NCBI GenBank assembly: GCA_903821605.1
Contig: CAIJLZ010000014.1
Span: 1 to 64,000 of the forward strand
Source of the DNA: an uncultured Sphingomonadales bacterium
GTDB lineage: Bacteria > Pseudomonadota > Alphaproteobacteria > Sphingomonadales > Sphingomonadaceae
Reading direction: 5' to 3'
Length of the DNA stretch: 64,000 nucleotides
Shown: positions 1 to 64,000 of the stretch, piece after piece
Layout: every line of letters begins with the position of its first letter
Numbering within the stretch: position 1 is the stretch's first letter
Position numbers and translations under genes: made by a program
The notes under the pieces: generated by a model
Seen by the model: the letters and a program-made list of their open reading frames with translations, nothing else
What the model was told of the DNA's origin: nothing
Database searches by the model: none

Positions 1-2
1 CC

Positions 3-44
3 ATCGAATATCGGCGCTTGCAACACCGCAAGCTTGCCGCCTAA
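3..44 (+). pseudogene. probable IS3-family transposase C-terminal end (gene runs off the window edge)
   Basis: Reads IEYRRLQHRKLAA* in frame, resembling the C-terminus of IS3-type OrfB transposases; only 13 codons visible. Confidence 0.4.
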
Positions 45-116
45 CATCAACCACCAGACGAGGCCCGCACTCCGCTAATCTACGCCGCGATCTGAGCCAA
101 ATGTTTTGACGACGGA

Positions 117-261
117 CAATCGGGGCTTAGAGAACGGATTTGGCGTTCCAGCCGCAGGGGCCAGTCAACAGCCCATCGCCATAACCCTTGAATATAACGG
201 GTTTTTCGAATCCCATCTGGAATATAGAACGATTCCAATGAGATATGTGGCGGAGCGGGAG
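117..261. repeat. 145-bp direct repeat, copy A (partner 15723-15867), ending in 14 nt of tRNA-Ser 3' end
   Basis: Hand alignment at constant offset 15606 gives about 13 mismatches in 145 positions; ends with TGGCGGAGCGGGAG. Confidence 0.9.
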
Positions 262-327
262 TCGACCGGGATCGAACCTTCTCTGGGATTTGGCCGGATT
301 TGGTCCGGGTTAGGATTGTTCTTCCAT

Positions 328-495
328 TTACGGGCGTTGATCAGTGCCCTTATTCGATTTGCGCCGCAAATCGCCTTTGCAGCGTTCCGAACAGGTTTTG
401 ACATTATCCCAATCACGCGCCCATTTCTTGCGCCAGGCAAACGGCCTGCCACAGGCCCCGCAGACCTTTGTTGGCAATTCAGTTTTTTGCCGCAT
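328..495 (-). CDS. DUF2256 domain-containing small protein (55 aa)
   Basis: Translation MRQKTELPTKVCGACGRPFAWRKKWARDWDNVKTCSERCKGDLRRKSNKGTDQRP*; typical DUF2256 CxxCxRPFxWRKKWxRDWDxVxxCSxRC pattern; too short for the supplied ORF track. Confidence 0.9.
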   Translation of the reverse strand: MRQKTELPTKVCGACGRPFAWRKKWARDWDNVKTCSERCKGDLRRKSNKGTDQRP

Positions 496-517
496 TCTAG
501 CCATTTACTGCCTGCCT

Positions 518-1864
518 TTACCCGTCAGCGACATGGGCGTCCGGCACCGCATTTCGGACAATGCTGGTGATCATCTCGAGAAGGGGCAGGCGTGTCTGCA
601 TCCGCACGGCGAGCAAGGCTGTGCCGCTGATCTTGCGCTGCACGAACAATGTATCCGTCGGCGGGACGTGCCAAGCCCCGCGGTCTGCCGCGATACTTTC
701 GGCATGATGGCGGATTTGATCGACAAATGATCGGTCGGCAAAGTCGAATAATCCCGGTTTGCCGAGATGCCCCATCAAAACGGTGATCATGTCATCAATC
801 GCCTGACGATGGCGCTGCAGGGTGTTCGGGGCGATGAACCCGACGGTGATCAGTGCTGCGCGCAATGCGTCATGATCTCCTGATAGCCCCGCGCGCATAA
901 GGCGACGATAAGCCTCGACAGTATCGCTCGGCACTGGTCGAGCCGCCCCAAAGTCGAGCAGAACGATGCGTCCGGTATCGGGCTGCCAGCGATAATTGGC
1001 GAAGTTGGGATCTGTCTGCATATACCCGAATTCGAACAGCTCTCGCAGCATCAGCCCGAAAAGGGCGGACATAGCTGTATCGCGCGTGTCCTGCGACGCG
1101 CCCTGCAGGGTTTCGATCGGTTGCCCGGGAACGAAATCCATCGCCAAGACACGCTCTCCGCACAAGTCGTCGATTGGAGTTGGCAGTACGAACGCCAAAT
1201 CATCGGCCAGCATGTCCCGGTAACGTCGCATTTGCACTGCTTCGCGCCGGTAATCAGCCTCCTCGTGCAACTGCCGCTTGGCCTCCCCGAGCAGCGGTGC
1301 AATCTCGAGCGCATCCGGGAGCAAGCCGGATAACCGCAACAAGCTGGCGACATTATCGACGTCGGCATCGATGCTGGCGGCCACACCCGGATACTGCACC
1401 TTGATTGCGAGAACGCGCCCATCAGCCAGCGTCGCGCGGTGAACCTGCCCGATCGAGGCCGCCGCGATGGGGGTAGTCTCGAATTGCACAAACCGGCTGC
1501 GCCAACCCGCGCCCCATGCCTCAACCAGTACCCGGTTTAGCTGCGCGGGCGGCATAAAATGCGCCGCGTCGCGCAGGCGGGCGAGGATCGCAGTAAGTTC
1601 GCCGGGCAACACATCGCCAGCGTCCATCGAAATCATCTGCCCAAGCTTCATCGCTGCGCCACGCAGACGAGAGAGCTGTTCCGTCACGCGCAGCGCATTG
1701 CCGGGTGTCAGCAATAGATCGGAGAGCCTAGGGCGCTGTCCATCCGCCAGCCGGCGGACACCTTCAGCGATCATGCCGCCTGCGATACCACCCGCCAACT
1801 GCCCGAATGATGCCAGGCGCGATAGGCGCGCAGACGGCACCTTGCTGTAACGGGAGCCATTCAT
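518..1864 (-). CDS. ABC1/AarF (UbiB-like) atypical kinase family protein
   Basis: AASIGQVHRATLADGRVLAIKVQYPGV, LRGAAMKLGQMIS and LLDFGAARPV motifs; start placed at MNGSRYSK, overlapping the upstream stop. Confidence 0.88.
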   Translation of the reverse strand: MNGSRYSKVPSARLSRLASFGQLAGGIAGGMIAEGVRRLADGQRPRLSDLLLTPGNALRVTEQLSRLRGAAMKLGQMISMDAGDVLPGELTAILARLRDAAHFMPPAQLNRVLVEAWGAGWRSRFVQFETTPIAAASIGQVHRATLADGRVLAIKVQYPGVAASIDADVDNVASLLRLSGLLPDALEIAPLLGEAKRQLHEEADYRREAVQMRRYRDMLADDLAFVLPTPIDDLCGERVLAMDFVPGQPIETLQGASQDTRDTAMSALFGLMLRELFEFGYMQTDPNFANYRWQPDTGRIVLLDFGAARPVPSDTVEAYRRLMRAGLSGDHDALRAALITVGFIAPNTLQRHRQAIDDMITVLMGHLGKPGLFDFADRSFVDQIRHHAESIAADRGAWHVPPTDTLFVQRKISGTALLAVRMQTRLPLLEMITSIVRNAVPDAHVADG

Positions 1865-2205
1865 TTGAGACTTGCCTGCAGCGTTGGCCTGACCTTCAGA
1901 AAGGCGAGATAGGCTCGTTCCAGCGCACGCGCGATGATGGGAATGCGCGCGGCCTGTCCCAGTGGCCAGAGGATTGGAACCGCGCGCCACATGGCAGCAA
2001 AGGCTTCGGCCCCTGATAGTAACACGCCGTTCTCGCTTGCATGGAACCGCGCCAAGAGGGTTTGCCGGTCAAGCGGGCAGATCGCGTCTGGCGGTGACAC
2101 ATCTTGGAATGTGATCGCGCCCCGCCGATCCAGCCATCGCATGAGCGCAATCTCGCGAGCGCAAAGCGGACAACTGCCATCAAACCACACAATTAAAATC
2201 GCCAT
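1861..2205 (-). CDS. DCC-family thiol-disulfide oxidoreductase-like protein (DUF393)
   Basis: Starts MAILIVWFDGSCPLCAREIALMRW; DGxCPLC motif; ATGA overlap with downstream ABC1 kinase. Confidence 0.88.
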   Translation of the reverse strand: MAILIVWFDGSCPLCAREIALMRWLDRRGAITFQDVSPPDAICPLDRQTLLARFHASENGVLLSGAEAFAAMWRAVPILWPLGQAARIPIIARALERAYLAFLKVRPTLQASLK

Positions 2206-2304
2206 GATAGCATCGCTACAGCCGTTGCTCTGAACTGTCAGCATGGGCATTCGGCCGTATTAAATAGAACTGAGAGTTTATGTGAAGCAGCGCCTGGGTG
2301 CGGC

Positions 2305-2404
2305 GCCAGTCCTTGAGTTTGCCGAACATGTTTTCGATCCTGTGGCGCTGGCGGTAGAGCGCAGTGTCGTAGGGAATATGGCCCGCGGTTCTATGGGCTA
2401 CCAC
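2305..2404 (-). pseudogene. IS5-family transposase C-terminal remnant
   Basis: IPYDTALYRQRHRIENMFGKLKDWRR, a characteristic IS5-type C-terminal motif; then diverges; N-terminus absent. Confidence 0.8.
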
Positions 2405-2617
2405 TCAATGAAGAGCGGATCCTGCTGGTCCGGCAGGTGCTGGATGTTCCAGAACTATGCGACATAGGTGCGGAAAAAGTCGTACCTTTCCTTGCCGGCT
2501 CCACCCTAAATTGGAAAGATGCCGGAGACGCCGAATAACATCAGGATGGCAGTTGAGGCTTTATTTCAAGTTAGTCTGACTTCCGGTCTCAGTCGCATTC
2601 GGCCCCAAGCCTTCCCG

Positions 2618-3166
2618 TCAAGGGTGACGGGTCTGACGAACAATCGACCAGTCATACCCCAGCGACGCCACTCGCTGGCGGAGCATCTGTCTGACATCAT
2701 CTGCCGGATGGGCACTGCGCGACAGCACCCAGAGGTAACGTCCGGAAGGCTCACCTACGATTGACCATTGATAGTTGTCGTCATGGTCAAGCACCCAGTA
2801 GTCGCCATAAAAGGGCCAGAAGAAGGTGACTTTGAGCTTGGCATTGGTGGCGGGGTCCACGACCCGGGCCTTGCCAGTTGCGCTTGTCGCACGGCCATCG
2901 ACGGATACCTTACGGCAGCTGTTCAAGACCCTGATGGAGCCGTCCGGGTTCATGGAATAATCCGCAACCACAGCCTCGCAGTCCTTCTGGAACGGGGCTT
3001 CATAGCGATAGAGTTCGAACCAGCGGCCGAGATAGCGATCGAGATCGACGGACTTCGGGGGTTGCGGAACGTTGCGATTGCCCACGGGCCTCGATGAAAA
3101 ACTAGCGCATCCGGCCAGAGTGGCAAGCATAACTAGCAGGACCAGTTTCCCTCTGACGCTCTGCAT
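2618..3166 (-). CDS. lipocalin family lipoprotein (Blc-like)
   Basis: Lipobox LAGCAS; YLGRWFELYRYEAPFQKDC; YWVLDHDDNYQWSIVGEPSGRYLWVLSR. Confidence 0.92.
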   Translation of the reverse strand: MQSVRGKLVLLVMLATLAGCASFSSRPVGNRNVPQPPKSVDLDRYLGRWFELYRYEAPFQKDCEAVVADYSMNPDGSIRVLNSCRKVSVDGRATSATGKARVVDPATNAKLKVTFFWPFYGDYWVLDHDDNYQWSIVGEPSGRYLWVLSRSAHPADDVRQMLRQRVASLGYDWSIVRQTRHP

Positions 3167-3214
3167 TACCTATCTCCTTGCCATCACTCACCACGTTCCA
3201 GCGCTGCAACAATG

Positions 3215-3396
3215 TGCTGCGCTAACCGGTTCCACCAGAGCCGAACCGGCTCATGGCAGATGTCGATACCGCGCTCAAACAGCAAATCCTAGACGTTCCG
3301 CCGGCGCAGTGGAAAGCGGACATACATCATTACCGCCAGGCGTATCACCTCGGGCGAGGAGTTAAAGTAGCGGATCGGGATATCAGATTTACTCAT
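3215..3396 (-). pseudogene. IS6-family transposase N-terminal remnant with in-frame amber codon
   Basis: Reverse-strand reading MSKSDIPIRYFNSSPEVIRLAVMMYVRFPLRRRNV*DLLFERGIDICHEPVRLWWNRL matches the IS6 N-terminal pattern. Confidence 0.85.
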
Positions 3397-3472
3397 CCAC
3401 CTGATTTGTCGCGGCCTCAGCCTGCAGGCAATTTTACTCTGACAACGCCTGAGGATCGCCCCCCCCTAACGG

Positions 3473-4213
3473 TTAAAGCGAACTGCCACCGTCAACGCGG
3501 AATTCAGCGCCGGTTGTAAACGCTGATTCATCCGACGCGAGATAGACGGCCATAGCGGCAATTTCCTCCGGCTTGCCCAGCCGGCCAATGGGATGGCCTG
3601 CAACCCAGCCATCATACACGGCCTTGGGATCGTCTGTCTGGGCCAATACCTTGTCCTGGATCGGGGTAACGATGAGGCCCGGCAGGATCGTGTTGCAGCG
3701 AATGCCATAGCCCTGTCTAGCACAGTGCAGGGCAATGGACTTGGTCATGTGAATGACCGCCGCCTTGGCCGCATTATAGGCCAGCAGATCAGGTTGCGCG
3801 CGCACGCCACACATGGAGGAAATGTTGATAAGCGATCCGCCATGAGCCTTCATCAGCGGGATCGTGAACTTGCATCCCAGAAAGACGCCGATCGCATCGA
3901 TGTCCATTTCATGGCGGAACTGGTCCAGGGTCACGTCCTCGATCGAGCCGAACGTGGTAATGCCCGCATTGTTGACCACGACATCAAGCCGATCGACAGT
4001 CCGCAGAACCGACTGCCAGTCCGCCTCGCTGGTCACGTCAAGGCGGGCGAAACGGCTTGCTTCGCCAAGTTCGTCGGCCAGTGCCTGCCCTGCTGCCGCG
4101 TCGATATCAGCTATGATGACCGAGGCGCCTTCAGCCACGAAGCGGCGGACCATCGCCTCGCCCAGTCCTGACGCGCCACCTGTCACTAGTGTGTGCTTGC
4201 CTTGCAGTCGCAT
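3473..4213 (-). CDS. SDR family NAD(P)-dependent oxidoreductase
   Basis: TGGASGLG cofactor motif, NNAGI, YNAAKAA active site. Confidence 0.92.
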   Translation of the reverse strand: MRLQGKHTLVTGGASGLGEAMVRRFVAEGASVIIADIDAAAGQALADELGEASRFARLDVTSEADWQSVLRTVDRLDVVVNNAGITTFGSIEDVTLDQFRHEMDIDAIGVFLGCKFTIPLMKAHGGSLINISSMCGVRAQPDLLAYNAAKAAVIHMTKSIALHCARQGYGIRCNTILPGLIVTPIQDKVLAQTDDPKAVYDGWVAGHPIGRLGKPEEIAAMAVYLASDESAFTTGAEFRVDGGSSL

Positions 4214-4227
4214 CTTTCCCTCCAGTG

Positions 4228-5640
4228 TTATGCGTTTTTATAACGATAAGCTGCGGCGCGTCGGCCTGCCTCACGGCCCAGCACCACCGCCGGGCCGATC
4301 GACATCCCGCCGCCGGCATATCGTTTGCCCATCAGCACGCCCAGCACTTCTCCGGCAGCGAAGAGCCCTGGAATGGGTACCCCCGCCTCGTCCAACACGC
4401 GACATTCGCGGTCGATATCCAGCCCGGCGCCGGTCACGCCGATGGTCGATGCCCGGACTTCGCAGGCGTAAAAAGGACCGGTCCGCACCGGGAAGGCCTT
4501 TTCCTCCTGCTGGAAGAAGTGGCTGTCGACGCGTGCATCACAGTCGGCGTTGTACTGTTCCACGCTGTAGGCCAGCGCGCGCGGGTCGAGTTTACATTTA
4601 ACGGCCAGCTGCTCCAGCGTTTCGCCAACAAGGATTTCGCCCTTGGCAACGCGCTTGCGAATGGTATCTTCTTCCCACGTTGGCAGATTGATGCCTGCGC
4701 CATAGGGATCAAGATAGCGAATATCATGGCTGGCGGTCCTAAGCGCGGCTTCGTCAAATATTGCCCATCCGCGCGCCTCGGGCTGCTCGTTCAGTGCATA
4801 GCCGGTGATGGAATAGCTCGCCATTTCCGGGATGAAGCGTCGGGCCTGAATGTTCACCAGCATGAGCCATGGCGGCAGGAACGGTTCAAGGTTCTTGCCA
4901 TGGCCGGAACTGGGCAACAGCAGCCCGGTATCGTGGCCGGTAATGGCCGCACCGATGCTTTCACCAAGGGTAATACCATCGCCAAGGATAAACGGCGCAG
5001 CATTATGCACGGCCCAGACCCGATCCCCGTGCTGGGCTGCGGTGGGATAAAAACGGGCGCGCATTTCCGGCGAGTTGCCGAACCCGCCGGTGGTCACCAC
5101 GACCGCAGGCGCGCGCAGTTCAACGCCAAGTGCGCGGATGCCCACTACCTGCCCGTTTTCGACTAGCAGGCCGTCCACACGTGTTGCCAGTGCGGTATCG
5201 ATGCCCAGCGCGCCCACGCGGTTAATCAGCACGTCGGCAATGCCTGATCCGGCACCGGCGCTGGGATGGGCACGGGGCACAGGCTCTACTCCGCCTTTCA
5301 CCAGCTGGGCCGGTGGGAACAGAGCGCCCAGCTCGATCAGCCATTCAAGGCACGGGCCGCTTTCATCGCAAATGACGCGAAACAGGTCCGGCTTGATGCG
5401 CCATTGGTTGATCGTCATGACATAATCGAACATGGCGTCGGCACTGTCATCATAGCCGCGAGCACGCTGCACGCTGGTGCCCGCAGCATAGAAAACCCCA
5501 CCCGATTGCGCTGTCGCACCGCCAAGTCTGGTGTCGGCCTCAAGAACCATGACCCGTGCACCGGCAAGGTGTGCCTCAATGGCGGCGCACATTCCGGCCC
5601 CCCCGCCACCAACAATAATTACGTCATAATCGTAAGCCAT
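4228..5640 (-). CDS. FAD-dependent oxidoreductase, fumarate reductase/3-ketosteroid dehydrogenase-like
   Basis: YDVIIVGGGGAGMCAAIEAHLAGARVMVLEAD N-terminal dinucleotide fold; GGGMSIGPAVVLGREAGR C-terminus; start at MAYDYD. Confidence 0.88.
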   Translation of the reverse strand: MAYDYDVIIVGGGGAGMCAAIEAHLAGARVMVLEADTRLGGATAQSGGVFYAAGTSVQRARGYDDSADAMFDYVMTINQWRIKPDLFRVICDESGPCLEWLIELGALFPPAQLVKGGVEPVPRAHPSAGAGSGIADVLINRVGALGIDTALATRVDGLLVENGQVVGIRALGVELRAPAVVVTTGGFGNSPEMRARFYPTAAQHGDRVWAVHNAAPFILGDGITLGESIGAAITGHDTGLLLPSSGHGKNLEPFLPPWLMLVNIQARRFIPEMASYSITGYALNEQPEARGWAIFDEAALRTASHDIRYLDPYGAGINLPTWEEDTIRKRVAKGEILVGETLEQLAVKCKLDPRALAYSVEQYNADCDARVDSHFFQQEEKAFPVRTGPFYACEVRASTIGVTGAGLDIDRECRVLDEAGVPIPGLFAAGEVLGVLMGKRYAGGGMSIGPAVVLGREAGRRAAAYRYKNA

Positions 5641-5669
5641 CTGATGGTCCTTTGGGATGCTTGAACCGA

Positions 5670-6443
5670 TCAATATTTGTAGGACTGTCCACCATCGATG
5701 GTGATGACGGCGCCGTTGACAAAATTCGCTTCACCCGACAGCAGGAACGCGGTGAGTGCCGCCACTTCCTCCGGACGACCAAAACGGCGCATCGGATTGT
5801 TTGAGACAAATTCCTGGCCCACGGCTTCCCAATTGTCGCCCCCGATCTGGCGCAGCGAGCCTTCGACCATCGCCGTAATAATCGCACCCGGCGCAATCGC
5901 GTTGATCTGGATGCCATATTGACCATATTCGACGGCGCTGTTGCGGGTCAGGCCGACCACGCCATGCTTGCTGGCAGCATAGCCCGACTGGTTGCCAACG
6001 CCGCGAATGCCGCCGACCGAGGCGCTATTGACGATAGCGCCATGCCCCTGTTCACGCATCACCTTCAATACTTCAGCCAGGCCGAAGAATACGCCATCGA
6101 GATTGACCTTGACCACGCGATGAAATTCATCCGCACCGAAATTTTCGGTCGGGTTCTGGCGGCCTTCGATCCCGGCATTGTTGAAAAAGGCATCAATCCG
6201 ACCAAAAGTCGCCATGGTTTTCGCCACATAAGCCTGCACATCTTCAAGCTTAGACACGTCGGCCGCCACGCACAGCGTTCTGGTGCCAGCGGGCAAGGTG
6301 GCGACCGCTGTTTCCAGAGCTTTATCCTGCAGGTCGACCATGACCAAGATCGCGCCTTCCTGCGCCAGACGCTGGGCCGTCGCCAGCCCCAGTCCAGCCG
6401 CCGCCCCCGTGATGATGACCACCTTATCGACAAAACGGTTCAT
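5670..6443 (-). CDS. SDR family oxidoreductase
   Basis: TGAAAGLGLATAQRL, FNNAGIEG, SGYAASKHGVVGLTRN. Confidence 0.92.
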   Translation of the reverse strand: MNRFVDKVVIITGAAAGLGLATAQRLAQEGAILVMVDLQDKALETAVATLPAGTRTLCVAADVSKLEDVQAYVAKTMATFGRIDAFFNNAGIEGRQNPTENFGADEFHRVVKVNLDGVFFGLAEVLKVMREQGHGAIVNSASVGGIRGVGNQSGYAASKHGVVGLTRNSAVEYGQYGIQINAIAPGAIITAMVEGSLRQIGGDNWEAVGQEFVSNNPMRRFGRPEEVAALTAFLLSGEANFVNGAVITIDGGQSYKY

Positions 6444-6604
6444 GATTTTCCTCTCCTTCGAATCCCTGATTCAGCAAAAACAGCAGGCATAGTCTTAGCC
6501 ACCCCGGTCGCGGTCTACCGCCTCCGATATGTCATAGAGGGGCGCTGTCAGTCTAATCGCAACTCGTCTCCCTTTCGCGCAGCTTGGCCCAAAAACACAG
6601 ACCG

Positions 6605-6907
6605 TCAGGCGACGAGCGACTGCCACTCGGCCAACGCGGCCGAGCGGCGAAGCTTGTAGGTTTGACGATCGACGAGATGGCGTTCCTGAGAAAAGTGATT
6701 GTGAAAGGAGGCGTGAACCGAGGCGAATTTCTGTATGCTTTTCATTCGCCGGAACCGCTGCATGGCGCGCTCTCGTCGTCGGAACTGGAGGTGGGAATTT
6801 TCTGCCCGATTGTTTAGCCAGCGCCCCATCTCGCGTCGGTCAAGATTGCCAAGTTCACGCATCGCCGCTGGGTAGGATCGCAGCCCATCGGTGACGATTA
6901 GGCTCCT
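6605..6907 (-). pseudogene. IS6-family transposase C-terminal remnant
   Basis: LIVTDGLRSYPAAMRELGNLDRREMGRWLNNRAENSHLQFRRRERAMQRFRRMKSIQKFASVHASFHNHF; N-terminus missing. Confidence 0.88.
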
Positions 6908-7025
6908 GCGCAAACGGGCCGAAGCGGACCGTTCGTTAGCCTAACTAGGCTGCAACGGGTGCGCTATCGGTCAAACGTCAATATATGCTCACAGTTTGTG
7001 CGCAAAATCAGGCGTGTGACCGAAG

Positions 7026-7053
7026 TAATATATTGTATTAGATTAATATATTA
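7026..7053. repeat. AT-rich inverted repeat TAATATATT-n10-AATATATTA
   Basis: Perfect 9-bp arms read directly; sits in a short AT-rich patch downstream of the primase gene. Confidence 0.75.
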
Positions 7054-7170
7054 TTTTTGACCCCCGGTCGTTAATTCGCGGTTGCGTGAACTTTGGATCG
7101 GGGGCGGTTTCCCCCTCGAACCCTTTATAGTTTTACCCTCCCCCCCCGGGGGCGCGGAAATTCCCGCCAG

Positions 7171-10100
7171 TCAGGCCACCAACTCCGCGCCTGTCACCAC
7201 TTCGCAGTTGGCCAATGGCCCAAGCCGCTCGGTGAGCCACGCTGCCGGGTCCGGGATCAAATTCAGGTTGAACATCGAGGTCCGGACCTTCTGACCGGAT
7301 CCCTCAGGCCGGTAGGTCACCGCAGCCGAGGAGCGGGACATTTCGCTATTATAGAAGATCCTATAATAGCAATTTGTCCCGGTCCTCTGCCCGTCCTTCC
7401 GCGCCGCCTCGTAGTTTGGCCACAGGTCGGGGAAGCACTTCGCCCGGTCCGCGGCGTTGTCGAGAACTGCCCCGCGCACCGCCATCATGTCGGTGCGGTT
7501 GGGAACAAGGTCAGCCCAGTCGATCACCTCGTCTGCGGTGATGGGCAGGACGATATCCGTCAGCAGATCGACCTGAAGAGGGCTCTCGGCGGTGCGGTTG
7601 ACACCCCGGCCCCGTCCCAGCGCCTGAACCAGTTCAGCCTCACAGATATTCCAACGGATGGCCTCTGCAATCGGGTCGGGATGATGTTCCCCCATGACCA
7701 TGCGCGATCGACCATTAGGACGACGGATCACACGCTCGGTCAGCGGGTACCACCAGCTTTGGTTGTCATTATCCTCTTTGGGCGGCCGACCGGTGAGCGC
7801 AATTTGCAGCTTGGCGATCACGGCAGGTGCGGGAAGCGTGCGGCCCATGATGACCATGCCGGCGACAACGCCCCACCGATCGAGACCGCTCAGCGCGTTG
7901 AAGTGGGCGGTTTCCAGATTGGCCGGGAGTTCCCCCTCGGCGAGCGCCGCCATTGCCCGCATCTGTCCAATTGCGAGAACCGGCGCAGCGCCGCCACCAA
8001 TCTGTCTCGACCGGGCGGCAAGGTATGTCCGCAGGGCACGCAGGTTGTTGGCTGCAGTCGTGTGGTCCCGTTCTTTCGCCTGTGGCCCCGGCACCAGTGC
8101 CTTGCTGCTCACCGGGGCGCCCAGTACTTGGCGGATCCGCACATGCGGTGCTTTCGCGGCCACAGCGGGGGCGACGGCCATACCGGGCAGAAAGGGCGTA
8201 ACCAGTTCCTGCCGCATGGTCGCATCAATGTGCAGGACCGGGACCTTCTCGACCCACCCAGTCCGGATCGATGACCGCCACAGGAGGTCCAGCGACCTGA
8301 CCGTTCCATTGGGCGTATGCATCCTGCCCACCTGTACACCCCAGGCATCATGACCTGCCTCCAGCGCCTGGGCGAGGATTGACCACATCGCCGCGGCACG
8401 GCCCGGCGGAGCCCAGGCATGGCTGCGCCGCGGCATTACCGCGCTCAATCGCTTGGCGCGTTCCTCGGTGGACATGCCCGGCAGGATTTCCGGATCCCGG
8501 AGCCTGCCACGTTCGAGCTTTGCGGCATCCCGACAGATGGCAGAGGTCAACATTGCGGCCCGCAGGTCAGCCAGGCGCAGAGGACCTTGCCGGGTCCGCT
8601 CCAGCACCTTCCAAAGCTTCAGCCGGTGCTCGATCAGGAACTGGGTCTCGGGATAGTCATAGGCGTTCTTGTGGTCGTAGCAGCGCAGGTCCGCGTCATA
8701 GGGATCGAGGCTATCGACGGTAATCTGGACCGGATTATCGGCACCGCGAAGGCCGGACTGCCAGAACCCCTCGTCAATCACCAATAGTGCCGGCCGGCCG
8801 ATGGCCTTGGGCATGGCGTGGAACAGACTGTCATGCGCGCAGATGATCACCTGCACGGATTTGGCGAGCTGCTTCTGTCGCTGGTAGCCGCAAACTTCGT
8901 AATGCGGGCAATGGAAGATCTTGCTGTCGCGCTTCACCCCGCACACGGCCTGCTCGACCGATAGCTCGGCCGCCAGGGCATCGGCCTGCGCGTCGGGATC
9001 GCGGCACATGCGCTGGTCCGGATTGTCAGGTGCAGGATCGGGCGCGGTGCGTCCCTTCCATAGGACCGCAGCTATGCCCTCGGCAGCAAAGGCCGCAACC
9101 TGTTCTTCGCCCAGATCATGGCGCGGCACGGCAAAGACCACTTTGCCGCCGCTCAGCCTTTTGGCCGCCAAGGCCGTTATGATCTGCTCGCGCACCTGGC
9201 TGGTTTTGCCCAGCCCGACATCGACCGGCAGTCCCAGCATCGGTACCGGTGTGGTTTCGGCGCTCTCGGCATCATCCGGTTCTGCCAGAAGGTGATCGTG
9301 ATATGCGCTTGCGGCAGCCATGAACTCAGCTACCTGTCTGGCAAGTTCGGCGCGCGCCTCTGCGACATCATGACGGGGTTCGGGATAGGTCGGCTCACTG
9401 GCCGCCACCCACCGAGCCGAGGCAATACAGTCCCGCAGGGCTTGCTGACCCATCGCCTGCACGAGGTCATTCGCGTCGCCTGCGATCGGTGGAATGGCCA
9501 GCCGTGCATCAATGTCGCGCGCGGCCTGGGTCGCGGCCGTCACGCCCGGGTTGTCTGTGCGATCCGGCTTGTCGTCGTTGTCGGCGATGATTGTAAAGTC
9601 AGTCGTCGGATAACGCTGGCGTAGGACCCGGGCGACCCGCTGAAGGTTGCCAGCATCGAACGCGACAATCACCGGGTCACCTGTGACCTCATGGATGCTC
9701 GCCCCGGTTGCCCAACCTTCGCAGATCAGCAGATGGGGCGTGTCGGCAGCCCATTCGCCAATAACCGCAAAATGGTCGGCTTTGGCACCGCCGGTCAGAA
9801 ACCGCTTGTTGCCTTGCCGATCGATGCGCTGGAGCGTGTGGATGGCGCCGTTGATGTCGTGCAGGCCGATCACCAATCGCCCGGCCGTATCGATCAGGAT
9901 GCCGTGGGGCTGGATGCCCTTGGTGACCAGATAGGGATGGCCAGCTGGTGCCGGACTGGCCTCAGCAAGGACCTGCTGTGCCTCAACTCGGGCTTTCGCT
10001 GCCAGTTGTTCGCGGGAGGGTTCGGGAGCCTTGAGACGTGGTCTGGGAACCGCTTTGGGTGTCCCTGAGCCCGTTGGCCTGACACCGGTGCGTTCGGCGA

Positions 10101-10350
10101 CCCAGTCGCGGGCACGTTCCTGATCGCAGCCCAGTTCATGCGCAACGAGGGCGACAAATCCGCCGCCGTGTCCTGCCTCATGATCGAACCATTGTCCGGC
10201 CTTGGCACCGTCCACGCGGACCGACAGGCTGCCCTTACGTCGGTAGCGCCACTCTGTGCCCGTTTTGGCTGCTGGCTTGCCCAGAAGCTCGTGGAGAAGC
10301 TGTGGCAGCCGGTCGATCAATGCGGATTGGAATTGCGACGCGCCGCTCAT
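7171..10350 (-). CDS. large TOPRIM-domain primase with helicase/ATPase-like region, mobile-element replication type
   Basis: N-terminal primase-like RYRRKGSLSVRVDGAKAGQWFDHEAGHGGGFVALV; TOPRIM-like LICEGWATGASIHEVTG, VIVAFDAGNL, IIADNDD; Walker A-like VGLGKTS. Confidence 0.8.
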   Translation of the reverse strand: MSGASQFQSALIDRLPQLLHELLGKPAAKTGTEWRYRRKGSLSVRVDGAKAGQWFDHEAGHGGGFVALVAHELGCDQERARDWVAERTGVRPTGSGTPKAVPRPRLKAPEPSREQLAAKARVEAQQVLAEASPAPAGHPYLVTKGIQPHGILIDTAGRLVIGLHDINGAIHTLQRIDRQGNKRFLTGGAKADHFAVIGEWAADTPHLLICEGWATGASIHEVTGDPVIVAFDAGNLQRVARVLRQRYPTTDFTIIADNDDKPDRTDNPGVTAATQAARDIDARLAIPPIAGDANDLVQAMGQQALRDCIASARWVAASEPTYPEPRHDVAEARAELARQVAEFMAAASAYHDHLLAEPDDAESAETTPVPMLGLPVDVGLGKTSQVREQIITALAAKRLSGGKVVFAVPRHDLGEEQVAAFAAEGIAAVLWKGRTAPDPAPDNPDQRMCRDPDAQADALAAELSVEQAVCGVKRDSKIFHCPHYEVCGYQRQKQLAKSVQVIICAHDSLFHAMPKAIGRPALLVIDEGFWQSGLRGADNPVQITVDSLDPYDADLRCYDHKNAYDYPETQFLIEHRLKLWKVLERTRQGPLRLADLRAAMLTSAICRDAAKLERGRLRDPEILPGMSTEERAKRLSAVMPRRSHAWAPPGRAAAMWSILAQALEAGHDAWGVQVGRMHTPNGTVRSLDLLWRSSIRTGWVEKVPVLHIDATMRQELVTPFLPGMAVAPAVAAKAPHVRIRQVLGAPVSSKALVPGPQAKERDHTTAANNLRALRTYLAARSRQIGGGAAPVLAIGQMRAMAALAEGELPANLETAHFNALSGLDRWGVVAGMVIMGRTLPAPAVIAKLQIALTGRPPKEDNDNQSWWYPLTERVIRRPNGRSRMVMGEHHPDPIAEAIRWNICEAELVQALGRGRGVNRTAESPLQVDLLTDIVLPITADEVIDWADLVPNRTDMMAVRGAVLDNAADRAKCFPDLWPNYEAARKDGQRTGTNCYYRIFYNSEMSRSSAAVTYRPEGSGQKVRTSMFNLNLIPDPAAWLTERLGPLANCEVVTGAELVA
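7335..7380. repeat. 46-bp imperfect palindrome inside the primase C-terminal coding region
   Basis: GGGACATTTCGCTATTATAG-AAGATC-CTATAATAGCAATTTGTCCC; inner 10-bp arms perfect, 17/20 overall. Confidence 0.85.
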
Positions 10351-10419
10351 GCGAGCGCCCGCCTTCCACCCGGACGGGCGGTGAAAATTGGATCAGGAGA
10401 TTGTGCGCAAGCCACGCGT

Positions 10420-10450
10420 GTCGTGCCCTCGAAAGTTCAGAGGGCACGAC
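10420..10450. repeat. perfect 11-bp inverted repeat upstream of the primase gene
   Basis: GTCGTGCCCTC-GAAAGTTCA-GAGGGCACGAC. Confidence 0.9.
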
Positions 10451-10522
10451 AAAAGTCATCATTTTTGGGGCGCCGAAACGTTCCAAGCGGTCGCCGGTCA
10501 GAACCAGTTTCGGAGGTTCACA

Positions 10523-10541
10523 GGGTTGAACCGTTCAACCC
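10523..10541. promoter_or_regulatory. palindromic operator candidate, copy 1
   Basis: GGGTTGAACCGTTCAACCC, perfect palindrome around one central base; 17-bp core repeats at 11388-11404. Confidence 0.75.
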
Positions 10542-10561
10542 TTCGGTGCGCAGATGCGATA

Positions 10562-10615
10562 TATCGATCACGAATTCGCCGTTTCATGATCGATAAGTCC
10601 GCCGGTTATCGATCA
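10562..10615. repeat. three iteron-like copies of TATCGATCA (middle copy inverted)
   Basis: TATCGATCA at 10562-10570 and 10607-10615, reverse complement TGATCGATA at 10587-10595. Confidence 0.75.
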
Positions 10616-10618
10616 CGG

Positions 10619-11308
10619 CTACCAGCTACGCTTGCTGCCACCACGCTGCGAAGACGGCATGCGGATGATGGTCGCCATGGCCTTGGCGAGATTGGCCGAC
10701 AGCGGTTCGCCCTCGATGTGCTGATCCATGAACCAGTCGACCAACGCCTCTTTCTTCGACTGGTCCATATCGGTGATCCGATTCTCCGAGATCGCCAGTT
10801 TGATCAGTTCAAGATAGGGCGTGGTGTATTCGGTAGGCTCGATTGGCCTCTGCGGCGGCAACGTCCAGATCGCCTCGACCATGAACCGGGGCACCTGGAT
10901 GTCGATATATTCGCCATCCTGAAGTTCCAGCCGCTCGGGCAGGCTGCCGTCGTCCATATGCAGCACCCCGCTGATCCAGTGCTCTGGCGGGATCCAGACC
11001 AACTGGCTTGAGTGGAAGATCCACTCCCGCGCATCATGGTCCGGGAATGTGGGGTTGCGATGCTGTGAAAGGCGTCCTTGTGCGTGAACACTGCCTTGCC
11101 GCAACGCCTGCCAGAGCTGACGCTGCCCATCGAGATTGATGGTCTGCCACCGTGATGTTCCGGGTGCCGTTGGCGACAGGATCTTGCCGATATCGAGCTC
11201 AACCTTTTCACCCGTTGTCGCCTCGTACCGCACACGACAAATCCGGCAGATATGCTTGTAGGCTTGATTGAGGGACCAGGCGCTGTGGTTGAGTTTATCG
11301 ATAGGCAT
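10619..11308 (-). CDS. hypothetical protein, mobile-element associated
   Basis: Long ORF with start placed at MPIDKLNHSAWSLNQAY; no family recognised; lies between the two palindromic operator copies. Confidence 0.65.
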   Translation of the reverse strand: MPIDKLNHSAWSLNQAYKHICRICRVRYEATTGEKVELDIGKILSPTAPGTSRWQTINLDGQRQLWQALRQGSVHAQGRLSQHRNPTFPDHDAREWIFHSSQLVWIPPEHWISGVLHMDDGSLPERLELQDGEYIDIQVPRFMVEAIWTLPPQRPIEPTEYTTPYLELIKLAISENRITDMDQSKKEALVDWFMDQHIEGEPLSANLAKAMATIIRMPSSQRGGSKRSW

Positions 11309-11387
11309 TTGCGTTCCGAATCGTGAGTGGGCGAGACTGGAACATAAATAGAACAATAATGCCCTGCAAGACCGCTACGGCGCAAAA

Positions 11388-11405
11388 GGTTGAACCGTTC
11401 AACCC
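11388..11405. promoter_or_regulatory. palindromic operator candidate, copy 2
   Basis: GGTTGAACCGTTCAACC plus shared 3' CTTC with copy 1; between divergent genes 10619-11308(-) and 11486(+). Confidence 0.75.
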
Positions 11406-11485
11406 TTCTGGGGGTAAGGCTGTGAACTACAGGAGAACCCCTTCGAACGTAGCGGTGAATGGCCTGATTCGGCGATCCTGCGGGC

Positions 11486-11740
11486 ATGATCAACGCCGAC
11501 ATTTCCATCACCGACGCCATGCCTCGGACCGGGGCGATGAAGCGTCCGAACGCGCTCCATCCCAGCCATATGAAGCCCGCCGAGCGGCGTGCCGAACTTT
11601 GCGCAATTCTGGGCTTGGGGATTGTCCGCCTGCACCTGCGCCGGGCGGGTCAACTATCTGAGGGAAGTGGAGACTTTCCGCTACACTTCGCTGCCGAACA
11701 GAGCGGTAGTGCAGTTCCAACTCGAAGGAGTGCTGCATGA
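11486..11740 (+). CDS. small hypothetical protein, first gene of recombinase operon
   Basis: 84-aa ORF whose stop overlaps the DUF2924 start (ATGA). Confidence 0.6.
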   Translation: MINADISITDAMPRTGAMKRPNALHPSHMKPAERRAELCAILGLGIVRLHLRRAGQLSEGSGDFPLHFAAEQSGSAVPTRRSAA

Positions 11741-12189
11741 CCATAACCAACCCGATCCCGGCGCGCCTGGCTGCGCTGAAGACCATGTCAGGCACCGAAC
11801 TGAAGAAGCAGTGGCGCGCTCTGTTCGATACCGAGCCGCCGCTGTTCAACCGGCGCTACATCGAGACCAGGCTGGGCTACCGCATACAGGAACTGACCCA
11901 TGGCGGCCTCAAGCCCGAGACCGTGCGACGTCTGCAGGAACTGGGGGAACAACTGGACGGCGGGAACATCACCACCCGCCGCATCCGCACGGACCTCAAA
12001 CCCATCATCGGCACCCGGCTGATCCGTGAATGGCAGGGCACCGAGCACTGCGTGACGGTCACCCGCGACGGCTTTGAATGGCAGGGCCGGCCCTACAAAT
12101 CCCTATCCGCCATCGCCCGTACCATCACCGGCACGCGCTGGAACGGCTGGGTCTTTTTCGGTCTCAAGCACCACAGGAGGGCGGCATGA
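11737..12189 (+). CDS. DUF2924 domain-containing protein
   Basis: RLGYRIQELTHGGL, GTRLIREWQGTEHCVTVTRDGFEWQGRPYKSLSAIARTITGTRWNGWVFFGL. Confidence 0.9.
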   Translation: MTITNPIPARLAALKTMSGTELKKQWRALFDTEPPLFNRRYIETRLGYRIQELTHGGLKPETVRRLQELGEQLDGGNITTRRIRTDLKPIIGTRLIREWQGTEHCVTVTRDGFEWQGRPYKSLSAIARTITGTRWNGWVFFGLKHHRRAA

Positions 12190-13481
12190 ACACGCCGGTC
12201 ACGCGCAAGCTGCGCTGCGCGGTCTATACGCGCAAATCATCGGAAGAAGGTCTGGAACAGGAGTTTAACAGCCTCCATGCCCAGCGGGAAGCCTGCGAGG
12301 CCTATATCGCCAGCCATCGCGGAGAAGGCTGGGTGCTGGTCCGCGATCAGTATGACGACGGCGGTATTTCCGGTGGCACGTTGGAACGCCCTGCGCTGCA
12401 ACGCCTGCTGGCGGACATCGAAGACGGATTGGTTGATGTCGTGGTGGTCTACAAGATCGACCGCCTGTCGCGCTCGCTCATGGACTTCGCCAAGCTGGTC
12501 GAGGTGTTCGATCGCAATGAGGTGACGTTCGTCTCCGTCACACAGTCGTTCAACACCACCAACAGCATGGGCCGCCTGACCTTGAACGTGCTGCTGTCAT
12601 TTGCCCAGTTCGAGCGCGAGGTGACCGGCGAACGCATTCGTGACAAGATTGCGGCCTCCCGCGCCAAGGGGATGTGGATGGGTGGCTGCCCGCCGCTGGG
12701 ATATGACGTGCAGGCCCGCAAACTGGTGGTGAACGACACCGAAGCTGCCCACGTCCGTTACATCTTCGACCAGTTCGCGCAGTGCGGTTCGGCGACAGTC
12801 ATGCTGCGGGACCTGCGTGACCGCGGGATCACCACCAAGCAGGGTGGGATCATTACCAAAGGGTTCCTGCACCGGCTGATGAGGAACCGGGTCTATCTGG
12901 GGGAAGCCGTCCACAAGGGCACCAGTTATCCCGGCGAGCACCAAGGGATCGTCTCCCAGGACGCCTGGGACAAGGTCCACGCCATCTTGATAGAAAGCCC
13001 CCGCAAGCGGGCGGCGCACACGCGCTGCAACACGCCTGCATTGCTCAAAGGCCTGCTCTGGGGACCGGACGGCGCAGCGTTCTCGCCGACCCACACCCGC
13101 AAGGGCGGCAAGCTTTACCGATACTATGTCAGCCAGTCCGTGCTGCGCCATGGCGCCGGTGCCTGTCCGGTCAGCAGGGTACCAGCCGCCGAGATCGAGA
13201 GCGCCATCATCGAGCAGTTGCGCGCCATCTTCCGTCAGCCAGAAATCATGGCTGGTTCGGCAAAGGCAGCCAAAGGCTATCTGCCTGTCATCACCGAAGA
13301 CGAAGCACGGGAAGCCCTGACCACGCTGGAGCCGATGTGGGACGAACTGTTCCCGGCCGAGCAGGCCCGCATCATGCAGTTGCTGGTCGAGCGGGTCGAC
13401 ATCGGCACCGACGGCTTTGACGTTCAGCTGCGGCTCGACGGCATGGCTACATTTGCACGCGAGATGAGGGAGGCAGCATGA
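12186..13481 (+). CDS. large serine recombinase (resolvase/invertase family with recombinase domain)
   Basis: CAVYTRKSSEEGLEQEFNSLHAQREACEAYI, YKIDRLSRSLMDFAKL, SFAQFEREVTGERIRDKIAASRAKGMWMGG. Confidence 0.95.
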   Translation: MNTPVTRKLRCAVYTRKSSEEGLEQEFNSLHAQREACEAYIASHRGEGWVLVRDQYDDGGISGGTLERPALQRLLADIEDGLVDVVVVYKIDRLSRSLMDFAKLVEVFDRNEVTFVSVTQSFNTTNSMGRLTLNVLLSFAQFEREVTGERIRDKIAASRAKGMWMGGCPPLGYDVQARKLVVNDTEAAHVRYIFDQFAQCGSATVMLRDLRDRGITTKQGGIITKGFLHRLMRNRVYLGEAVHKGTSYPGEHQGIVSQDAWDKVHAILIESPRKRAAHTRCNTPALLKGLLWGPDGAAFSPTHTRKGGKLYRYYVSQSVLRHGAGACPVSRVPAAEIESAIIEQLRAIFRQPEIMAGSAKAAKGYLPVITEDEAREALTTLEPMWDELFPAEQARIMQLLVERVDIGTDGFDVQLRLDGMATFAREMREAA

Positions 13482-13855
13482 CCGAGATCGTAACCGTCCA
13501 TGTCCCCTTCCACATTCGCAAGCGCGGCGGGCGCAAGGAGATGATCCTGCCCGACGCTGCGCTGGTCCAGCACCGCCATGTCGACAACACCCTGATCAAG
13601 GGGTTGGCGCGGGCATTCCGGTGGAAGCGGATGCTTGATGCCGGGGCTTGTCCTACCCTTGGCGATCTGGCCGCGAGCGAGAAGATCTCGCCCTCTTATC
13701 TGACCCGTGTCCTGCGGCTGACCTTGCTGGCGCCGGACATCATCGATGCGATCCTCGATGGCCAACTGGGGCCTGACACCACGCTGGCGACGCTGATGGA
13801 GCCGTTCCCGGTCGATTGGGATGCGCAACGCCAGCATTTTGCGATGTGCGCTTAA
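13478..13855 (+). CDS. small HTH-containing protein coupled to recombinase
   Basis: ATGA overlap with recombinase; LAASEKISPSYLTRVLRLTLLAPDIIDAILDG resembles an HTH. Confidence 0.65.
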   Translation: MTEIVTVHVPFHIRKRGGRKEMILPDAALVQHRHVDNTLIKGLARAFRWKRMLDAGACPTLGDLAASEKISPSYLTRVLRLTLLAPDIIDAILDGQLGPDTTLATLMEPFPVDWDAQRQHFAMCA

Positions 13856-15507
13856 CCTGCAGTTGTGCCATCGTCAGCGGCGCCATCAGACGGCGGTCTA
13901 AAGGCCGCCTGAGCTAACGCAGACTTGGTCCACTCACGGCAAACCCGAATACGAAGGGCCTCTGTCGAAAGCTTTGAATAAGCTGCCGACTCCAGGTGGT
14001 TGGAAATGAACTCAAGCAGTTTCTCCCTTGGCGTGTTCGCGTATACCTTAAGGAAGAAGTCGTAGAACCCGAGTGGGTCTTTCTCTGATATGAGTTCATG
14101 TTGATCAGGGTTTCCGAAAACTGCATCCCCGAGCACCGCTGCCGCCTTCTGCTCTTTCTCCGTGAGGGGAAGTTGAACAATCCGTTGTTTGCCGGTTGCC
14201 TCTTCCATAAGCCTGATTGTCGCGTTTGGTCCGTTCGAGAGGACGTCGATCACCAGCCCCTTTACAAACTGTTGGTCAGACGTCGTGACCTCAAGACGCT
14301 GCCCCACACGCAACCGGACAATTGGCTCGTGATCCGGGCTGATGAGATCGTCAGGCTGGCCATCAAACCGGTGCGGGATCATCTGCACCTTGCGAATACA
14401 GTCGAAAATCCACAAAACATCGCGATCGCGGTCCCGCTCGTCCATAGCTAGCTCGATCTCGACCTGCTCGCCATTGACGTGCATCGGGATGTGGAAGCCC
14501 TCGAGCATGTATAAGCAGGAGGCGTCACCGCCAGCCAGGAATCCGTGGCTTGTGATGAACACGTAGGCAGGCCCCGGGCGTTCGCCGTCAATGAGAATGC
14601 GCTCCTCGGCTTCCCGCAGGGCGGTTCTCAAGAGCAACTGCAATGCCTCAGTCTGCTGCATTTCCTCGACGTTTGGGATCGAAAGCTCGAACCAGAATAC
14701 CGGGTTAGTCAGCCGCTTGCTTGAGGCGTCGCGGAGCTTTCGCTCCAACCAGATCGTCAATTCTCGGCGAAAGTCAGGGTTTGCAATGTCGACTTGGCTG
14801 CTCCAGCCGTTCTTCCGCTTGGCTTCGACATCGTAGGTCCTTCCAGACCTGATCGACGTCGCCCGAAACTCGCCCTCGGGGCCCGCCCCCTTTTGCGTCT
14901 CGCCCATCTCAAGCTTGGCGCCTGCCAGAGCGAAGGTAGCGAAAGCAATAGTCTCGACCACCGCCGACAGGAATTCATTCGGCTGCCTTAGCCTTCGGAT
15001 TAAGGTCGGCGGGATCTGGTCATGATGTGCAATTAGATAGAGGGCGTAAGCAAACCGGAAAACCGCGATCGCGACTCCTTCACCGCACGCAACGAGCATG
15101 TCGCCCTCCGGCGCTTTGTATTTTTGGGCCGCGTGATTCATTTGGCGTAGCCACTTGAACAGCGGATGCGTGTCGCCCTGAGCTCCCATCTTGGTCCCCC
15201 AGCCACGCCCAAGCACATCCTTCATGTGAAAGAGGAGGAAGTCAGTGAAGAAGCGCCAGTTCCGGTCATAGTAAATACGATTGCCGACAGCGACGATGCG
15301 ATGGTCCTTGAAGTCGGTGGAAATCATCGGTCGTCCGTGGCCTTCGGCGCGCGTGCGAAGCATCTCCCTTGCCTTCATGGCGCGCCATGAGGCCTCGACC
15401 TCAATCGCCATGCGCGGCGGCGCCTGCCTTGTGATAGCTCCGTGGCAACGCTTGTACTTGTTTCCATTGCCGCACGGGCAAGGTTGATTTCGGCCAATCT
15501 TCGCCAT
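13852..15507 (-). CDS. SEC-C motif-containing protein of unknown function
   Basis: N-terminal MAKIGRNQPCPCGNGNKYKRCHG SEC-C zinc motif; 550-aa remainder not recognised. Confidence 0.8.
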   Translation of the reverse strand: MAKIGRNQPCPCGNGNKYKRCHGAITRQAPPRMAIEVEASWRAMKAREMLRTRAEGHGRPMISTDFKDHRIVAVGNRIYYDRNWRFFTDFLLFHMKDVLGRGWGTKMGAQGDTHPLFKWLRQMNHAAQKYKAPEGDMLVACGEGVAIAVFRFAYALYLIAHHDQIPPTLIRRLRQPNEFLSAVVETIAFATFALAGAKLEMGETQKGAGPEGEFRATSIRSGRTYDVEAKRKNGWSSQVDIANPDFRRELTIWLERKLRDASSKRLTNPVFWFELSIPNVEEMQQTEALQLLLRTALREAEERILIDGERPGPAYVFITSHGFLAGGDASCLYMLEGFHIPMHVNGEQVEIELAMDERDRDRDVLWIFDCIRKVQMIPHRFDGQPDDLISPDHEPIVRLRVGQRLEVTTSDQQFVKGLVIDVLSNGPNATIRLMEEATGKQRIVQLPLTEKEQKAAAVLGDAVFGNPDQHELISEKDPLGFYDFFLKVYANTPREKLLEFISNHLESAAYSKLSTEALRIRVCREWTKSALAQAAFRPPSDGAADDGTTAG

Positions 15508-15722
15508 GCGCAAATGTTATGCGCGTATCGCTTCAAGCTCTAGTGGCACGTGAGCTTGATGAACCCGTTTCCGACCGATTGGGCAGAACAAATGTTAGAT
15601 GCGAGGCACTTTCGATAATGGCCGGACTCTGATCGAACGCAAAAGCCGATGCCCGGAAATCTGTATGAATACAGTCTATTGCGGGCATTCACCGACGCGT
15701 CCGCAGGCAACAGCTTTGGAGA

Positions 15723-15867
15723 TAATCCGGGCTTAGAGAATGGATTTGGCGTTCCAGCCGCAGGGGCCGGTCAACAGCCCACTGCCATAACACTTGAATA
15801 TAACGGGCTTTTCGAGACCCATCTGGAATATAGAATGATTCCAATAGGATATGTGGCGGAGCGGGAG
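15723..15867. repeat. 145-bp direct repeat, copy B, overlapping the 3' end of intact tRNA-Ser
   Basis: See copy A at 117-261. Confidence 0.9.
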
Positions 15868-15944
15868 GGATTCGAACCCTCGATACGGTTTTGCCGTATA
15901 CTCACTTTCCAGGCGAGCGCCTTCGACCACTCGGCCACCGCTCC
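15854..15944 (-). tRNA. tRNA-Ser(GGA)
   Basis: GGAGCGGTGGCCGAGTGGTCGAAGGCGCTCGCCTGGAAAGTGAG...GGGTTCGAATCCCTCCCGCTCCGCCA; long variable arm; anticodon loop CTGGAAA. Confidence 0.97.
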
Positions 15945-16059
15945 GCATGCTCTGGTAAGGCCGTCCCTCTATCGTGGCACTGGGCGGGGCGCAACCGGAA
16001 ACAATGGAAATCGTAAGACTTGTCGCACTTGGGTGATTTGTCCCGGCGTGCGGGCGCTG

Positions 16060-16875
16060 TCAGCCGCGGGCGGCGGCGGCCATTTCGGCGTTGCGCTTGG
16101 CGGCGGCGGCCAGTGTTTCTGCCAGCAGGCGGAACAGGTCGCCATTCTCGTCGAGCCGGTTCATGCCCTCACGGGTTGATCCGCCGGGGCTGGCAACGCG
16201 GTCGGCCAGTTGGGCGGGGGATTCGTCGGCGCCCGCTGCCAGCAAGGCCGAACCCTCGACCGTCGCCAGCGCAAGCCGGGCAGCCTGATCGGCTGGCAGG
16301 CCAAGCGCTGCGCCTGCACGCGCCAAGCCATCGATGAAGCGGAAGACAAAGGCCGGGCCGCATCCGGACAGGGCCGTCACGGCATCGAACAGGCTTTCCG
16401 CCGAAATCCATTCGACCAGACCAAGCGGCCGCATCAATGCTTCGGCCCGGGCACGGATCACGGGATCGTCGGTGGTGCCATAGAGCGCCATCACGCCCTT
16501 GCCGATGGCGGCGGGGGTGTTCGGCATGACGCGGATGATCGTGCCCGCTGTCGGAAAGCGGCGGCGCAGGGCGTCGATTTCGACACCGGCCAGAATGGAG
16601 AGCAGGACGGTCTGTGGCCCCACCAGCGGCGCGACATCCGGGGCGACGGCATCAAGCTGCTGCGGCTTGACCGCGAGCAGGAGCAGATCGGCGGTTTCGC
16701 CTGCCAGTTCGCCCGCTGCGCGGACAATGCGCACGCCGGGGGCAGGGGGCTCGGCAAAGGGGTCGATGGCGGTGATCGCCGCTGGTGCTGCACCGTCTGC
16801 GATCCAGCCGCGCACCATCGCGCCGCCCATATTGCCGCAACCTACCAGCAGCACCTTGCCGAAATCGTCCGTCAT
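16060..16875 (-). CDS. proC: pyrroline-5-carboxylate reductase
   Basis: VLLVGCGNMGGAMVRGW; VMPNTPAAIGKGVMALYG; ALSGCGPAFVFRFID. Confidence 0.95.
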   Translation of the reverse strand: MTDDFGKVLLVGCGNMGGAMVRGWIADGAAPAAITAIDPFAEPPAPGVRIVRAAGELAGETADLLLLAVKPQQLDAVAPDVAPLVGPQTVLLSILAGVEIDALRRRFPTAGTIIRVMPNTPAAIGKGVMALYGTTDDPVIRARAEALMRPLGLVEWISAESLFDAVTALSGCGPAFVFRFIDGLARAGAALGLPADQAARLALATVEGSALLAAGADESPAQLADRVASPGGSTREGMNRLDENGDLFRLLAETLAAAAKRNAEMAAAARG

Positions 16876-16891
16876 TATGTCCCTGCTTTCC

Positions 16892-17401
16892 TCAAGCTTC
16901 GCCAGCGGTCTCGATCATCGAGGCGGTAATGGCCTCTTGCGGCGTCTTGCCGCCCCACAGCACGAATTGGAAGACCGGATAAAAGCGCTCGCATTCTTCG
17001 AGCGCGGTTTCGATCACCGTCTCCGCCTGTTCGACTGACATGCCCATTTCATGGGCCGGTTCAAGGATCACCGCATGGCGATAGACGATCAGGCCGGTCG
17101 CGTGCCACAGTTCGAAATGGCCGACCCAAAGCTGTTCGTTGACGAGGCTGACCGTCTCATGGACGAGCGCATATTGTTCGCTGTTGATGCGGATGTCGGG
17201 GAAACAGAGAAATTGGAGCGCCCGATCGTCATCACGACAGACCCCGCGCATCTCATAGCTGGTCCAGCTGCCCTGGACCGACGCAATAATTTCATCCTCG
17301 CCCTGCCGCTGGACCTGCCAGCCGAAAGCGGCAAAGCATTGGTCTAGGGCGTCGATGGGCCTACCCGTTTCGCGGGCGGCCTCGAACTCGTCGCTCATCA
17401 T
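16892..17401 (-). CDS. YbjN domain-containing protein
   Basis: Overall YbjN-like sequence (FGWQVQRQGEDEIIASVQGSWTSYEM...VNEQLWVGHFELW). Confidence 0.8.
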   Translation of the reverse strand: MMSDEFEAARETGRPIDALDQCFAAFGWQVQRQGEDEIIASVQGSWTSYEMRGVCRDDDRALQFLCFPDIRINSEQYALVHETVSLVNEQLWVGHFELWHATGLIVYRHAVILEPAHEMGMSVEQAETVIETALEECERFYPVFQFVLWGGKTPQEAITASMIETAGEA

Positions 17402-17511
17402 GGGGGGAGCCTGCTCACAACTGCCCCGGTTTGACAAGGCCAAACCCGGCCCGCCGTGCCATTTAGCTGTGGACAAAGCGGGCCGTGTCAGGCGTGTCAG
17501 GGCGTTGAGGC

Positions 17512-17757
17512 TTAGCCTTTAGCGGCTTCAAGCGCGGCGATGCGCTGCTTGAGTGCGTCTGCTTCTTCGCGCGCGGCAACGGCGATGGCTTTGACGGCTT
17601 CGAACTCGTCACGGCTGACCATATCGAGCCCGCCCATCCATTCGCGCATCTTTTCCTTCATATTGCCCTCGGCCTCGCGTCCCATGCCGGCAAGCGTCCC
17701 GGCCGCGCCGTTGATCAGCTTGGAGATGTCTTCCAGAAACTTGTTTTCCGACTGCAT
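17512..17757 (-). CDS. ubiK: accessory factor UbiK family (BMFP) protein
   Basis: Short coiled-coil protein MQSENKFLEDISKLINGAAGTLAGMGREAEGNMKEKM...VSRDEFEAVKAIAVAAREE. Confidence 0.85.
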   Translation of the reverse strand: MQSENKFLEDISKLINGAAGTLAGMGREAEGNMKEKMREWMGGLDMVSRDEFEAVKAIAVAAREEADALKQRIAALEAAKG

Positions 17758-17818
17758 GGCCCGGCCTTTCACGATGATGTGGTCATTGTTCCCTAGCGTG
17801 TCGGACTCATTGCCGGTG

Positions 17819-18382
17819 TCAGGGACGCACCACTTCTATTTGGGCGCTGAAGGTGCCGGGCGCAAGTTCTTCGGCGTTCGGATTAAGCTGGTCGAGCTGA
17901 AAATTGAGGGCGCCCGCAATCGTCAGCCACATAAGATAAGGGACCATCAGCCACGCCGCGAGTGGGCGGATGCGGCCAAAGGCAAAGGTCGTGGCATTGG
18001 CCAGCAGCCAGATCGCGCCGAGCAAGCCGAGCGCCAGGGTGATTTGATGCGCCGCGAAGAAAAGCGGCGACCAAGCGAGATTGGCGAGCAACTGCACCGC
18101 GAACAGGCCGAGCGCGGTGCCACGCCCGCGCGCGCCGCGCGCATGCAGGATCATCGCCAGCGCGAGGCCCATCAGCATGTACAAGACGGTCCAGGTCAGG
18201 CCGATGAACCAGCCCGGCGGCGTGATCTCGGGCTTTACCAATGCGGCGTACCATGCGTTTTGCTCGCCCGAATTGGCCAGTCGTCCCGACGCGATGCCGA
18301 GCAGCAAGATGGATGGGATGGTCACCAGCGCCCAGCGGACGAGCGACATGCGCAACTGTGTTGTCGAGGCAATTCCACTCAT
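17819..18382 (-). CDS. tspO: TspO/MBR family membrane protein
   Basis: WYAALVKPEITPPGWFIGLTWTVLYMLMGLALA; NLAWSPLFF. Confidence 0.93.
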   Translation of the reverse strand: MSGIASTTQLRMSLVRWALVTIPSILLLGIASGRLANSGEQNAWYAALVKPEITPPGWFIGLTWTVLYMLMGLALAMILHARGARGRGTALGLFAVQLLANLAWSPLFFAAHQITLALGLLGAIWLLANATTFAFGRIRPLAAWLMVPYLMWLTIAGALNFQLDQLNPNAEELAPGTFSAQIEVVRP

Positions 18383-18599
18383 GTTGTTGTCCGTTCTTCC
18401 AATGACCCGCCCGATGTTCGCGGCGGGCGTGACGATCAAGGTGATGGTTGCGATCCTAGCCGGGGATTGGCGCTTGGCAATTGCTGGCGGCGGATGAAAA
18501 TGGCGATGACGCTTGGGAAGTCCGCCTTAAGGGCGGCGCTTGGGCCGTTTAGGGCCAGCGACTAGTCTAATTTAAATTAAAATTTAAACCATATAGATG

Positions 18600-18741
18600 T
18601 CGATTTTATTCAAAAAATGACAAATCATCCAATACCGACTCTGCGTGCTTCGGTTACCAAAGGGTCGCGACCCGAAGGGATTTCCGCGAGGAACCCTTTT
18701 CCTGTGGCTTGGCTAGTTCGCTGGCCAAGCCACTTTTTTTT
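18600..18741 (+). ncRNA. candidate structured small RNA or leader attenuator
   Basis: AT-rich upstream patch, GCGA-tetraloop stem AAGGG-at-TTCC-GCGA-GGAA-CCCTT (18675-18698), overlapping alternative stem CTTCGG/CCGAAG (18648-18653/18672-18677), and intrinsic terminator; no upstream + strand gene. Confidence 0.5.
18704..18741 (+). terminator. rho-independent terminator
   Basis: GTGGCTTGGC-TAGTTCGCTG-GCCAAGCCAC-TTTTTTTT, perfect 10-bp stem. Confidence 0.9.
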
Positions 18742-18843
18742 GTCATCTGCTTGCGTTAGGATCCCGACCATCGCTGCCCGATGATCGCGGCATAAGCGTG
18801 AGATGGGCGGGGCTGCGCCCTGAAACAGGCTGGCCGCAGGCGT

Positions 18844-19728
18844 GTGTCGGGACGTGGCTTGAAAAGCGTCTGGGGGATCGGAAACGTGCTGTCGCTGAAC
18901 TATGTGCCACCGCCTGCTGACCTATCGGAATTCCTGACTGCTTTTTACCTCTTTTCTGCGGATGAAGCCGAATTGAACGAGTTGGAACGTGCCGATGTGG
19001 CGCAGTTCCGGCTGGTGCTGGCGGGCGAGGGGTTTCTCGAATTTCCTGATGGCACACGTTATGCGTTCACGCCTTGTAGCCTGATCGGTCCGCGCACCAT
19101 GGCATCGCGAATCGTCGCCCATGGGCCAATCCGGGTATTTGGTGCGGGCTTGCTTGCTCCCGGTTGGGCGACGCTGACCGGGCTGGATGCGACCGCTTAT
19201 ACCAATAAGATGGTCGATGGGGTGGCCCTGATGGGGCCGCAAGTGCTGGACATGCATCGCGCCGTGCTGGAGGCAGATAATCTTGATCAGATGGCGGAGA
19301 TCGGCATCACCTTCGCCCGGGGGCTTCGTCGCCAGGCCGATGGGGTGCCCTTATGGTTCACCCGCGCGGTTGACCGCTGGCTGACGAGCGGCCCCAAGCC
19401 GGTGATTGCCGAATTGATAGCGGATACGGGCTTGACCCGTCGCCAGATCGATAAGCTGACGAAGCAGCTTTATGGATCAACGCCGGGGCTGCTGGTGCGC
19501 AAATATCGCGCTTTACGAACCGCGAACGCGCTCGCGCGGGGGGATGCGCAATGGCAGAATCTCGCCGCAGAGAGCTATTATGATCAGTCGCATCTGATCC
19601 GGGAATTGAAGGAATTTACCGGCATCACCCCGCGGGCGATTCAGGAAGAAGGGGCGCGGCTCAGCCGACTGACTTTCGGCAGGGCGGCGCTGGCAGGCAA
19701 GATTTCGCCACTGGTTTCGGATAGCTGA
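18844..19728 (+). CDS. AraC family transcriptional regulator
   Basis: C-terminal AraC-like HTH: LTRRQIDKLTKQLYGSTPGLLVRKYRALRTANAL...SYYDQSHLIRELKEFTGITPRAI. Confidence 0.85.
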   Translation: MSGRGLKSVWGIGNVLSLNYVPPPADLSEFLTAFYLFSADEAELNELERADVAQFRLVLAGEGFLEFPDGTRYAFTPCSLIGPRTMASRIVAHGPIRVFGAGLLAPGWATLTGLDATAYTNKMVDGVALMGPQVLDMHRAVLEADNLDQMAEIGITFARGLRRQADGVPLWFTRAVDRWLTSGPKPVIAELIADTGLTRRQIDKLTKQLYGSTPGLLVRKYRALRTANALARGDAQWQNLAAESYYDQSHLIRELKEFTGITPRAIQEEGARLSRLTFGRAALAGKISPLVSDS

Positions 19729-20564
19729 TGACGCATGCACTGGAGATGATCCCCGCCCATCCGGGGCTGCATCCCGCGATCACCTATTATTATCGTTTGC
19801 GCCTGTCCTACTCGGTGATCGACGAATGGCTGCTGGCCGATAGTGGCCATTTGTGGTTTTTCGTCTCGGGTGGCGAAGGTTATATCGACTGGCGGCAGGG
19901 CGAACGCCTATTCGCATGCCCGGCGATGTGCACCGGGCCGCTCAGCCATAGTGCTCGGATGCGATTGAGCGGGCCGATGGAATATGTCGGCATTCCGCTC
20001 ACCCCCGAGGCATGGGGGCGGCTGCTGCGCGAAGATGCCGAGGCATATGTCGATACGGCGGTCGACGCGCGTTTGGTGCTGGGCGACATGATGGAGGAAA
20101 TGGCGGCCGCGGTGCGGGCGGCGGTCGGTATGCGCAACCTCGCTGATCGGCTTGATGCCCTGTTGCTCCCCCGGTTGCGACCGATGCCCGAGGCGCATCG
20201 TGCAGTCTTGGGGGCGATCAGGACATGGCTGAACGCGCGGATGTTTCCGCATGTTGACGAGCTTTACGCCCATTGCCGCCTGTCGTCGCGTCAGGTGATG
20301 CGCATTGCCAAGCGTTATTACGGCGCGCCGCCCAAGCTGCTGGCGCGCAAATATGGGGCGCTACGCACCGCGTCTGCCATCGTTGCCGATCAAGGCCGCC
20401 CGCCGACCGAGGCGGTCGAGCATTATGCGGACCAGTCGCACATGACGCGCGACCTCCGCCAATTTACCGGGCAAACGCCGCGCGGCTTGCGGACGCGCAG
20501 CAGCCCGCTGGCACGTCAGGCCTTGAGCCTTGGCAATTTTCCAGAAATCATCCCCTATGCTTGA
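19728..20564 (+). CDS. AraC family transcriptional regulator, second of a coupled pair
   Basis: LSSRQVMRIAKRYYGAPPKLLARKYGALRTASAI...HYADQSHMTRDLRQFTGQTPRGL; start overlaps upstream stop (TGATG). Confidence 0.85.
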   Translation: MTHALEMIPAHPGLHPAITYYYRLRLSYSVIDEWLLADSGHLWFFVSGGEGYIDWRQGERLFACPAMCTGPLSHSARMRLSGPMEYVGIPLTPEAWGRLLREDAEAYVDTAVDARLVLGDMMEEMAAAVRAAVGMRNLADRLDALLLPRLRPMPEAHRAVLGAIRTWLNARMFPHVDELYAHCRLSSRQVMRIAKRYYGAPPKLLARKYGALRTASAIVADQGRPPTEAVEHYADQSHMTRDLRQFTGQTPRGLRTRSSPLARQALSLGNFPEIIPYA

Positions 20565-20631
20565 TTTCGGGCGCTACTGGTGCGATAACAAACCGGATTG
20601 AATTTGTCTGATTTAAGGATTCGCCCGTTTC

Positions 20632-21072
20632 ATGCGCCTGTCTTCCCTTGCAGACTATGCTGTCGTGATGATGTCCACGGCCGCCCGCCATTGCGGGGCC
20701 GGGGTCGATCCGCTGACCGGCGAGAAGCGCAAGCGCATCAACGCGGCGCAGCTGGCCGAGGAAACCGGCATCCCCTTGCCGACGGTGCAGAAGCTGGTGA
20801 GCAAGCTCTCGGCGGCGGGCTTGCTCTCGTCGGTGCGCGGTGCGGGCGGCGGCTTCCGGCTGGCGCGGCCGCCGGCAGCGGTGTCGCTGGCCGATATTAT
20901 CGAGGCGGTCGAAGGGCCGATTGCGATGACCTCCTGCGTCGAAACGGGCAAGCATGACTGCGGCATGGAAGGAACTTGCCGGGTCCAGTCGCATTGGCCC
21001 GTCGTCAATGATGCGGTGCGCGGTGCATTGGCCAAGGTGCCGCTGACGCAACTGGTGGAGACACGCCGATGA
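20632..21072 (+). CDS. Rrf2-family SUF operon regulator
   Basis: [17 protein letters not shown] region, Cys cluster [15 protein letters not shown]; immediately upstream of sufB. Confidence 0.92.
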
Positions 21073-22535
21073 CGAAGAATGCTGAAGCCGTGGCAGCGGC
21101 CAACAAGGTCTCCGATTATGAATGGGGCTTTTCCTCTGACATCGAGCAGGAGTTCGCGCCCAAGGGGTTGAGCGAGGATACGGTTCGCTTCATCTCGGCC
21201 AAGAAGAACGAGCCGGAATGGATGCTCGAATGGCGGTTGAAGGCCTATCGCCATTGGCTGACGATGGAGACGCCGGAATGGGCCAAGCTCAACGTGCCGC
21301 CGATTGATTATCAGGACGCCTATTATTACGCCGCGCCCAAGCCGAAGAAGCTGCTGGAGAGCCTTGATGAGGTCGATCCGGAAATTTTGCGCGTTTATGA
21401 AAAGCTTGGCATTCCGCTGGAGGAGCAAAAAGTGCTCGCCGGGGTTGAAGGCGCGCGCCGGGTCGCGGTCGATGCGGTGTTCGATTCTGTTTCGGTAGCC
21501 ACCACCTTCCGCAAGGAGCTGGAAGCGGCGGGCGTCATTTTCCGTTCGATTTCCGAAGCGATCCGCGAATATCCGGAACTGGTCAAAAAGTGGCTCGGCA
21601 AGGTCGTGCCGATGCACGATAATTATTTCGCGACGCTCAACTGCGCGGTCTTTTCGGACGGCACCTTTGTGTACATCCCGGAAGGGGTGCGCTGCCCGAT
21701 GGAGCTGTCCACCTATTTCCGCATCAATGCCGAGAATACCGGCCAGTTTGAACGCACGCTGATCGTGGCCGACAAGGGCAGCTATGTCTCCTATCTGGAG
21801 GGCTGCACCGCCCCGCAGCGCGACGAGAATCAGCTGCACGCGGCGGTGGTCGAATTGGTTGTGCTGGATGATGCCGAGATCAAATATTCGACCGTCCAGA
21901 ACTGGTATCCGGGCGACGCCGAGGGCAAGGGCGGCATCTATAATTTCGTGACTAAGCGCGCGCTCTGCCAAGGCAAGAATTCCAAGGTGAGTTGGACTCA
22001 GGTCGAAACCGGCTCTGCCGTGACGTGGAAATATCCAAGTTGCGTGCTGAACGGCGAAAATTCGGTCGGCGAATTCTACTCCGTCGCCGTCACCAACAAT
22101 TATCAGCAGGCCGATACCGGCACCAAGATGATCCACAACGGCAAGAACAGCCGCTCGACGATTGTCTCCAAGGGCATCAGCGCGGGTAAATCGAGCGGCA
22201 CCTATCGTGGCCTCGTCAAGGTCGCGGCCAATGCCGATCATGTCCGTAACTTCACCCAGTGCGACAGCCTGTTGCTTGGCGATCAATGCGGGGCGCACAC
22301 CGTGCCCTATATCGAGGTGAAAAACCCGACCGCGCAGATCGAGCATGAAGCGACGACCAGCAAGATTTCCGACGATCAGCTATTCTATGCGATGCAGCGT
22401 GGGCTTGATCAGGAACAGTCGGTGGCGCTGATCGTCAACGGCTTTGCCAAGGAAGTATTGCAGCAACTGCCGATGGAGTTCGCCGTCGAGGCGCAGAAGC
22501 TGCTCGGCATTTCGCTGGAAGGGAGCGTGGGTTAA
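21069..22535 (+). CDS. sufB: Fe-S cluster assembly protein SufB
   Basis: YKHPWPIDY-type [52 protein letters not shown]. Confidence 0.97.
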
Positions 22536-22610
22536 TGATGCTCGCTTTCCTCCATGTTCATTACGGCCGGGATCATCTGGATGCCCGCCTGTCCGGGAAT
22601 GTTGCCTGAT

Positions 22611-23354
22611 ATGTTGAAGATCGAAAACCTCCACGCGACTGTCGCCGACAAGGAAATTCTCAAGGGCTTGTCGCTTGAGATCAACGCCGGTGAAATCCAT
22701 GCGATCATGGGGCCGAATGGCGCGGGTAAATCGACGCTGACCTACACGCTCGGCGGCCGTCCGGGCTATGAGGTGACGTCCGGCACCGCCACTTTTGACG
22801 GGCGCGACCTGTTCGATATGGCGCCGAATGAACGGGCTGCTGCCGGGCTGTTCCTCGGCTTCCAATATCCGGTCGAAATTCCGGGCGTTTCCAACGTCCA
22901 GTTCCTGCGCGAGGCATTGAACGCCCAGCGCAAGTGGCGCGGTGAAGAGCCGCTATCGGGCGGTGACTTTCTCAAGCGTGCGCGCACCCAGGCGGATGCC
23001 ATGGGGATGCACATGGATATGATGAAGCGGCCGGTCAATGTCGGCTTTTCGGGTGGCGAAAAGAAGCGCAACGAGATGGTCCAGATGGGCATTCTCGATC
23101 CGAAGCTCGCGATCCTTGATGAGACGGACTCGGGGCTCGACATCGACGCGCTGCGCGTGGTCGGCGACGGCATCAACCGCATCATGCGCAAGCCGGACAA
23201 AGCGGTGCTCCTGATTACGCACTATCAGCGCCTGCTTGATTATGTGCAGCCGGACTTTGTCCATGTGCTGGCGGCTGGCCGGATCGTGAAGTCAGGCGGG
23301 CCGGAACTCGCGCTTGAACTCGAACGCGAAGGCTATGCGGAGATTGCCGCGTGA
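22611..23354 (+). CDS. sufC: Fe-S cluster assembly ATPase SufC
   Basis: MGPNGAGKSTL Walker A; SGGEKKRNEMVQM; DETDSGLDIDALRVV. Confidence 0.97.
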   Translation: MLKIENLHATVADKEILKGLSLEINAGEIHAIMGPNGAGKSTLTYTLGGRPGYEVTSGTATFDGRDLFDMAPNERAAAGLFLGFQYPVEIPGVSNVQFLREALNAQRKWRGEEPLSGGDFLKRARTQADAMGMHMDMMKRPVNVGFSGGEKKRNEMVQMGILDPKLAILDETDSGLDIDALRVVGDGINRIMRKPDKAVLLITHYQRLLDYVQPDFVHVLAAGRIVKSGGPELALELEREGYAEIAA

Positions 23355-23403
23355 TGGCGTGCAACCGTCTTTGTCACCCCGCGCATGCAGTTGGGGGGAG
23401 GCG

Positions 23404-24144
23404 ATGAGCGCCTTGCCAACCCGTCGGGATGAGGCATGGCGCTACGCCGACCTCCAAGCCGTGGCCAAGCTCTGGCCGCTTGCGGCACCGGAGCAGCTTG
23501 TGCTGGCCGAGGGCGAGGCGGCGACGCGCCATCTCGTGCTCGACACGGATGCGGGCGCGGCCGATATTCGCCAGATCACGATCAACCTTGCCAAAGGGGC
23601 GAAATTCTCGTTCCAACTGCTGGTCATGGGTGGCCACTATGGCCGGGTCGAACTCGATGTGACGCTGCATGAAGGGGCGGACTTTGATCTTGGCGCGGTG
23701 ATCCTTGGCAATGGCGATCAGACGCTGGAGATCATCACCACCGTCACCCATGCCGAACCCAACGCCACCAGCAATCAGGTGATCCGCGCCGTGCTGGCTG
23801 AGCGTTCGACCGGCACCTATCTGGGCAAGGTTGCGGTGGCCCGTGGGGCGCAGAAGACCGACAGCGCGCAGTCGTTCAAGGCGATGTTGATCGACCGCAC
23901 CGCGACCGCCAATGCCAAGCCGGAACTGGAAATCTTCGCCGATGATGTGAAGTGCGCCCATGGTGCAGCGATTGGCGAATTGGACGCGATGAGCCTGTTC
24001 TATCTGGAATCGCGCGGCCTGACCCCGGCTGATGCCAAGCGACTGATGTTGCAGGCCTTTGTCGCGGGTGTGTTCGATGGCGCAGCGGCGGAGGACGTGC
24101 TTCAGGCGGCGGCCTTGCAGAAGCTGGGGGAGATGGTGCGATGA
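23404..24144 (+). CDS. sufD: Fe-S cluster assembly protein SufD
   Basis: TRRDEAWRYADL; C-terminal LFYLESRGLTPADAKRLMLQAFVAGV; between sufC and sufS. Confidence 0.93.
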   Translation: MSALPTRRDEAWRYADLQAVAKLWPLAAPEQLVLAEGEAATRHLVLDTDAGAADIRQITINLAKGAKFSFQLLVMGGHYGRVELDVTLHEGADFDLGAVILGNGDQTLEIITTVTHAEPNATSNQVIRAVLAERSTGTYLGKVAVARGAQKTDSAQSFKAMLIDRTATANAKPELEIFADDVKCAHGAAIGELDAMSLFYLESRGLTPADAKRLMLQAFVAGVFDGAAAEDVLQAAALQKLGEMVR

Positions 24145-25343
24145 CCGCCCATCCGAACAATCCGCTCAAGGCCGATTTTCCGGGCCTGGCCAATGACTGG
24201 CATTATCTTGATACCGGCGCATCGGCGCAAAAACCGCAGGCCGTGATCGACGCCATGACCCGCGCGTTGGGCGCGGATTATGCCACTGTCCATCGCGGCG
24301 TTTATGCGCGTTCGGCCAATATGACGCTCGCCTTCGAGGCGGCGCGGCGGCGGGTGGCGACGTTCATCAATGCCGTATCGGAAAATGAGGTCGTGTTCGT
24401 GCGCGGCGCGACCGAGGCGATCAACCTTGTGGCCCAGAGCTATGGCGCGCTGTTGCAGGCGGGCGACCGCATCTTGCTGAGCCAATTGGAGCATCACAGC
24501 AACATCGTGCCGTGGCAGTTGTTGCGCGACCGTATCGGGATCGAGATCGACGTCTGTCCGTTGACCGCCGATGGCCAGATTGACCTTGATGCCGCCGAGC
24601 AGATGCTGACCCCGCGCCACCGGCTGGTCGCGCTCGCCCATGTGTCGAACGTGCTGGGTTCCGAACTGGATGTGCCGCGGGCGGTCACGCTGGCGCATAA
24701 GGTCGGGGCCAAGATCCTGCTCGATGGTTGTCAGGCGATCCCGCGCCTTGGCGTTGATGTGCAGGCGCTGGGCTGCGATTTCTACGTTTTCTCCGGCCAC
24801 AAGCTCTATGGCCCGACCGGGATCGGCGCGTTGTGGGCCCGCGCCGATATTCTGGCCGCCATGCCGCCATGGCAGGGCGGGGGCGCGATGATCGACCGGG
24901 TGACGTTCGAGAAAACCAGCTATGCCCCGCCGCCCGCGCGGTTTGAGGCCGGGACACCCGCCATTACCGAGGTGATCGGGCTACATGCGGCCATTGATTA
25001 TGTCGCCGCGATTGGGATCGACAAGATCCACGCGCATGAGGTGAGGCTGGTCGGCTTGGCGCGCGATGCGTTGCGCCAGTTGAACAGCGTCCAGTTGTTC
25101 GGGCCGGAAGAATCGGCGGGGATTGTGTCTTTTGCGATGCAGGGCATTCACCCGCATGATATCGGCACGATCCTTGATGAAGAGGGGGTGGCGATCCGCG
25201 CCGGGCATCATTGTGCCCAGCCGCTGATGGACCATCTCGGCGTGCCTGCAACGGCCCGGGCGAGTTTCGGCCTGTACAATGATGAGAATGACGTGGCGGC
25301 GTTGGTGCGCGGCCTAGAGCGAGTGTCGAGGATTTTCGGATGA
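24141..25343 (+). CDS. sufS: cysteine desulfurase SufS
   Basis: NVLGSELD; FSGHKLYGPTGIGALW; IRAGHHCAQPLMDHLG. Confidence 0.96.
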   Translation: MTAHPNNPLKADFPGLANDWHYLDTGASAQKPQAVIDAMTRALGADYATVHRGVYARSANMTLAFEAARRRVATFINAVSENEVVFVRGATEAINLVAQSYGALLQAGDRILLSQLEHHSNIVPWQLLRDRIGIEIDVCPLTADGQIDLDAAEQMLTPRHRLVALAHVSNVLGSELDVPRAVTLAHKVGAKILLDGCQAIPRLGVDVQALGCDFYVFSGHKLYGPTGIGALWARADILAAMPPWQGGGAMIDRVTFEKTSYAPPPARFEAGTPAITEVIGLHAAIDYVAAIGIDKIHAHEVRLVGLARDALRQLNSVQLFGPEESAGIVSFAMQGIHPHDIGTILDEEGVAIRAGHHCAQPLMDHLGVPATARASFGLYNDENDVAALVRGLERVSRIFG

Positions 25344-25807
25344 GTGAGGACAACAAGGTCAATTATCAGGAAGTCGATAGCGTGCCGCCGCCGCCCAAGG
25401 CGCGGGTGACGGATGCGGGCTTCGCGCCCGCGACTGACCGCAAGCCCGACTATCTGGATGGCTTCCTGTCGGAAAAGCCGCAGGCGCTGACCGGCGAGGA
25501 ACCGGGCGGCGACTTGTATGAAGGCGTGATTGCAGCGCTCAAGGACATTTTCGATCCGGAAATTCCGGTCAATATCTATGATTTGGGCCTGATCTATAAT
25601 GTCGAGATCAGCGGCGGCCATGCGGTTGTCACCATGACGCTGACCACGCCGCATTGCCCAGTCGCGGAATCCATGCCGGGCGAAGTTGAACTGCGCGTCG
25701 GCGCGGTGCCGGGCATTGGGTCGGCCGATGTCAATCTCGTCTGGGATCCACCTTGGGACCCGGCCAAGATGTCGGACGAGGCCAAGCTCGAACTCGGCAT
25801 GTTGTAA
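25340..25807 (+). CDS. sufT: SUF-associated DUF59 (SufT/MIP18-like) protein
   Basis: ALKDIFDPEIPVNIYDLGLIY; MTLTTPHCPVAESMPGEVE; distal gene of suf operon. Confidence 0.88.
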   Translation: MSEDNKVNYQEVDSVPPPPKARVTDAGFAPATDRKPDYLDGFLSEKPQALTGEEPGGDLYEGVIAALKDIFDPEIPVNIYDLGLIYNVEISGGHAVVTMTLTTPHCPVAESMPGEVELRVGAVPGIGSADVNLVWDPPWDPAKMSDEAKLELGML

Positions 25808-25812
25808 GGAAA

Positions 25813-25836
25813 ATCCTCCCCCGTCAGGGGGAGGAT
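25813..25836 (-). terminator. hairpin terminator between convergent sufT and leuA
   Basis: ATCCTCCCCC-GTCA-GGGGGAGGAT, followed by TTTT on the minus strand. Confidence 0.75.
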
Positions 25837-25846
25837 GATTATTCGC

Positions 25847-27391
25847 TCAGGCGGTGGCGCTATTGTCGAGCGCGCTGCGGCCACGCTTGACCATCAGCTT
25901 GTTGAGCGCATTCACATAAGCCCGCGCGCTGGCCACCATGGTGTCGTAATGCGCACCACGGCCACGCACCGTGCGGCCATCTTCCGACAGCAGTACCGAA
26001 ACCTCGGCCTGTGCATCAGTGCCACCGGTCACGGCATGGACCTCATAACGTTCCAGCACCGAAAGATCATGCGGGACGATCATGCGAATGGCGTTGAACA
26101 GCGCGTCAACCGGGCCATTGCCCTTGCTGGTGACGGTCTTTTCCTCGCCCTCAACATCGAGCGTCAGGATCGCACGCTGTGGGCCGTTGGAGCCGCAATA
26201 AATCTCGACTTCCTTGACCTGAATAACGTCATGGCCGCGCAGCACCTCGTCATCGACCAGCGCGATGATGTCCTCGTCATAAACGGCCTTTTTGGCGTCG
26301 GCCAACGCCTTGAACCGGACAAAGGCATCCTGAAATTCATTGTCACCCAGACGAAAGCCCAGTTCTTCCAGCTTCTGGCGGAAGGCCGCGCGGCCCGAAT
26401 GCTTGCCCATGACCAGATTGGAGGCGTTGAGGCCAACCGATTCCGGGGTCATGATTTCATAGGTGCTGGCATCCTTGATCATGCCGTCCTGATGGATGCC
26501 GCTTTCATGCGCAAAGGCATTGGCCCCGACGATCGCCTTGTTCGGCTGCACCTGAAAGCCGGTGATGCCGGAGATCAGGCGGCTGGCACGGGTGATTTCG
26601 GTGGTGACGGCGTTGGTCTTGAACGGCATCACATCATGGCGGACCTTGAGCGCCATCACGATTTCCTCAACCGCAGCGTTACCGGCGCGTTCGCCAATGC
26701 CGTTGATCGTCGATTCCACCTGTCGCGCCCCGGCCATCACGGCCGCCAGCGTGTTCGCGACGGCCAGACCGAGATCATTATGGCAATGGGTTGAGAAGGT
26801 CGCCAGATCGGCGTTCGGCACGCGATTGATCACGTCGCGGAACATCTTGCCATAGGTTTCCGGCGTGCCATAGCCCACCGTATCCGGCAGGTTGATGGTG
26901 CGCGCCCCGGCTTTGATCGCCACTTCAACCGCGCGGCACAGGAAATCCGGGTCTGAACGGGTGGCATCTTCCGCCGACCATTCGACATCAGGCGACAGCG
27001 AGGCCGCCAGCCCGACGCTCTTTTCAATCGCGGCCAGCACTTCTTCCGGCGACTTGTTCAGCTTGACGCGCATGTGCAACGGGCTGGTCGCGATGAAGGT
27101 GTGGATGCGCGGGCTCTTGGCGTGCCGGACAGCAGCCCAAGCGCGCTCAATGTCGGCGGACGAGGCGCGCGCGAGGCTGGCGACCGTGGCCTTTTGGCAC
27201 TGGCGGGCGACTTCAGACACGGCCTCGAAATCGCCTTCGGATGCAATCGCAAAGCCCGCTTCGATGATATCGACGCCCAATGCTTCAAGCTGGGCGGCGA
27301 CACGCAGCTTTTCTTCCAGATTCATCGAACAGCCGGGGGACTGTTCGCCATCGCGCAGGGTGGTGTCGAAAATCTTGACGGTATCGGTCAC
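25847..27391 (-). CDS. leuA: 2-isopropylmalate synthase
   Basis: [46 protein letters not shown]. Confidence 0.97.
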
Positions 27392-27706
27392 GGTCTTTGA
27401 TCCTTGAATTGCCGGTCTATAGGTGGCCGGACAATGAATTGGGGCAGGCTATAGCGCCTGAACAACATTGGATAAACCCTTAGGCGAGGAGTGCTTCAGG
27501 CGGCGCGGGGCGCGGCCAAGCAGAAACGCACGCCTAAGGGCGTGTAAGTCGTAACCAAAGAAGGGCGCGCTGCGCGTTCATAACGAGATGTATCGCCGAA
27601 TCGCGGGCGAATGTCTAGCGCCCGTGACGAGTGATTTGATCGATCTTGGTGATCGAGGGGCTTTGGCGCTCATGGACTCCTGCGCGACGCAGGAGCCATC
27701 AGTTGC

Positions 27707-28369
27707 TTACAGCGCGGCGAGCACGCTTTCGAACAGGCGGCGACCATCATTGCCGCCATGGGCGGGTTCGACCATGCGCTCGGGATGCGGCATCATGCCC
27801 AGCACGTTGCGCTTGTCATTGAGGATCCCGGCAATATCGCGAGCCGAGCCATTGATCGCGGTCGTATAGCGAAAGGCCACGCGGCCTTCGCCTTCAAGCC
27901 GGTCGAGCGTTTCGGTGTCCGCGTTGAAATTGCCGTCATGATGCGCGACCGGGAAATTGACCTGCTCGCCCGCGGCATAGAGCCGGGTGAAATCCGAATC
28001 GCTATTGGTGACGGTCAGCGCCACATCGCGGCAGATGAAATCCAGCGTTGCATTGCGCATCAGCGCACCCGGCAGCATCCCTGCTTCGGTCAGCACCTGA
28101 AAGCCGTTGCACACGCCCAGCACGCGCACGCCGCGTTCAGCGGCCTGCTTGACGGCGGCAACAATCGGGCTGCGCGCGGCGATTGCGCCACAACGGAGAT
28201 AATCGCCATAAGAAAAGCCACCCGGCACAGCGATGAAATCAATGCCGTCGGGCAGGCTGGTCTCGCGGTGCCAGACCATCTTGGGGGCCTTGCCGGTCAC
28301 CTGTTCAATGGCGACGGCCATGTCGCGGTCGCAATTGGAGCCGGGGAAGACGATGACTGCGGAGTTCAT
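27707..28369 (-). CDS. purQ: phosphoribosylformylglycinamidine synthase subunit PurQ
   Basis: [36 protein letters not shown]. Confidence 0.97.
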
Positions 28370-28383
28370 GGGGCTTCCTTCGA

Positions 28384-28620
28384 TCAGCCTGCGACCGGCT
28401 CGATGCGGAAGTTCTCGATCACGGTGTTGGCAAGAAGTTGCTGGCACATGCGTTCGATATCGGCGGTGGTGACGCTGTCATCAAGGTCAAGCTCGATCAG
28501 CTTGCCCGCGCGCACATCGTTCACGCCGGTGAAGCCCAGACCCTCTAAGCCGTGGTGAATGGCCTTGCCCTGTGGGTCGAGAACCCCGTTCTTCAACGTC
28601 ACATAAATCCGCGTCTTCAT
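28384..28620 (-). CDS. purS: phosphoribosylformylglycinamidine synthase subunit PurS
   Basis: [47 protein letters not shown]. Confidence 0.95.
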
Positions 28621-28776
28621 GGAATCGTCCCGGTTGCTGCTTGGCGGTGAATGGATTGCGCCCCCTATGGCGATGCCGAGCCGATGATGCAAGGATTCAC
28701 GCAAAATTAGGAGCAGTGGTGGGATAGTGCGGCCGCGCGCCGCAGGAAGATGACCGGCGCATGCAGGAGGCAATCA

Positions 28777-28932
28777 ATGGCCAGTGTCGCACTGCTCATA
28801 TTCGTCGCCATTTTTACGTTCGGCGACCAACTCTTTGGCTGGTATGATGATGGAAGTCGTATCCAGATCGCCTTGGGGCTATGTTTCGCGCTTGGCGTCC
28901 TGTGCGGCTATAAGTCGCGGGGCACAAGCTGA
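28777..28932 (+). CDS. small hypothetical membrane protein (51 aa)
   Basis: MASVALLIFVAIFTFGDQLFGWYDDGSRIQIALGLCFALGVLCGYKSRGTS; two hydrophobic segments. Confidence 0.5.
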   Translation: MASVALLIFVAIFTFGDQLFGWYDDGSRIQIALGLCFALGVLCGYKSRGTS

Positions 28933-28971
28933 CGGCAAAGGCGGGCGCGTGCAACGCCCGCCTTTGCAGCA

Positions 28972-29370
28972 TTATTGCCCGGTAGTGGCGCTGCTGCTGC
29001 CCGCCTGTTCCTCTTCACGTGCCTGACGCATCAGTTCGCGATAACAGCCAGTCCAGCCGCCAGCACCCGAGGTGGAGCAGCTATTGGTCCCGGTGCGGCC
29101 GATATATTCCATCGACCGGGCGCGTTCGGCCCAGCTTTGCGCATCGGGGGCGGGGCGGGATTTACGCAGCGCTTCCGGAATGCGGTAGCGCTCCGACTCG
29201 GGCTTGCGGGCGCAGACCACAATTTCGCCGTCCGCGCTGGCGGGGCAGGGGTCGTCGCCATAGACGATGACCAGCTGCTCTTTATGCTGTTGGGCCAATG
29301 CCGGCGTCGAGAGAGCCAGCAATGGCGCGGCGGCGATGCCAAGGGCGAGGGCAATAAGCGGTCTGGCCAT
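28972..29370 (-). CDS. hypothetical secreted protein
   Basis: Signal peptide MARPLIALALGIAAAPLLALSTPALAQ; otherwise unrecognised. Confidence 0.75.
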   Translation of the reverse strand: MARPLIALALGIAAAPLLALSTPALAQQHKEQLVIVYGDDPCPASADGEIVVCARKPESERYRIPEALRKSRPAPDAQSWAERARSMEYIGRTGTNSCSTSGAGGWTGCYRELMRQAREEEQAGSSSATTGQ

Positions 29371-29422
29371 GATGTCTCTCCTGATAAGGGGGTGGCAAAT
29401 GCCGATGTCCCCGGAAACCTGA

Positions 29423-29950
29423 TTAAATCCGTTTGGATAGGGCGATGGCCGCCCGGCAGCCAAGGCGGATGGCCCCTGCCAGCAGCGGATAGGCCGGTGC
29501 CTGTTCTGCGCCGGCGGCCAAGGCGGCGTCGCGGTGCTGGACCTCCTCCGCCTGAAATTCGGCAATCATGGCGCGCAGTTCAGGATCAGCCTCAGACGGC
29601 GGCGCGGCGTCGAGTTCGCGCAATTGTTCTGCATAATGGGCGTCAATTTCGGTCTCAATCGCAGCCGTGCAGGCCATGGCAGCCTTGGGGCCGATCAAGG
29701 CGGTCGCCGCGCCGAGCGCGAAGCCCGCCACGTCCCAAAAGGGTTGCAGCAGGGTCGGGCGCACGCCGCGTTCGCTGATCATTCGGTCGAACAAGCGGCG
29801 GTGGCGGGCTTCTTGGGCGGCCATATGTGCGATTTCGCCGCTCATCGCATGGTCGCTGCCCAAAATGGCGAGTTGCCCGGCATAGATGCGGGTCGCACCA
29901 TATTCACCGGCATGGTCAACCCGGATCATCGATGGGCGGTCGACAGTCAT
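29423..29950 (-). CDS. coq7: demethoxyubiquinone hydroxylase family protein
   Basis: MIRVDHAGEYGATRIYAGQ; HMAAQEARHRRLFDRM; AEEVQHRDAAL. Confidence 0.93.
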   Translation of the reverse strand: MTVDRPSMIRVDHAGEYGATRIYAGQLAILGSDHAMSGEIAHMAAQEARHRRLFDRMISERGVRPTLLQPFWDVAGFALGAATALIGPKAAMACTAAIETEIDAHYAEQLRELDAAPPSEADPELRAMIAEFQAEEVQHRDAALAAGAEQAPAYPLLAGAIRLGCRAAIALSKRI

Positions 29951-30426
29951 GCCCGGCCCTTCCGTGCAAGCAGGGCGAGAACCAAAATCCCCGCCGGGAT
30001 GGAAATCAGCGCATTATAACCTGCGAGCGAGATACCGAACAGCGTCCATTGTGGTTGGTCGCAGCGAATGACCGGTGTGGCCCAGATATCGGCCAAAACC
30101 TCTGCCGTTGATCCGGCAGATGCCGCCACGGTGCAGGAGGTTAACCCTTCCCACCAGCGATATTCGACCCCGGCATGGAAAATCCCGATCAGGCCGGACG
30201 TGATGACGGCCAGCCCGGCAAGCGCGATCATCCATGTTTTTGGTCCGCGTCCCGGTATGATAAAACCGAGCAGCGCCAGCGCGATCGCCGTATAATGCGG
30301 CCAACGCTGCCAATGGCACATTTCGCACGGATAAAGCCCGCCAATATATTGCGATCCCAGCGCCCCTGCCATCAAGCTGACAGGAAGCAGCAAGGCCAAC
30401 CAGCGGGCGGGATAGAGGCTGTTCAT
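29947..30426 (-). CDS. dsbB: disulfide bond formation protein B family
   Basis: GGLYPCEMCHWQRWPHYTAIALAL; GIFHAGVEYRWWEG. Confidence 0.9.
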   Translation of the reverse strand: MNSLYPARWLALLLPVSLMAGALGSQYIGGLYPCEMCHWQRWPHYTAIALALLGFIIPGRGPKTWMIALAGLAVITSGLIGIFHAGVEYRWWEGLTSCTVAASAGSTAEVLADIWATPVIRCDQPQWTLFGISLAGYNALISIPAGILVLALLARKGRA

Positions 30427-30427
30427 C

Positions 30428-31756
30428 TCAGCGCGCGCCGCCAGCCTTGCCGCCCGCGAGGCGGGCCGTGCCGGTCTTCAAAATGGCCTTGATCGCGTAA
30501 TCGAGCTGAAAATCCTTGATGCCCTTTTTCTCCAACTCGGCCTGGGTGGCGGTGAAGCGCGGATCATTCTTGCCGTCATCCTCCAGTACGCTGTTATCGA
30601 CCTTGGCCTCATTGATCAGATGGCGGCGCAGATCAGCTTCGCGGAAGCTCGGGCGCGACTTATAATCCGGGTCGGACAGTTGCGGCACCTTGATATCCGG
30701 TTCGATCCCGCCTTCCTGCACCGAACGGCCAGACGGCGTATAATAACGCGCGGTGGTCAGGCGCAACGCGCTGTCTTCGGACAGTTGGAGCAAGGTCTGC
30801 ACCGATCCCTTGCCAAAGCTACGCTCACCCATGACCAGCCCGCGATGGTGGTCCTGCAAGGCACCGGCGACGATTTCCGATGCCGAAGCCGAGCCGGAAT
30901 CGACCAGCACGACAATCGGCTTGCCCTTCGCATAGTCGCCTGGCTTGGCGTAATAACGCTCGACATCCGTCTTGCGGCGGCCACGTTGCGACACCACTTC
31001 GCCACGCTCAAGGAAGGCATCCGCCACCTCAATCGCCTGATCGAGCAGCCCGCCCGGATTGGACCGCAGATCGATCACATAGCCGACGACCTTGCCAGCC
31101 GTCGCCTTGTCGATCGCGACCATCGCGGCGCGCACGCCTTCGCCGGTGTTTTTGCTGAAGGCGTTGATGTTCACCACGCCGACGTCGTTGCGGACTTCCC
31201 ATTTGACCGGCTTAAGCGTGATGATCTCACGGGTCACGGTGACGTCGAGCGGCTTGTCACGGCCCGGGCGGACGATGGTCAGCTTGATCGACGTGCCCGG
31301 CTTGCCGCGCATCTTCTGCACCGCTTCATCCAGCGTGCCGCCATAAATCAGACTGCCATCGAGATGGGTCACAAAGTCACCGGCCTTGATGCCGGCACGG
31401 TCGGCGGGGGAGTCTTCGGTCGGGGCAATCACCTTGACGGCACCGTCTTCCATCCCGACGGTCAGGCCAAGACCGCCATATTCGCCCTCGGTCTGGGTGC
31501 GCATGTTCTGGAAATCGCGCGCGTCGAGATAGGAACTGTGCGGGTCAAGCGCGGCCAGCATGCCATCAATCGCGCCCTTGATCAGCACCTTGTCATCGAC
31601 CGGCTCGACATATTCGGCGCGAATGCGTTCGAATACGTTCATGAACTGGTCCAATTCACGATAGCTGTCGACGTCCACCGCTGCCATCGAAGCGCTCGCG
31701 GCCGGGATCAAGGCCATCGCACCGGCAAACAGGAGGAACTGACGGGAAACTTTCAT
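30428..31756 (-). CDS. ctpA: S41 family carboxy-terminal processing peptidase
   Basis: PDZ region GGLGLTVGMEDGAVKVIAPTEDSPADRAGIKAGD; VIDLRSNPGGLLDQA; VLVDSGSASASEIVAGALQD. Confidence 0.95.
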   Translation of the reverse strand: MKVSRQFLLFAGAMALIPAASASMAAVDVDSYRELDQFMNVFERIRAEYVEPVDDKVLIKGAIDGMLAALDPHSSYLDARDFQNMRTQTEGEYGGLGLTVGMEDGAVKVIAPTEDSPADRAGIKAGDFVTHLDGSLIYGGTLDEAVQKMRGKPGTSIKLTIVRPGRDKPLDVTVTREIITLKPVKWEVRNDVGVVNINAFSKNTGEGVRAAMVAIDKATAGKVVGYVIDLRSNPGGLLDQAIEVADAFLERGEVVSQRGRRKTDVERYYAKPGDYAKGKPIVVLVDSGSASASEIVAGALQDHHRGLVMGERSFGKGSVQTLLQLSEDSALRLTTARYYTPSGRSVQEGGIEPDIKVPQLSDPDYKSRPSFREADLRRHLINEAKVDNSVLEDDGKNDPRFTATQAELEKKGIKDFQLDYAIKAILKTGTARLAGGKAGGAR

Positions 31757-31957
31757 GCGCTTTCGGCTTTCGACAAGATATGTTTTGATTTCTGGATGAA
31801 GACTCTAGCCGAGATTCCGGGCGTGACCAAGTGGAACTATTACGGATTCCGTCGCCTTGGCCCGATGATCGATCCAGTTGACTGATCCGGCCTGTCGTCG
31901 GCTCTTTCCAATGCGCCCGCGCGGTTGCATGATCGCCATCCGAGAACGGAGCCTGTG

Positions 31958-32905
31958 ATGCGCATCGCCAGTTTCAACGTCCAGAACCTGCGGTTGCGCC
32001 GCCAAAACGGGCTGGTGCATCTGGATGGTGCGCGTGACAGCGATGTGGCGGTGGATGTCGGGCCGGATGCCATGGCCTTGGATGGCGCCGACCGGCAGTT
32101 GACGGCGGCGGTGTTGCGCGATGCCGATGCCGATATCGTCGCCTTGCAAGAGGTGTTCGATCAGGCGACGCTCGATTGGTTCCATGATCATGTGTTGCTG
32201 CCCTTGGGGGTGCGTCCTTATCCCTATCGGGTCTGTTTGCCGGGCAATGATGGCCGGGGTCGCGATGTTGCGCTGATCAGTCGTCGGCCGCTGGATGAGG
32301 TGACGGGCCATGCGGCGCTGACCCCGCAAGCGCTTGGACTGACGGTTGATAATGTCCCGGGCCGGGGTGTCGCCGCCGACCGCCCGATTTTCCGGCGCGA
32401 TTGCCTGATGGTCACGACCGGCGGGGTGACGCTGTTTCTGTGCCATTTTAAGGCACCCTATCCGGATGAAGCTGGATCATGGGCGGTGCGGCGGTTGGAA
32501 GCGCTGGCGGTGCGCCGCCTGATCGAGCGCCGATTTCCCGATCCTACAGTCGGCCATTGGCTAGTGGTGGGCGATTTCAACGAACCGGCGCGTTCCCCAG
32601 GCGGGCATGAACGCGCGGTGGCGCCATTGCTCGCGCCATTTGCGGTCGATCTGCTGGGGCGCTTGCCGGAAGATGAACGCTGGACTTATTTCGACCTCGA
32701 CAGCGGCCTGTATAGCCGCCCCGATGCGCTGCTGGCATCGCCACAACTGGCGCGCGATTGGCCGATGGCGAGGCCCTTGGTGCTGCGAGAAGGACTGGGA
32801 CGCGAGACCGGCCCGCGTGTGGGCGCGCGCCTGCCCGAGGTCGGCGAACACCGCCCGCATGCGAGTGATCATGCCGCGCTGGTGATCGATTTCCGGGGAC
32901 TGTGA
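31958..32905 (+). CDS. endonuclease/exonuclease/phosphatase family protein
   Basis: MRIASFNVQNLRL; DADADIVALQEVF; VVGDFNEPA; SDHAALVIDF. Confidence 0.9.
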   Translation: MRIASFNVQNLRLRRQNGLVHLDGARDSDVAVDVGPDAMALDGADRQLTAAVLRDADADIVALQEVFDQATLDWFHDHVLLPLGVRPYPYRVCLPGNDGRGRDVALISRRPLDEVTGHAALTPQALGLTVDNVPGRGVAADRPIFRRDCLMVTTGGVTLFLCHFKAPYPDEAGSWAVRRLEALAVRRLIERRFPDPTVGHWLVVGDFNEPARSPGGHERAVAPLLAPFAVDLLGRLPEDERWTYFDLDSGLYSRPDALLASPQLARDWPMARPLVLREGLGRETGPRVGARLPEVGEHRPHASDHAALVIDFRGL

Positions 32906-32946
32906 GCGCGCCGCATTTCCCGTCGCCACATGGGCGAGGGTGAAGA

Positions 32947-33021
32947 TGGTGACCCCTACGGGAATCGAACCCGTGTTTCAGCCGTGAGAGGGCCGCGTCC
33001 TAACCGCTAGACGAAGGGGCC
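32947..33021 (-). tRNA. tRNA-Glu(CTC)
   Basis: GGCCCCTTCGTCTAGCGGTTAGGACGCGGCCCTCTCACGGCTGAAACACGGGTTCGATTCCCGTAGGGGTCACCA. Confidence 0.96.
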
Positions 33022-33187
33022 AAGCGGGCGGCCAACCCATTGCCCCAGTCTGACGATGGACGCAAGCGCTGGCTACAGGAAATTGTGGCGACATCGGCGG
33101 CGGGCGCACGCGGTCATCACGCCATGTCGGGTCTTGATCAACTATGTGTATGATGGACCATCAGCATCGGCACAAGACCGTAAAAAA

Positions 33188-33262
33188 TGGTGACCCCTAC
33201 GGGAATCGAACCCGTGTTTCAGCCGTGAAAGGGCCGCGTCCTAACCGCTAGACGAAGGGGCC
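33188..33262 (-). tRNA. tRNA-Glu(TTC)
   Basis: Nearly identical to the preceding tRNA-Glu but anticodon loop CTTTCAC. Confidence 0.96.
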
Positions 33263-33343
33263 ACATCGCTGTGGTGAGGGGGCCTTTACGGCCAGTTTCC
33301 GTAGCGGTCAAGCCCTGCGGATGTTTTTCCACAACTTGTCGTG

Positions 33344-35137
33344 TCAGTCAGCGATGGCCGCATCGTCGATGTGCATTTCCGCCGCTGGGCGGCTCCCCCA
33401 GTCGTCCTTCTTGATCCGGCCCGCAAGCCACAAGCGCCGGTCACGCGGTAGGTTGAGCAGGGTCTGGCCTAGCTCTTGATCGGCCTGACGGAAACCCATC
33501 GCTTTGAACGATGCCCCATCGTCGCCGCCGACGATCATGCGAAGGTGATTCTGGCCGACGACATCGGCCTTGATGATCCGCACCGGCCCGGTCACGACAC
33601 GCGGCGCGGGCCAGCCCATGCCGAACGGCCCGGCAGCGTCGAGCGCATCCGCCAGCGACGGATTGACGCCGCGCGGGGCCGAAATGGTATCGATCAGCAG
33701 CATGCGCTCAAGACTGGCGGCGGCGACATCCGCCGCGAGCCGGTCGTTGAGAAACTGGGTGAAGCCGTCAATCTTGTCGGCGTTGATCGTCAGCCCGGCC
33801 GCCATCGCATGGCCACCACCTGCCACCAACAGGCCATGGTCCTTGGCGGCCAGCACCGCCGCGCCGAGATCGACGCCGGTGATCGACCGGCCCGACCCCT
33901 TGCCGATGCCCTCTTCGTCCACCGCGATGACAATGGCCGGGCGGTTGAATTTTTCCTTCAGCCGTCCGGCGACGATACCGATCACACCGGGGTGCCAGCC
34001 TTGGCCGACCGCGACGATGACCGGCATATTGGTCTGGGTGACGCTGGCCGCTTCTGCCTGTTCCTGCACCAGCGCCTCGATGGTGCGGCGTTCCTCGTTA
34101 AGGCGGTTGAGTTCGGTTGAAATTTCGCGCGCCTCATCCTCGTCTTCGGTGGTGAGCAGGCGGACGCCGAGGTCCGATTTGCCAACACGTCCGCCCGCAT
34201 TGATGCGCGGCCCGAGCGCAAAGCCCAGATCGCTGCATTGCGGGGCGCGTTCCAAACGCGCGGCGGCGAGCAGGGCATTGAGGCCGATATTGCGCCGCTG
34301 GCCCATGACCTTCAGCCCCTGGGCGACAAAGGCGCGGTTTAGCCCCTTGAGCGCGGCGACATCCGCCACGGTGCCCAGCGCGACAAGATCGAGCAAGGGC
34401 AGGAGCGAGGGTTCTGGCCGGTCGTTGAACCAGCCGCGCCCGCGCAATGCACGCACCACCGCCGCACCAAGCAGAAAGGCCACGCCGACCGCCGCCAAAT
34501 GGCCGTGCACAGCGGCTTCCGGGCTTTCGTCCAGCCGGTTGGGGTTGACGAGGGCGAGTGCATCGGGAAGGGCGGCGACGCATTGGTGGTGATCGACGAC
34601 CATCACATCGACCCCGGCCTGTTTTGCCATGGCAAGCGCGTCAAATGCCTGTGCGCCGCAATCGACGGTGACGATCAGTTGCGCGCCCTGTTCCTTGAGC
34701 CGGACCAGCGCCGCGCCCGAAGGCCCATAGCCTTCCATCAGCCGATCCGGGATATAATAGCCCGCATCATTGCCCACCGCGCGCAGCAGGCGGATCAGCA
34801 CGGCGGCGGAGGTTGCACCATCGACGTCATAATCGCCGAACACGACGACCCGCTCGCCGCGCTGGACGGCATCAGCCAGCCGTGCGGCGGCGGCGTCCAT
34901 GTCGCGAAAATGCGAGGGATCGGGCATGAATTCCCGGATGGTGGGGCTGCGATGACGGTCGAGCTCTTCGGGTGGCACGCCGCGTCCCAGCAACAGGCTG
35001 TCAAGCAGCTGATCCGGCGTGCCTTCATGGGCAAGATGACGCCAGTGCCATGACTGGCCAAGCAGGGAGGTCGGAATAGCTTGTAATTTGGGGCGCATGG
35101 CTCTGCCATATGCCCGCCGCGCGACGCTGTCCATCAT
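33344..35137 (-). CDS. recJ: single-stranded-DNA-specific exonuclease RecJ
   Basis: VVVFGDYDVDGATSAAVLIRLLRAVG; VDHHQC; GPRINAGGRVG; GGGHAMAAGLTI; exact start uncertain. Confidence 0.95.
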   Translation of the reverse strand: MMDSVARRAYGRAMRPKLQAIPTSLLGQSWHWRHLAHEGTPDQLLDSLLLGRGVPPEELDRHRSPTIREFMPDPSHFRDMDAAAARLADAVQRGERVVVFGDYDVDGATSAAVLIRLLRAVGNDAGYYIPDRLMEGYGPSGAALVRLKEQGAQLIVTVDCGAQAFDALAMAKQAGVDVMVVDHHQCVAALPDALALVNPNRLDESPEAAVHGHLAAVGVAFLLGAAVVRALRGRGWFNDRPEPSLLPLLDLVALGTVADVAALKGLNRAFVAQGLKVMGQRRNIGLNALLAAARLERAPQCSDLGFALGPRINAGGRVGKSDLGVRLLTTEDEDEAREISTELNRLNEERRTIEALVQEQAEAASVTQTNMPVIVAVGQGWHPGVIGIVAGRLKEKFNRPAIVIAVDEEGIGKGSGRSITGVDLGAAVLAAKDHGLLVAGGGHAMAAGLTINADKIDGFTQFLNDRLAADVAAASLERMLLIDTISAPRGVNPSLADALDAAGPFGMGWPAPRVVTGPVRIIKADVVGQNHLRMIVGGDDGASFKAMGFRQADQELGQTLLNLPRDRRLWLAGRIKKDDWGSRPAAEMHIDDAAIAD

Positions 35138-35210
35138 GGGCGAATAGGTGCGCCCCGTTGCCAGCGTCGGGCCGAGGCGATAACGCGGCCGGGAGTGGCA
35201 GGAGACACGC

Positions 35211-36635
35211 ATGGACGCGCGGGCACATTATATCGACGGCCATTGGGTGGCGAGCCGGGGCGGGGATGTCCGCGATATCATCAACCCGTCGGATCGTTCG
35301 GTAATTGGCAAGGTGGCGCTTGGCACGCCTGCCGATGTCGATGCGGCGGTCGCCGCGGCGCAGCGCGCCTTCGACCATTGGTCGCAGACCAGCGTGGCGA
35401 CGCGGCTCGGCTATCTCAAGGCGATCCATGCGGCCTTGGTGGCGCGCAATGATGCGCTTGCCGATCTGATTTCGGCGGAAATGGGCGCGCCGCGCGGATT
35501 TGCCCGGGGGGCGCAGGCCCCGTCAGGGGCGCAGCAGTTTCACGAGGTGATCCGCGCGCTGGAAGGCTATCAGTTCGAATATCCGATGGGGACGACGATG
35601 ATCCGGCGCGAGGCGGTGGGGGTTTGCGCCCTCATCACGCCGTGGAACTGGCCGTTGAATCAGGCGGCGGCCAAGGTCGCACCGGCTTTAGCGGCGGGCT
35701 GCACCATGGTGTTGAAGCCAAGCGAACTGGCCCCGCTGGATGCCATGCTCTTGGCCGAGATCATTGATGAGGCAGGCGTGCCGCCGGGCGTGTTCAACCT
35801 CGTGTTCGGCACGGGCGATGGGGTGGGCGCGGCGCTTAGCCGTCATCCGGGGGTGGATATGGTCTCTTTCACCGGATCAACCCGCGCCGGCATGGCCGTT
35901 GCCACCCATGCCGCCGCCACGATCAAGCGGGTGGCGCTGGAACTGGGGGGCAAGGCCCCCAATCTTGTGCTGCCCGATGCCGATTTCGCCAGCGCCATCC
36001 CGGCAAGCGTCAGGACCGCCATGGGCAATAGCGGGCAAAGCTGCATTTCGGCGGCGCGATTGCTGGTGCCGGTGGATCGGGTGGAAGAGGTCAAGGCGCT
36101 GGCGGTCGCAACCGCAGCGGCAATGACACTTGGCCCGCCAGCGGCTGATCCCGATCTCGGTCCGATTGCCAATGAAGCGCAATATCAACGGGTTATTTCC
36201 CATATTGCGCATGCGATTTCAGAGGGGGCGCAGGTGTTGACGGGTGGGGTGGACGGCCCGCCTGATCTGGCGCCCGGCCTGTTCGTGCGCCCGACCGTGC
36301 TGGCCGGGGTCACGCCGGATATGGCGATTGCGACAGAAGAGGTTTTTGGCCCGGTCGTGATGATCATGACCTATGACGGCATTGAGGAGGCGATCTGCCT
36401 AGCCAATGCGACGCCTTATGGCCTGTCTGCTCAACTGTGGGGCGGCGATCGGGCGGGGATGAAGGCGGTAGCCGCCCGGTTGCGGGTGGGGATGGTGCAT
36501 CTCAACGGCGCACCGCTTGATCCGGCAGCGCCATTTGGCGGCTATAAAATGTCAGGCCATGGCCGCGAATGGGGTGTGGCAGGACTTGAGGAGTATCTTG
36601 AAATAAAGTCGGTATATAACGGAAATATCAATTAA
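35211..36635 (+). CDS. aldehyde dehydrogenase family protein
   Basis: ALITPWNWPLNQAAAKVAPALAAGCTMVLKPSE; FTGSTRAG; LELGGKAPNLVLPDAD; NSGQSCIS. Confidence 0.95.
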   Translation: MDARAHYIDGHWVASRGGDVRDIINPSDRSVIGKVALGTPADVDAAVAAAQRAFDHWSQTSVATRLGYLKAIHAALVARNDALADLISAEMGAPRGFARGAQAPSGAQQFHEVIRALEGYQFEYPMGTTMIRREAVGVCALITPWNWPLNQAAAKVAPALAAGCTMVLKPSELAPLDAMLLAEIIDEAGVPPGVFNLVFGTGDGVGAALSRHPGVDMVSFTGSTRAGMAVATHAAATIKRVALELGGKAPNLVLPDADFASAIPASVRTAMGNSGQSCISAARLLVPVDRVEEVKALAVATAAAMTLGPPAADPDLGPIANEAQYQRVISHIAHAISEGAQVLTGGVDGPPDLAPGLFVRPTVLAGVTPDMAIATEEVFGPVVMIMTYDGIEEAICLANATPYGLSAQLWGGDRAGMKAVAARLRVGMVHLNGAPLDPAAPFGGYKMSGHGREWGVAGLEEYLEIKSVYNGNIN

Positions 36636-36648
36636 AAATGACTCTTGT

Positions 36649-38256
36649 TTAGATCGGGTCAAAGCTGTCGGCGCGCGCCATGCGCCATTGGTCGCGATAA
36701 TATTCGAAGCGGCAATCACCGCTCAGCAGTTCACCCGGAACGAGATAATCAAATACCCGGTCAAAGGTGCGGATTTCGACTGGACTGACCCGGCGCGCCA
36801 GATGCCGGGGGCGCAATTGATCCGGATGGGTCAGGCCGGCGGCGGCGAGCATCTCGGCCAGCACATGCACGGTGCGATCATGATAACGGTGCACGCGTTC
36901 CGACTTTTCCGGCACGACCAGCGCGCGCTGGCGCGCCTTGTCTTGGGTGGCAAGGCCGGTCGGGCACAAATTGGTGTGGCAATGCAGTGATTGGATGCAG
37001 CCGAGCGCGAACATATAGCCGCGCGCGGCGTTGCACCAATCTGCCCCAAGCGCCATCGCGCGGGCAATATCGAACGCGCTGATCACTCGCCCGGCGGCAC
37101 CGATCTTGACCTTGTCGCGCAGCCCGGCACCGACCAGCGTGTTGTGGGCGAACAACAGGCCTTCGCGCATCGGTGTGCCGATATGGTCGCTAAATTCAGC
37201 GGGAGCCGCGCCTGTGCCGCCTTCGCCGCCGTCAATCACGACGAAGTCGGGGACGATCCCGCTATCCAGCATCGCCTTGACGATCGCCATAAATTCCCAG
37301 CCATGACCGATGCAGAGCTTGAACCCAACCGGTTTGCCGCCCGACAGGCGGCGCAATTCGGCGACGAACGCCATCATCTCCATTGGGGTGGAGAAGGCGG
37401 AGTGGTTGGGGGGCGAAATACAGTCCTGCCCCATCGGCACACCGCGCGTCAGGGCGATCTCGGCGGTCAGCTTGCGGGCGGGAAGGATGCCGCCATGGCC
37501 GGGCTTCGCGCCCTGACTCAGCTTGATCTCGATCATTCGGACCTGAGGGTCCACCGCCTGTGCGGCGAATTTATCGGGGTCAAAGCGTCCCTCAGGCGTG
37601 CGGCAACCATAATAGCCGCTTGCGATTTGCCAGACGAGGTCGCCACCATGTTCGCGGTGATAGCTGCTGATGCTGCCTTCGCCGGTGTCATGATAAAAGG
37701 CGCCCAGCGCGGCCCCCTTATTGAGTGCACGCACGGCATTGGGCGATAGCGCGCCGAAGCTCATCGCCGAGATATTGAAGATACTGGCCGAATAGGGCTG
37801 GCTGCACTGGTCGTTGCCGACCGTGATGCGGAAAAGCGCGGAATCGGGCGGCGAGACGGGGCGGGAAGAGTGCTGGATAAACTCATAACCATCGGCATAG
37901 ACATCGGTCAGCGTGCCGAAGGGTTGTTCCGACGGCTCCCCCTTGGCGCGACGATAGACGATGGAACGCTGGGCGCGGGAAAAGGGCACGGCCTCATGAT
38001 CATCTTCGAGCAGATATTGCCGCAACTCGGGCCGCACCATCTCGACCATCCAGCGGATATGGCCGATCACCGGATAGTTGCGCAGCACGGCATGTTCAGT
38101 TTGCACCAAATCCACGATGCCAATCAGGCTGAGCACGCCGAAGACGACCGCCGCCACCTGCCAAAAGGCGCTGCCGGGGGCAAGGACAAGGGCCAGCAGC
38201 AACAGGAAGACACAGGCGATGAACGCGAGGTTGCGCGGCAGTAGTTGCTTCAACAT
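36649..38256 (-). CDS. FMN-binding glutamate synthase family protein
   Basis: MSFGALSPNAVRALNKGAALG; KLSQGAKPGHGGILPARKLT; VIDGGEGGTGAAPAEFSDHIG; CHTNLCPTGLATQD. Confidence 0.95.
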   Translation of the reverse strand: MLKQLLPRNLAFIACVFLLLLALVLAPGSAFWQVAAVVFGVLSLIGIVDLVQTEHAVLRNYPVIGHIRWMVEMVRPELRQYLLEDDHEAVPFSRAQRSIVYRRAKGEPSEQPFGTLTDVYADGYEFIQHSSRPVSPPDSALFRITVGNDQCSQPYSASIFNISAMSFGALSPNAVRALNKGAALGAFYHDTGEGSISSYHREHGGDLVWQIASGYYGCRTPEGRFDPDKFAAQAVDPQVRMIEIKLSQGAKPGHGGILPARKLTAEIALTRGVPMGQDCISPPNHSAFSTPMEMMAFVAELRRLSGGKPVGFKLCIGHGWEFMAIVKAMLDSGIVPDFVVIDGGEGGTGAAPAEFSDHIGTPMREGLLFAHNTLVGAGLRDKVKIGAAGRVISAFDIARAMALGADWCNAARGYMFALGCIQSLHCHTNLCPTGLATQDKARQRALVVPEKSERVHRYHDRTVHVLAEMLAAAGLTHPDQLRPRHLARRVSPVEIRTFDRVFDYLVPGELLSGDCRFEYYRDQWRMARADSFDPI

Positions 38257-38420
38257 GTCAGCTCATCCCCCAATATCCACCGGCATGGCAGCGTTGAGCC
38301 ATATGCCCCGCCACCTGATAGGAACGCAACGTCTACGCTATTCGCGGTGCATCCGATCATCGGCTAATGCGCGACGCCCGCATTGATTCCCGTCAAAGAC
38401 CGCCGGACAGGCCGGGACGC

Positions 38421-38915
38421 TCAGCGGCTGCACGCGATGGCGGCGGCATCGATGGCGGAGGCGGCCCCGCGCAGGCGATAGCTATCGGCAAAGCCCTGAC
38501 CGGTGCTGGCCACCGCTTCGATGCTGATGCCGCGTGCCGAGCGCATCGCGCGGATGAGCGCCGCATCCTGGGTCGCGTCCATCGCCCATGCATCCGAGCC
38601 GCGTCCGATAAGGGTGAAGCGGCGGTCATCGATGGTGGCGGTGATCCGGCTGCCGGGGCGGAGATTATAGCGGAGCCGGGCGTGAAACTGGCCATAGACC
38701 CGCTGTGGCGGATAATAGCCGATGGCGGCAAAGGGTTGCCAGTCGCGGCCTGCCATATGTGTCGAGGGCCGGGCGATGGCAAAGCAGCGGGCCGGGGCCT
38801 CATCCTGAAACGCACCCCAGCCATGATAAATGCCAAGCGTGTTGCGCGATAGCGCGGGCTGGGCGGCGCACAGGGCGAGCAGCAGGGCAATAAGACTGTG
38901 GCGGTAAAGGCGCAT
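38421..38915 (-). CDS. secreted protein, invasion-associated locus B-like
   Basis: Signal peptide; WGAFQDEAPARCFAIARP and ALIRAMRSARGISIEA resemble IalB-type proteins. Confidence 0.6.
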   Translation of the reverse strand: MRLYRHSLIALLLALCAAQPALSRNTLGIYHGWGAFQDEAPARCFAIARPSTHMAGRDWQPFAAIGYYPPQRVYGQFHARLRYNLRPGSRITATIDDRRFTLIGRGSDAWAMDATQDAALIRAMRSARGISIEAVASTGQGFADSYRLRGAASAIDAAAIACSR

Positions 38916-38998
38916 CGTGATTGGCTTTACTGTCAGAAGACCATCTCGCGCAATCGGGGATAGTCGAAGCGGGCGCTTTCCGATATGGCTTCGCGGCT

Positions 38999-41824
38999 AT
39001 GGCGCAGGAACATCTCTATCTCGTCGACGGCTCCGGCTATATTTTTCGCGCGTATCATCGCTTGCCGCCGCTGACCAATCCCCGTGGCGAGCCGGTGGGC
39101 GCGGTTTATGGCTTTACCACCATGATGTGGAAGCTGGTCGATGATTTGCACAAGGCGGATGGCCCCACCCATCTGGCCGTGATTTTCGACGCCTCGGGCA
39201 AAAGCTTCCGCAACGAGATTTACGACCAATATAAGGCCCATCGTCCGCCCGCGCCGGAAGATCTGGTGCCGCAATTTCCGATGATCCGCGATGCGACCCG
39301 CGCCTTTTCACTGCCATGCATTGAGCAAATCGGGGTCGAGGCCGACGACATCATTGCCACCTATGCCCGCGAGGCCGCAAGGCGTGGCTGGAAGGTCACG
39401 ATCGTTTCAAGCGACAAGGACCTGATGCAGCTCATCGAACCGGGCATCGACCTGTATGATCCGATGAAGAATACGCATCTTGGCCCTGACGCGGTGATCG
39501 AGAAATTTGGCGTACTGCCGGATCGCTTGGGTGATGTGCTCGCCTTGATGGGCGACAGCGCCGATAATGTGCCGGGCGTGCCGGGGATCGGGCCGAAAAC
39601 GGCGTCCAAGCTAATTGCCGAATATGGCGATCTTGAATCGGTGCTGGCCGCTGCGCCCGCGATGAAAAAATCGAAGATGCAGGAAAATCTGCTGGCGCAT
39701 GCGGATAAGGCGCGCATGTCACGCGTGCTGGTCGCGCTCAAGGAAGATTGCGACATTCCCGAGCCGCTTGATAAAATGGAAATCAAGGGCATTCCGCCCG
39801 AACCATTGCGCGCCTTTCTCGACCATCATGGCTTCCGCACGTTGTTGGCCAAGGTCAAGGGCGGATCGGGCGACGCGGCGCTGGCAGGCACGGCGCAGAA
39901 CCGGTTCAGCACGGGCGGCGTCGCGACTGCCGGGGCGGCGCCAAGTCCATCTGCGCCCGCACCGGCACCTGTGCCAGTGGCGCATGGTCCGGAGACTTTT
40001 ACGCTTGAAGCCTATGAGACGGTGACGGACGTTGCCGCACTCGACCGTTGGGTGGCCGAGGCGAGCGCACAGGGGCTGGTCGCGGTCGATACCGAGACGG
40101 ATTCGCTTGATTCCATCGCGGCGCGATTGGTGGGGGTGAGCCTGGCGACCGCGCCCAATCGTGCTTGCTATATCCCGCTTGGACATGGCGGCGGTGATCT
40201 GCTTTCCGAGGTGCCGGTGCAATTGCCGCTCGCCGCGGTGATTGAACGTTTGAAGCCGCTGCTGGAAGACCCGGCGGTGCTCAAGATCGGGCAAAATCTG
40301 AAATATGACCTGAACGTGCTGGCGCGTCATGGCATCCATGTGGCGCCCTTCGACGATACGATGGTGCTGAGCTTCGACCTTGATGCCGGTCTGCATGGCC
40401 ATGGCATGGACGAACTGGCGCTGGAGCATTTCGCTTATCAGCCGATCCCGTTCAAACAAGTCTGCGGCACCGGCAAAAGCCAGATCAGCTTCGATCAGGT
40501 CGATCTCCGCGCCGCGACCCGCTACGCCGCCGAAGATGCGGATGTGACCTTGCGGTTGTGGCAGCGGCTGAAGCCCCGGCTGGCGCGTGAGCAGGTGACG
40601 AAGGTCTATGAACTGGTCGACCGCCCGCTGGTCGCCGTGGTGGCGCAAATGGAGCGCCATGGCGTCAAGGTTGACCGCGAGGCGCTGGCCCGCCTGTCCA
40701 GCGATTTTGCGCGCGACATCGCGGTGCTGGAAGGCGAGGTGCACGCGCTAGCGGGTGAGCCGTTCACCATTGGCAGCCCCAAGCAATTGGGCGACATTTT
40801 GTTCGACAAAATGGGCCTGAAGGGCGGGCGCAAGGGCAAGACGGGCGTCTATTCAACCGACGTGACCGAATTGGAGCGGCTGGCCGGGCAGGGCGTGGAG
40901 ATTGCGCGCAAGGTGCTCGACTGGCGGCAATTGGCCAAGCTCAAATCGACCTATACCGATGCGTTGCTGGCGCAGGTCAATCCGGAAACCGGGCGGGTGC
41001 ATACCAGCTATAGTCTGGTGGGCGCGCAGACCGGGCGGCTCTCCTCGACCGAGCCTAATCTTCAGAATATTCCGATCCGCACCGCGATTGGTCGCCAAAT
41101 CCGCACCGCCTTTATTGCCGAGCCGGGCCATGTGATCCTCGCGGCCGACTATAGCCAGATCGAGTTGCGGTTGGCGGCGCATATGGCCGATGAGCCTGCC
41201 TTGCGCGATGCCTTTGCGCGGGGTGAGGATATTCACGCCGCGACCGCGCGTGAGCTGTTTGGCGAGGTCAATCGCGACACGCGTGGCCGGGCCAAGACGA
41301 TCAATTTCTCGATCCTCTACGGGATCTCGCGCTGGGGACTGGCCGGGCGCTTGGAAACCTCATCCGATGAGGCGCAAGCGATGATCGACGCCTATCACGC
41401 CCGCTTCCCCGGTATCTCGCGCTATATGGCCGAGACCGTCGCACAGGCGCGGGAGTGTGGTTACACCACCACCTTATTTGGCCGGAAATGCCATTTTCCG
41501 CGACTGCAAAGCAGCAACGGGGCGGAACGTCAGGGGTCGGAACGGGCGGCGATCAATGCACCGATTCAGGGCACCAGCGCCGATATCATCAAACGGGCGA
41601 TGATCCGCATGGTGCCGGCGCTTGAACAGGCCGGGCTGGGCCATGTCCGGATGCTGATGCAGGTGCATGACGAACTGGTCTTCGAATTGCCCCCCGCCGA
41701 TGTGGAACAGGCGAGTGCGGTCATTCGTCACGTCATGGCCGATGCGGCTGCGCCGTTGGTGCAATTGACGGTGCCACTGGAAGTCGCCGTCGGCCATGGC
41801 CCCAATTGGGATGCCGCGCATTGA
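38999..41824 (+). CDS. polA: DNA polymerase I
   Basis: LYLVDGSGYIFRAYH; 5'-3' exo and 3'-5' exo regions; ADYSQIELRLAAHMA; INFSILYGIS; MQVHDELVFE. Confidence 0.97.
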   Translation: MAQEHLYLVDGSGYIFRAYHRLPPLTNPRGEPVGAVYGFTTMMWKLVDDLHKADGPTHLAVIFDASGKSFRNEIYDQYKAHRPPAPEDLVPQFPMIRDATRAFSLPCIEQIGVEADDIIATYAREAARRGWKVTIVSSDKDLMQLIEPGIDLYDPMKNTHLGPDAVIEKFGVLPDRLGDVLALMGDSADNVPGVPGIGPKTASKLIAEYGDLESVLAAAPAMKKSKMQENLLAHADKARMSRVLVALKEDCDIPEPLDKMEIKGIPPEPLRAFLDHHGFRTLLAKVKGGSGDAALAGTAQNRFSTGGVATAGAAPSPSAPAPAPVPVAHGPETFTLEAYETVTDVAALDRWVAEASAQGLVAVDTETDSLDSIAARLVGVSLATAPNRACYIPLGHGGGDLLSEVPVQLPLAAVIERLKPLLEDPAVLKIGQNLKYDLNVLARHGIHVAPFDDTMVLSFDLDAGLHGHGMDELALEHFAYQPIPFKQVCGTGKSQISFDQVDLRAATRYAAEDADVTLRLWQRLKPRLAREQVTKVYELVDRPLVAVVAQMERHGVKVDREALARLSSDFARDIAVLEGEVHALAGEPFTIGSPKQLGDILFDKMGLKGGRKGKTGVYSTDVTELERLAGQGVEIARKVLDWRQLAKLKSTYTDALLAQVNPETGRVHTSYSLVGAQTGRLSSTEPNLQNIPIRTAIGRQIRTAFIAEPGHVILAADYSQIELRLAAHMADEPALRDAFARGEDIHAATARELFGEVNRDTRGRAKTINFSILYGISRWGLAGRLETSSDEAQAMIDAYHARFPGISRYMAETVAQARECGYTTTLFGRKCHFPRLQSSNGAERQGSERAAINAPIQGTSADIIKRAMIRMVPALEQAGLGHVRMLMQVHDELVFELPPADVEQASAVIRHVMADAAAPLVQLTVPLEVAVGHGPNWDAAH

Positions 41825-43302
41825 GCGCCGATAGCGACGACAAGGATATTCAGGCGCTCGCCAAGGGCGGGCGAACCAATGTGTTTGGTTTTGTCCTTCG
41901 CCTTGCAGCGCGCATCCCATTTCTGTTCATTGCCGGTCGCTGGTATGGCGAAGAGGCGCTGGGTCGTTTCGCTTATGCGGTGCTGGTGGTCGAACTCGCG
42001 GCGCAATTGGCGACCTTGGGGCTGAAGCGCGGGTTGGCGGAGCAGCTCTCGGCCAATAAGCGCCACCCGGTTTGGGTGGTGTGGGATGCGCTGTTGCTTG
42101 GCGCGCTGGCGTCGGCCTTGGGGGCGGTGCTGTTGGCGCTGTTCCCGCAGATCATGTTTCCCAACTCCCGGATTAACGGGCTGGAGGCGTTTCTGCCGCT
42201 CACGATCTTCGCGCTGGCGGGGTCGGACATCGCGCTGGCGGCGCTGGCCTATCGTCATGATGTCGCCTCAACGGTGCGGGCGCGGGCGGTGGTTGAACCA
42301 TGGGCGATCAGTATCGGCGCTTTTGGATTTTCTTATTATTCTCTGCGGGATGGACTGATCCTTTCTTATGTCGTCTCCATGTTGGCGGCGCTGGTGGCAT
42401 CGCTTTGGCCCTTTGTTCGGGCCTATGGCCTGCCGCAGGGCTGGCGACCGCATCCCGGCGTGTTGTTCGCAACTGTGCGCCGCAATGTGCCATTGGCGGC
42501 GGCCGATGCGATTGAATGGGCATCGCGGCGGATCGACATCGCGATCTTGGGGCTGTTCTTTTCGCCCGCCACGGTCGGCATCTATTATGTTGCCCAGCAG
42601 GTCGCGAGCCTGCCGCAGAAACTCAAGACGAGCTTTGACCCGATCCTTGGCCCGGTGATCACCCGTAATCTGGAGGCGGGCAATCGCATTGCCGTGGCCC
42701 GGCAAGTCGGACAGGTCGGCTTCTGGATCATCGCGGCCCAGACCGGCATCGGCCTCGCACTTGGTTTGCCGGGCGAGGCGGTGATGGGGTTGGTCGGTGC
42801 GGGCTTTGTCAGCGGCACGGCGGCGCTTGCTTTCCTGTTGGCGGCTGAGGCAGTTGCGGCGACAGCGGCGGTGTCGGAAAGCGCGCTGGTCTATGTCGCG
42901 CGGCATTTCAACTTGATGATCTCGCTGGCGATGATCGCGGTGCAGGCGGTGTTGAGCGTGGTTTTCATTCTTGTGCTTCGCCGCGTCGGCTTTTCCTTGG
43001 AGTTGCAGGCCGCCGGTCCCGCCATGGCGTTGTGTGCGGCATTGGGATTGGCATCCATCGCCAAGGCCAAGCTATTGTCCCGCCTCTTGGGCGAGCCGGT
43101 ATCTGGCTGGCGTTGGGCCTTGGTGTGGGCGAGTGGCGCGGCGATTGTCGTGGGTAGCCTGTTCACCATGCTGCCGCCCTCGCTGGAATGGCTTGAACTA
43201 TTGGGCGGTATCCCGGCCATTCTCGGCATCTATGGCCTGATTATCTGGCGCAAGGGTTTCGGCCCAAATGACCGCGCCTTGTTTGCGAAAAAAAAGGCCT
43301 GA
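41806..43302 (+). CDS. oligosaccharide flippase / lipopolysaccharide biosynthesis-type membrane protein
   Basis: Multi-TM MATE/MOP-like: RIPFLFIAGRWYGEEALGRFAYAVLVVELA...FFSPATVGIYYVAQQVASLPQKLKTSFDPILGPV. Confidence 0.85.
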   Translation: MGCRALSADSDDKDIQALAKGGRTNVFGFVLRLAARIPFLFIAGRWYGEEALGRFAYAVLVVELAAQLATLGLKRGLAEQLSANKRHPVWVVWDALLLGALASALGAVLLALFPQIMFPNSRINGLEAFLPLTIFALAGSDIALAALAYRHDVASTVRARAVVEPWAISIGAFGFSYYSLRDGLILSYVVSMLAALVASLWPFVRAYGLPQGWRPHPGVLFATVRRNVPLAAADAIEWASRRIDIAILGLFFSPATVGIYYVAQQVASLPQKLKTSFDPILGPVITRNLEAGNRIAVARQVGQVGFWIIAAQTGIGLALGLPGEAVMGLVGAGFVSGTAALAFLLAAEAVAATAAVSESALVYVARHFNLMISLAMIAVQAVLSVVFILVLRRVGFSLELQAAGPAMALCAALGLASIAKAKLLSRLLGEPVSGWRWALVWASGAAIVVGSLFTMLPPSLEWLELLGGIPAILGIYGLIIWRKGFGPNDRALFAKKKA

Positions 43303-43308
43303 TCGAAT

Positions 43309-44421
43309 TCAGACGAAGCGGTCGGGACGATAAGGCGTTACATCAATGGCGGATGCGAATGCGGCGGGTGCCTCGCCCAATAGCATCGCCGCACCCAATG
43401 CAGCGGCGGCGGGCGCGGTCTGGATGCCGAAGCCGCCTTGTCCCGCGAACCAGAAAAAGCCCGGTGCGAGCGGATCACAGCCGTAAATCGGTACGCGATC
43501 AGGGGCAAAGCTGCGCAACCCGGCCCAGCGCCGCTCGACCCGCTGAACCTGCCAGTCGGTGACGTGTTGCAGCCGGTCGATGGCAATCGCGACATCAAGT
43601 TCATCCGGCGCGACATCACCCGGCGCCATCGCCGTCTCGTCATGCGGTGATAGCCACAGGCGGCCATTGGCTTCGGGCTTGAAATAGAAGCGGCCCGCCA
43701 GATCAATCACGATCGGCATATCCTCCGGTGCCGGTGCGGCCAGTTCAAGCTGGATCATGGTTCGCCGTTTCGGGCTGATGTTAATCGGCAGTGCGCCCGC
43801 CAGTGCCGCGATATTGGATGCCCATGCCCCGGCGGCGTTGACGATCCGGGCGGCATGGAAACTGTGGCTGGGGGTCGTGATTTCCCAACCATCGGCAAGG
43901 CGGCGAAGCGCCGTCACGCGCTGGCGAAGTTGGAGTGTTGTGCCGTCGTGCTTTGCCTTGGCGAGGCAGGCCTGATGCAGGGCCGCCACATCGATGTCGC
44001 AGCAACTTGGCTCGAAAATCGCGTTGGTCCATTCATCCCTGATCCCCGGCACCAACGCGCGGCAGGCGGAGGCATCGGGATAGTCGAAATGGATGCCGCT
44101 TGCGGCAAAGGCGTGGATGAAGCGGTCGCGGTCGGCCAGTGCCGTCGTGTGCGCGACATGCAGTGCGCGGCGCGGACGGAGAAACGTCCGGTCGCCATAG
44201 CTTATGGGCGGCTGGTGCAGCCAAGGGCCGGATGCGGTGGTCAACGGCTGCACAATCGGGCCGCCATAGCTCTCGTTCCAGAAGGCGGCAGAGCGTCCGG
44301 TCGCGTGATAGCCCGCAAAATCCTCCTGTTCGAGCAGGAGAACCGAGAGTTTGCCGTCAAGCGCCGCAGCGAGGCTGGCGCCCGCCATGCCGGCACCGAT
44401 AATCGCGAGTTCCACCTTCAT
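43309..44421 (-). CDS. NAD(P)/FAD-dependent oxidoreductase, D-amino-acid oxidase (DAO) family
   Basis: MKVELAIIGAGMAGASLAAAL; IVNAAGAWASNIAALAG; FFWFAGQGGFGIQTAPAAA. Confidence 0.9.
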   Translation of the reverse strand: MKVELAIIGAGMAGASLAAALDGKLSVLLLEQEDFAGYHATGRSAAFWNESYGGPIVQPLTTASGPWLHQPPISYGDRTFLRPRRALHVAHTTALADRDRFIHAFAASGIHFDYPDASACRALVPGIRDEWTNAIFEPSCCDIDVAALHQACLAKAKHDGTTLQLRQRVTALRRLADGWEITTPSHSFHAARIVNAAGAWASNIAALAGALPINISPKRRTMIQLELAAPAPEDMPIVIDLAGRFYFKPEANGRLWLSPHDETAMAPGDVAPDELDVAIAIDRLQHVTDWQVQRVERRWAGLRSFAPDRVPIYGCDPLAPGFFWFAGQGGFGIQTAPAAAALGAAMLLGEAPAAFASAIDVTPYRPDRFV

Positions 44422-45374
44422 GCCGGAGGCCGTGCCACATCCGCCAGAAAGCCGTCAATCGCGTTCATCGCCTGATCGCGATAGCCATCGGCTTCGCGCA
44501 GCAATTCATGATAGGCGCCAGCGATCAGCAGCGTGCGTGCATGGGGCAGGCGGGCCGCTGCCCGTTGGATCGCGCCATTGGCCACCAGACGGTCCTTGCC
44601 CGCCATCAATAACAGCATCGGCAGCTTAATCCGCTCTAATACACCGTCGGCTTCCAGCCGCTCGACCGACTGCAACGCCGCCCGCAGCCAGCCCCAACTG
44701 GGTGGACCCAGCTCAAGTTCAGGGCAACGGGCGAACCAGTGTGCCTCATCGGCCCAGCGCGCCATGTCATGCGTCAATAAGGCGGCGCGGGGCATGCCGG
44801 GCAGCAGGGGGCGTTCGGCACGACGCCATGCGGCGTGGTCCGCCAGTCCCCAACGGCACATCATCGCGGCCAATGCCCGTGCCCAGCGCGTGGGCAGCGG
44901 GCCGGTCGGCAATCCCAGCATCGGCGCGGACATGGCGACCGCGTCGGCGGTAATCCGTCCTTCGGCCAGCGCCCGCATGGCCAGATGGCCGCCCATGCTG
45001 TGGCAGATGATCACATGTGGGCCGGGCGTGGTGGCGCGCCATCGGTCTGCGATCAGGGCCAGATCATCGATCAGCCGCGCATAATCGTCGATATGGCCGA
45101 TGCGCGGATTGGCGAGCAGCCGCCCCGATCCCCCTTGGCCGCGCCAGTCAAAGCCGGAAACCTGCCAGCCGGCCTGCTGCCAATGGCAGAGCGATTCTAA
45201 ATATTTCTCGAAAAATTCGTTGAAACCGGACAGAAATAACAGGCTGCCCTGCCGGGGCTGATCCGGAGCGGGCCGCAGATCAAAGGTCCGCACGCTCCAG
45301 CCATCGTCCATTTTCTGCCGATTAATGCGGCATCCGGGCGGATGGGTGCGGAAGGGTGAACGGTCCGTGATCAT
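44418..45374 (-). CDS. alpha/beta hydrolase (monoacylglycerol lipase-like)
   Basis: FLSGFNEFFEKY; DWRGQGGSGR; VIICHSMGGHLAMRAL; GAYHELL. Confidence 0.92.
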   Translation of the reverse strand: MITDRSPFRTHPPGCRINRQKMDDGWSVRTFDLRPAPDQPRQGSLLFLSGFNEFFEKYLESLCHWQQAGWQVSGFDWRGQGGSGRLLANPRIGHIDDYARLIDDLALIADRWRATTPGPHVIICHSMGGHLAMRALAEGRITADAVAMSAPMLGLPTGPLPTRWARALAAMMCRWGLADHAAWRRAERPLLPGMPRAALLTHDMARWADEAHWFARCPELELGPPSWGWLRAALQSVERLEADGVLERIKLPMLLLMAGKDRLVANGAIQRAAARLPHARTLLIAGAYHELLREADGYRDQAMNAIDGFLADVARPPA

Positions 45375-45419
45375 GTCGTGATTATCTAAAAATTAACCTT
45401 AGAGTCCTAGCAGTAAGCC

Positions 45420-45947
45420 ATGTCATTCGCATTTGCTCCCTTTCTGATGCTCTTGCCCGCGGTGCTGTTGCTCTGCGCCGCATGGAGCGATCTGCGCGCA
45501 CGGATTATCGATCATTGGGTCGTCATCGCCATGGCGGCGACGGCGCCATTGTACTGGTGGGCGATGGGCTTGCAACTGCTCCCGAACATCGCCTGGGGCC
45601 AGCATCCGGTGCTGATGCTCGCGTCGCTGTTCGATCCGGCCTCGGTGATGATCGTGGTGGCGCTCGCCGTCGTCATGTTCTTCGTTTTTGCGATCTTCTT
45701 CGCGATTGGCTGGATGGGTGGCGGCGATGTGAAATTGTTGGCCAGCCTGTCGTTATGGCTGATGCCGCGCGAACTGTTGATGTTGCTGGTGGTCGAGGCC
45801 TTGGCCGGGCTGGTGGTGACGGTGCTCGCGACGGTGCACCACAAGGTGAAGGCTAAACCGGGCCCGGTTGAGGTCCCCCGCGGCGTGGCCATCGCCTTTG
45901 CCGGATTATGGGTATTCGTTGAACGTTATTTTAACCAATTTGGATGA
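45420..45947 (+). CDS. cpaA: prepilin peptidase CpaA/TadV
   Basis: AWSDLRARIIDHWV; GWMGGGDVKLLASLSLWL. Confidence 0.93.
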   Translation: MSFAFAPFLMLLPAVLLLCAAWSDLRARIIDHWVVIAMAATAPLYWWAMGLQLLPNIAWGQHPVLMLASLFDPASVMIVVALAVVMFFVFAIFFAIGWMGGGDVKLLASLSLWLMPRELLMLLVVEALAGLVVTVLATVHHKVKAKPGPVEVPRGVAIAFAGLWVFVERYFNQFG

Positions 45948-45991
45948 TTCTGTACCGGGGCAGATGAGCCCGGCTGGAGGCTAAACACGTC

Positions 45992-47002
45992 ATGGATGTC
46001 AAGAAAATCACCTTGTTGGTAGCTGCGTTGGTCATTGCGGCAATCTCCGCACTGATGGCCAAAAGCATGTTCACTGCGGGTGGCGCGCCCGTCCCGCAGG
46101 CCATTGCGGCGCCGGTCCCGGCTGGCCCCAAGATCCTCGTCGCGACTCGGCCTTTGCCGGTCGGCACGATCATCACGCCTGATGCCTTCCGCTTTCAGCC
46201 GTGGCCCAAGGACCTTGTTCAGAAATTCTATTTCCTTGAGGGTCAGGCGGAATTGACGACGCTCGCCGGGACAGTGGTGCGCCATGCGATCACGGCGGGT
46301 GAGCCGCTGACGCAAGGCGCGCTCGTCAAGCCGGGCGATCGTGGCTTCATGGCGGCAGCACTTGGGCCGGGCATGCGGGCGGTGACCGTACCGGTTTCGA
46401 TCCAGTCGGGCGTTGCCGGGTTCATTTTTCCGGGTGACCGAGTTGATCTCGTGCTGACCCAGGAAGTGGCGGGCGGTGGCGATGGTGCCCCGCTGCGTGC
46501 AGCCGAGACGATCTTGAGCAACCTCCGCGTGTTGGCGACTGACCAGCGCACCGATAGCACGACCAAGGATGGCCAGACCGATGTCAAGCCGTTCGCGACG
46601 GTCACGCTTGAAGTGACGCCGCGCATTGCCGAGAAAATCGCGGTGGCCCAGACCATCGGCCAACTGACCCTGTCGCTGCGCTCGATCGCCGATAATGGCG
46701 CTGAGCTGGAACAGGCCATTGCGTCGGGTGAAGTGAATGTGCCGCAGGGCGCGGATCCCAAGGCCGAGCGCGCCATGATGGTCGCGATTGCCAGCCGCCC
46801 ACGCGACAATAGTAGCAGCGTTACCACCGGCGGCGAAGTGTCGCGTTACCAGCGGACCAGCGTGCCGAGCAAGCCTGCCACCGCCCCGATGGCGATGGCC
46901 TCTGGTGGCTCGACTGTATCCGGCAGCGGGCTGGTGTCTGGCCCGGTCGTGCGCATCGCACGTGGCAATATGATCACCGAAACATCGGTGGGGGGACGAT
47001 AA
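45992..47002 (+). CDS. cpaB: Flp pilus assembly protein CpaB
   Basis: TRPLPVGTIITPDAFRFQPWPKD; GMRAVTVPVSIQSGVAGFIFPGDRVDLVLTQ. Confidence 0.95.
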   Translation: MDVKKITLLVAALVIAAISALMAKSMFTAGGAPVPQAIAAPVPAGPKILVATRPLPVGTIITPDAFRFQPWPKDLVQKFYFLEGQAELTTLAGTVVRHAITAGEPLTQGALVKPGDRGFMAAALGPGMRAVTVPVSIQSGVAGFIFPGDRVDLVLTQEVAGGGDGAPLRAAETILSNLRVLATDQRTDSTTKDGQTDVKPFATVTLEVTPRIAEKIAVAQTIGQLTLSLRSIADNGAELEQAIASGEVNVPQGADPKAERAMMVAIASRPRDNSSSVTTGGEVSRYQRTSVPSKPATAPMAMASGGSTVSGSGLVSGPVVRIARGNMITETSVGGR

Positions 47003-47003
47003 G

Positions 47004-48611
47004 ATGTTTGATCACTTCATGGCGCGTCATGCCGGGCTGGGTGCCTTGGTAGCGGCTTCGATGACGCTGGGTTTTGGTGTTGCGCCGAGCGCCGCCACCG
47101 CAAAGGCGAAGCCCGCCGCCGCCCGCGTCGCCCGACCGGTATCACCGGCAGTGATGGCAAATGCCGCGGTTCACAAGCAGATCACGCTTGCCATCGGTAA
47201 TGGCCAGATGTTGCGCCTGCCGGCCCCGATGACCGACCTGTTCGTGGCTGATCCAACGATTGCCGATGTGCAGGTCCGTTCGACGACACAATTGTTCGTG
47301 TTCGGCAAAAAGGCTGGCGAAACCACGGTCTATGCGACCGATAAGGGCGGCAATGTATTATATGCCGCACAGGTGCAGGTCGGCGAAAATCTCGACTCGG
47401 TCGGCACCATGCTCAAGGCGGCGATGCCCGATGCGCTGATCCAGACGACCGCGATGAACAAGACCCTGTTGCTGACCGGCACCGTGGCCGCGCCTGAAGA
47501 TATCGGCGAGGCTCAGCGTCTGGCGGAAGCTTATCTGGGCGATGGCATCAAGGTCATCTCTCGCCTGAAAACCGCGACCCCGTTGCAGGTCAATGTGCAG
47601 GTCCGGATCGCGGAAGTCACCCGCGAATTCAGCAAGCAGATCGGGATCAACCTGACCTCGCTTGATCAAACGGGCGGTTTCCTCTTCGGCATAAACCAGG
47701 GGCGTTCCGCTGGCTCGGTGAGCTTGGACTCGACGAGCGGCAGCGTGAAATATGATTTTTCCGGCGTGGCAACCGAGGGCCTCACCTCATTCTCGGGTGC
47801 GGGCAAATTGCTCGGTTTGAACCTGTTGGGCGTGCTGGATCTGGGGGAAAGCGACGGCGTGGTGACCACGCTCGCCAATCCGAATTTGACGGCCTTGTCG
47901 GGCGAAACTGCCAGCTTCCTGGCGGGTGGAGAGTTCCCGATCTTGATCTCGCAGGCGCAAGGCGCGGTGACCTATGAATATAAATCCTATGGTGTGAGCC
48001 TTGCCTTTACCCCGGTGGTGCTGTCGGATGGCCGCATCTCGATGCGGGTGCGGCCGGAAGTGTCGCAACTGTCGGAAGCGGGCGCGGTCAAGCTTAACGG
48101 CTATACCATTCCGGGCATCTCGACCCGCCGCGCCGAAACGACGGTGGAACTGGGTTCGGGTCAAAGCTTCATGATCGGTGGCCTGCTGCAAAACAGCCGC
48201 AACAATTCGGTCGATAAGACCCCGGGCTTGGCTGATTTGCCGATCTTGGGCGCGCTGTTCCGCTCGAAGAGCTTCCAGAACAACGAAACCGAATTGATGA
48301 TCGTGGTCACGCCTTATCTGGTCAAGCCGGTGTCGGCGAACCAGATTGCGCTGCCGACCGATGGGTATCGCGCCCCTGATGATTTTCAAAATTTCATTGG
48401 TGGTCAGTCGTTTGAAGGCGTGACCGGTGGCAGCCGTCCGACACCGAAATCGGCACCGCCAGCAGTGTCTGGGCCAGATGGTCGCAAGGCCGGGGCCGCC
48501 GATGCGCCGCAACTGCCCACAGACCCCAAGCCCCTGAACGGGGATGAGGCGGTGTCAACCGGGCCGGAGCGCAAGGTCGGCAGCGCCGCCACCCCCGGTT
48601 TCAGCCTCTGA
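47004..48611 (+). CDS. cpaC: Tad pilus secretin CpaC/RcpA
   Basis: LFVADPTIADVQVRSTTQLFVFGKKAGETTVYATD; FLAGGEFPILISQ; FMIGGLLQNS; ELMIVVTPYLVKPV. Confidence 0.95.
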   Translation: MFDHFMARHAGLGALVAASMTLGFGVAPSAATAKAKPAAARVARPVSPAVMANAAVHKQITLAIGNGQMLRLPAPMTDLFVADPTIADVQVRSTTQLFVFGKKAGETTVYATDKGGNVLYAAQVQVGENLDSVGTMLKAAMPDALIQTTAMNKTLLLTGTVAAPEDIGEAQRLAEAYLGDGIKVISRLKTATPLQVNVQVRIAEVTREFSKQIGINLTSLDQTGGFLFGINQGRSAGSVSLDSTSGSVKYDFSGVATEGLTSFSGAGKLLGLNLLGVLDLGESDGVVTTLANPNLTALSGETASFLAGGEFPILISQAQGAVTYEYKSYGVSLAFTPVVLSDGRISMRVRPEVSQLSEAGAVKLNGYTIPGISTRRAETTVELGSGQSFMIGGLLQNSRNNSVDKTPGLADLPILGALFRSKSFQNNETELMIVVTPYLVKPVSANQIALPTDGYRAPDDFQNFIGGQSFEGVTGGSRPTPKSAPPAVSGPDGRKAGAADAPQLPTDPKPLNGDEAVSTGPERKVGSAATPGFSL

Positions 48612-48634
48612 TACGCCACAGGAACAGGAGAAAC

Positions 48635-49270
48635 ATGATGTCGCTTCGTCTCTCGCTCGCCTTTGCAGCTCTTGGCGTGACAATCGCCGCTTGTGGCCCA
48701 GTTAATCGCGGGGTGGAATCGGTCAATCAGCCGGTCGTGCAGCGCACCGACTATGTGTTTGATGCCGGCACGGCTGGTAATGGCCTGGCCAGTGGCGAGA
48801 AGGAGCGGCTCGAAAGCTGGTTCTCCAGCCTTGAACTTGGCTATGGCGACCGGGTGTCGATCGATAGCAGCGCGGTTGATGATGCGACGCATGGCCGCGA
48901 GCAAGTGGCGGCGGTGGTCGCTCGCTTCGGTCTGCTGATTTCCGATGCTGCGCCGAAGCTTGCCGGTGGGATCACGCCCGGCGCGATGCGCGTCATCATC
49001 AGCCGGACCCAGGCAAGCGTGCCGCACTGCCCGAATTGGAACCGACCGTCGGCACCAGAATTCGCGGCGTCAAACACATCCAACTATGGTTGTGCGACCA
49101 ATTCAAATCTGGCGGCAATGGTGGCTAATCCGGAAGATTTGATCCGTGGCCGGGTCGGGTCGCCGGTGGGGGATACGGCGGTGGCCTATAAGGCGATCGA
49201 GGCATATCGCACCGCCGTGCCGACCGGCAAAAATGGTCTCAAGACTGAATCCGCAGGGGGTAGCAAGTAA
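48635..49270 (+). CDS. cpaD: Tad pilus assembly lipoprotein CpaD
   Basis: Lipobox IAACG; CPNWNRPSAPEFAASNTSNYGCATNSNLAAMVANPEDLIRGR. Confidence 0.93.
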   Translation: MMSLRLSLAFAALGVTIAACGPVNRGVESVNQPVVQRTDYVFDAGTAGNGLASGEKERLESWFSSLELGYGDRVSIDSSAVDDATHGREQVAAVVARFGLLISDAAPKLAGGITPGAMRVIISRTQASVPHCPNWNRPSAPEFAASNTSNYGCATNSNLAAMVANPEDLIRGRVGSPVGDTAVAYKAIEAYRTAVPTGKNGLKTESAGGSK

Positions 49271-49271
49271 C

Positions 49272-50594
49272 ATGAACGCACCATGGAGCCCGGCGCGTGG
49301 CGCCCAACGTGAAGCCTTCATCGCCTTTGTTTGTGACGATGCCACCGGCGATATGCTTCGCCCGATTGTCGCTGAATTCGGCTGGTCGGTCGAAAAGGTC
49401 AACAAGGGCGGGGTGCAGAACGCGGTGCAGACGCTGTCTGTGTCGGCAAGCCCGTTTGTCCTGTTCGTCGACATGTCGGAATCGACCGATCCGCTCAACG
49501 ATATCAATGCGCTGGCCGAAGTGTGCGAGCCGGGCACGGTCGTGATCGCGGCTGGTCATGTCAATGATGTGCGGCTGTATCGCGATTTGCTGACCAGCGG
49601 CATTCAGGATTATCTGCTCAAGCCGTTCAGCGCCGACCAGTTGCGCGACGCCTTTGGCCATGCCCAGATGCTGTTGGTCGGGCCGCGTTCGGCTGATCCT
49701 GCAATGGCGCGGCCGCATTCGTTAACGGCCGTGATCGGCATGCGCGGCGGGGTCGGAGCATCAAGCATTGCCACCTCGATCGCGTGGTTGATGGCGGAAC
49801 GGCAGCATCGTTCGACGGCCTTGCTCGATCTTGACCTGCATTTCGGCACTGCTGCCCTGGCGCTTGATCTGGAGCCGGGGCGCGGCCTGACCGATGCGAT
49901 TGATAATCCAAGCCGGATCGACGGGCTGTTCGTCGAACGGGCGATGGTCAAGGCGACCGATATGCTTTCGGTGTTGTCGGCCGAAGCGTCGCTCAATCAG
50001 CCGATGATTACCGATGGCGCCGCCTTTTTCCAGCTTCAAGAAGAAGTGCGCGCGGCCTTTGAATGCACCGTGGTGGATCTGCCGCGCAACATGCTGGTCC
50101 AGCACCCGCATCTGATGCACGAGGTCAACGCCGTGGTGGTCGTCACCGAACTGACGCTTGCCGCCACGCGCGACATGATGCGGCTGCTCGGCTGGTTCAA
50201 GACGAATGCGCCGGCCACCAAGGTCATTCTGGTCGGCAACAAAATCCCGGCGCCGGGCGGTGTCGAGATTGCGCGCAAGGACTTTGAAAGCTCGATCGAA
50301 CGCAAGCTGGATTATGTCATCGGCTATGACGCCAAGCTGGCGTTGCAGGCGGTGCGGAGTTGCCGGACGCTGGCCGATGTCGGCAAGGGCAACCGCCAGT
50401 TCGCGGCATTGGAGGAACTGGTGCAAGCCATCCTCGTCCTGTCCGATGGGGAGGGTGACGGGGCCGCGCCAAAGGCGGCGGGCAAGGCGAAACATGGTGC
50501 CGGTCCGGCGCGCGGTCAGGCACCGTCGCTGATGAACCGGCTCAACGAATTGAAGGCGCTGTTGCCGGGCAAGACGAAGGTCAAGGTCAATTGA
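49272..50594 (+). CDS. cpaE: Tad pilus assembly ATPase-like protein CpaE/TadZ
   Basis: Receiver-like N-terminus; GMRGGVGASSIATSIAWLMAERQHRSTALLDLDLHFGTAAL. Confidence 0.94.
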   Translation: MNAPWSPARGAQREAFIAFVCDDATGDMLRPIVAEFGWSVEKVNKGGVQNAVQTLSVSASPFVLFVDMSESTDPLNDINALAEVCEPGTVVIAAGHVNDVRLYRDLLTSGIQDYLLKPFSADQLRDAFGHAQMLLVGPRSADPAMARPHSLTAVIGMRGGVGASSIATSIAWLMAERQHRSTALLDLDLHFGTAALALDLEPGRGLTDAIDNPSRIDGLFVERAMVKATDMLSVLSAEASLNQPMITDGAAFFQLQEEVRAAFECTVVDLPRNMLVQHPHLMHEVNAVVVVTELTLAATRDMMRLLGWFKTNAPATKVILVGNKIPAPGGVEIARKDFESSIERKLDYVIGYDAKLALQAVRSCRTLADVGKGNRQFAALEELVQAILVLSDGEGDGAAPKAAGKAKHGAGPARGQAPSLMNRLNELKALLPGKTKVKVN

Positions 50595-50660
50595 TGATCG
50601 GGCGCCGGATGCGGCGCCAGCTTTGACGCGGTGGAGCCGCAGGGGACGGGACGAACGGAC

Positions 50661-51635
50661 ATGCTGACAATGCAGATGATCCTATTGCTGGCGGGTTTGA
50701 CCATGACATTCGTCTTGGTCGGTGCGGCGTTGATCACGCCGTCGACCGGCAAGGCGACAAGCCGGCGGCTGGATACGTTGAAAGAACGCTACAGCTCCAG
50801 CAGTGCCGCCACGATGCAGGCGAAGATGCGCCGCATCATTGCCAATCGCGAGACCCGGTTTGACAATGTCATTGCGCAGTTCGTGCCGCGCCCCGCCTTG
50901 CTGCGTGAGCGCTTGTCCCGCACCGGTAAGACCTGGACATTGCCGCAATATATGATGGCCTGTGGTGGCATTGCCGTGGTGGGATTCACGGTCATGGTCA
51001 GCCAACATTTGCCGGTGCTGCTTGCGCTGATCTTGTCGCTTGGGTCCGGTCTTGGCGTGCCGCATATGGTGGTGAGCAAGCTGATCAATCGGCGCATCGC
51101 CAAGTTTAACGCGAAATTCCCGGACGCCATCGAATTGCTGGTGCGCGGCCTGCGGTCCGGTCTGCCGATTTCGGAGACGCTGAACGTCGTGGCGCAGGAA
51201 GTGCCTGGGCCGGTTGGTGTCGAATTCCGCTCGGTCGCGGACAAGATTCGGATCGGGCGCACGATGGATGCGGCGTTGCAGGATACCGCCCAACGGCTCG
51301 GCACGCCGGAATTTCAGTTTTTCTGCATCACGATCGCGATCCAGCGCGAGACGGGCGGCAATCTTGCCGAAACCTTGTCCAACCTGTCCGATGTGTTGCG
51401 CAAGCGCAGCCAGATGAAGCTCAAGATCAAGGCGATGTCGTCGGAAGCCAAGGCCTCTGCCTATATCGTCGGCGCACTGCCCTTCATCGTGTTCGCGCTC
51501 GTTTACTTCATGAACCCCTCTTATCTTCAGGGCTTTTTTACCGAGACCCGGTTGATGATTGCAGGTGGGGGCGGATTGGCCTGGATGGGCATCGGGGTCG
51601 CGATCATGGCCAAGATGATCAACTTCGAAATCTGA
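50661..51635 (+). CDS. tadB: type II secretion F family protein TadB
   Basis: KFPDAIELLVRGLRSGLPISETLNVVAQE; IQRETGGNLAETLSNLSDVLRKR. Confidence 0.94.
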   Translation: MLTMQMILLLAGLTMTFVLVGAALITPSTGKATSRRLDTLKERYSSSSAATMQAKMRRIIANRETRFDNVIAQFVPRPALLRERLSRTGKTWTLPQYMMACGGIAVVGFTVMVSQHLPVLLALILSLGSGLGVPHMVVSKLINRRIAKFNAKFPDAIELLVRGLRSGLPISETLNVVAQEVPGPVGVEFRSVADKIRIGRTMDAALQDTAQRLGTPEFQFFCITIAIQRETGGNLAETLSNLSDVLRKRSQMKLKIKAMSSEAKASAYIVGALPFIVFALVYFMNPSYLQGFFTETRLMIAGGGGLAWMGIGVAIMAKMINFEI

Positions 51636-51659
51636 TCGCGAGGGACAGGTAGGATTATC

Positions 51660-52655
51660 ATGCAGAACGCGGCTACTCCCACGATCATGGGTATCGATGT
51701 GATGATCATCGCGACGTTGCTCAGCAGCGTCGCTACCCTTGCGGTGCTGGTGGCGATTTACATGGCGACCACGGTGCGCAATCCGATGGCCAAGCGCATC
51801 AAGTCGCTGAACGAACGCCGCGATGAATTGCGCGCCGGGTTGAACAAGGTCGGTTCCGATCGTCGGGCCAAGTTGATCCAGAAGAATGTGCACACCGATC
51901 GCATCCGGTCGATTCTCGACAAGTTCAAGATGCTGCAAGACGAACAGCTCGAAGCCGCGCAACTCAAGTTGATGCAGGCGGGCATCCGTTCCAAGGATTT
52001 GGCGGTCGCGGTGATTTTTGGCCGACTGGTGATGCCGATCCTGCTGGGTGGCGGGGCGGCGCTCGCGGTCTATGTTCTTGACTGGTATCCGGACTGGTCG
52101 CCGTTCAAGAAATTCCTGTTCGTCGCGGCAGGCCTGATCGGCGGCTATAAGGCACCCGATCTGTTCGTTCAGAACAAGATCACGAAGCGGACATCAGGCA
52201 TCCGCAAGGGGCTGCCGGATGCACTTGATCTGCTCGTGATCTGCGCCGAGGCGGGCCTGACGGTCGATGCGGCCTTTGGCCGGGTCGCGAAGGAATTGGG
52301 CAAGGCCTATCCCGAATTGGGGGACGAATTTGCGCTGACCTCGATTGAACTTGGTTTCCTGACCGAACGGCGGCAGGCGTTTGAAAACCTGTCTCATCGC
52401 GTCAATCTCGATGCGATGCGCGGTGTGGTCACGACCATGATTCAGACCGAAAAATATGGCACGCCACTGGCCAGCGCGCTGCGCGTGCTCTCGGGCGAAT
52501 TCCGGAACGAACGCATGATGCGCGCCGAAGAAAAGGCGGCGCGCCTACCGGCAATCATGACCGTGCCGCTGATCCTGTTCATCCTGCCGACGCTGTTCGT
52601 CGTGATCCTTGGCCCGGCCGCCTGTTCGATCGCCGACGCCTTCGCGGGCAGTTAA
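51660..52655 (+). CDS. tadC: type II secretion F family protein TadC
   Basis: IRKGLPDALDLLVICAEAGLTVDAAFGRVAKE; EKAARLPAIMTVPLILFILPTLFVVILGPA. Confidence 0.94.
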   Translation: MQNAATPTIMGIDVMIIATLLSSVATLAVLVAIYMATTVRNPMAKRIKSLNERRDELRAGLNKVGSDRRAKLIQKNVHTDRIRSILDKFKMLQDEQLEAAQLKLMQAGIRSKDLAVAVIFGRLVMPILLGGGAALAVYVLDWYPDWSPFKKFLFVAAGLIGGYKAPDLFVQNKITKRTSGIRKGLPDALDLLVICAEAGLTVDAAFGRVAKELGKAYPELGDEFALTSIELGFLTERRQAFENLSHRVNLDAMRGVVTTMIQTEKYGTPLASALRVLSGEFRNERMMRAEEKAARLPAIMTVPLILFILPTLFVVILGPAACSIADAFAGS

Positions 52656-52703
52656 GCTCCGGCGCGGGCAGTTAAGCTCCGGGGCGGTTAGTTAGGACCG
52701 GGG
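52644..52703. repeat. three 20-bp tandem repeats spanning the tadC stop codon
   Basis: GCGGGCAGTTAAGCTCCGGC / GCGGGCAGTTAAGCTCCGGG / GCGGTTAGTTAGGACCGGGG. Confidence 0.85.
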
Positions 52704-52715
52704 CGACCCGGTCCG

Positions 52716-53927
52716 TCAGCGCCGCCGGAAGCGGGCGATGAAAAAGCCGTCGAGTCCGCCCTTGTCGGCCAACATGCCGGGCAACAGCCGGACGCAGCCT
52801 TGCGCATTTGGGGCGATGCCGCTGGGCAGTTCATCTGCCCTCACCGGATCAATCATCATGTCGGGATGGCGGGCGAGAAACGCTTCGACCTGTTGTTCCC
52901 CCTCGCTTGGTTCCAGCGAGCAGGTCGCATAAACCAATGTGCCGTCCGGCGCGAGCCAGTCGCGGGAGCGGTCCAGCAGGTCGGATTGCAATTCCGCGAG
53001 CGTCGCGATGTCCTTTGCGCGGATGCGGTGGATCACATCCGGATGGCGGCGGAAAATGCCGGTCGCGCTGCACGGCGCATCCAGCAGGATCGCATCGAAC
53101 TGGCGATCCGTCTGCCATTTGCGCGCATCGGCGATGACGGTTTCGGCGGTCAGACCCGTGCGTTCGAGATTTTCACTCAACCGCCGCATCCGTTTTTCAG
53201 AAAGATCAAGCGCGGTCACCTGCCAACCGGTGCTGGCCAATTGCATCGTCTTACCGCCCGGCGCTGCGCACAGGTCGAGCGCATGGCGGCCCTTGCCGTC
53301 GCCCAGCAATCGGGCGGGGAGGGAGGCAGAAAGATCCTGCACCCACCAATCGCCCGCGGCAAAGCCCTCAATGGCGGGGATCGATGCATTGTCATGTAGC
53401 CGCACATGGCCCGGCAACAGGCTTTCACCCTGGAGACGTTCAGCGTAATCGGCGGTCGTGGCAGGATCACGCAGATTGAGATCGGTCGGTGGCGGGCTGG
53501 CGAGCGCCTGTTTGGCCGCAGCGACCACGCCCATGCCCCATGCGCCGCCCCATCGCATCGCCACCGGATCGGGCAGGCTGCCGCGATCTTCGGGCAGGCT
53601 TGCGCCCTGCCGCAACAAGGTGCCGAGCACACCATGCACCAGTCGTTTCGGGCCGCCTTCCAGCAAGGGCAGGCAGGTCGCGACGACGGCATGGGCCGGT
53701 GTCTTGAGCACCAGCGCCTGCACCAACGCGATGCGCAGCACCATCCGCGCCTTGGCGTCGGCGGCGAGCGGTTGGCTGGTGGTGGAATCGATCAACTGGT
53801 CAAGATCGCCCAGCCGCCGCAGCACATGGCCGGCAATGGCATGGGCAAGCGCGCGGTCTTCCGACCGTTCGATATCCTTGGTCGCATTGGTGAGCGCAGC
53901 TTCCAGCGGGGTGCCGGTCCGCAGCAC
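52716..53927 (-). CDS. rsmB: RsmB/NOP family 16S rRNA cytosine-C5 methyltransferase
   Basis: NusB-like N-terminus; LDLCAAPGGKTMQLA; LLDAPCSATGIFRRHPD; YATCSLEPSEGEQQV. Confidence 0.95.
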   Translation of the reverse strand: MLRTGTPLEAALTNATKDIERSEDRALAHAIAGHVLRRLGDLDQLIDSTTSQPLAADAKARMVLRIALVQALVLKTPAHAVVATCLPLLEGGPKRLVHGVLGTLLRQGASLPEDRGSLPDPVAMRWGGAWGMGVVAAAKQALASPPPTDLNLRDPATTADYAERLQGESLLPGHVRLHDNASIPAIEGFAAGDWWVQDLSASLPARLLGDGKGRHALDLCAAPGGKTMQLASTGWQVTALDLSEKRMRRLSENLERTGLTAETVIADARKWQTDRQFDAILLDAPCSATGIFRRHPDVIHRIRAKDIATLAELQSDLLDRSRDWLAPDGTLVYATCSLEPSEGEQQVEAFLARHPDMMIDPVRADELPSGIAPNAQGCVRLLPGMLADKGGLDGFFIARFRRR

Positions 53928-53987
53928 TGCATCCAGCAGGCGCAGCGCCGCGCGGCGGCTTTCGAGACCGGCAATGTCGCTAATGGT

Positions 53988-54902
53988 TCAGCTCCGGGAA
54001 TGGGGGTTAAGTGCGCTTCGACGACCGCTGGCAGGCGGGACATCGAAACTGGCGGTCCCATAGCCCGTGCCGTCGCCCATGTCGCGTGCAATCTGTTCGA
54101 GCGCCGCGATCCGGCTTTCGGTCGCGGGATGGGTCGAGAATATCTGGCTGATCTGGGTCGGGACAATATAGAGTTGGGCGGCGGCCGGGTTATGTTCGCT
54201 CACCGGATCGGGGATGCGCGTCGCGGCACCGGAGATTTTGGCGAGTGCAGCCGCCAGCGCACGCGGGTTGCCGCTGATTTCAGCCCCGGCACGGTCAGCC
54301 CCATATTCGCGGGTCCGGCTGATCGCCATCTGCACGATCATCGCCGCAAATGGCGCGACGATCATCGCCAGCAGGGCAACAGCGGCGTTGGACCGATTGT
54401 CGTCACCCGAACGAAAGAACATCCCGAAATTGGCGATCATCGAAATGGCCCCGGCGATGGTCGCCACCATCGTCATGATCAACGTGTCGCGGTTGCGGAC
54501 ATGGCCGAGTTCATGCGCCATCACGCCCGCGATTTCATCGGGGCTGAGCATGTTGAGCAGGCCGGTGGTTGCCGCCACCGCCGCATGTTCCGGGTCGCGC
54601 CCGGTCGCAAAGGCGTTCGGGCCGGGGGTGTCGATGATATAGACCTTGGGCATCGGCATGTTGGCGCGCCGGGCAAGCTGTTCGACCAGCCCGTAAAATT
54701 CCGGCGCGGATCGGGCATCGACCTCGCGCGCATGGTGCATGCGCAGCACGATCTTGTCGGCGTTCCAATAGGTGAACAGGTTCATGCCCGCCGCGAAGAT
54801 GAGCGCGATCAGGGCACCGCCCGGTCCGCCAAACATGAAGCCAAGCGCCATGAACAACGCCGTCAGCGCGGCGAGCAGCATCATCGTCTTGAGCGTATTC
54901 AT
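53988..54902 (-). CDS. htpX: zinc metalloprotease HtpX
   Basis: [42 protein letters not shown]. Confidence 0.96.
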
Positions 54903-54955
54903 CTTGAGTCTCGTTCCTCCTTGGCGCAAAATGGGTATACGCCAGTTGTTGCGCA

Positions 54956-55156
54956 ATGATGAGTCACATGAAAATGTCAGCCAATGCCCCGGGCAAGCGC
55001 CCGTCACACGTCAAGGCTCCCGATTATCTGACCCCAAGCCCGCCGGTGCCACAGCCGCGTGCCGCCGATGAGGGCCAGGAACATGGTGGCCGGGATGGTC
55101 CCGATCCCATTCGCTATGGCGATTGGGAACTCAAGGGCATTGCGGTCGATTTCTGA
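54956..55156 (+). CDS. DUF1674 (SDHAF4-like) domain-containing protein
   Basis: C-terminal [23 protein letters not shown]. Confidence 0.9.
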
Positions 55157-56376
55157 TGCAGGGCGATAACATCAACAGCGATGTGCTGATCCTTGGCGGC
55201 GGTTTGGTCGGGCTGACTCTCGCGCTCGCGCTTGATGCCCATGGCGTGACCTCGACGGTGGTCGATCCGGCGGATCCGGCGGACATTCTCGCGCCGGGCC
55301 ATGATGGGCGCGCCTCCGCCGTGGCGAGCGGGCCTTATGCCATGTTGGAAGCGATTGGCGTCGGTGATCGACTGGCGGGCAAGGGCTGTCCGATCCGCAG
55401 TATCGAAGTGCGCGACGGCCTGCAGCAAAAGCCGCTGATCTTCGCGTCGGACGCGGGCGAACCGCCATTGGGCTATATGTTCGAAAATCGCGCGCTACGC
55501 ATGGCGCTGCATGAACAGGCGGCCGACGCGACCAATGTTCGCCTGCTGATGCAGGATCGTGCGGCCGATGTTGAACGCGGGCCGCATGGCGTGATTGCCA
55601 AGCTCCAATCGGGCGGGTTGGTGCGCGCCGGGCTCTTGATCGCGGCGGAAGGGCGGCAATCGCCAACCCGTGAAGCCGCCGGCATCAACACCGCGCGCTG
55701 GCAGTACGATCATTCGGCGATGATCTGCATGGTGGAACATGAACTTGATCACGAGAATGTCGCGCATGAGATTTTCTATGCCGATGGTCCGTTTGCGATC
55801 CTGCCGATGTTGCCGGGCAATCGCAGTTGTATCGTCTGGACGGTTTCGCGTCAGGACGCACCGGCGCTGGTAACCTTGCCGGAAAAGGCGTTTCTTGCTG
55901 AAATCCATCGCCTGACCGGTGGCATTCTTGGCCAGATGAAGCTGCTATCGCCGCGTTCTTTCTATCCGTTGAGCTTCCACCACACCGCCAAGATCACCGG
56001 CGAGCGGCTCGCGCTGGTCGGGGATGCCGCGCATGGCATTCACCCGATTGCGGGCCAGGGGCTAAATCTCGGCCTGCGCGATGTGGCGACGCTGGCAGAG
56101 GTGCTGGTGGATGGCATCCGCCTTGGCCTTGATGCGGGCGATGCGCAGTTATTGGCGCGTTATGAACGCTGGCGGGCGCTTGATAGCCTGATGGTCGCGG
56201 GGGCGACTGACGGGTTCGTGCATCTGTTCGGCTTTGGCGGCAAGCTGGCCCGTCGGGTGCGCCGGATCGGCCTTGGCGCGGTCGAGCGACTGTCGCCGCT
56301 CAAGGCGAGCTTCATGAACGAGGCGCGCGGTTCCAGCGGTGATCTGCCGAAGCTGCTCAACGGCATGACGATCTGA
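55156..56376 (+). CDS. UbiH/UbiF/VisC/COQ6 family FAD monooxygenase
   Basis: DVLILGGGLVGLTLALAL; LALVGDAAHGIHPIAGQGLNLGLRDVA. Confidence 0.94.
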   Translation: MQGDNINSDVLILGGGLVGLTLALALDAHGVTSTVVDPADPADILAPGHDGRASAVASGPYAMLEAIGVGDRLAGKGCPIRSIEVRDGLQQKPLIFASDAGEPPLGYMFENRALRMALHEQAADATNVRLLMQDRAADVERGPHGVIAKLQSGGLVRAGLLIAAEGRQSPTREAAGINTARWQYDHSAMICMVEHELDHENVAHEIFYADGPFAILPMLPGNRSCIVWTVSRQDAPALVTLPEKAFLAEIHRLTGGILGQMKLLSPRSFYPLSFHHTAKITGERLALVGDAAHGIHPIAGQGLNLGLRDVATLAEVLVDGIRLGLDAGDAQLLARYERWRALDSLMVAGATDGFVHLFGFGGKLARRVRRIGLGAVERLSPLKASFMNEARGSSGDLPKLLNGMTI

Positions 56377-56426
56377 CCGCGCCCCGGGCTGGACTCCATC
56401 TTGTCGCAGGCATAGAGCGCAAAGCC

Positions 56427-57233
56427 ATGGGCATTCGCTTTCACAAGATGCATGGGCTGGGCAACGACTTTGTCGTGATCGATGCCCGTGAGATGCCGGT
56501 CACGATGGACGCGGCGCGTGCGGCGGCGATTGCCGACCGGCATACCGGCGTCGGCTGCGACCAGTTGATCCTGATCGAGCCATCGACATGGGCAGATGCG
56601 CGGATGCGGATTTTTAACGCCGATGGCAGTGAAGTGGGCGCGTGCGGCAATGCCTCGCGTTGCGTGGCGCTGTTGCTGGGTGGTCATCCCCGGATCGAAA
56701 CGGCGGGCGGGGTGATCGAGGCGCGGGCCAGCGGCGATCTGCCCAGTGTCGACATGGGGGCGCCGCGCTTTGGCTGGGATGAAATCCCGCTCGCTTATGC
56801 GATCGACAGCTTCCACATGCCGGTCGGCTGGGATGGGGGGCTGGACACACCGATGGCGATCAATGTCGGTAATCCGCATGTGATCTTCTTCGTCCCCGAT
56901 TGCGATGCGGTTGATTTGGGCACCATTGGCCCAGTGATCGAGCATGACCCGATGTTCCCGGAACGGATCAACGTCAATGTCGCCCATGTGGTTGGCCCTG
57001 ATCATCTCAAGCTGCGCGTCTGGGAACGCGGTGCGGGCCTGACCCAAGCCTGTGGCACGGGCGCATGTGCGACTGCTGTGGCCGCAATCCGGCGCGGGCT
57101 GGTCGGCAATCGCGTCAAAGTCAGTCTACCGGGCGGGGATTTGCAAATCGACTGGAAGCCGGGCGGCACCATCTTGATGACCGGGCCGGCCACCCATGTC
57201 TTCACCGGTGAGCTTGCGGACAGCTTCGGCTGA
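56427..57233 (+). CDS. dapF: diaminopimelate epimerase
   Basis: FHKMHGLGNDFVVID; GNASRCVA; ACGTGACATAVAA. Confidence 0.97.
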   Translation: MGIRFHKMHGLGNDFVVIDAREMPVTMDAARAAAIADRHTGVGCDQLILIEPSTWADARMRIFNADGSEVGACGNASRCVALLLGGHPRIETAGGVIEARASGDLPSVDMGAPRFGWDEIPLAYAIDSFHMPVGWDGGLDTPMAINVGNPHVIFFVPDCDAVDLGTIGPVIEHDPMFPERINVNVAHVVGPDHLKLRVWERGAGLTQACGTGACATAVAAIRRGLVGNRVKVSLPGGDLQIDWKPGGTILMTGPATHVFTGELADSFG

Positions 57234-57241
57234 TCGGCACC

Positions 57242-58486
57242 ATGTCCGGTCCTGACATCATTTCGATGGGCTGCCGCCTGAATATCGCCGAGAGCGAGGC
57301 GATGGCGGCACAACTGCCGGGACGGGACAATCTCGTCATCATCAATAGCTGCGCCGTGACGAGCGAAGCCGTGCGCCAGACGCGTCAGACCATCCGGCGG
57401 CTAAAGCGCGAAAATCCGGCGCGCGAGATCATTGTCACCGGCTGTGCGGCCCAGATTGATCCGGCCCAGTTCGCCGCGATGCCAGAGGTCGCCCGGGTGA
57501 TCGGTAACGCCGAAAAACGCCGGGCCGATGCACTGTCAGGCGGTGCGCGCGAGGCGGTGGCCGATATCTTTACCGCGCCCGCACCGGATCGACCGGCGGT
57601 CAGCGGCAAGGGCAATAGCCGCTGCTTTATCGAGGTGCAAAATGGCTGCGATCATCGTTGCACCTTCTGCATCATCCCTTATGGCCGGGGAAATAGCCGG
57701 TCGATAGCGGCTGGGCCGGTGATCGAGGCGGTGCAAGCCGCTGTCGCACGCGGCCAGCGCGAGGTGGTGCTGACCGGGGTTGATCTGACCTCTTATGGCG
57801 ATGATTTGCCCGGTCGCCCCCGTCTGGGGCTGCTGGTCGAACGGATTCTGTCGGCGGTGCCGGGGGTCGAGCGGTTGCGCCTATCGTCGCTTGATTCGAT
57901 TGAGATCGATGATCGGCTGTTTGCACTGCTGACGCAGGAGGCGCGGATGTTGCCGCATGTCCATTTGTCGTTGCAGGCGGGTGACGACATGATCCTCAAG
58001 CGGATGAAACGCCGCCATTCGCGGGCGGATGCCGTGGCGATGGTGGAGCGGCTCAAGACCGCCCGGCCCGAAATCGCGATTGGTGCCGATATCATTGCAG
58101 GCTTTCCGACCGAAGATGAGGCGATGTTTGCCAACAGCCTTGCCCTGATCGACGATTGCGACATCGTATTTGGCCATATTTTCCCCTTTTCGCCGCGCCC
58201 CGGCACGCCTGCGGCCAAGATGCCGCAACTGGGGCCGCAGGTGGCAAAGGCGCGCGCCGCCCGGTTGCGCCAGCGTTCGGGCGAGAGGCTTGCCCATTGG
58301 CTTGGCTCCTTGATCGGGACCACCCAGTCGGTTTTGGTCGAGGCCAGCGGCCAGTTGGGCCATGCGGGCAATTTCGCGATGGTCGAATGGGCAAGGGGCG
58401 ATGATAAAATCGCGCTGCCGGGTCAGATCGTGCAGGTCTTGATTGCCGATGCAGGGGCGGATCGGCTAACGGGTCAACTGATATGA
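57242..58486 (+). CDS. mtaB: tRNA t6A37 methylthiotransferase MtaB
   Basis: CRLNIAESEAM; NSCAVTSEAVRQTRQTIRR; VQNGCDHRCTFCIIPYGRG radical-SAM motif. Confidence 0.95.
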   Translation: MSGPDIISMGCRLNIAESEAMAAQLPGRDNLVIINSCAVTSEAVRQTRQTIRRLKRENPAREIIVTGCAAQIDPAQFAAMPEVARVIGNAEKRRADALSGGAREAVADIFTAPAPDRPAVSGKGNSRCFIEVQNGCDHRCTFCIIPYGRGNSRSIAAGPVIEAVQAAVARGQREVVLTGVDLTSYGDDLPGRPRLGLLVERILSAVPGVERLRLSSLDSIEIDDRLFALLTQEARMLPHVHLSLQAGDDMILKRMKRRHSRADAVAMVERLKTARPEIAIGADIIAGFPTEDEAMFANSLALIDDCDIVFGHIFPFSPRPGTPAAKMPQLGPQVAKARAARLRQRSGERLAHWLGSLIGTTQSVLVEASGQLGHAGNFAMVEWARGDDKIALPGQIVQVLIADAGADRLTGQLI

Positions 58487-59424
58487 GCAAGACCTCCTGG
58501 CACCAGCGCCTCTTTGGCGGATTCCGCAAGACTTCCGAGCGCCTTTCCGAGAATCTCACCGGATTGGTGACGCGAGAAGTGCTGCACGTTGAGACGCTTG
58601 AACAGGTCGAAGAGGCGCTGATCGCTTCGGATCTCGGGCCGGGCACCGCCGCCCGCATTCGCGCGCGTCTTGCCGAAGGGCGTTATGAGAAGGGGCTCGA
58701 TGCCGACGCCCTGCGCAACTTGCTGGCCGAGGAACTGGAGGCGGTGCTCGCCCCGGTGGCCAAGCCGCTGGAAGTTACCGCTTGGCCGCGCCCGCAGGTG
58801 ATCCTTGTGATTGGCGTCAACGGGTCGGGCAAGACGACCACCATCGCCAAGCTGGCGCATCTCTATAAGGAACAGGATTATAGCGTCATGCTGGCCGCCG
58901 GTGACACGTTCCGCGCCGCCGCGATTGGCCAACTGGCGACTTGGGCCGAGCGTGCCGGCGTGCCGATCGTTTCCGGCAAGGAAGGCGGCGATGCGGCAGG
59001 TGTGGTCTATGAAGCGGTCAAGCAGGCGACCGCAACCGGTGTCGATGTGTTGATCGTCGATACTGCTGGGCGGTTGCAGAACAAGACCGGGCTGATGGAG
59101 GAATTGGCGAAGATTCGCCGCGTTCTTGGTCGGCTCAATCCGGATGCGCCGCATGATGTGGTGCTGGTGCTGGACGCCACCACCGGCCAGAATGCGCTTA
59201 ACCAGATCGAGATTTTCAGCGAGGTCGCCGGGGTGACAGGTTTGGTGATGACCAAGCTTGATGGCACCGCGCGCGGTGGTGTCATGGTGGCGGCAGCCGA
59301 ACGTTACGGCCTGCCGATCCATGCCATTGGGATTGGTGAGACGATGGATGATTTGAAACCCTTTAATGCCCGCGAGGTGGCGCGCGCCATTGCCGGGCTG
59401 CCGGTCGAAGAGGGTATGCACTGA
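58483..59424 (+). CDS. ftsY: signal recognition particle receptor FtsY
   Basis: GVNGSGKTTTIAKLAH; AAGDTFRAAAIGQL; DTAGRLQNKTGLMEEL; TKLDGTARGGV. Confidence 0.97.
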   Translation: MSKTSWHQRLFGGFRKTSERLSENLTGLVTREVLHVETLEQVEEALIASDLGPGTAARIRARLAEGRYEKGLDADALRNLLAEELEAVLAPVAKPLEVTAWPRPQVILVIGVNGSGKTTTIAKLAHLYKEQDYSVMLAAGDTFRAAAIGQLATWAERAGVPIVSGKEGGDAAGVVYEAVKQATATGVDVLIVDTAGRLQNKTGLMEELAKIRRVLGRLNPDAPHDVVLVLDATTGQNALNQIEIFSEVAGVTGLVMTKLDGTARGGVMVAAAERYGLPIHAIGIGETMDDLKPFNAREVARAIAGLPVEEGMH

Positions 59425-60044
59425 TGGATGGCGTTGAGACCCCGGTGACCGAACCGCACAAGCGCGGCAACGCGACCCGGTTGTTGATCGAACTTGGCCC
59501 GCTCGTTGTATTTTTGGGGGCCTATTTTCTCGTCAAGGGACCGTCCGCGATCTTCATTTCGACCTTTGCCTTCATGGTGGCGATGGCAGTGGCGATGATC
59601 GTGTCCCGGCTGAAACTGGGGCATATCTCGCCGATGCTGTGGGTATCGGGCGCGATGGTGCTGGTCATGGGTTCGCTGACGATCTGGCTGCACAATGACA
59701 CCTTTATCAAGATGAAGCCGACCATCTATTATGCGATGGTCGCGGTGCTGCTGCTCTATGGTCTCATGTCTGGACGACCGATGTTGAAGCTTGTGCTCGA
59801 CGGCGCTTTTCCCGGCATGAATGAGGCGGGATGGCATAAATTAACCCGTAATTTCATGCTATTCTTTGCCTTTATGGCGATATTGAATGAAGTGGTCTGG
59901 CGTCATAGTACGACCGAATTCTGGCTTGGTTTCAAGCTATGGGGCGCGTTGCCGATGACCTTTTTATTCGCAATGTCCAACTATCCGATGGCGCTGCGCC
60001 ACGGCATGCAGGACCCCTCCGCCAAGGCGGCCAAGGACGACTGA
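59424..60044 (+). CDS. yciB: inner membrane-spanning protein YciB (septation protein A family)
   Basis: LLIELGPLVVFLGAYF; FIKMKPTIYYAMVAVLLLYG; ILNEVVWRHSTTEFW. Confidence 0.93.
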   Translation: MDGVETPVTEPHKRGNATRLLIELGPLVVFLGAYFLVKGPSAIFISTFAFMVAMAVAMIVSRLKLGHISPMLWVSGAMVLVMGSLTIWLHNDTFIKMKPTIYYAMVAVLLLYGLMSGRPMLKLVLDGAFPGMNEAGWHKLTRNFMLFFAFMAILNEVVWRHSTTEFWLGFKLWGALPMTFLFAMSNYPMALRHGMQDPSAKAAKDD

Positions 60045-60061
60045 ACCGGGGAGGGCGCTGG

Positions 60062-60736
60062 ATGTTTCGTATGTTCCGTTTGATCGGCAAGGCCGCTTTT
60101 CTGTTCGTCGGCATCAGCGTCATCTGGGTATTCATCTATCGCTTCGTGCCGCCGCCCATCACGTTCACGATGATCGGGGATGTGGTGACCGGGCGCGGGT
60201 TGACCAAGGACTGGATGAGCCTTGATCGCACCGATCCGAACATGGCGCGTGCCGTGATTGCCGCCGAGGACAGCAAATTTTGCCAACATCATGGGTTTGA
60301 TTTCGAGGCGATTGAAAAGGCGATGCGCCGCAACGCCCGGGGCGGGCGCATCCGGGGCGGTTCGACGATCAGCCAGCAAACCGCGAAAAATGCCTTTTTG
60401 TGGCAGGGCGGCGGCTATTTCCGCAAGGGGATGGAGGCATGGTTCACGCTCCTGATCGAGAATATCTGGGGCAAGCGGCGGATCATGGAGGTTTATCTCA
60501 ACCTCGCCGAAACCGGCATTGGCACCTATGGCGTGAACGCGGGGGCGCAGCGCTATTTCGGCCATGATGCGTCGCAACTGACCCGCGCGGAAGCGGCCCG
60601 TATCGCGGCGGTGCTGCCCCTGCCGAAAAAGCGCGATGCCGTTGACCCGGCGGGGTTCACGCGGCGTTACGGCAACCGTATCGCCAAGCGATCAGGCGTG
60701 GTGGGGCGCGAGGGCTTTGATAGCTGCCTGCGCTAG
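60062..60736 (+). CDS. mtgA: monofunctional biosynthetic peptidoglycan transglycosylase
   Basis: ARAVIAAEDSKFCQHHGFDFEAIEKA; GGSTISQQTAKNAFLW; KRRIMEVYLNLAETG. Confidence 0.96.
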   Translation: MFRMFRLIGKAAFLFVGISVIWVFIYRFVPPPITFTMIGDVVTGRGLTKDWMSLDRTDPNMARAVIAAEDSKFCQHHGFDFEAIEKAMRRNARGGRIRGGSTISQQTAKNAFLWQGGGYFRKGMEAWFTLLIENIWGKRRIMEVYLNLAETGIGTYGVNAGAQRYFGHDASQLTRAEAARIAAVLPLPKKRDAVDPAGFTRRYGNRIAKRSGVVGREGFDSCLR

Positions 60737-60740
60737 TGCA

Positions 60741-61565
60741 CTAGGCTTGCGCCCGGACGAGCCAGATCGCGCCGGAAAGAACCACCCGGTCCGCATTACA
60801 GCGCGCCGCTATCGCATCCCGGATATGTGCAAAGGCGGTCGCCTTGCGCGCTTCATCCCATGCCGCCATCGCCGCTGCCGCTGGCCCGATTTGTGCCGTG
60901 AGGCGGGCGGCGCGATCTGGTCCGCCTTGGTCGGTCAGCACAATATCGACGGTGAGCGGCACAATCTCGATATTGGTATAGCCGGCGGCGGCAAGGATAA
61001 GATGCAGCCGTTCATCATCGGCAAAGGCAAAGGGGCCGGGGGTCAGCGGATCGGAGGGCGGCGCGGGGTCGAGCAGGTCTGCAATCGCCTGTGCAGGCAC
61101 ATTGGCCCAGTCATTGAGGGCCATCGCCTGCCAGCAGCAAAAGACCAATCGCCCGCCCGGTTTTAGATTGCCGCGAATTCGGGTCATCGCCGCCACGGGA
61201 TCATCGAAGAACATCACCCCGAAGCGGGAAAGCGCGATGTCGAACGGCTTGTCCGCCACCCATTGACCGGCATCGGCAAGGCAGAGCGTGGCCCGCTCGC
61301 CCAGACGCTTGGCGGCCAGCTTCAGCATCGGGCCAGACACATCGACGCCCGTCACAGTCGCCCCTTGTTCCAGCGCCAGCGCACAGCTTTGGCCCGTGCC
61401 GCAGCCGATATCGAGCACGCGTTCACCCGGTTGGATCGCCGCGCGTGCCATCAAGCGGGTGGTCACATTTGCCAGCATCACATCGAGTTCAGGCTGGAAG
61501 GCGACCCATTTTTCGCCGGTGCGATTGTTCCAGAGTTCCTGTTGGGTCGGTGGGGTCTTGGTCAT
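60741..61565 (-). CDS. class I SAM-dependent methyltransferase
   Basis: GERVLDIGCGTGQSCALALEQGATVTGVDVSGPML. Confidence 0.92.
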   Translation of the reverse strand: MTKTPPTQQELWNNRTGEKWVAFQPELDVMLANVTTRLMARAAIQPGERVLDIGCGTGQSCALALEQGATVTGVDVSGPMLKLAAKRLGERATLCLADAGQWVADKPFDIALSRFGVMFFDDPVAAMTRIRGNLKPGGRLVFCCWQAMALNDWANVPAQAIADLLDPAPPSDPLTPGPFAFADDERLHLILAAAGYTNIEIVPLTVDIVLTDQGGPDRAARLTAQIGPAAAAMAAWDEARKATAFAHIRDAIAARCNADRVVLSGAIWLVRAQA

Positions 61566-61567
61566 CG

Positions 61568-62701
61568 TCAGCCCTTTGGCGGCGCCCATGGCATGACGAG
61601 CGTGCCGTCAGGCGCGGCGGTGTAGGTGGTCTGGGTCGGATAGGCGAAGGCATAGCCCTCGCGATTGCACAGATCGAGCAAGTCGAGGCAGAAGCGGTGC
61701 CGGGTGTCGAACAATTGCTCGATGGTTGCATCGTTCAGGTCGAAGGCGACTTCATAATCGAGGCTGGACGGGCCGAAACCGGTCATGCCGCAGCGCACCA
61801 GCCGGGCCTTGGGCGATTGCCCGATCAACTGCGCGATCAACTGATCAAGCGCGCGAATACGGTCGGGCTGGGTCTTGTAAACCAGCCCGAAATTGATCTG
61901 CACCCGGCGGCGTTCGGCCTCGGCCAGATTGTGGAGTTGCTTGGACAAGAGGTTGGTGTTGGAGATGATCACCTGATCGCCATTGGCGGCACGAATGCGG
62001 GTCGATTTCAGGCCAATGGCCTCGACCTGACCGGTCAGCGTGTCGAACTGGATCACATCGCCGACCTTGAACGGCTTGTCGAAGATGATGGCAAGCGCCG
62101 CGAATAGCTCGCTGAAAATCCCCTGCGCGGCCAGACCAATCGCGATGCCGCCAATGCCCAGACCGGCGACAAGGCCGGTCACGTTGATGCCCAGATTGTC
62201 GAGGATCACCACCGCCGCGATGGCGAACAGGGCAAAGTTGACCAACAGCCGGATCAACCCCATGGCGGTGCCGAGCCGTTCATTGCCTTCGCCCGCGCCC
62301 GCCCGATATTCGACCATGGCGAGGATCAATTCGCGCAGCCAGATCGCGCCTTGCACCACCAAGGCGACGGTCAGCAGCGTATTGGCGAAATGCACCACCG
62401 CCTCCGGGGCCATGCCATAGCGCACCGTCATCCACAGGCCAATGATCACCGCGACCGTCAGCTTGGTGCGCGACAGGACGCGGTAGGTCAGGCGCTGGGG
62501 CAGGGTGTAGCTGTCGATATGGCGCAGCCGCCGGACCACCAGCGCGCCGGCAATCCAGACGATGGCGATGAGCAGCGCAGCGGTGGCGGCGGCCAGCATC
62601 AGGCTCGTGGTGTGATCCTGAAACCAGCGCATCGCAATGGCCCACAGGCCGTCAAGTTCTTGGAGGAAAGTTGGTGCAGTCATAGGCGCAACATCTGCCA
62701 T
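61568..62701 (-). CDS. mechanosensitive ion channel family protein
   Basis: GLGIGGIAIGLAAQGIFSELFAALAIIFDKPFKVGDVIQFDTLTGQVEAIGLKSTRIRAANGDQVIISN. Confidence 0.95.
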   Translation of the reverse strand: MADVAPMTAPTFLQELDGLWAIAMRWFQDHTTSLMLAAATAALLIAIVWIAGALVVRRLRHIDSYTLPQRLTYRVLSRTKLTVAVIIGLWMTVRYGMAPEAVVHFANTLLTVALVVQGAIWLRELILAMVEYRAGAGEGNERLGTAMGLIRLLVNFALFAIAAVVILDNLGINVTGLVAGLGIGGIAIGLAAQGIFSELFAALAIIFDKPFKVGDVIQFDTLTGQVEAIGLKSTRIRAANGDQVIISNTNLLSKQLHNLAEAERRRVQINFGLVYKTQPDRIRALDQLIAQLIGQSPKARLVRCGMTGFGPSSLDYEVAFDLNDATIEQLFDTRHRFCLDLLDLCNREGYAFAYPTQTTYTAAPDGTLVMPWAPPKG

Positions 62702-62770
62702 GCGGGGGCCAAAGGTGCAATGCGCTGTGCTTGTTTTGCCTCATCCGGTGCGCGGGCGTGGCGGGCTGGC

Positions 62771-63508
62771 TTAGGCCCGGTGGGCCGCGATCAGGAATTC
62801 GACATTGCCCTCCGGCCCGGTGATGGGTGAGGGGGTGACGCCCTCCACCCGCCAGCCCGATGCCGTGAACCATGCCGCCACCTCGTCGCAGACGCGTTGA
62901 TGCACTAAGGTGTCGCGGATCACGCCCCCCTTGCCCACCTCTTCGCGCCCGGCCTCGAACTGCGGCTTGATAAGCGCAATACAACGGGCGTGGGGCGCCG
63001 CGAAGCTAAAGGGGCGTTCCAGCACCTTGGACAGGCCGATGAAACTCGCGTCGCAGACGAACAGGTCAATGGGCTCGGGAATATGCTGGGCGGTCAGGAT
63101 GCGGGCGCTGGTCTGTTCATGGACGATCACGCGAGGATCGTTGCGCAGCTTCCACGCCAGTTGGTTGGTGCCGCTGTCCACCGCATAGACCTTGGTCGCG
63201 CCGTGATGCAGCAGGACATCGGTAAAGCCGCCGGTGGACGAGCCGACATCCATCGCCATCACATTCGCAACATCCCAGCCGAAATGGTCGAGCGCGCCTT
63301 GCAGCTTGACGCCACCACGCGACACCCAGGGATGATCGCGCCCGCGCACTTCGAGCGGGGCATCCGGGGCAAGGGCCTGGCCCGCCTTGGTAATCCGCGC
63401 CTCGCCCGAAAAGACAAGCCCGGCAAGGATCAACGCCTGCGCCCGGGTCCGGCTTTCAGCCAGCCCGCGTTCGGCAAGCAACTGGTCGGCGCGACTAGTC
63501 TTGGCCAT
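62771..63508 (-). CDS. TlyA family RNA methyltransferase
   Basis: S4 domain ADQLLAERGLAESRTRAQALILAGLV; MDVGSSTGGFTDVLLHHGATKVYAVDSGTNQL; LIKPQFEAGREEVGKGGV. Confidence 0.95.
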   Translation of the reverse strand: MAKTSRADQLLAERGLAESRTRAQALILAGLVFSGEARITKAGQALAPDAPLEVRGRDHPWVSRGGVKLQGALDHFGWDVANVMAMDVGSSTGGFTDVLLHHGATKVYAVDSGTNQLAWKLRNDPRVIVHEQTSARILTAQHIPEPIDLFVCDASFIGLSKVLERPFSFAAPHARCIALIKPQFEAGREEVGKGGVIRDTLVHQRVCDEVAAWFTASGWRVEGVTPSPITGPEGNVEFLIAAHRA

Positions 63509-63570
63509 GGCGACGCTTTGAAGGGGAGGGCAGCGGGATCATGGCGGCCTGATAGCGTGTGGCACGGCAT

Positions 63571-63604
63571 AAAAAAAGAGGCCGGCACATCATGGGCCGG
63601 CCTC
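63571..63604 (-). terminator. rho-independent terminator downstream of ammonium transporter
   Basis: Minus strand GAGGCCGGC-CCATGATGT-GCCGGCCTC-TTTTTTT. Confidence 0.9.
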
Positions 63605-63718
63605 AGGTGGTTCGCAGGAGGAACCTTGGGAGAGAACTGCCGTGATCGGCAGGGCTCAATCTGGTGTGGAGGCGGGCCGCCGTGGGTCGCGTTGGCTGCC
63701 CGCCTCCAATTATTGACC

Positions 63719-64000
63719 TCAGTAGTTGTAGGCGCGTTCGCCATGGCTCGCGAGGTCGAGACCTTCGCGTTCCTGGTCTTCCGTCACCCGCAGACCCATG
63801 GTCTTGCTGAGGATGAAGAAGATCACGGCCGAACCGATACCCGACCATGCGAGGGTCAAGGCAACGGCCTTGAGCTGCACGATGACCTGAGCAGCCATGT
63901 CGTAGGTGCCTGCAACCGCCGGGAAGACGGTGTAGTCGAAGAAGCCCTGACCGCCGAGCGCCGGATCGGCAACAATGCCGGTGGCGATGGCGCCGAAGAT
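63719..64000 (-). CDS. ammonium transporter, C-terminal part (5' end beyond window)
   Basis: Reverse strand ...FFILSKTMGLRVTEDQEREGLDLASHGERAYNY*, typical AmtB C-terminus. Confidence 0.9.
   Translation of the reverse strand: MFGAIATGIVADPALGGQGFFDYTVFPAVAGTYDMAAQVIVQLKAVALTLAWSGIGSAVIFFILSKTMGLRVTEDQEREGLDLASHGERAYNY

Follow-up and report, generated by a model that had tools for sequence, protein, structure and literature searches.

The window (the whole 64-kb stretch of DNA analysed here) carries an island in which the gene for a TOPRIM primase/helicase-like replication protein and the gene for a 229-residue protein, P0001, lie on the minus strand, divergent from a DUF2924-recombinase operon. 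Palindromic sites, A and B, lie upstream of the two minus-strand genes. The genes and features around them are as follows.

7171..10350, minus strand: TOPRIM primase/helicase-like replication protein, 1059 aa (Pfam Toprim_3, 3.4e-12; PHROG DNA primase, 4.8e-61)
10474..10491, minus strand: second conserved motif ACCGCTTGGAACGTTTCG, in the stretch separating the primase gene from site A
10522..10542, no strand: site A, the palindrome AGGGTTGAACCGTTCAACCCT, which precedes the primase gene and is conserved at this place in 37 loci
10619..11308, minus strand: P0001, 229 aa, the leading candidate binder, with a C-terminal three-helix region and a conserved QRGG-(A/S)KR tail
11341..11369, minus strand: inferred P0001 promoter (-35 TTGCAG at 11369-11364, 17-bp spacer, -10 TATGTT at 11346-11341)
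11388..11404, no strand: site B, the palindrome GGTTGAACCGTTCAACC, which precedes the P0001 gene and lies between it and the divergent recombinase operon
11486..11740, plus strand: small ORF heading the DUF2924-recombinase operon (alignment with loci L155 and L156)
11737..12189, plus strand: DUF2924 protein (Pfam PF11149, 4.5e-51)
12186..13481, plus strand: large serine recombinase (Pfam Resolvase, Recombinase, Zn_ribbon_recom)
13478..13855, plus strand: P0002, HTH-like recombinase-associated protein (PHROG 14161 'recombinase', 1.3e-37; HTH-like segment)

On the recombinase side, a tRNA-Ser(gga) gene lies at 15854-15944 (minus strand), just past the 13852-15513 gene, and L029 and L047 likewise have tRNA genes on this side, so a tRNA gene may be where the island resides. 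Beyond the primase there is a fragment of an IS240/IS6-type DDE transposase (6605-6913, minus strand), and the island may be truncated at this end. Between P0001 and site A, three copies of TATCGATCA occur within 54 bp (10562-10615), two direct and one inverted; they might be sites for another regulator or iterons.

An earlier note on this DNA had counted exactly two copies of GGTTGAACCGTTCAACC, one before the primase gene and one between the 10619-11308 gene and the recombinase operon. The count, the placement and the gene positions were all confirmed, with exact copies at 10524-10540 and 11388-11404 and none elsewhere in the window. Allowing up to three mismatches gave four matches in the window, all at the two palindrome places (0.17 in shuffles). 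The whole 2.67-Mb genome also holds exactly two perfect copies, against a chance expectation of ~0.0002, so there is no crowd of unrelated copies and the motif is element-specific. Other genomic matches carry at least two mismatches (two or three) and are about as frequent as those of a reversed control pattern, the nearest of them sitting within long open frames. Site A is a perfect 21-bp palindrome, AGGGTTGAACCGTTCAACCCT, and site B has arms of 8 bp. The CCTTC flank that had been noted beside both copies does belong to a common stretch (26 bp, 92%), but it is partly the outer palindrome arm, since the first copy extends to 21 bp. In the closest relative (G261) one of the copies, AAGGGTTGAACCGTTCAACCCTT, has perfect 11-bp arms.

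Sites A and B have the same orientation relative to both minus-strand genes. Reading the two copies as att sites, direct repeats bounding an 864-bp cassette, is disfavoured because the sites of relatives hold promoter-relative positions, whereas their distance from each other changes with the cargo. The alphaproteobacterial LexA (SOS) box is a direct repeat, GTTC-N7-GTTC; the palindrome, read by eye, does not have this form, its GAAC and GTTC words being inverted and adjacent.

Clear P0001 homologues were found in three other genomes among the 401 of the order searched (90%, 72% and 40% identity), each adjoining a primase gene; two more marginal matches (E about 1e-4 to 1e-3), in unrelated-looking frames, were left out of this count. 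A primase-profile scan yielded 44 loci from GTDB genomes plus further loci from viral contigs. In total, related elements number ~50, alphaproteobacterial, and the sites recur upstream of P0001 and upstream of the primase; several loci are of recent common ancestry, and counts of loci are therefore not independent. The usual layout has HTH, recombinase and DUF2924 genes on one strand. Divergent from these comes P0001, followed by a cargo slot (0 to 4.7 kb) and then the primase. Plasmid and phage collections gave no P0001 match, nor did a search of viral contigs. A motif-first scan of viral contigs returned four known elements and one contig without element genes (L196), where the match is probably due to chance.

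Several of these elements have features of their own. The slots between P0001 and primase in L030, L032, L034, L060, L078 and L089 contain genes for AAA_14/DUF4143 proteins (PDC-S01 match), AEP-TOTE primase-helicase or SNF2 helicases, and the SNF2 helicase of L034 matches DpdE/ZorD models. In L030 the cargo gene is bracketed by two identical palindromes, and a Prim-Pol domain is fused to the N-terminus of the primase (L030:4034-7834), a trait of part of the window clade; the ORF layout of L032 suggests such a fusion too. The primase match of the closest relative (L023, G261:C31) has a TGA within it and stops at residue 923 of the 1059, and this copy may be decaying.

A symmetric matrix placed the site (score at least 13) before the primase in 37 loci and before P0001 in 21, compared with scores below 9.3 for 99% of random 500-bp windows drawn from these loci. 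Because the sites used to build the matrix had first been noticed in these very loci, the fixed position and the controls outweigh the scores. On the primase side almost all sites lie between -374 and -377 relative to the primase domain; in the window clade the position is -209. Elsewhere in 719 kb only a handful of sites score at least 13, mostly within three elements into which a cargo gene has been inserted. The operator forms of the two clades are GGTTGAAC and GGGTGAAC; the larger clade form, GGGGTGAACCGTTCACCCC, has both arms changed. At arm position 4 the change from T-A to G-C is symmetric in part, and covariation of the arms is only partial, since 10 of 22 distinct sites show complementarity there. 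The most conserved core is the half-site GGG-n-(T/G)-GAA, and in many larger-clade elements the site upstream of P0001 is imperfect or a half-site only. By these sequence comparisons the palindrome is a real, conserved regulatory site.

The distribution of the site follows P0001. The 19-mer GGGKTGAACCGTTCAMCCC is present in 4 of 401 order genomes, exactly those with a clear P0001 adjoining the primase, and in none of the 397 others. Co-occurrence with a regulator and absence elsewhere (4/4 versus 0/397, kinship uncorrected) are features of an operator; formal probabilities of this co-occurrence are very small, but the genomes are related and the events not independent. Among 30 DUF2924 modules of the order, the site accompanies all four with P0001 and none of the 26 without it, even though two of the modules lacking both have DUF2924 proteins that are 78-79% identical. 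The homology of the L155 and L156 modules to the window begins within the small ORF at 11486 and stops short of site B. Primases without P0001 (L049, L085 and L087) also have no site, a contrast that counts as one event since they form one clade. A conserved 175-aa ORF following the primase was considered as binder and excluded because it is absent from the window clade, yet present in the site-less L085 and L087.

By this distribution the site is evidently part of the P0001/primase module, not of the recombinase module. A special link to recombination is not indicated, because recombinase modules without P0001 lack the site (0/26), and for the recombinase operon, control through the site is a possibility on grounds of position alone. 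The coordination of three transcription units proposed earlier therefore survives in part: there appears to be one operator-type site for the primase gene and the 10619-11308 gene, but the recombination link falls away, though site B lies in the divergent intergenic region. The 10619-11308 protein, P0001, had been named among the candidate binders and, given this co-occurrence, is now the leading one.

A promoter of the form TTGnnn-17-TATGTT (or TACGTT) lies ahead of P0001 in 42 loci. In 37 of the 39 loci with a recognisable half-site (variants picked by eye), the half-site starts 33-38 bp before the -35 element, giving a conserved palindrome at a fixed distance from a promoter, as in an operator. 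In the window the inferred P0001 promoter is 18 bp downstream of site B, which puts the palindrome centre near -62. A centre near -62 is a classical position for a class I activator. The P0001 promoter rests on conservation, as a simple sigma-70 scan of 10300-11760 gave no consensus promoter; for the primase and the recombinase operon none could be assigned with confidence. The palindrome's TTGAAC had been likened to a -35 element, and promoter occlusion had been suggested. This does not fit the predicted geometry, because site B sits upstream of the -35 element at activator-like spacing: the window and 36 relatives have the P0001 promoter downstream of the site, and only in L041 and L050 does TTGAAC take the -35 place, an arrangement that fits repression.

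P0001 itself has no match in PHROGs, NCBIfam or PADLOC and none in Pfam above the cut-off; the sub-threshold Pfam matches (0.06-0.11) include one of HTH_Tnp_Tc5 to residues 187-216. In an AlphaFold model the mean pLDDT is 77 over the full length and 83 over the C-terminal 71 residues, which form three helices with a conserved basic tail and invariant basic residues. Fold comparisons with the whole protein and with this region returned no significant PDB or viral match. DNA binding by P0001 is therefore a lead rather than a finding. The C-terminal region recurs in more distant proteins, and in three of the loci examined, from small alphaproteobacterial genomes (L184, L185 and L188), their genes adjoin a TOPRIM primase gene. 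Judged by this shared region, the P0001 family is wider than the window element.

Before the primase, the larger clade has a more elaborate arrangement. In 37 of its loci the palindrome is the clearest among several related sites, at roughly -420, -375, -342, -280 and -240; these four to five G3-4...C3-4 sites extend over ~190 bp around an AT-richer stretch and are followed by ~190 nt of near-constant length before the primase. The motif ACCGSTTNNDACGTYKCG occurs in the latter stretch in 50 of 62 primase upstream regions, including the window (10474-10491, minus strand), and is absent from P0001-less elements. Complementary segments hinted at RNA structure in the leader that separates the array from the primase, but with weak covariation (-0.25 kcal/mol) none is claimed.

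Taken together, we put at about even the chance that the palindrome serves as operator for a regulator encoded by the element, most likely P0001, which would control its own gene and the primase gene in a family of recombinase-borne alphaproteobacterial islands. Comparison of the loci establishes the conservation of the site, its fixed position, its co-occurrence with P0001 and its independence from the recombinase module and P0002. From these we infer that P0001 binds the palindrome, directly or in complex. A P0001 dimer at site B, near -62 of the P0001 promoter, would more plausibly activate from this class I position than occlude; activation is favoured over repression by position only. At site A, along with the accompanying related sites in the larger clade, binding would switch on or limit expression of the primase and thereby affect replication. 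More tentatively, P0001 could represent a new DNA-binding family, as its first member to be recognised, acting as an autoactivating switch and, via the iteron-like arrays before the primase, as a replication initiator or licensing factor for these widespread islands.

The main rival sees the sites as iterons of an island replication origin, to which the primase/helicase, or else P0001 in the role of initiator, would bind, with the site upstream of P0001 serving secondary autoregulation. The array of the larger clade, with its AT-richer stretch and second conserved motif, is what such an origin might look like; the primase itself could bind the sites, and P0001 relatives adjoin primases in distant genomes too. 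Against this, primases about as divergent (51-52%) have no site when P0001 is missing, the window has a single palindromic site before the primase, and L041 has none there but one at P0001. The conserved -62 geometry at P0001 is moreover a signature of transcription, and we consider an origin rather unlikely as the primary role.

We give similarly low weight to a model in which P0001 represses both units, site B being an upstream operator that acts without occlusion or by looping. The pairing of a repressor gene with a replication operon is known (pRN1 orf56/orf904, PMC4234260), and L041 and L050 carry the palindrome on the -35 element. The activator-like spacing upstream of -35 in 37 of 39 loci speaks for activation instead, as does an inferred promoter that is weak by the sigma-70 consensus.

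The model of the earlier note with the HTH protein at 13478-13855 as binder, coordinating replication with recombination by occlusion, has in its favour that the site lies between divergent units and that P0002 has an HTH-like segment and a PHROG 'recombinase' match. It is now highly improbable: close versions of P0002 occur without the site (L062, L155 and L156), the site is kept where P0002 is replaced by a version only 24-33% identical (L059, L066, L075 and L082), and the promoter geometry is against occlusion, making P0002 an unlikely binder. Binding by a host transcription factor is just as improbable, the motif being absent from 397 other order genomes and the rest of the host genome, even if palindromic operators are typical of host regulators and nearly all named hosts of related elements are alphaproteobacteria.

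On the preferred reading, an operator for P0001, the isolated palindrome becomes part of a testable circuit in which a single uncharacterised protein would act through one operator on two promoters. The circuit is conserved across many alphaproteobacterial families and absent outside them. Should P0001 be the switch, it would offer a way to induce excision and replication in an overlooked family of islands, whose cargo between P0001 and the primase includes genes matching defence-system models.

Several known systems bear comparison with this circuit. Primase-helicase proteins such as phage P4 alpha read iteron origins, with the iteron sequence GGTGAACAG. Like such systems, the island combines a TOPRIM primase/helicase with repeated GGTGAAC-like sites upstream; the sites here differ in being inverted palindromes tied to a separate protein, and any origin is putative. 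The pRN1 replicon, with a repressor and a primase-helicase (orf56/orf904, PMC4234260), likewise pairs a small regulator gene with a multifunctional primase-helicase gene, but it is an archaeal plasmid with an archaeo-eukaryotic primase and an origin that is a stem-loop, not iterons. In Gram-negative PICIs, AlpA activates its own promoter and drives island replication (EcCICFT073; PMC6092414). No similarity between P0001 and any named regulator family was detected, and we do not claim PICI membership, since comparison with Pfam, PHROGs, NCBIfam and PADLOC identified no AlpA or Stl/Rpr-type regulator in it. PICIs are also marked by induction and packaging through a helper phage. The integrase here is a large serine recombinase, divergently transcribed. 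In PICIs an iteron origin flanks an AT-rich region 3' of rep; repeated sites exist here too, but 5' of the primase, and would be at most a putative origin. The likeness lies in the logic: a small regulator gene and a primase/replication gene within an island, together an element-specific replication switch with an autoregulated promoter, as shown for AlpA and proposed for P0001.
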